Below are positions 1-24,220 of a stretch of 24,220 nt of DNA, piece after piece. The translations under genes were made by a program, and so were the position numbers. How positions within the stretch are numbered: position 1 is the first letter of the stretch; each line of letters opens with the position of its first letter. The stretch comes from a virus. The notes under the pieces are model-generated. The model saw nothing but the letters and a program-made list of their open reading frames with translations. It did not search any database and was not told where the DNA came from. The DNA is taken from the IMG/VR virus record IMGVR_UViG_3300047335_000127, positions 1 through 24,220 of that record, one strand, 5' to 3'.

Positions 1-40
1 TTTACACATATCCGAAACAAACATGGAAATCTGTACATGA
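1..40 (+). CDS. 3' tail of an upstream gene, possibly cas5f (csy2)
   Basis: Only the end of this reading frame lies in the window. Frame 2 is open from base 2 and stops at TGA 38-40, giving the C-terminal residues LHISETNMEICT. The stop overlaps the cas7f start as ATGA, the usual sign of translational coupling inside an operon. In type I-F systems the gene order is cas8f-cas5f-cas7f-cas6f, so cas5f is the expected neighbour, but twelve residues are too few to identify the family. The cas5f label is inference from gene order alone. Confidence 0.35.
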   Translation, partial: LHISETNMEICT

Positions 41-1158
41 AAAACAATCCTGCACTGATGGCGTCGAATTTGTCGTTCAATCGTTCGATTGCCCCTTCAC
101 CTGCGCTTCTGACGGCGTTTGATTCGGCCAATCCTTACGATCTTCAACCGGTTCTTCTGACCAATACGATCGGACGTGGGGCTTTCTTGAATAGTTACTT
201 GGATAAAAAGGGTGAAATCGCGGAAGATTTCGATCCATCGAAGCCGAATATCGTTGAAGGTGACATGGCCAATCTGCCACCGTCGTGTGATTCCTTTCGC
301 ATGGATTTCACGATCAATGTAACGGCTGGCAGTATCGAGCCGAATAGTTGTGAAATTCCGGCGCTTGATGCCCTCTTTCGTGACATCAGCAAGGCATACA
401 AGAAAGCCGGAGGCTATATCGAACTGTCTGAACGATTTGTTTGGCGACTGCTCAACGGTTCAATAATGTGGCGCAACTATACCGTGTCGTCTGACAAGAA
501 AGTGACGATTTCGTTTGAACAGAATTCACAAACCTACACGTTCGAAGCGCAATGCCGTAATCTGTCAAAGTTGCGGTATCCTGGCTTTGCTGCGATGCGC
601 GATGCAGTGGCCAATGTCGAACATTTGGTCACGACCTTTGCCGAAGCTCTGTCGGTCGATGGCGATCCCTTGATCCTTCGTGTGACTGCGACCGGCAAGG
701 TCGGCTACGGCAGTGAAGTTTATCCCTCTCAGGTGTTCAATGAAATTTCTGATAAGGACAAGAGGGATCGAAGCGTCAAGAAATTGGTTTCGCATGATCT
801 CGGCAATGGCCGGCGTCAGGGCAAGATCAACGCGACCAAAATCGGCAATGCAATCCGTCACATCGATGAATGGCATGGTTCGCCTGACGAAGATGCGACA
901 TCGATCGAAGCCTACGGTTTTGTGCAACGGAATTTGTCAGCTCTGCGACCAGTTCAAGGCGAAAACTTTTACAATCTGTTGTGGCAACAGAGCGATACGT
1001 TTCCATCTATCCTCGCTGAGTGTTCGACACGACAGAAGATTCCGGGTTCGATCCATTACTTCATGGCGATGCTGATCCGGGGCGGAGTCTTCGCTGCACC
1101 GTCTAACAGCAGCAAGCCAAAGACGAATGGTAAGCGTTCGAAGGAGGAGTTGTCCTAA
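37..1158 (+). CDS. cas7f: Type I-F Cascade backbone protein Cas7f (Csy3)
   Basis: Cas7f polymerises along the crRNA spacer and forms the backbone of the type I-F (Csy) surveillance complex. The 373-residue protein follows the Csy3 pattern from end to end: LSFNRSIAPSPALL near the N-terminus (family: VLAFERKLDPSDALM), then PNIVEGDMANLPPSCD, AGSIEPNSCEIPALDALFRD, GSIMWRNY, LRVTATGKVGYGSEVYPSQV, IGNAIRHIDEWHG, SIEAYG and the closing HYFMAMLIRGGVFAAP. It is slightly longer than typical Csy3 (about 340 residues) because of a Lys/Ser-rich C-terminal tail. The ATG overlaps the upstream stop (ATGA), and the cas6f start overlaps its own stop, so all three genes are coupled. There is no strong Shine-Dalgarno, which fits coupling. 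The carrier being a phage is inferred from the baseplate genes on the opposite strand. Confidence 0.93.
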   Translation: MKNNPALMASNLSFNRSIAPSPALLTAFDSANPYDLQPVLLTNTIGRGAFLNSYLDKKGEIAEDFDPSKPNIVEGDMANLPPSCDSFRMDFTINVTAGSIEPNSCEIPALDALFRDISKAYKKAGGYIELSERFVWRLLNGSIMWRNYTVSSDKKVTISFEQNSQTYTFEAQCRNLSKLRYPGFAAMRDAVANVEHLVTTFAEALSVDGDPLILRVTATGKVGYGSEVYPSQVFNEISDKDKRDRSVKKLVSHDLGNGRRQGKINATKIGNAIRHIDEWHGSPDEDATSIEAYGFVQRNLSALRPVQGENFYNLLWQQSDTFPSILAECSTRQKIPGSIHYFMAMLIRGGVFAAPSNSSKPKTNGKRSKEELS

Positions 1159-1826
1159 TGGATGATCTACATTTCACCACGATCTCCCTGCAACGCGACT
1201 TGTCTGGGATTCATGATGTTCATGCTCGACTGGTCAGTGTCGTACATGATTATAACACGTCGCCGTTTCTTGACCGGATTGCGATTGCCTTCCCACACTA
1301 TCGGGAAGGCATTAGCACCGATACGTCAGACGCTGAGGATTACGGTGAGGAACAACGTCTGATACGGCTCAGGAAGGGCTTTCTCGGACAATCAATTCGG
1401 TTGTTTGGTACGGCTGACGGACTTCGTGCGGTTCTTGATGTACCACAAGCGCAATTTCTCCATGAGACCCCGGATCTTGTTGTGACGGCTCCGACTCGCG
1501 TTCCCGATGTACAGCATTTTGGTTGTTATGTTGCGCATAAGGGATTGACGAATTTGACACCGTCACGGCTGCGTCGGGCGATTCGTCGTCAGGCATGGCT
1601 ACGCGATCCGAAATGTCTCACACCGGCACAACTCGAACAGCGACAGGCGGACAAGAATCAGCGTGCGAAGTCCACGCGTCTGCCCTATGTAGGTGTGCGG
1701 AGTCGGTCAAACGGTTCGATGTTTTCTATCTTCATCGAACGGCAAAATTCTCCCACACTGCGTTTTGCACCGAATTCGTTTGGATTCTCGTCTAAACATG
1801 AACTATGTTCGCTACCAGTATTTTGA
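1158..1826 (+). CDS. cas6f: CRISPR RNA endoribonuclease Cas6f (Csy4)
   Basis: Cas6f cuts pre-crRNA at the 3' base of the repeat hairpin and stays bound as the head of the Csy complex. The 222-residue protein aligns by eye with Pseudomonas Csy4: RIAIAFPHY (family RIGVSFPDL), the arginine helix SRLRRAIRRQAWLRD that grips the RNA stem groove, LPYVGVRSRSNGSMFSIFIE (family LPFVTLRSQSTGQHFRLFI), and a C-terminal aromatic ending LPVF (family VPWF). His30 sits where the catalytic His29 of Pseudomonas Csy4 lies, and the Ser-containing RSRS segment is kept, so the enzyme looks active. A strong AAGGAGG at 1141-1147 precedes the ATG, which overlaps the cas7f stop as TAATG. Its own stop TGA lies at the first base pairs of the following repeat array, so protein and probable substrate are adjacent. 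Confidence 0.9.
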   Translation: MDDLHFTTISLQRDLSGIHDVHARLVSVVHDYNTSPFLDRIAIAFPHYREGISTDTSDAEDYGEEQRLIRLRKGFLGQSIRLFGTADGLRAVLDVPQAQFLHETPDLVVTAPTRVPDVQHFGCYVAHKGLTNLTPSRLRRAIRRQAWLRDPKCLTPAQLEQRQADKNQRAKSTRLPYVGVRSRSNGSMFSIFIERQNSPTLRFAPNSFGFSSKHELCSLPVF

Positions 1827-2015
1827 GAACTGTTGAACAAACGGCTTAAAATACAGCTGGATGGTTGGGAAATTATTCCGCCGTGCAGGCGGCTTAAAAT
1901 AGGCAGAAGATTCAGAGTTCGAACACGTAATCCGCTGCACAGGCGGCTTAACATGCAAGATGCCGCAAATCACCTTCGAGCCCCAATATTATCCGCCGAA
2001 CAGGCGGATAATTAT
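1825..2015 (+). CRISPR. Type I-F-like CRISPR mini-array behind cas6f (4 hairpin repeats, irregular spacing)
   Basis: Four 28-base units fit the I-F repeat design of 5-base lead, 5-bp stem, 5-base loop and 8-base tail. R1 is 1825-1852 (stem CTGTT/AACGG, loop GAACA, tail CTTAAAAT). R2 is 1873-1900 (CCGCC/GGCGG, loop GTGCA, tail CTTAAAAT). R3 is 1927-1954 (CCGCT/GGCGG, loop GCACA, tail CTTAACAT). R4 is 1988-2015 (CCGCC/GGCGG, loop GAACA, tail ATAATTAT). The known E. coli I-F repeat has stem CTGCC/GGCAG, loop GTACA and tail CTTAGAAA, so R2 differs mainly by a compensated stem pair. R1 keeps pairing despite a different stem, with one G-T wobble. The interval lengths are 20, 26 and 33 bases instead of the usual constant 32, so this is degenerate or unusual. 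R4 extends to a perfect 10-bp inverted repeat and covers the stop codon of the convergent giant gene, so it may instead be a gene-end hairpin. Confidence 0.6.
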
Positions 2016-5000
2016 CCACCTGTTATGATACGATGCATCGGCTGTTGTTCACGATCACCCACTGCTGGACCGAGCGGCAAATCTTGCATGAAAATTTCGC
2101 GCCCGTTATAGACAGTCGTTCCAGCCTGATGTGACGCAGCAATCGTCAAGCCAACCACGATAAACGTTCCGGCCTCCGCTGTCAGCGTCACGCTCGTCGT
2201 TCCACTCACGGTGAAGTCAGACGATGCTATTCCAACATCATCAATCTCAACATCAACTGTTCCGCTCGCGGCGAACGTAAATGTTTGGGCTGATCCGGTC
2301 GCATAGGCGGATTGAGTCAAGCGTTTTGCGCCCATTGACGTTCCGCGTGTCGCACGTCTCAACGCCCCCAAGGTCACAACATTGTTCGTGCGTGAATAAG
2401 AGAAATATTCGATTCGTTCACCTTCAATATAGATCACCCCCGGACGATCTCTCGCTGTATCCGGAATCGGCAGCGGATTTTGATCCTGCATTTTCGTCGT
2501 GATCGCATTGACAAACAGATTGATCGTCAATGTGCTGTCAGACACACCCAAATCAGCGGCTAATGTGCCGGCCATATAGGGCGATAATCTGACATGTTCG
2601 AAGCTTCGATCAATCGAGTACAAGGCACTCAGATTCTGCAATCCATTGGTTGGCAAACCCATCAACTGTGCATTATCATATTGCTGTGAGTCATAGGCGA
2701 TGGCATCCCAACCAGCTGGCTGTTCAACCGGTGTCAAAGCCGGATACATGCGATTTGCAGCCGACGTGGTCGAACAATACAGCCATTCCATGATTTCACG
2801 CGCTGGTTGACCGGCAAACGCTGTCACAACCACATATCCAGAGCCTTCAGGATTGATCAGCTGAATGACATCCGAGGTAAAATACGCGCCGCCGCTGGAG
2901 AATTGTTGTGAGACGATAACATAATCATCTTCCTGAACCAGCGCATTTCCACCCATCCAAGCCAGACAATAATTTTTATTCCACGGCGTCGGCACAATCG
3001 GTTGCACTGTTGATCCGACTTGATAGCTCGACGTGCGAATGTCCATACACGATGCATTGCTGAATGTCGTAACTGTGATCACCGCATTCGATGATAGCGC
3101 GGTATTGATCGTCAGTGTCTGACCATTCGTCGATACAGTATAGTCAGGCGGACTCGTCGCAAAAATCATCGAAACTTTGATGTTGCTAGAGGCGAAATTC
3201 GGATCAAGCGCGATCAGCATATTGTTATACAGACAGAACTGTCCGCTGATCGCGGTCGAAGGTGCGGCCCCTGGCAAGACCAGTCCGAACGGATACGTGC
3301 TGCTCGTTGACGTGCTAGTCGCAATCGGAATTGCTGCCGTATACAGCACATTATTAACCCAAACCGTCACGGTCGTCGTCACATCCGGCATCAACGGCAG
3401 ATACATAAAGGCGGAGCCAACCGTCATACTACCGTAATAGGTGATCGGCGGCGTCAAACGTTGACCGTTCAATTCCACGATTGTGCCAGCATGGGGAGGC
3501 ACAGTCTGTGTGTCCGGAACTGCCAAAGTATAGATTTGTGACGCTGTATAACCAAACTGCTGCACGTTCATCATACAAGCCGTCGTAATGCCGTTCGCAT
3601 ACACCGCCAGAGCCACATCAGAGCCATTGCTAGGGGGTGATAGCAGCGTGACCGTTGTGCCGCTCACGCTGATCCCAGAGGTCGCTACAGGGGTGCCATT
3701 AACGACAGCCAAAACATTGCTGGCTGACGTTGGATTATTCAATGTCAGAGCATTGGTTCCATAGGTGAGGAAGTGCTGCTCGGTGACGGCTGAGGTACCG
3801 CCGAAGCTAAACACATGGATCACTGCGCGGCCAACGGCATTGCCGTTCACGGTACGGTTTAGGATGACGGATCGGTTGAGATAATCAACCGTGTAATCGG
3901 TGCCTAATACGGCGCGCAGACCGTCACAAAAAACCATTACCGCATTCATTGAATGGGGCAACATATCCATGAATAATGTCGTGGTTAGTCCTGACAACGT
4001 GCTTTGATTGAGATCAAAGACTTTGACAATTTGCGGACAGCCACCGGCCAAAGGTTGCGCCGTAACGTGCAAAAGAATATTATCATCGCTGGTGAGAACG
4101 ATACGTTCTTCCGGATGTTCCGCCGCATAATACGGCGGTCGTAAATCATAGCCACCGGGCTGTGACGGTTGCGCTGGATTGATACCGACCGCGATGGTCG
4201 GGGTCGGTGAAAATGTGCTGCCGTCATCCTCTAAACTCGGGGCCGGTGGCTGTGCCATCGGACTGCTGATCTGATTTTCTTTTTCATTCAGATTGAGCAA
4301 GGCAGTCAGATCAAGCGGTGCCATTCCGGTGGTTGGTTCGTAATAGGTCAGGATGCGATAGCCAGCCCCTGGATCGGCTTCACAATCATCCCAATCCGCA
4401 CTATCCCAAGCCAACATATCCCAGTTATTGGTTGTCCCAACCACGCGATCAAAGAGTATCGTCACTGTGAACGATCGCGTCGGCGGATTCGGCAGATTAT
4501 AATTTTGATACCAATCTGAATACGGATCTGTATCGCCTTGGAGAATCGTTATATCGGTTGCATTTGTCGGATCAAGCGGACGTTGAATGCCGGTGGTCGG
4601 ATCGGTATACACCGGATCATCAAAATCGGTGACGCGGAAATTGGCAGTATCGATGTCTGGCACGTATTGCGTGGTTGTTTCACGCAGTTTGACACGATAC
4701 GGTTTCACTTCATTGATATAATCCGTCACATCGCCGGTCTGATCGAGCGTCTGAATCGGCGTTTGTGTCATCGGCGCAGCAATACCGGCCAAGGTCATGA
4801 AGGAGGTTTTGAATGCCCAATCGACTTCATTTTGCTGCACATGGACAAAATTGACCACAGCAAACCATAATGTATTGATTTCTGATTCAAGTAACAGTCC
4901 ACTATAGCGCAGTGCATGGGTCAGGATGTATAATTCCCACGATCCGTCACGCTGACCAACATCGCTCAATGTCACAGCCGATGGGGATGTTGCGGTACTG

Positions 5001-8000
5001 ACAGCATGGACCGGTCGCAAAGGATCGTAAAAATTCGCGCTCAGCTGAACCGTTGCGTTGCCGATCGCCACCGTCTGCCAGACACCGTTGATAAACAATG
5101 TCCAGATAAAATTCTGGTCTTCTATCGGTAAATCAAGATTTAATACTGTAACGAGCAGATTGGTTGGACTACTGCCTTCAGCGGCATTGCGATCAGCCAC
5201 AGTATTATACGTAATAATCGGTGGATCAGTCGGATCATATCCGTTCGCGGTTAATGTTGCTGTATCGTACCAATCAGCATCTTCAATAAAATCAGCCGTA
5301 TTATAAGTTTGCACACGCCAGAGATTGAAGTATCCGCCTACGCCGGTCGGTTCATACCATTGATAGATCGCCCAGAAATTATCCGTATCATTTATGACTA
5401 ACACACGATCAAGATGATTCAGAGTACCGCTGGTCGCCAAAGTATTACGCGCGGCTTCATTGGCAACGCTATATTCGTAGGCAGTTTTCAGCGTGAAGAC
5501 AACATCGGCATTTTCCTGCAAGGCCGTTGCTGCTGGCAGATTATGATGCGCGAGAATAATCGACGCGGCGATGGCTGTATTGAATCGCCAGATGCTCCAT
5601 TGCGGAACCGAATTGGCAAAGCCGGACAGCAACACATCGATCGGCGTGTTGTTGCTTACTGCGTCTAAGAATCCCTGTGTGGCCAGCAGATCATTGCGCT
5701 GAGTCAGCGTAAACACTTCGTAGGACTGATCCCATTCATTGGCTGGCGGTGGCTCATACGGATAAGACGCATCCATTTGCGCCCAGACCAAATAGGCTAT
5801 TTTCTGCGTGTTCGCGGTAATAAAGTCATCGCTAGGATATCCGGTTGTCCGGTAGATTGATTGCAGCAGACTCGCACGATCGATCTTCAAAGCCGTTTGG
5901 GCTAAAATCGCGTTTACACTGCCGACGAAGGCGGCACGCGCATCGAGTAGGCCAGCACGTGAACTATCCGTTCCATGATAAGCCCACACGACAGTTCCGT
6001 CACTGATCGTATCACTATATCCGGTCGGACCTTGTCCGACCGTCAAGGTGACATTGAACGGAAACGTCAAGGTAAATTGCAAAACTGTAGCAAAAGGATT
6101 GGACGAGGTAATCGTTGCCTGACTCAACAATACCGGAGTGATACTCGCGCCTGACGACGTCACTGCGATGTAGGTGATATTCGCGGTATTCATCTGCAAC
6201 GCGATCGGACCGATTCCGGCGCTGTACAGTCCATTGTACGTAAAAACAAGTGTATTTGCAGAAGGCTGACTGCTATAGGTCGCCGTATCCTCATTACTCA
6301 GTACCAGATATGGCAACCCGGCTGATACCCCCTCGATGACACATTGGAAGGCCAAGCCTAAATTCGCGACTTGATCGCCATAGTAATACGTCACCCCAGG
6401 CTGCCACTGTGCAATATTCGCGGCACTGACCGTGAACATGCTCTGTCCATCATCAATGCCAATACTGCGCGACAAGGTCAGACTTGGATCTGGAATGGTT
6501 AGCAGACCATCCGTCGTGACCTGAAATCCTGCTAGACCGTCTCGGACTTTTCCCCAGATCATATCAGGCGGCAATGACGTTTCATCACCTGGTCGCATCA
6601 ACAGCCATTGATCATGATGACCGACAGAATCAACCGGCGCCAATCTGACTTTCATCACCGTGGTGGTTTCATCCAACGACGCAGAAACTCCGCTGACCAA
6701 CAGGGCATCTTGACTGATTGCACTCATCCAAGCGACATTCACTGCCGCTGGATTTTGAATGCCCAAGGCGATTTCAGACGCAGAAATATTCCTGAACGGA
6801 ACATTTGGTACGAGTGCGCTACCCGATACCCAGAAATAATATTTGACGACATCTTGTTTCTGTGACGGATCGTAAACCGTTCGTACTACCCAAGACGCAC
6901 CGCCCTGATAAACCGTTCCAGTATTGGTCGGATCAAGCGCATAGGTGATTGGATCTTCCAGACTTTCCGTCCATTCCCAGATATCAACCGAACTATTAGG
7001 AGCCACATTACCCCAATAGGCTAAACGATATTGCAATTCCGCCAAATCTCTAGCCGGCGTGATCCCCATTGTATCGGTGAATGTATCAAGGAATCGAACG
7101 GTCGATAAATCCCACCAGATACGTCCGATCTCGTTATCACCCCAAAGATTGGCATCCTGAGTGCCCTGTCCAGCATTATAACGCGCTGGATCAAAATCGG
7201 TTTTATAATCAATATCACGATCTGACAGATTACAGATCAGTCCAGCCAAGGGATCAATGACCACCACATCATCGATCACCGGCTGATTCAAGATCATCTG
7301 CTGATCCTGAATACTCGCTCCGGCACTATAGACCACCGTCTCGGCAATCGCCGTCGGATCAATGCGATGTGGCTGTAGTCGATACAACTGCCATCCGGCA
7401 CCGTTCCATTGCAATACGGCCCATTGATCCGGCGTATAGGCATCGATCCAGACAAGATCACCAACATTGAAGCTGATATTCGGATTGATTGTGCTGATAG
7501 AGCTAAATCGCACCGGTCGCAGAATGCGAACTTCCGGCGCGGTTGTCAGACTGTTCAAGAAACTATTGCCGAGTGTACCGACAGCCAACAAATCAACCGA
7601 ATTGGTCGCAGGATAGACAGCCGTGATGGTTTGAATACCTTGCAGATCAGGCGAACTATTCGTCGCTCCATCGATGACCAGATAATTGCCGATATCATCA
7701 CTATAAATCGTCATGGTTTGTTGGAAACTAACGCGTGATGTGGTCACAGTCGGATCTTCATTCGAAGTCGTCACAGCGAGAATTTGATTCGGTGTCGTAC
7801 CACCGACATCAAAACTTCTCAACACCGTATAAGGATGTTGTCCGGTGATCGGCAATTTCTGCGATTCGCGCTGATAGCAGCCAATGTCATAACCGGTTAA
7901 ATCGTTTCGAATATCGCCATTCAGATCGACTTCGGTTAAGAACTGTGGACTGGCGGATTTCAATGCCCATGAGCCTTGTCGCAAGCTGAAATCATATGGC

Positions 8001-11000
8001 GGATTGACAAATAATGGATCGGTGATCGAACCGATTCCTGGCAATACCGAACTAACGCCACCATAGCCAATTGTGTTGATATAGAAAGTATCCGTATTGG
8101 ATGACGATGTTGCTAACGGCACGTTCGCCAATGCAACCATGATATTGTTAGCAATATTAACGTCGATCGACGCATAGGCAGCGATTTCACCGAAAGCATA
8201 ATTTGTATTGGTCTGATTTTTGTAGGCAGTATTGAATGTTACATCGACATGCTGACTGTCATTGACTTTAATACCGACGCCGCCATTGTTATAAACAAGA
8301 TTGTTTTGAACCAATGTTCGACCGCTATAAGCAACACCGTCGGTATAGTCATTGAGATTGCCGGCAATAGTAATCCCACACCCATCGGTGAGATTTCCAC
8401 TTGTTGCATTCAGCACCAGATTGATGTTGCCGTAACAAACATTCTGGGTGATATAAAACTTATACGTGCTGATATTATCAGTTGCATGGCTATTCAGAAT
8501 ATTGATACCTGAGCCAGAATAAACCGAATATAAGCCGTTGCTATAGACTGTGCAGTTCTGAATCGTGATATAATCTGTCCAGTTGGCTAAAATGCCATTA
8601 TACGGAAAATCATGCACGAGACAATTCTGTATAGTAATATGATGCGGCAGTTTTGCTGATATCCCACGATCGATAACAATGCCAGACCCGTTATAGATGG
8701 CTGATGCTGCTGCAATACTGGCAGACAAAGCCTGCACTGCTGACAATGTCAGAGTTGCATTCCAACCGGCGATTTCAAAGCCATCGAAGATGATATAAGC
8801 AACCGCATTAAAATGCACGGCTGCGGTGGATTGCGATCCGAGAATCAGCGGTTTTTGACTGCCTGATGCTTTGAAAGTAATCGGAGCGGAGGGAATCCCT
8901 GAGCGAGTGATTTCAAGAATATTGGTACCCAAACCAGCAGCCGTATAGACACCGTAAGCGACATTGACAACATCGCCGGGATTACACAGATCATGCGCAT
9001 GCTGCAAGGTTTGCAATGGCGATGTCGAAGACAATCCGCTGTTATTATCATTGCCGAGTGTGGCATCAACATACCAGTTGACGCCTTCAAACAGCGGCAC
9101 ACTGTTATACACCCACAACAAAGTTCCGGTTGGTAGATTGAACGTATTCGGATCATACAAACCACCGACATCGGTAATATCAAAGCAGGTTCCATCGACT
9201 TCGCTCAATCGAACCGGGCCAGCGGTCGGCAATACGGCTGGCATATAATCATTACGTTCAATGAAGAACGCCGAAGGATTGATTGGTCTGTCGTACCAGC
9301 GCGTATCATTGCTGGTAAATTCGATCCAGTCATCGGGCGCACCGGCTTGCGTGATAAATCGTACGATCTGTGGATCGCCGCGAATTTCGCTTTGAATTAA
9401 CTGGAAAGTCACCAGCGGATCACGTGGGGCACCAAAGGTTGACAGGCGAAACGCCCATTCTTCCAAGAACAGCAATGTCGAATTGCCACTCGCTAAGGTC
9501 GAACGCGCCAGTGCTTGAAACACTCCTGGCGTGCCTTTCTCCTGAATCATCCCCTGATAGAATTCAAATTGATCAGACGGCGACAGCAAAAGATTGCTGA
9601 GATAATCACGCTCCTGCATGCCGACATTATGGCGTGCATAATCGCGCAAGGTTTGCACATCAGCCAGTTCAATATCGAACATTAAGCTGACATCGGTTGC
9701 AGCTTTCTCAAAACTTGATGCCAGAGTATTGCCGTTGATAATAAATCCGGGTGCATCAAGTCGTCCTGCCCAACCATAGGCGCGATTGCAGATCAACCTC
9801 AGTCGTTGAATGCGCAGATTATACAATGGCAGATAGATATTATCATCGAAGATCGTCACATTCGACGTGACTAAGGCATGTTCGTAATTACAAATCTCCA
9901 AGCGTGCTAGGAAAATATCAGCGTTATTGGCCGCGATGGTAATCTGGCCATCTAATCGCGAGACAATTGCCTGTCTTTGACTGATCGGGGCACCCGACCG
10001 ATCGATCAGTCCGTAAAATCCCGTGACATTATCTTCGACATTGAGAATCGTGCCTTGCGGCGCATTGAATTGCAATTCCGCTTGTCCGGGCGAAAGCGCG
10101 ACGAAATTACCCGGTGCCCATTGCACTTGTGCCCAAGTGAGGAATTCTTCGACCGACAAACTCCAATCGAGAATCTGATTGTTGTCATTTTGATTGACAA
10201 ACAGCCAGCCACGACTCACCAAATAACGCTGCCATCCGAGTAAAAAATCAGCCACATCCTGATAGGTAAAATATTCTGTTCCATAGGGCACCGAGATCGT
10301 CGTGTTCAACCCTTGGGCATAGGTGACAACACGTGGGGCGCGAATCATCGCCGTCGATAAATCCGATCGCGGCGTCCAGAATGTGGTTTCGAAATTACTG
10401 CCCGACGTATGACTGCGGATACATTGATAGACCGAGTTTTGATAGGCGGCAAGAATACCAGTCGGATAATAGGTGCCTGGCTGCCATGTCACGATCGCTG
10501 GCTCACTGGCCGAGGCAAGTGAGATAATGCCTCTAGGACCGTTTACATTCGGCGGAATGATGGTGAAATTTGGATTGCGCCCGTCAAAGCCAACCACGCT
10601 CCAAGAGTGACCAGTCCATTGGACGATGACGCCTGAATAAACCTCGCTGTCAACTGCCGGTGATTGATAGAGGATGCATTTCACATCTTCGGCTGGCAAT
10701 AATCCAAATGAATCGGCTACCAGCTGAACTGTATCGGCGGACGTAAATCCAGCCATTTGATGAATTAATGCCACCCCCAATCCCCGCACAGCGGTGCCAA
10801 GAGAGGAACTATTTTGTCCATTCGAAATCAAATAATCCGACAACCATTGCGACAAGCCAATCTTCGGTTGTGCAGCCGGTGGAGACAGTGTTGGATTTAA
10901 TTCAGCATGCATGTATTGCGTTGCATTACGCGGACGCAGCAACGTACTGCGTTGCACCCATTGACCATTGATATAGCCAATACCTAGAGCGTCCCAGCAT

Positions 11001-14000
11001 TCTTCGACAAAACGCGCCGGTTTCATCAAAAAACTCGCGCGCGCTAAAGCAAAGCGATAGGATGGACTATGCTGCCATAACGTCTCGGCTGGACCGCCAT
11101 CACCGGACATCCAATCACGTTGCGCAGTATCCAAGGTCACAGCTGACAAGACAATGCCGATCTCAATCGGATTTCGCAGATTGCCGGATAGATCAGACGG
11201 AACCAGATCAAGCAAACCAGGACGTGCATAGCGCGGATCGGTTCCTGCACGCGGTCCAGATGCAATCAATCCCGCTTCCAAATCGATCCAAAGTTGGCTG
11301 TTGCTCAACGCATAGGGTGCATTGCCATAGCGTCCGCTCCACCATGTTGGCTCTGAATAAAACCCCAGCATTTCCCATGGACGCAGATGCGGCGCGTCCG
11401 TGTCATAATAGAAGCGATAAATTGCTCGCCAATTTCCCGGCAAACTATTTCCAGCGATATCCGTCAATCCGCGATAGTTCCACGTAAACGGATCAGTCGC
11501 ATCAAACGTGTTATTTGTGCGATAATCGACGCGATTGATCTGCGCCCATAACTCAAACATCGGCGCTAGAATAGAATTGACCTCTTGCCAGCTATAACCC
11601 TGATAAGGCGTGTAAAATCGATTACCTATCCATTGCTGGATATTGAAGACCGTGCCAGCTTCCGGATCAATCGGGGGCGGCGTTGCGGTAAATTGAAAAT
11701 AGCCATCATTGACCCCCACCTCTTGGATAAAAATGTACCAACGGCCTGAAGCCGCGTCTTGCGCATAAACCTGACCATCGTAGTACTGCATCGCACTCGT
11801 ATCGCCACCAGTATCGATCTGCGTGCCGTTTTCAATCACATAGCCAGCCGGTGAAATCGTGAAAATATTTCCATTTCCATCAAGAAATGAACCGTTACCA
11901 GGAGTAATCCGATTATTCACCGTTGTCGGCGGCTGCGGTAGATTGTTATAGATCAGCGTCTCTAATGCCAGCAGCACATTATCACGCCAATCGCCAAACA
12001 GCAGCGAGACACTGCCGTCATGACCCAGCAACATATCCTGATCAGTGCCGTATGTGTTATCGACTATAATCGCTGGAATCGCGGATGGCTGAATACATAA
12101 TCCGGTCGGCGTAGGCGGAATGAAATATTGTCCGCCGCCCATGCCGCTGAGTGCAAATGGAAACGAATTATTGTGACCGATTTTCAGTGCGGCTAATGTG
12201 GTCGATAGCCAGAGGGATGGATCAGCCGAAGCATCTAGAACGCCGCGATTCACCTGATCGATCAGCTTGCGCACAAATTTATTACGAAAACGACTATATT
12301 CTACTTCCGCGTACAGAATCGCCTTCGGCACATCAAACTCACCGGTTGTCAATAACATAGTTTTCAACAGCGGACAATGATGTTGCAATATGCCAGTGCC
12401 GAGTGAAAGATCACGTGCTGTATCGCGATAATTCGTATCGCCTGCGGCAGTACCCACATAGCCAATCTGATTGGTAAGCAGTGATTGGAAATGATTAACC
12501 CACGTCGATCGTGAAATCTGATCGACTTCGTCGTAATCCGGATTGGCTTGCAGATTAACCGGTATATTATAGATCAGGTTGGTATAACCCTGAATCGTTG
12601 TATTAGCAGCCTGCCGCCAGAACGGAAAATAGTTTGTCGATGTTGTTGACGTAGCATAACACGTCAACCCGACGATCGCTGTACTTTTTGGCGGACTACC
12701 GGTCTGATAGGTGGCATTGACATTGGCTGAATCGTTACTGAAAACAATATAACCGTTGTTGTCATAAACCAGTTGACGCAGCAGTACCGAATCAGTTGTG
12801 CCGCTGCCAAGCGCATATCCGAAAATACGATTGCCGACAAACGTACTATTCGGATACCGAGTTGTATCATTCAGCGGATTATAGTCCAAATCATACAGCA
12901 TGAATAACGGATCAGCGTTTTCACTCCATGTCTGTGATCCGTAGAGAATAATGTCACGGATGAATTCGATAATTGGACGCGCAGCTTGTCGCGTGGGAAA
13001 GGTCTCACCCGACCATGCAAAACTATCCTGATGCACCCAGCTATTGCGCACCGACCAAGGATTGCCATCCAAGGACGATCGATCAATCGTGACATATTGC
13101 GCTGCCAAGCCACGAACCATGTTATCCAACGGGGTCAGCCGGATACTCTGTCCAACTCCGTCCACCATGTAGATCGAATCATTGGTCGCATCCCAGCCGA
13201 TCGACGTATTGATATCACTGGCCCCTGACAACCAGCCGACAGGCACCGCATCATGATCCCATGGCTGCGTATCCCAAGCATCCGATAGATGATAGGTGTC
13301 AACAATATTGATCCGCATGCCTGAAGATAAAACATCAACTCCTGCCGTGTTGATATCTGAGACGATGGCCTGACTGAATCCACTGGTCAAAACCGAAGCT
13401 AAATCTGGCGTTCGGCAAACCATGACGATGACTTGATCAGTCGCTGTACTTAAAGCCGGCGCCGATGGCAGGATAATCGAGTTGCCATCTTGTGAAAGAC
13501 TCGTATCCGTGACGACGATATTATTGACATAAGCGGTTGGTTGTTCTGCATACGACGGCACGCAAAGAATCGATTCCGGCAATGCAAACGTTGTTGTAAC
13601 CCCATCACCAGCATAGAGCAGATACGGCGTATCTAAGGTCAGTGTCGGCAAATCTTCGGTCGGCAGAACGGTGGCCGGTCCGATGAAATCACTCGGTGGA
13701 AAATTGGCAAAAATTGATGAACCGAAATTGATCGTGACCTGATCTTGATTAGACGTTCCAGCCCAAACCAGACACGGCGAACCATTGCTGAGCAGAGTTG
13801 TGATATCATAGCCGCCTGATGCTGTGATCGGATTATCGATCGTCGCATCCCAATCACCGCCATTGACGCGAAACCAGACTTTTTTGCTAAATGTGCTCCA
13901 AGCCATCCCGACAACATTACTGCCCGCCGTGGCATTGAATGTATCAAGTCCAGACGCCAGCGCTAACGTGCCCTGATCATTGTAGATATTGCCATTGCTC

Positions 14001-14749
14001 GACAAAATAATCGCATTATTGCCGCTTTGCTGTCCCGGCAGACCAAAAGTCTGTAGACCCGTAACTCCGTTAATTGTATCGATGGTATTGGCAATACCGA
14101 CATATTGCAATCCAGCCCCGATCGTATTGATGGTAAATTCAACGTAAAATAAACCGGTTGAAGCGATGGGTGTCGAACGAATCGCGGCTGGCTGATTATT
14201 CGTCGTCGCCTGACAGGTTGCTGTCAGACTGCTATTCGATAAGGAAATCGCCCCATTTTTATCGGTTTTGTTCCAGATATAGGTAGTCTGGTTCGACAAA
14301 TCGACATCACCAAACCAATAATACTGCCGGTAGTTGACCAACATATCGATGTTAATCGGCGGTGCCCACGTATAATAATCGGTCTCAAACATGCGACTCT
14401 GATCAGACGTAATGCCGCCATTTGTATTGAAATAAGCAACGAAATCTGGATAGCTCAGAGCGAAATCAATCTGCGATGCATCGGTAGCATCATACGATAC
14501 CATTCCAGGTTCTAACTGATAGAACTGCCGTGATTGACTGGGCTCAGCCACATAGAAATCCGTCGCTCCGGCAATGGCATGACCAATATAACCATTGATC
14601 GGTTCTGAAGTTCCAGGTTGGAATAATTCGTCAACCGTCGCACCAAAAAATGCCGTCAAATCCGCAGTCTGATTGGTTGCTGGTAATTGACTGATCAATC
14701 GCCGCTTGGGACCGAGCGGAGAGATCGATGGCGTGAGCGTCGTTGACAT
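2012..14749 (-). CDS. Giant virion structural protein (4,245 aa), tail/baseplate associated, with SPRY-like and beta-helix domains
   Basis: This is the largest gene and directly follows gp6 in the leftward baseplate operon, the place of gp7 in T4, though it is about four times longer than T4 gp7. Several conserved-looking blocks match what I recall of very large structural proteins of T4-like cyanophages and jumbo phages: WVHQDSF plus ARPIIEF (about residues 570-600), YRFYYDTDAPHLRPWEMLGF then PTWWSGRYGNAPY (about 1105-1150), FALARASFLMKPARF (about 1230), WEWTESLEDP (about 2590), YINEVKPYRVKLRE (about 3345). A SPRY-like beta-sandwich lies at about 165-355 (FYVEFTINTIGAGLQYVGIA, then VWFRVNGGDW). 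A right-handed beta-helix lies at about 1885-2290, opening YVDATLGNDNNSG and rich in ITIQNCTVYSN-type coils. Two WQPGTYYPTG/WQPGVTYYYG patches (about 1425 and 2785) resemble carbohydrate-binding modules. The C-terminus holds ERIEYFSYS and LRRATRGTS. No signal peptide is seen and the Shine-Dalgarno is weak. Exact role (wedge, fibre or adhesin) is not decided. Confidence 0.88.
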   Translation of the reverse strand: MSTTLTPSISPLGPKRRLISQLPATNQTADLTAFFGATVDELFQPGTSEPINGYIGHAIAGATDFYVAEPSQSRQFYQLEPGMVSYDATDASQIDFALSYPDFVAYFNTNGGITSDQSRMFETDYYTWAPPINIDMLVNYRQYYWFGDVDLSNQTTYIWNKTDKNGAISLSNSSLTATCQATTNNQPAAIRSTPIASTGLFYVEFTINTIGAGLQYVGIANTIDTINGVTGLQTFGLPGQQSGNNAIILSSNGNIYNDQGTLALASGLDTFNATAGSNVVGMAWSTFSKKVWFRVNGGDWDATIDNPITASGGYDITTLLSNGSPCLVWAGTSNQDQVTINFGSSIFANFPPSDFIGPATVLPTEDLPTLTLDTPYLLYAGDGVTTTFALPESILCVPSYAEQPTAYVNNIVVTDTSLSQDGNSIILPSAPALSTATDQVIVMVCRTPDLASVLTSGFSQAIVSDINTAGVDVLSSGMRINIVDTYHLSDAWDTQPWDHDAVPVGWLSGASDINTSIGWDATNDSIYMVDGVGQSIRLTPLDNMVRGLAAQYVTIDRSSLDGNPWSVRNSWVHQDSFAWSGETFPTRQAARPIIEFIRDIILYGSQTWSENADPLFMLYDLDYNPLNDTTRYPNSTFVGNRIFGYALGSGTTDSVLLRQLVYDNNGYIVFSNDSANVNATYQTGSPPKSTAIVGLTCYATSTTSTNYFPFWRQAANTTIQGYTNLIYNIPVNLQANPDYDEVDQISRSTWVNHFQSLLTNQIGYVGTAAGDTNYRDTARDLSLGTGILQHHCPLLKTMLLTTGEFDVPKAILYAEVEYSRFRNKFVRKLIDQVNRGVLDASADPSLWLSTTLAALKIGHNNSFPFALSGMGGGQYFIPPTPTGLCIQPSAIPAIIVDNTYGTDQDMLLGHDGSVSLLFGDWRDNVLLALETLIYNNLPQPPTTVNNRITPGNGSFLDGNGNIFTISPAGYVIENGTQIDTGGDTSAMQYYDGQVYAQDAASGRWYIFIQEVGVNDGYFQFTATPPPIDPEAGTVFNIQQWIGNRFYTPYQGYSWQEVNSILAPMFELWAQINRVDYRTNNTFDATDPFTWNYRGLTDIAGNSLPGNWRAIYRFYYDTDAPHLRPWEMLGFYSEPTWWSGRYGNAPYALSNSQLWIDLEAGLIASGPRAGTDPRYARPGLLDLVPSDLSGNLRNPIEIGIVLSAVTLDTAQRDWMSGDGGPAETLWQHSPSYRFALARASFLMKPARFVEECWDALGIGYINGQWVQRSTLLRPRNATQYMHAELNPTLSPPAAQPKIGLSQWLSDYLISNGQNSSSLGTAVRGLGVALIHQMAGFTSADTVQLVADSFGLLPAEDVKCILYQSPAVDSEVYSGVIVQWTGHSWSVVGFDGRNPNFTIIPPNVNGPRGIISLASASEPAIVTWQPGTYYPTGILAAYQNSVYQCIRSHTSGSNFETTFWTPRSDLSTAMIRAPRVVTYAQGLNTTISVPYGTEYFTYQDVADFLLGWQRYLVSRGWLFVNQNDNNQILDWSLSVEEFLTWAQVQWAPGNFVALSPGQAELQFNAPQGTILNVEDNVTGFYGLIDRSGAPISQRQAIVSRLDGQITIAANNADIFLARLEICNYEHALVTSNVTIFDDNIYLPLYNLRIQRLRLICNRAYGWAGRLDAPGFIINGNTLASSFEKAATDVSLMFDIELADVQTLRDYARHNVGMQERDYLSNLLLSPSDQFEFYQGMIQEKGTPGVFQALARSTLASGNSTLLFLEEWAFRLSTFGAPRDPLVTFQLIQSEIRGDPQIVRFITQAGAPDDWIEFTSNDTRWYDRPINPSAFFIERNDYMPAVLPTAGPVRLSEVDGTCFDITDVGGLYDPNTFNLPTGTLLWVYNSVPLFEGVNWYVDATLGNDNNSGLSSTSPLQTLQHAHDLCNPGDVVNVAYGVYTAAGLGTNILEITRSGIPSAPITFKASGSQKPLILGSQSTAAVHFNAVAYIIFDGFEIAGWNATLTLSAVQALSASIAAASAIYNGSGIVIDRGISAKLPHHITIQNCLVHDFPYNGILANWTDYITIQNCTVYSNGLYSVYSGSGINILNSHATDNISTYKFYITQNVCYGNINLVLNATSGNLTDGCGITIAGNLNDYTDGVAYSGRTLVQNNLVYNNGGVGIKVNDSQHVDVTFNTAYKNQTNTNYAFGEIAAYASIDVNIANNIMVALANVPLATSSSNTDTFYINTIGYGGVSSVLPGIGSITDPLFVNPPYDFSLRQGSWALKSASPQFLTEVDLNGDIRNDLTGYDIGCYQRESQKLPITGQHPYTVLRSFDVGGTTPNQILAVTTSNEDPTVTTSRVSFQQTMTIYSDDIGNYLVIDGATNSSPDLQGIQTITAVYPATNSVDLLAVGTLGNSFLNSLTTAPEVRILRPVRFSSISTINPNISFNVGDLVWIDAYTPDQWAVLQWNGAGWQLYRLQPHRIDPTAIAETVVYSAGASIQDQQMILNQPVIDDVVVIDPLAGLICNLSDRDIDYKTDFDPARYNAGQGTQDANLWGDNEIGRIWWDLSTVRFLDTFTDTMGITPARDLAELQYRLAYWGNVAPNSSVDIWEWTESLEDPITYALDPTNTGTVYQGGASWVVRTVYDPSQKQDVVKYYFWVSGSALVPNVPFRNISASEIALGIQNPAAVNVAWMSAISQDALLVSGVSASLDETTTVMKVRLAPVDSVGHHDQWLLMRPGDETSLPPDMIWGKVRDGLAGFQVTTDGLLTIPDPSLTLSRSIGIDDGQSMFTVSAANIAQWQPGVTYYYGDQVANLGLAFQCVIEGVSAGLPYLVLSNEDTATYSSQPSANTLVFTYNGLYSAGIGPIALQMNTANITYIAVTSSGASITPVLLSQATITSSNPFATVLQFTLTFPFNVTLTVGQGPTGYSDTISDGTVVWAYHGTDSSRAGLLDARAAFVGSVNAILAQTALKIDRASLLQSIYRTTGYPSDDFITANTQKIAYLVWAQMDASYPYEPPPANEWDQSYEVFTLTQRNDLLATQGFLDAVSNNTPIDVLLSGFANSVPQWSIWRFNTAIAASIILAHHNLPAATALQENADVVFTLKTAYEYSVANEAARNTLATSGTLNHLDRVLVINDTDNFWAIYQWYEPTGVGGYFNLWRVQTYNTADFIEDADWYDTATLTANGYDPTDPPIITYNTVADRNAAEGSSPTNLLVTVLNLDLPIEDQNFIWTLFINGVWQTVAIGNATVQLSANFYDPLRPVHAVSTATSPSAVTLSDVGQRDGSWELYILTHALRYSGLLLESEINTLWFAVVNFVHVQQNEVDWAFKTSFMTLAGIAAPMTQTPIQTLDQTGDVTDYINEVKPYRVKLRETTTQYVPDIDTANFRVTDFDDPVYTDPTTGIQRPLDPTNATDITILQGDTDPYSDWYQNYNLPNPPTRSFTVTILFDRVVGTTNNWDMLAWDSADWDDCEADPGAGYRILTYYEPTTGMAPLDLTALLNLNEKENQISSPMAQPPAPSLEDDGSTFSPTPTIAVGINPAQPSQPGGYDLRPPYYAAEHPEERIVLTSDDNILLHVTAQPLAGGCPQIVKVFDLNQSTLSGLTTTLFMDMLPHSMNAVMVFCDGLRAVLGTDYTVDYLNRSVILNRTVNGNAVGRAVIHVFSFGGTSAVTEQHFLTYGTNALTLNNPTSASNVLAVVNGTPVATSGISVSGTTVTLLSPPSNGSDVALAVYANGITTACMMNVQQFGYTASQIYTLAVPDTQTVPPHAGTIVELNGQRLTPPITYYGSMTVGSAFMYLPLMPDVTTTVTVWVNNVLYTAAIPIATSTSTSSTYPFGLVLPGAAPSTAISGQFCLYNNMLIALDPNFASSNIKVSMIFATSPPDYTVSTNGQTLTINTALSSNAVITVTTFSNASCMDIRTSSYQVGSTVQPIVPTPWNKNYCLAWMGGNALVQEDDYVIVSQQFSSGGAYFTSDVIQLINPEGSGYVVVTAFAGQPAREIMEWLYCSTTSAANRMYPALTPVEQPAGWDAIAYDSQQYDNAQLMGLPTNGLQNLSALYSIDRSFEHVRLSPYMAGTLAADLGVSDSTLTINLFVNAITTKMQDQNPLPIPDTARDRPGVIYIEGERIEYFSYSRTNNVVTLGALRRATRGTSMGAKRLTQSAYATGSAQTFTFAASGTVDVEIDDVGIASSDFTVSGTTSVTLTAEAGTFIVVGLTIAASHQAGTTVYNGREIFMQDLPLGPAVGDREQQPMHRIITGG

Positions 14750-14784
14750 CTAATTTCGATACTTCATCAGGAAAAGCCTTTAGA

Positions 14785-14792
14785 TATTTAGT
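14785..14792 (-). promoter_or_regulatory. Weak T4-late-like box upstream of the giant gene
   Basis: On the minus strand this reads ACTAAATA, six of eight matches to the T4 late promoter box TATAAATA, and it lies about 35 bases before the giant gene's ATG. It shares the TAAATA core with the box before the gp25-like gene. This is a suggestion only; such a short AT-rich box can occur by chance. Confidence 0.2.
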
Positions 14793-14848
14793 GATGGGGT
14801 AAATGCTTGATTCGCTTATAAGTATCAAGAAATCACTGAGAATTCCTG

Positions 14849-14937
14849 TGGTTCTAGGTGGTGGATAAAACCTGTCTCACATCAGATGAATCAAAATTCA
14901 ACTGCAATGGCAGATAACCGATGAGATGCTAGAACTT
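14849..14937. repeat. Degenerate copy of the dyad unit
   Basis: GTTCTAG at 14851-14857 and CTAGAAC at 14929-14935 form the core arms of a unit like the three complete ones that follow, but the outer arm sequence no longer pairs well and the unit is shorter (about 89 bases). It is separated from the first full unit by 49 bases, which include a short palindrome CGCATCTGAGATGCG. It looks like an eroded member of the same array. Confidence 0.45.
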
Positions 14938-14986
14938 TTTGATCCGGAATTTACTCGCATCTGAGATGCGCGAAAATTCTTTGTCG

Positions 14987-15336
14987 AAGTTCTAGACGAT
15001 GACCACTGAGAAGCAATTAACACGGATTTTTCTTTTTCTGATTCGATTCGTCTGAAATCAATCAAACACGAGTCAAACACGTCATCGTCTAGAACTTTCA
15101 AATCTCAAGTTCTAGCCTCTGACCAGATCGAGTCAGTTATGCACGAATTTCCTTTTTCTGATTCGGATTCACTTCATCACGACAAATGACAGTGAAGTGG
15201 TCATCGCCTAGAACTGTCAAAATCTCAAGTTCTAGCCTCTGACCACTTAAGGCTAATTTCAGTCGTTTTTGGTTTTTCGTTTTTGAATTGCTGGGAAGTC
15301 AGCAAATTGATCTCAAGGGGTCAGAGGCTAGAACTT
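14987..15336. repeat. Three tandem 120-base dyad units in the gp6-giant gene gap
   Basis: Units A 14987-15097, B 15107-15216 and C 15227-15336 start exactly 120 bases apart and align without gaps through their first 59 bases. Each opens with AAGTTCTAG and closes with CTAGAACT, so each unit is one long hairpin. Unit A has perfect 17-bp arms (14987-15003 with 15081-15097) whose inner part reads ACGATGAC. Unit C has perfect 18-bp arms (15227-15244 with 15319-15336) whose inner part is CCTCTGACC. Unit B has one arm of each kind and pairs as 8 bp plus 6 bp around a 4x4 internal loop. Neighbouring arms can also pair across the 9-11 base joints. A shared inner tract CTTTTTCTGATTCG is present in A and B and partly in C. 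No open frame, promoter or tRNA was recognised. Unit C ends one base before the gp6 stop codon. Confidence 0.85.
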
Positions 15337-15337
15337 T

Positions 15338-18300
15338 TTAACCGGTCAGACCGATACGCAGATTAATCGCACTATTGGTGGTAATCAGTACAATGTCAGA
15401 GATCTGTGCGGTTGAGATGAAGATTTCATCGGCATCACAAGAAATCTCAAAGCCATCACCAAATGTGGCATCGGCAGCCACTGGTACGATCACAACTGAA
15501 CTGATCAAACCAACCAATTGCTGATGGATATAGGCAGCCAATTCACTGAAATAAAATGTTTCACCGAAATCCCAATTTGCCACGGCAAAAAATGTATTGA
15601 TGGCAGTCAATATCTTGCTTTGGATTTCGCCATCACTCACTGAGCTAGAGGCCACTCGTACAACTTTGAATTGCGCCTGTACTGAAGGATCAGCCGAAGC
15701 ACCGAATAGAAATTTATATTTCACCGGTCGCCAGATAATCGTATCGGAAAACATCTTGAAAGTTTCAAGTGCTGAAAATGCCGTACCCAAATCCAATTCC
15801 GTATCCGGAGTCGGTAGATCAGTGATGTCAGCCCCATTGAAAATCCATTGCCGAACAGAACTATCATAGGCGTAAGTCAAAACAAAGATATCGATGATAT
15901 TGGTCGAGGCTGGATTGATGCGATGATCCGACGGGGCATAATGCTTCCATTGAAAGGACATTGCATCGGCATAAGGCAACAGCGTGCCATTGGATGTTAT
16001 CCATGCCGCTGCGACATTCGGACCACGTCCACGCTCGGCACGATACGAAATCGTATCCTGCTGCCAGCCATTGCCGGTCATCACCCAGAAGGTCTCATTC
16101 AAGGTATACGACGACGTAGAGGTCAGCTGAAAGCCAACAGTGCCAATAGCCGGCAAGGGATAATCGCTGAGCCTTAATGTGTCTGTATCGTAAGCCCGTA
16201 CGGTGTATAACGGTTCATCATACGGTGGGTTTGCCGTATTGCTCCAAAAGACAAACGTATTGACCGGCACATCCGACAGCACATTGAAAAATAGATCAGG
16301 CTGATCCGGATAACCGTCATTGTTGCTATCCGTCAATGCAACCGTCGTGCGACGATTTTCATAGGTTCCATCCGGATACGACCATAACCGATCGATCGTC
16401 AAATCATAGTTCTGCTGTAATGCAAAGCCATGATGCAATCCGGTAAACGTATCCGTGTGCAAATCCTGATTGACACTGAGAATACGCACCGTATCAGCGG
16501 TGGCTTCGCCCGTTAATTGTGATAACGCACGCGAGCCATCATTATACCACTGAATAGCTGAAAGACTTTCAAACACATAGCGCATGCCACGTGAATTGAT
16601 CCGCCACAGTCCCGTGATATAATTCACGTTCATGATCAACAGCAGATTGAGTGTGCCAAATTGCACGAGCTGTGCTTCGACTGTGCCGAAATCATTCTGC
16701 GGTCCTTGGATTGACCATGTGCCGCCAGATGTTGAATAATCATACCAAAGTGAAAAGGAAATCCGCTTGTTGAGATTGATCAGAATTTGGTCGATGATCG
16801 GCTGAGGCAGAACCGTCAAGGCTTGCGGTAAAATCCGCACTACAGTTGACCCGGTGGGAACCGATTGTGAAAGCGTAACTGGTCCGGCCGTATTATTCGG
16901 CGGTGGGGTGCTGATATCAGAGACGATATCAATCACGGCCACCCATTGATAGGTATTGTTGATCTTGAACTGAACAATCGCCCCAGGTTGCACAAGATTT
17001 CCCAACACCGCATTCGAAACACTGAAATATCCTGTATTGGTGAACAGACTGACACTGGCCGCAGTCCAGGTAACCGTCGTGATCGTTGATACTTGAGAAA
17101 CCAGTGGAATCGGTTTGCCAGTTGTCGGCAGAACCATACTGCTAATACCGACAGTCGGCACTGTCGTCTGTCCAGGTAATAAAGGCAGATATTGCAGCAA
17201 GACATTGCGAATCAGATTTTGTGTGGTGTATTGATCAATCGCTGGCTGAATGTAATCCGAGAATAATTGATCGGCTGTGGGATTCAACGACAATGGCACT
17301 TCAAAATAAGTATCCGCTGTATCGGTAAACAAAATCCCATCATCCGCGAATAGAGACAAATCCTGATAGGTGCCAGTGGGATCATGCAGATCGATGTAGC
17401 GCGATTGTCCGGAATAAACTCGATTGACCGCTTTGATCTTGACCGCCAGATTCGACGACAACGGATAAGTATTGTAATCCTCGCCTGAGACCATGCGATT
17501 CTGTGTGGCATAGACTTGTGGCGCACGTTGCCGGATTTGATCGATGGTTTCCGAAGCTGCCGAATTGCTGACAGCGGAAAACAACGAACAGGTCAGATAT
17601 AAAGTCTTCTGCACACCGGACGGATTGGTATAGCCAAACTGAAAGGTAACCCCATCGATTTCTGACGGATTGATCGAATACGCTAAGCCGTTTGATACTC
17701 GGAATGTGACCTGAATATTACCAACCGGCGCATTGCCGAAATTACCATCCGAAAACCGAATGCTGATTTGATCATTGTCGCGTGTGATGACCGAGAAAAT
17801 ATTGCGCTGTGTTGAAGCGATTTGATTGTAGGTGATGTTGGAACTCAGGATCGCCGGGACTTTTGTCCAATCGATGACGACATTGCCATTGTCATCAACC
17901 GTATCCACCCAGACGTCATTTTGATTGATATTGCCGATGGCGATATCGATCAGCTGATTTTGAATCGGCGTGGCAATATTGAAGGTTTGTTGTTGTGACG
18001 TGCCTTGTTTGAATAGGAGAAAAAATCCGGTCTGTGCCGAGCCATTGCCGTTATTATCGTTCAGATAATATAGCTGCATGGCATTGGCAGGATTCGGATC
18101 CTTCTCGAATAAAGTTCCACCATTGGTGAAATCGCAATTGCAGATTTCAAAATCCATCGCCAGACCGGAGACTTGTGACGTAAAGGATAAGCTCTGGGCA
18201 TTGGCAAAACCGTTGATCCGATATAATTGCGTTTGAACACCGGATACCGTTCCAGCCGATAATGGCACGCCAAACGGATTGGTGGTGACGAACGCATTGT

Positions 18301-18778
18301 TCATAATCATTGTGAACTGTTCGTACCAATTTGAATTGTTCGGATCGTTCCACAGAACCGTCACATTTGATAGATTGACACCGAAACTATCAATCACCTC
18401 ATCATCAGTTGCCACTTGAGTGATTTTTAAAACGCCTGTTGACGGCTGACAGCGCGAAGGATTATACGACAGAAATCGTGCCAAACGCAGAATGCTGGTT
18501 TTTGCTTCGGCTACGTCGATGAAATTTTCACGCGCTGCAATGTCAGTCTTGTAGGCTAAGACGCCGCCTAGCCATGATAAAAGGTCAAGAATGACGACAA
18601 ATTCCGACGACAATATCCAGTCATTGAAATTCTCAGGGTAGTTTGTTTGGACGTAAGATCTTAAAGCAGCATTGATTGATACTGGATCAGACGCGTTGAA
18701 GTTAATTGACGGCAGCGCGCTATACAAGGCTGTCCATATTTCTCCCGCTAACAAATCCGTGGACCGAGCAATCGACAT
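15338..18778 (-). CDS. Baseplate wedge protein, T4 gp6-like (baseplate J family)
   Basis: gp6 dimers form the continuous ring of the contractile-tail baseplate wedge and hold gp25 and gp53. The 1,146-residue protein starts with a helical region containing VVILDLLSWLGGVLAYKTDI and ENFIDVAEAKTSILRLARFL, as gp6-like proteins do. At roughly residues 390-440 it has the J-domain signature ASETIDQIRQRAPQVYATQN followed by RMVSGEDYNTYPL (T4 gp6 family: APxxYxxQxRxVTxxDY). It is about twice the length of T4 gp6, with beta-rich additions in the C-terminal half and LAAYIHQQLVGLISSVVIV near the end, a pattern common in J-family C-termini. The ATG is placed 10 bases after GGAG (18789-18792), which lies inside the 3' end of the endonuclease gene; one base separates the two genes. 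gp25-like upstream and the giant protein downstream support the call. Confidence 0.88.
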   Translation of the reverse strand: MSIARSTDLLAGEIWTALYSALPSINFNASDPVSINAALRSYVQTNYPENFNDWILSSEFVVILDLLSWLGGVLAYKTDIAARENFIDVAEAKTSILRLARFLSYNPSRCQPSTGVLKITQVATDDEVIDSFGVNLSNVTVLWNDPNNSNWYEQFTMIMNNAFVTTNPFGVPLSAGTVSGVQTQLYRINGFANAQSLSFTSQVSGLAMDFEICNCDFTNGGTLFEKDPNPANAMQLYYLNDNNGNGSAQTGFFLLFKQGTSQQQTFNIATPIQNQLIDIAIGNINQNDVWVDTVDDNGNVVIDWTKVPAILSSNITYNQIASTQRNIFSVITRDNDQISIRFSDGNFGNAPVGNIQVTFRVSNGLAYSINPSEIDGVTFQFGYTNPSGVQKTLYLTCSLFSAVSNSAASETIDQIRQRAPQVYATQNRMVSGEDYNTYPLSSNLAVKIKAVNRVYSGQSRYIDLHDPTGTYQDLSLFADDGILFTDTADTYFEVPLSLNPTADQLFSDYIQPAIDQYTTQNLIRNVLLQYLPLLPGQTTVPTVGISSMVLPTTGKPIPLVSQVSTITTVTWTAASVSLFTNTGYFSVSNAVLGNLVQPGAIVQFKINNTYQWVAVIDIVSDISTPPPNNTAGPVTLSQSVPTGSTVVRILPQALTVLPQPIIDQILINLNKRISFSLWYDYSTSGGTWSIQGPQNDFGTVEAQLVQFGTLNLLLIMNVNYITGLWRINSRGMRYVFESLSAIQWYNDGSRALSQLTGEATADTVRILSVNQDLHTDTFTGLHHGFALQQNYDLTIDRLWSYPDGTYENRRTTVALTDSNNDGYPDQPDLFFNVLSDVPVNTFVFWSNTANPPYDEPLYTVRAYDTDTLRLSDYPLPAIGTVGFQLTSTSSYTLNETFWVMTGNGWQQDTISYRAERGRGPNVAAAWITSNGTLLPYADAMSFQWKHYAPSDHRINPASTNIIDIFVLTYAYDSSVRQWIFNGADITDLPTPDTELDLGTAFSALETFKMFSDTIIWRPVKYKFLFGASADPSVQAQFKVVRVASSSVSDGEIQSKILTAINTFFAVANWDFGETFYFSELAAYIHQQLVGLISSVVIVPVAADATFGDGFEISCDADEIFISTAQISDIVLITTNSAINLRIGLTG

Positions 18779-18779
18779 T

Positions 18780-19883
18780 TTACTTTATCTCCGGAAGAAT
18801 TTCAATATTATTCTGCATTTTTTCTTGTTTTCTTTTCTCAAATGCATCATGTTGCGCTTGTGTCCAGGGTTTGCCTTTTTTGGCATGAACCGGTTTTATT
18901 TTTGGCGCATTATCATCAATGCCAGCGGCTTTTCGTCTTTCTGCATGACGTGCTTTCAGCGTTGCACTGATTTTAGCTCTGTGTTCCGGAGTGCGAATGA
19001 CACCGATTTGCTTACCTTTGCCTGATTCACTGAGTTTCCGTCTCGTTTCTTCACTCGGTGATGCGCGCTTTTTTCCACGCTGTGCCGCACCGATCTTCTC
19101 TCGATGTTCGGGACTTTTCGGCACGCCTTTGTGCACTCGTGACATCGTTGCACTGACGATAGCCTTTTGTTCGTCACTGATTGTAAAGCCTCGGCGTATA
19201 TGTTCCGGTTTTTGCTTTCTGCCGCGAGTTGCCGCAGCTTGGTTTTCTACATGTTGACGACTCTTTGGTTTGCCTTTAAGTGCTTTGGAAATGCCAATAC
19301 CGATTTTCTTTTTTGTTTCTTCGCTGTGAGAGAATCCAGAACGGATATGTTCTGGTTTCATTTTCCTACCAACATTGATCTCAGATAAAAGTTTCTTTGT
19401 TTCATCGGTATGTTTCCGCCCTTTTCTGCTTTCGCTCATTGCGTTTCGCACTTCCATGGAATGAACAGTGCCGGTAAGAGCTTCACTAATTTTCTGTTTC
19501 GTTTCTTGCGTATGAATATAGCCACAGGTACCTTCACCACCATCCGTCAAATTTGTTAGAGTTCCCAATCCTTTGTCGCGACGGCCATAATGCGCAATCA
19601 ATCTAATTTCTTCGTCGAGTGCTTCTCGTTCTGTTGAATATTCTCCAACAATGCGGAGTATTGGTTGTAGTCCTGCGTCGATAATCTTACGAAGTAAACG
19701 AGCTTTGAATGGATTTTTTACTTGTTTGATGGTTACATTTCGCGCATCACAGAGATGATTGTTAAAACGATAATGGTCGTTGAAACGATTCCAATCTCCG
19801 AGATTGCCTTTACCGACATATATACAATCGCCATTACGGGGATCGTATATTTCGTACACGATGTGAATTACGTCTGAATTCAT
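18780..19883 (-). CDS. GIY-YIG homing endonuclease with multiple NUMOD3 repeats
   Basis: This is a free-standing homing endonuclease of the Seg/I-TevI type, which cuts alleles lacking it and spreads by repair. From the chosen start the 367-residue protein has VYEIYDP then IYVGKG as the GIY-YIG core (residues 9-26), an Arg in NRFNDHYR, the Glu in DEEIRLIAHYGR and NLTDGGEGTCG closing the nuclease domain (to about 120). After that come about seven NUMOD3-like DNA-binding motifs, for example HTQETKQKISEALTG, HTDETKKLLSE, SPEHREKIGAAQRGKK and TPEHRAKISATLKAR, which is a long tail for this family. The open frame extends upstream to 20063, but that stretch is antisense-like shadow of gp25. ATG 19881-19883 overlaps the gp25 stop as ATGA and begins right at the nuclease domain, so it is preferred. 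The gene looks AT-richer than its neighbours, fitting later arrival. Confidence 0.9.
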   Translation of the reverse strand: MNSDVIHIVYEIYDPRNGDCIYVGKGNLGDWNRFNDHYRFNNHLCDARNVTIKQVKNPFKARLLRKIIDAGLQPILRIVGEYSTEREALDEEIRLIAHYGRRDKGLGTLTNLTDGGEGTCGYIHTQETKQKISEALTGTVHSMEVRNAMSESRKGRKHTDETKKLLSEINVGRKMKPEHIRSGFSHSEETKKKIGIGISKALKGKPKSRQHVENQAAATRGRKQKPEHIRRGFTISDEQKAIVSATMSRVHKGVPKSPEHREKIGAAQRGKKRASPSEETRRKLSESGKGKQIGVIRTPEHRAKISATLKARHAERRKAAGIDDNAPKIKPVHAKKGKPWTQAQHDAFEKRKQEKMQNNIEILPEIK

Positions 19884-20332
19884 ATCAACAATTGGCCACC
19901 AGTCGTACTGGCATAATACATTGCGTCGGCTGACTCGAACGATGCGGTAAAAGTTGCAACAACAAGCCAGGGCAAATATTGCAAAGTAATATTGATCTGA
20001 AAGCCTTGATCGATTGTATAGACTTGCACGTCTTGAACGTTGCAGCGACTGTCGAGCTGACATATACGCACCGCTTCTTGGATGATCTGATCATTCAACA
20101 TCGCCGTCTGCGGCTCCATCAAATAATCCCAGAGTTTGCAACCATAATCCGGTCGCATTACACGCTCACCGACACGCGTATTAAAAGCAGTCATCAAATC
20201 GACATTGATCAGATCGATGTCGTACAATGTGCGTACACCGGTCCGCAGTGAATTTTGCGTGCTGAAACCAATAAAATATCGTTTGATATTCGCTGCTTTA
20301 GATGTTTGAATTGTACTCGACACGAAATTCAC
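19880..20332 (-). CDS. Baseplate wedge protein, T4 gp25-like
   Basis: gp25 joins gp6 and gp53 in the baseplate wedge and helps start sheath assembly. The 150-residue protein has the gp25 layout: a variable N-terminus with LRTGVRTLYDIDLINVDLMT, the loop RVGERVMRPDYGCKLWDYLM (family: GxRxFxPxFGCxLxxxLFE), DQIIQEAVRICQLDSRCNV, and a strand pair ending INITLQYLPW. The adjacent gp6-like gene supports it, with only the homing endonuclease between them. The start is GTG at 20332; an in-frame GTG at 20323 is possible, and neither has a clear Shine-Dalgarno. It is the first gene of the leftward baseplate run and a plus-strand gene begins 62 bases away, so a promoter must lie in between. Confidence 0.9.
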   Translation of the reverse strand: MNFVSSTIQTSKAANIKRYFIGFSTQNSLRTGVRTLYDIDLINVDLMTAFNTRVGERVMRPDYGCKLWDYLMEPQTAMLNDQIIQEAVRICQLDSRCNVQDVQVYTIDQGFQINITLQYLPWLVVATFTASFESADAMYYASTTGGQLLI

Positions 20333-20354
20333 TTTGTGGACTGTAATCGTGGAG

Positions 20355-20362
20355 TATTTATT
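20355..20362 (-). promoter_or_regulatory. T4-late-like promoter box before the gp25-like gene
   Basis: The minus strand reads AATAAATA within TAATAAATACTCC, seven of eight matches to the T4 late -10 box TATAAATA. A start point about 6 bases downstream would leave a leader of roughly 15 bases before the GTG start. The position is right for the baseplate operon, since transcription has to start in this 62-base divergent gap. No sigma-70 pair was seen as a clear alternative. Confidence 0.3.
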
Positions 20363-20394
20363 ACCTTGAAAAAACAGCGTCTTGGAGAAAGAAT

Positions 20395-20553
20395 ATGATC
20401 GATAAGAAGTTTGATATAATTCTGATCGTAATTGCGATTGCTTTGTTCATTTGCATCCAAATGCTCGGTACTGGATGGCGATACGATCGAGAACTAAAGT
20501 GTGAGCAAATGCTGAAAGAAAATCCCACGTTAGACCGCCAGAACGGCGGATAA
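20395..20553 (+). CDS. Small single-pass membrane protein, 52 aa, unknown function
   Basis: The ATG follows GGAGAAAG at a good distance (20384-20391). The protein begins MIDKKF, has one membrane helix FDIILIVIAIALFICIQMLG (about residues 6-25), and then a charged tail with GWRYDRELKCEQMLKENP, ending RQNGG. The positive N-terminus suggests an N-in orientation. The last codons are encoded by the stem of a repeat-like hairpin (20535-20549), and the stop TAA follows it directly. I do not recognise the family; small inner-membrane proteins near phage structural operons are sometimes lysis or host-takeover factors, but nothing here shows that. Confidence 0.55.
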   Translation: MIDKKFDIILIVIAIALFICIQMLGTGWRYDRELKCEQMLKENPTLDRQNGG

Positions 20554-20669
20554 AGAAAAAGGCTACCGTGGTTTGTTCTCAATTTTAAGCCGCCTGCACG
20601 GCGGATAACTCGCGGACACTTGCACGCTGAGATGCTGTGAGATTTTAAGCCGCCTGCGCGGCGGATATA
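20527..20669 (-). CRISPR. Second type I-F-like CRISPR mini-array, two clean repeats plus a degenerate end repeat
   Basis: Read leftward, repeat 1 is 20669-20642 (lead TATAT, stem CCGCC/GGCGG, loop GCGCA, tail CTTAAAAT). Repeat 2 is 20609-20582 (lead GTTAT, same stem and tail, loop GTGCA). The two are exactly 60 bases apart, leaving a 32-base spacer at 20610-20641, the standard I-F geometry. A 27-base interval (20555-20581) precedes a degenerate third hairpin at 20554-20527, which keeps the stem but has loop GTTCT and tail TCTAACGT. Degenerate repeats at the leader-distal end are normal for CRISPR arrays. The stem, loop and tail of repeat 2 are identical to R2 beside cas6f over 23 bases. A promoter-like pair and about 60 bases of leader lie upstream. 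The spacer origin is unknown. The third hairpin also serves as the end of the facing 52-aa gene. Confidence 0.62.
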
Positions 20670-20738
20670 AGTCCGGCGTTTGAACTTCACGACATTTCAA
20701 CGAGCAATTGAAAATCGAAGGGGTTTCGGATGATTTTC

Positions 20739-20766
20739 ATCATAGCATATTTTTCCCTCTGAACAA
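20739..20766 (-). promoter_or_regulatory. Sigma-70-like promoter reading into the second mini-array
   Basis: On the minus strand TTGTTC (20766-20761) and TATGAT (20744-20739) are 16 bases apart, and the -10 has the extended TGC before it. Transcription would start near 20732 and cross about 60 bases of AT-rich leader before the first repeat at 20669. It lies directly after the stop of the 44-aa gene on the same strand, so the array need not depend on read-through. Confidence 0.45.
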
Positions 20767-20769
20767 GAA

Positions 20770-20904
20770 TTATCCGCCATACGATCCGGTCTGTTGTGAT
20801 CGTGTGGCGGATGCGTCATCAGCAATTGTGCTTTCTGCGTTTGCGGAAATGATCGCGGCTGTTAGCCCTGCGAGTATAACGGCGACAAAGATTAAAATTT
20901 TCAT
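20770..20904 (-). CDS. Tiny secreted protein with signal peptide, 44 aa
   Basis: The ATG at 20904 follows AGGA by 8 bases; another ATG six bases upstream is too close to that site. The product begins MKILIFVAVILAGLTAAIIS, a textbook signal peptide, with a likely cleavage after SANA, leaving a mature peptide of about 21 residues (ESTIADDASATRSQQTGSYG and one more Gly). The facing plus-strand frame over the same bases has no comparable features, so the minus strand is preferred. The last 14 codons encode a 15-bp hairpin and the stop follows it. Function is unknown; a periplasmic or membrane-inserted phage peptide is the most that can be said. Confidence 0.6.
   Translation of the reverse strand: MKILIFVAVILAGLTAAIISANAESTIADDASATRSQQTGSYGG
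20772..20812. repeat. 15-bp inverted repeat at the end of the 44-aa gene
   Basis: Arms ATCCGCCATACGATC (20772-20786) and GATCGTGTGGCGGAT (20798-20812) pair over 15 bp with one G-T wobble and an 11-base loop. Like other gene ends here, the 3' arm on the coding strand reads GGCGGAT and runs straight into the stop codon. It lacks a T-run, so it is not a standard intrinsic terminator; it may protect the 3' end of the mRNA. Confidence 0.6.
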
Positions 20905-20992
20905 CGGCATGTTCCTGTGAGTTCAGTCGGGCGGAATGTCCGGCTTAGATTATTTAATCGCGTTGTAATTCGACTGAGATGTTTAAAATTTC

Positions 20993-21021
20993 TTGACAGA
21001 GACAACAAATATCTGCTTAAT
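20993..21021 (+). promoter_or_regulatory. Sigma-70-like promoter for the ADP-ribosyltransferase-like gene
   Basis: A perfect TTGACA (20993-20998) is followed after 17 bases by CTTAAT (21016-21021), a four-of-six match to TATAAT. Transcription would begin near 21028 and give a leader of about 150 bases that contains two stem-loops (21058-21075 and 21132-21159). The leader may regulate translation, which is inference. Confidence 0.35.
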
Positions 21022-21131
21022 GGTGTCTGAGGATATAGTTTGGGTTCCTTCTATAACGCTGGCTGAAAATCCAGCATTCAAAATAACCTGACTGCTTCCC
21101 TCACTGTACGCGCTCCTTTCTGTCCCTACGG

Positions 21132-21159
21132 CTCCACCCATGCCCAACCATGGGTGGAG
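21132..21159 (+). repeat. 10-bp hairpin just before the ADP-ribosyltransferase-like gene
   Basis: CTCCACCCAT (21132-21141) and ATGGGTGGAG (21150-21159) pair perfectly around an 8-base loop. The 3' arm contains GGTGGAG, the only Shine-Dalgarno-like sequence near the gene, and also the in-frame GTG at 21154. The stem would therefore hide the ribosome site or an alternative start. No long T-run follows, so a terminator is less likely. Confidence 0.55.
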
Positions 21160-21177
21160 TTATTCGCTAAATATTTG

Positions 21178-21921
21178 ATGCGATATATTCAAATTCTGAC
21201 AGAGACGACACTGCCGCTTGATGGCATTGATTTGTCATCGTTTCAGAATTTTTTGAATAGTCTCAAACGCGTGCCGCGTGAACAAGTTTCGGAACTGCAA
21301 AAAATTCTCACTGATATGCAGCGCAAGTTACGGCAGCCACATGAAGGCTATGCCGAACTTTATCACGGTACACCAAACAACATCGCTGATATCATCATCA
21401 AGAATGGTTTCAGGCTAACCCAAGGCCGACGTGGCGGCTTCATGGGTTTGACCAATCATGTCGATAATCAGGGTATCTTTCTCACGGATCAGAAATCACT
21501 TGCGCATTATTTTGGCTCTAATCGCAGCGATGGTCATCCCGGTGATTATCGCCTGATCACCTGCTACACAGATATCTCGCATGTCCTGCGGATCGATCAG
21601 GCACCGCGTCCAATCATTCGATTCGGACTGAAAATGATCAACGACTATAACGGCACAAACGTGCGAAAAATTGCCCAACAGCAGTGGTGGTGGCTGCTCG
21701 ATCAAAAGCCATTTGTCGATGCGCTGAAAGCGGCAGGCTATACCGGTGCAAAATTCCAAGAAGCCGCGCCCATTCGACGCGCTTCACAATCACCGGATGC
21801 GCATACGTTCCTAATTTTTGATCCAACAACAATCAAAATTGCCGAATTGACCAAGATAACCATTGAAGATTTCTACAAGTGGCTGACAACGCAACCACAT
21901 GATCAGGCCGTCGCCGCTTAG
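21178..21921 (+). CDS. ADP-ribosyltransferase-like protein with a possible capsid-targeting N-terminus
   Basis: The central region has the ART/PARP-like layout: ELYHGTPNNIADIIIKNGFR (NAD-binding His in YHGT), GIFLTDQKSLAHYFG (second-motif Tyr), YTDISHVLRID, LKAAGYTGAKF, and the ending THTFLIFDP-like stretch AHTFLIFDPTTIKI. This fits H-Y type transferases better than the R-S-E type; the third catalytic residue is not obvious. From the ATG at 21178 the protein is 247 residues and starts MRYIQILTETTLPLDG, which resembles the T4 capsid-targeting sequence of injected internal proteins (MKTYQEFIAEA). T4 Alt is itself a packaged ADP-ribosyltransferase, so packaging and injection is a reasonable inference. 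An in-frame GTG at 21154 would add eight residues and lies inside a hairpin. The gene ends tail to tail with nusG, the stop codons overlapping. Confidence 0.6.
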   Translation: MRYIQILTETTLPLDGIDLSSFQNFLNSLKRVPREQVSELQKILTDMQRKLRQPHEGYAELYHGTPNNIADIIIKNGFRLTQGRRGGFMGLTNHVDNQGIFLTDQKSLAHYFGSNRSDGHPGDYRLITCYTDISHVLRIDQAPRPIIRFGLKMINDYNGTNVRKIAQQQWWWLLDQKPFVDALKAAGYTGAKFQEAAPIRRASQSPDAHTFLIFDPTTIKIAELTKITIEDFYKWLTTQPHDQAVAA

Positions 21922-22451
21922 ACTTTTTCAACCTGTGAAAATTCCAGATCAACCGGTGTCAATCGTCCGAAGATCGATACAGCCACACGCAAACGACCCT
22001 TGTCGGTATCGACCTCTTCAACAGTACCATTGAAACTGGAAAATGGCCCATCCGAGACACGAATTTGCTGACCGATCTCATAGATGTTCGACGGTCGGCT
22101 GCCACGTGCGGCACTTTCTTCCGATTGCTGCATGATACGCGCAACCTCGGATTCACTGATCGGAGACGGTTTTAAACGACTGCCTAAGAATCCTGTGACT
22201 TTTGGCGTTTCGTTCACCATATGCCAGATATCATCGGTCAATTCCGTTTTGATCAAGACATAACCCGGATAGACCGAACGATCCTGAATAATTTTCTTGC
22301 CGCGTTTGACCTCAATGATACTTTCTGACGGAACTAACACTTCATCGATCTGTTCGCTCAGACCCGATTTGACGGCATTTTCATTGATTGCCTGCGCAAC
22401 CTTTTTCTCAAAGGTCGCATAACATTGAACTACGTACCATCGCTTTGCCAC
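21918..22451 (-). CDS. nusG: Transcription elongation/antitermination factor NusG
   Basis: NusG binds the RNA polymerase clamp, suppresses pausing and connects to Rho or to ribosomes through its KOW domain. The 177-residue protein is full length: NGN domain at about 1-110 with KRWYVVQCYATFEKKVAQAI, DEVLVPSE, PGYVLIKTELTDDIWHMVNE and TPKVTGFLG; KOW domain at about 120-177 with IRVSDGPFSSFNGTVEEVD and VSIFGRLTPVDLEFSQVEKV. The RVSDGPF and VSIFGR phrasing is close to alphaproteobacterial NusG. The start is GTG at 22451, because AGGAGG (22464-22459) lies 7 bases upstream; the TTG at 22457 is too close to it. It has its own promoter-like pair and no secE or ribosomal neighbours, which supports a phage-borne copy. 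Confidence 0.95.
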   Translation of the reverse strand: MAKRWYVVQCYATFEKKVAQAINENAVKSGLSEQIDEVLVPSESIIEVKRGKKIIQDRSVYPGYVLIKTELTDDIWHMVNETPKVTGFLGSRLKPSPISESEVARIMQQSEESAARGSRPSNIYEIGQQIRVSDGPFSSFNGTVEEVDTDKGRLRVAVSIFGRLTPVDLEFSQVEKV

Positions 22452-22472
22452 AATCAATCCTCCTATCGCTCA

Positions 22473-22501
22473 ATGATAATCTGATTGCGACTGACAGTAA
22501 A
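22473..22501 (-). promoter_or_regulatory. Promoter of nusG
   Basis: On the minus strand TTTACT (22501-22496) and TATCAT (22478-22473) are separated by 17 bases; the -10 matches five of six positions and the -35 four of six. It sits between the preceding terminator and the nusG ribosome site, with a leader of about 15 bases. Confidence 0.42.
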
Positions 22502-22512
22502 TTTCCAAACTG

Positions 22513-22545
22513 AAAAAAAGACGACACCTTGGGTAAGGTGCCGTC
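22513..22545 (-). terminator. Intrinsic terminator after the 257-aa protein gene
   Basis: On the minus strand AAGGTG-type arms GACGGCACCTT (22545-22535) and AAGGTGTCGTC (22530-22520) form an 11-bp stem with one mismatch and a four-base loop, followed by seven Ts (22519-22513). It closes the leftward unit before the nusG promoter. Confidence 0.78.
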
Positions 22546-22580
22546 AAGTTTAGGGAGGAAACGTCCAAGAAGGCAGAGCA

Positions 22581-22601
22581 ACAATCACACACTGTGATTG
22601 T
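22581..22601. repeat. Perfect 9-bp inverted repeat, 3-base gap
   Basis: ACAATCACA (22581-22589) and TGTGATTGT (22593-22601) form a 21-base dyad in the trailer between the 257-aa gene and its terminator. The half-site order (TCACA before TGTGA) is the reverse of a CRP site. It may be a repressor operator or a tight RNA hairpin. Confidence 0.5.
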
Positions 22602-22675
22602 CATGCTGCGATGCACAACATACCTCGTTTGTCGTTGGATGCAAGTGTTATATCGAGCCGTCGCCTACGGATTCT

Positions 22676-23449
22676 TCAAGACGTATGCATCGATAACAGA
22701 TTGCCATTTGGATGTTGCGAACTATCTGACGTATAGATCGAAACGATATTGTTGACCTTCGTCACCGAGAAGTTCGATGAACCAGACTCTAGCTGCAAGG
22801 TATCGATGACCTTGCCATCGCTGTTGTAGAGCGAGATCATATCGTTATTGAAGCTATAACTATCCGCCGATGCCAGGTGGTTCAGGTCAATATCACCGCT
22901 GATCAAATTCACCGTGTCGGTATAACTGTGCGGATGATCGATCGTCAGCAAGCCGTCATTGTCAACCGTTGGGTCTGAAGAACCTGTTGTCGGATCGGTC
23001 GGAGATGGTGTAGTGTCTGTTGGCGGTGAAGCAGAGGCTTGAGCTGAACCTGAGATGTTGACAACGGTTGATTGATCAGAGGTGTGTTCATTGTCGCTAT
23101 CAACCATGCTGAGTGCGAAAGTCACACTGCCTGATCCAGAGGCGATGAATTGCAATTGCGGCAAATCATTCGCAAAGAAATCCAGCGTGCGACTAGGCGA
23201 AGGTGGGGTGTAATCCGTCAACACATAAGTTCCAGTGGATTCTTTCACCAGATCGCCACTGTTATTGTTGAGTGTGAGAGTACCGTCAGAGTCAGTTGGA
23301 TTTCCAGAACCATCTTCTATCGTAATGGTTAACTGCGTATCGTGGATATAATCGTTAGCATCGTTGATCACGACATTCGCGAACGGATCAATTGTGTCTC
23401 CAGATGCAACAGATAGATCGGTGCTGGTATTCGATATAGTCGGAATCAT
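22676..23449 (-). CDS. Ser/Thr/Asp-rich beta-sandwich protein, adhesin- or decoration-like
   Basis: The 257-residue protein has a good GAGGAAG seven bases before its ATG. Residues 1-130 read as an extracellular-type beta domain of the kind repeated in large adhesins (FANVVINDANDYIHDTQLTI, DSDGTLTLNNNSGDL, VTFALSMVDSDNEHTSDQST). Residues about 137-165 are a Pro/Ser/Thr linker (SASPPTDTTPSPTDPTTGSS). The C-terminal part has LISGDIDLNHLASADSYSFN and VTKVNNIVSIYTS. It is acidic and contains no cysteine, signal peptide or membrane helix, so on a phage it is probably carried on the virion surface rather than exported. A decoration or fibre role is inference; I do not recognise a specific family. 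It lies alone between a 210-base gap and the terminator at 22513-22545. Confidence 0.75.
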   Translation of the reverse strand: MIPTISNTSTDLSVASGDTIDPFANVVINDANDYIHDTQLTITIEDGSGNPTDSDGTLTLNNNSGDLVKESTGTYVLTDYTPPSPSRTLDFFANDLPQLQFIASGSGSVTFALSMVDSDNEHTSDQSTVVNISGSAQASASPPTDTTPSPTDPTTGSSDPTVDNDGLLTIDHPHSYTDTVNLISGDIDLNHLASADSYSFNNDMISLYNSDGKVIDTLQLESGSSNFSVTKVNNIVSIYTSDSSQHPNGNLLSMHTS

Positions 23450-23586
23450 GATTAGGCTTCCTCGGTTGTGTCAGATGCAGCAAGGAAAACGTCTGGCTGC
23501 GATGTCTACAAACGCGAAAACCGATCGGGATGATAGGGCTTGACTGCCGAAAACGTGCGAACTATGTCCCGATTGTAAGTTTGCGA

Positions 23587-23614
23587 ACCGTCACGCTTAG
23601 CGTTTTAGGACGGT
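23587..23614. repeat. Bulged hairpin in the gap before the adhesin-like gene
   Basis: ACCGTC (23587-23592) pairs with GACGGT (23609-23614), and directly inside it ACGC (23593-23596) pairs with GCGT (23600-23603), leaving a 5-base bulge. It lies just downstream (minus strand) of the solitary I-F-like repeat and could be the end of a small RNA; no T-run follows. Confidence 0.4.
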
Positions 23615-23630
23615 AAGCCTAATTTTGATG

Positions 23631-23658
23631 GATTTTATCCGCCTGCACAGCGGATTAG
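23631..23658 (-). repeat. Solitary type I-F-like repeat hairpin behind the 77-aa gene
   Basis: On the minus strand the unit has lead CTAAT, stem CCGCT/GGCGG, loop GTGCA and tail ATAAAATC, matching R3 of the cas-linked array in lead and stem and the common loop of the clean repeats. It starts three bases after the stop of the 77-aa membrane protein. No second repeat occurs one spacer length away on either side, so this is a single element: an orphan repeat or a gene-end processing hairpin. Confidence 0.52.
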
Positions 23659-23660
23659 GT

Positions 23661-23894
23661 TCACCATAATCCAAACCATATGCCGATACCGTGTATAATC
23701 GCTATGGGAAACACCAACGCTCCGGCGATGAGGAATCCCCATAGTCCTAATTTGAGACAGACAATCACATGTGTTATCCAAGCGGCAATCATTGCAAAAA
23801 ATATAAACAGGATGCCAAGAAATGATACCAATCCAACTTTCTTGACAATTCTTTGCTGATGGAGCGTTTTTTGAGATGGTGTTCTATAATTCAT
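23661..23894 (-). CDS. Small membrane protein with two helices, 77 aa
   Basis: From the ATG at 23894 the product begins MNYRTPSQKTLHQQRIVKKV, a basic cytoplasmic lead, and then has two membrane helices: VGLVSFLGILFIFFAMIAAW and LGLWGFLIAGALVFPIAIIH, ending GIGIWFGLW. A GTG at 23918 would add eight residues but has no ribosome site, while AGAAAG lies about 10 bases before the ATG. The helices are joined by a short loop (ITHVIVCLK). I do not recognise the family. A solitary I-F-like hairpin follows the stop. Confidence 0.65.
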   Translation of the reverse strand: MNYRTPSQKTLHQQRIVKKVGLVSFLGILFIFFAMIAAWITHVIVCLKLGLWGFLIAGALVFPIAIIHGIGIWFGLW

Positions 23895-23967
23895 TGTTTG
23901 ATTCTTTCTTGATATCACTGAATATGCCGAAATGTCCGTAGCGTGTCGTCATAATGATCGTGACGAT

Positions 23968-24220
23968 TCAACCCTCAGAAAGAGCCGCTTGCGGAATGCG
24001 GCTTTTTGGTACGATAAAAAAACATTCGCCATCATTTACTATCGTCCAGTTTGCGCCGAGGCGTGATTTGGCGGTAACTGTCTGTTTTACGATTTCTATA
24101 TGCAAAAGTTCGAGATGTGGCATGGGAAGAATCAGCGAGGATGAGCGTCGTGACAACTTCATCAAATTTGCACTTGGAATAATCGCAGGCGCAACAAACA
24201 AAGTGGCTAAGAATGATCGA
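23968..24220 (-). CDS. Small phage protein with Tat-like N-terminus, cut by the window end
   Basis: The frame is open to the edge of the window and stops at 23968; 83 residues are visible. It begins RSFLATLFVAPAIIPSANLM, like the (R)RxFLxxLxAAPAI start of many short phage proteins, so the true start is probably only a few codons outside. The rest includes LLHIEIVKQTVTAKSRLGAN and CFFIVPKSRIPQAALSEG. Function is unknown. The last codons form a GC-rich hairpin. Confidence 0.5.
   Translation of the reverse strand, partial: RSFLATLFVAPAIIPSANLMKLSRRSSSLILPMPHLELLHIEIVKQTVTAKSRLGANWTIVNDGECFFIVPKSRIPQAALSEG
23981..24007 (+). terminator. Hairpin with T-run on the plus strand, weak terminator candidate
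   Basis: AGCCGC (23983-23988) and GCGGCT (23998-24003) pair around a 9-base loop, followed by Ts on the plus strand. It lies within the coding end of the leftward gene and no plus-strand gene leads into it, so a role in stopping antisense transcription is possible, but chance is just as likely. Confidence 0.25.

Follow-up and report, generated by a model that had tools for sequence, protein, structure and literature searches.

The virus DNA analyzed here carries a two-guide type I-F CRISPR mini-array, referred to as array B, in a giant phage that has its own Cascade genes. The finding stands, and the locus contains somewhat more than was first described. The window, i.e., the whole stretch of DNA that was analyzed, is the complete IMG/VR record IMGVR_UViG_3300047335_000127, a linear fragment of 24,220 bases. 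The array B locus is a variant of phage-borne CRISPR-Cas, and of most interest here are the short guides, whose lengths follow the Cas7f register. The explanation that we favor, at somewhat better than even confidence, is that array B is a guide locus belonging to a phage-borne type I-F effector in which spacer addition has ceased; the phage probably uses array B to bind or cut chosen DNA.

Array B consists of three I-F repeats on the minus strand (20527–20669), approximately 18 kb from cas6f, which confirms the distant second mini-array reported in an earlier note on this DNA. The leader-proximal repeat, B_R1 (TATATCCGCCGCGCAGGCGGCTTAAAAT; 20642–20669), has an intact stem and matches B_R2 at 25/28 positions, the remaining 3/28 being different. 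B_R1 is followed by the spacer B_S1 (CTCACAGCATCTCAGCGTGCAAGTGTCCGCGA; 20610–20641), which has the exact I-F length of 32 nt, and by B_R2 (GTTATCCGCCGTGCAGGCGGCTTAAAAT; 20582–20609), the best-preserved repeat. The stretch 20582–20605 in B_R2 is identical, in inverted orientation, to 1877–1900 adjoining cas6f at 24/24 bases. With the Rfam CRISPR-DR4 (type I-F) model, B_R2 scores 29 bits, and both B_R1 and A_R1 in array A score 21 bits, all below the gathering score of 35. Beyond B_R2 lies a 27-nt interval, B_S2 (20555–20581), a second potential guide flanked by two intact Cas6f stems, and then the terminal repeat B_R3 (20527–20554; 21/28 matches). The earlier description of B_R3 as decayed holds for its loop and 3′ handle, which are degenerate, but not for its 5-bp stem, which is intact.

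The terminal repeats of both arrays, A_R3 and B_R3, have kept the stem and lost the 3′ handle. In type I arrays, the last stem is required to end the preceding crRNA and the last handle is dispensable, which provides a rationale for this pattern. With the stem of B_R3 retained, and no more than its loop and 3′ handle gone, array B encodes two potential guides, of 32 and 27 nt, instead of the one spacer first ascribed to it.

On the leader side, the approximately 70 nt at 20670–20738 (minus strand) constitute a putative leader, as suggested by position only. A candidate promoter with an extended −10 element, TGCTATGAT (20747–20739, minus strand), is located 70 nt upstream of B_R1, and six extended −10 sites are present on the whole minus strand of the window. 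No −35 element of array B reaches the threshold of our promoter scan, a 9-of-12 scan that also missed TGCTATGAT. The previously proposed promoter is thus plausible: its extended −10 is real, but it is weak. The stability of the folded array B transcript is not above that of shuffled sequences (z −0.77). Directly upstream of the promoter is a long hairpin, ATCCGCCATACGATC...GATCGTGTGGCGGAT (20773–20813), the base of which resembles the repeat stem; it is perhaps a terminator or an expanded repeat. On the other side, positions 20395–20553 on the plus strand contain a 52-aa ORF that includes a hydrophobic stretch and is accompanied by the Shine-Dalgarno-like GGAGAAAG; the last codons of this ORF are the antisense of B_R3.

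Eight repeat copies are present in the window: the three in array B, four in array A (1825–2015, plus strand), and one solitary copy. Array A begins with the divergent repeat A_R0 (1825–1852; 18/28 matches), which starts at the cas6f stop, and continues with the 20-nt interval A_S0 (1853–1872), A_R1 (1873–1900; 25/28), the 26-nt interval A_S1 (1901–1926), A_R2 (1927–1954; 23/28), the 33-nt spacer A_S2 (1955–1987), and the terminal repeat A_R3 (1988–2015; 21/28), which folds with an extended symmetric stem and has lost its handle. The solitary repeat-like unit (23631–23658, minus strand; 21/28, intact stem) lies 2 nt past the stop of an ORF at 23661–23918. Both A_R0 and the solitary unit are additional to the copies in the earlier note. 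Matches of this kind are rare by chance: the window contains seven 28-mers that agree with the repeat at ≥21/28 positions, vs 0.0 per window in 200 Markov shuffles, and nine that do so at ≥18/28, vs 0.6 per window.

The repeats have the 28-nt length and 5-bp stem that characterize type I-F effectors. This Cas6f stem is intact in 8/8 copies, and all forty stem cells are standard pairs, despite up to 10/28 substitutions per repeat. In A_R0, the stem is kept through two compensatory pair changes and one wobble. Covariation in the stem is modest for the eight window copies alone, as 26/500 shuffles scored as high. For 20 related repeats, the score exceeded all 500 shuffles; this set includes the phage contigs L016 and L017 as well as bacterial arrays, and it leans to structure, since most of its members were retrieved with a pattern that fixes parts of the stem.

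The cas genes are at the left end of the window. Cas7f (Csy3; 373 aa; 37–1158, plus strand) matches PF09615 at 2e-53 and TIGR02566 at 165.9 bits (cut-off 157.55), and Cas6f (Csy4; 222 aa; 1158–1826, plus strand) matches PF09618 at 3.7e-13 and TIGR02563 at 37.4 (cut-off 36.25). Both are full-length, open, and above the curated cut-offs. Moreover, the positions of the catalytic His and Ser are conserved in an alignment of Cas6f with other Cas6f proteins. Upstream of cas7f, and overlapping it in an ATGA, are the last 12 codons of another gene (2–40, plus strand). Its product ends in ...NMEICT, which resembles the Csy2 C-termini NLYICK and NLYLCQQ; judged by this weak and short likeness, the fragment is a probable C-terminus of Cas5f (Csy2). 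The contig begins 36 nt before cas7f, so that Cas8f, Cas3, and Cas1, if present, are located off the contig. The best PDB sequence match of Cas7f is 7u5d, which we take to come from an I-F3 CAST. No close relatives of this Cas7f turned up in IMG/VR, and no donor was identified, the best relative among 398 Pseudomonadota genomes having 36% identity. Many of the distant Cas7f matches are positioned at prophage edges. More complete I-F loci, in which a Cas3-type helicase accompanies long and regular arrays, are L039 and L045. The divergence of the window repeats argues against recent spacer acquisition.

The gene content identifies the window as a piece of a giant T4-like phage. Among isolates, the baseplate wedge protein is closest to Sinorhizobium phage Phosso and Agrobacterium phage Atu_ph07 (~38%), and the other phage genes include gp25, a NUMOD3 homing endonuclease, and NusG. 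The NUMOD3-type endonuclease gene (18780–19718, minus strand) is flanked by gp25 and the baseplate wedge gene, and a related phage (L053) has a homing endonuclease in the same position between these two genes. The largest gene (2012–14749, minus strand) encodes 4,245 aa; relatives of its N-terminal parts occur in other phages of the group, and it has no NCBIfam match. The region that separates this gene from the baseplate gene has a cluster of diverged repeats, both direct and inverted, around AAGTTCTAG (14987–15336), with three direct copies of 59 nt at a spacing of 120 nt plus inverted copies. Immediately upstream of the phage nusG, 22507–22581 (minus strand) matches the mmgR/suhB small RNA (RF00519; 54 bits vs gathering 41), presumably an alphaproteobacterial family. 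The phage perhaps carries a copied host regulatory RNA here, and no such RNA was found in the loci of six related phages.

A contaminating contig end carrying the cas genes was considered and rejected, because near-identical repeats adjoin cas6f and phage core genes (NusG and baseplate). In addition, the GC content of the cas genes (0.50 vs 0.475) is close to the composition of the phage. A search of 30 records from related phages (up to 424 kb) yielded no csy3, and no repeat with an intact stem was found in ~80 related loci (1.24 Mb), nearly all of which have gp25 adjoining the baseplate gene; the three 20/28 repeat matches in these loci all lack the stem. Most of the related records are fragments, and this absence is suggestive rather than proof. 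The cas genes and repeats therefore both seem to be accessory, and they co-occur here, and the repeat common to both arrays ties cas genes and arrays together; the cas genes and both arrays seem to have been acquired by this phage. The earlier note had held that a spacer fully conserved in all related phages, with neither a target nor an RNA product, would speak against a working guide; the array B locus is missing from every relative examined.

The same note had also described array B as aimed at one important target and had proposed a search with its 32-base spacer and 27-base interval. For B_S1 (32 nt), no target emerged from the window, 50,697 records of phages and 72,556 of plasmids, IMG/VR (at 20 seed positions, with each sixth base free), or 84,980 GTDB genomes scanned with a CC PAM; in the window no match rose above the shuffled level, and in phages and plasmids there was none of weight. 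Likewise, B_S2 (27 nt) gave no target in phages, plasmids, and IMG/VR, and A_S2 (33 nt) gave none in IMG/VR or phages. These pattern scans demand exact seed positions, and diverged targets would escape them. The idea of one important target is thus unsupported, given two encoded guides and a 32-nt spacer without a target in any collection searched. Partial seed matches within the window are at chance level, and self-targeting or cas autoregulation could therefore not be shown, the cas promoter being off the contig. Nor do the window spacers match the loci of related phages, and none of the spacers of bacterial arrays with similar repeats (L127 and L128), or of L041 and L019, matches the window. 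The closest repeats in genomes share 24–25/28 positions with the window repeat.

The five intervals are 20, 26, 27, 32, and 33 nt long. Only B_S1 (32 nt) and A_S2 (33 nt) have the ~32-nt length of a standard spacer, which the intervals of 20, 26, and 27 nt do not reach. In a type I-F1 system, N Cas7f subunits are accommodated by a spacer of 6N−4 nt, i.e., 20, 26, or 32 nt, and guides truncated to 26 and 20 nt form R-loops without triggering Cas2/3 (PMC7296934). All five intervals lie at 6N−4 or one nucleotide above it. Of the irregular intervals in the degenerate arrays of L016, L017, and L127 (30, 25, 41, 25, 20, 19, and 22 nt), 1/7 is in this register, vs 3/3 of the shortened intervals here (one-sided p 4/120 ~0.03, calculated by hand), a comparison that is post hoc, based on a small sample, and to be read as a lead. 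The three short guides (20, 26, and 27 nt) would bind without cutting, being too short for Cas2/3 triggering as measured in that I-F1 system. Their unusual length suggests that some may silence genes instead of cutting. A further extension, which is conceivable although doubtful, is that graded Cascades with 4, 5, and 6 Cas7f subunits would form on the 20-, 26/27-, and 32/33-nt guides. In this scenario, one effector would silence with short guides and license cutting with full-length guides, the guides being supplied from different places in the genome; this would amount to a naturally occurring, programmed CRISPRi in a virus.

For the guide locus that we favor, the following model can be considered. 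Transcription of array B would run leftwards from a weak promoter of its own, and the phage Cas6f would cut the RNA at the three intact hairpins, resulting in two crRNAs with 32- and 27-nt guides. The crRNAs would load into a Cascade composed of the phage Cas7f, Cas6f, and probably Cas5f, plus a Cas8f encoded beyond the contig end. Array A, adjoining cas6f, would give three more guides, of 20, 26, and 33 nt. The 32–33-nt guides could direct cleavage if Cas2/3 is present, and the 20–27-nt guides would bind target DNA without licensing cleavage, leading to repression. The part of the earlier note that saw a working guide is supported insofar as the geometry, the intact Cas6f stems, and a Cas6f with conserved His and Ser on the same contig point to a guide-producing locus; its single-spacer part falls away.

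The strongest rival, particularly for the solitary copy, is a Racr-like RNA anti-CRISPR, in which the repeat copies would be decoys that bind the Cas6f and Cas7f of a host type I-F system and form dead complexes. RacrIF1 acts by binding Cas6f and Cas7f (PMC10651486), the copy at 23631–23658 resembles a solitary repeat unit, and similar degenerate clusters occur on phage contigs without recognizable cas genes (L016 and L017). However, such decoys would titrate the Cas6f and Cas7f of the phage as well, the 8-nt handles and the exact 32-nt interval of array B would be superfluous for a decoy, and no I-F-bearing host was identified. Overall, we consider the decoy reading unlikely. That the arrays are non-working, eroding remnants of a once-complete phage CRISPR-Cas system would fit the divergent repeats, the irregular intervals, and the lack of targets for B_S1. 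This explanation is rather improbable, since full-length open Cas7f and Cas6f, eight paired stems out of eight in spite of the substitutions, and a cas composition near that of the phage are not what erosion would predict.

The position of several repeats exactly at gene ends keeps a role for Cas6f in mRNA processing in view. Here, gene-end hairpins would be cut to separate or trim phage transcripts, and no guides would be made. The start of A_R0 is at the cas6f stop, another stop precedes the solitary unit by 2 nt, and A_R3 and B_R3 overlap the stops of the convergent 4,245-aa gene and 52-aa ORF, respectively. Nevertheless, this role would not predict repeats in pairs that retain their CTTAAAAT handles, or an interval of 32 nt, and we regard it as very unlikely. 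Collectively, these considerations leave the guide locus of a phage-borne effector as the best explanation.

Several known systems share features with this locus. The type I-F systems of Vibrio phages ICP1 and 1.161 likewise combine phage csy3 (and csy4) with arrays of I-F repeats; they are additionally equipped with adaptation genes and a Cas3-type helicase. In 1.161, the array repeats are near-uniform and the spacers 32–33 nt long, whereas the repeats here are divergent, the intervals vary, and the second array is 18 kb off. Compact arrays are also found in jumbo phages, almost all without acquisition genes, and the parts of that survey available to us describe no I-F variant with unlinked mini-arrays or short guides (PMC7162821). 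Viral CRISPR mini-arrays likewise have one or two spacers in a viral genome, but their repeats are identical to those of the host and most of their spacers match related viruses (PMC11656645); the present phage encodes cas genes of its own, and the spacers searched gave no target. The delocalized crRNAs of I-F3 CASTs also place a guide away from the main array and have divergent repeats. In the present case, no transposition gene was found among the window proteins scanned (the window being a fragment), and no target was found.

RacrIF1 and the solitary repeat units are likewise phage-encoded I-F repeat hairpins, and one solitary copy is present here; they were described without cas association, in contrast to the arrays and cas genes of this phage (PMC10651486). 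A solitary unit is a single repeat with no array and no cas gene nearby, and array B, with three repeats and cas7f and cas6f on the same contig, falls outside this class. Clusters of two to four degenerate I-F repeats at irregular intervals were observed on two phage contigs without a recognizable cas gene: L016 (minus strand; 587–614, 529–556, 476–503, 407–434, 1171–1198, and 1118–1145) and L017 (minus strand; 93–120, 141–168, and 188–215). SRUFinder drops clustered repeats (PMC10651486), so the clustered degenerate class may be unsurveyed, and clustered degenerate repeats merit a search of their own. To date, the best-described I-F components borne by phages have been of two types, complete adaptive loci (ICP1) and lone decoy repeats (Racr). 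A giant phage that encodes Cascade components, shows no sign of recent acquisition, keeps its guides at unlinked loci, and has guide lengths in Cas7f steps would illustrate how CRISPR can serve a virus in nature as a fixed regulator.
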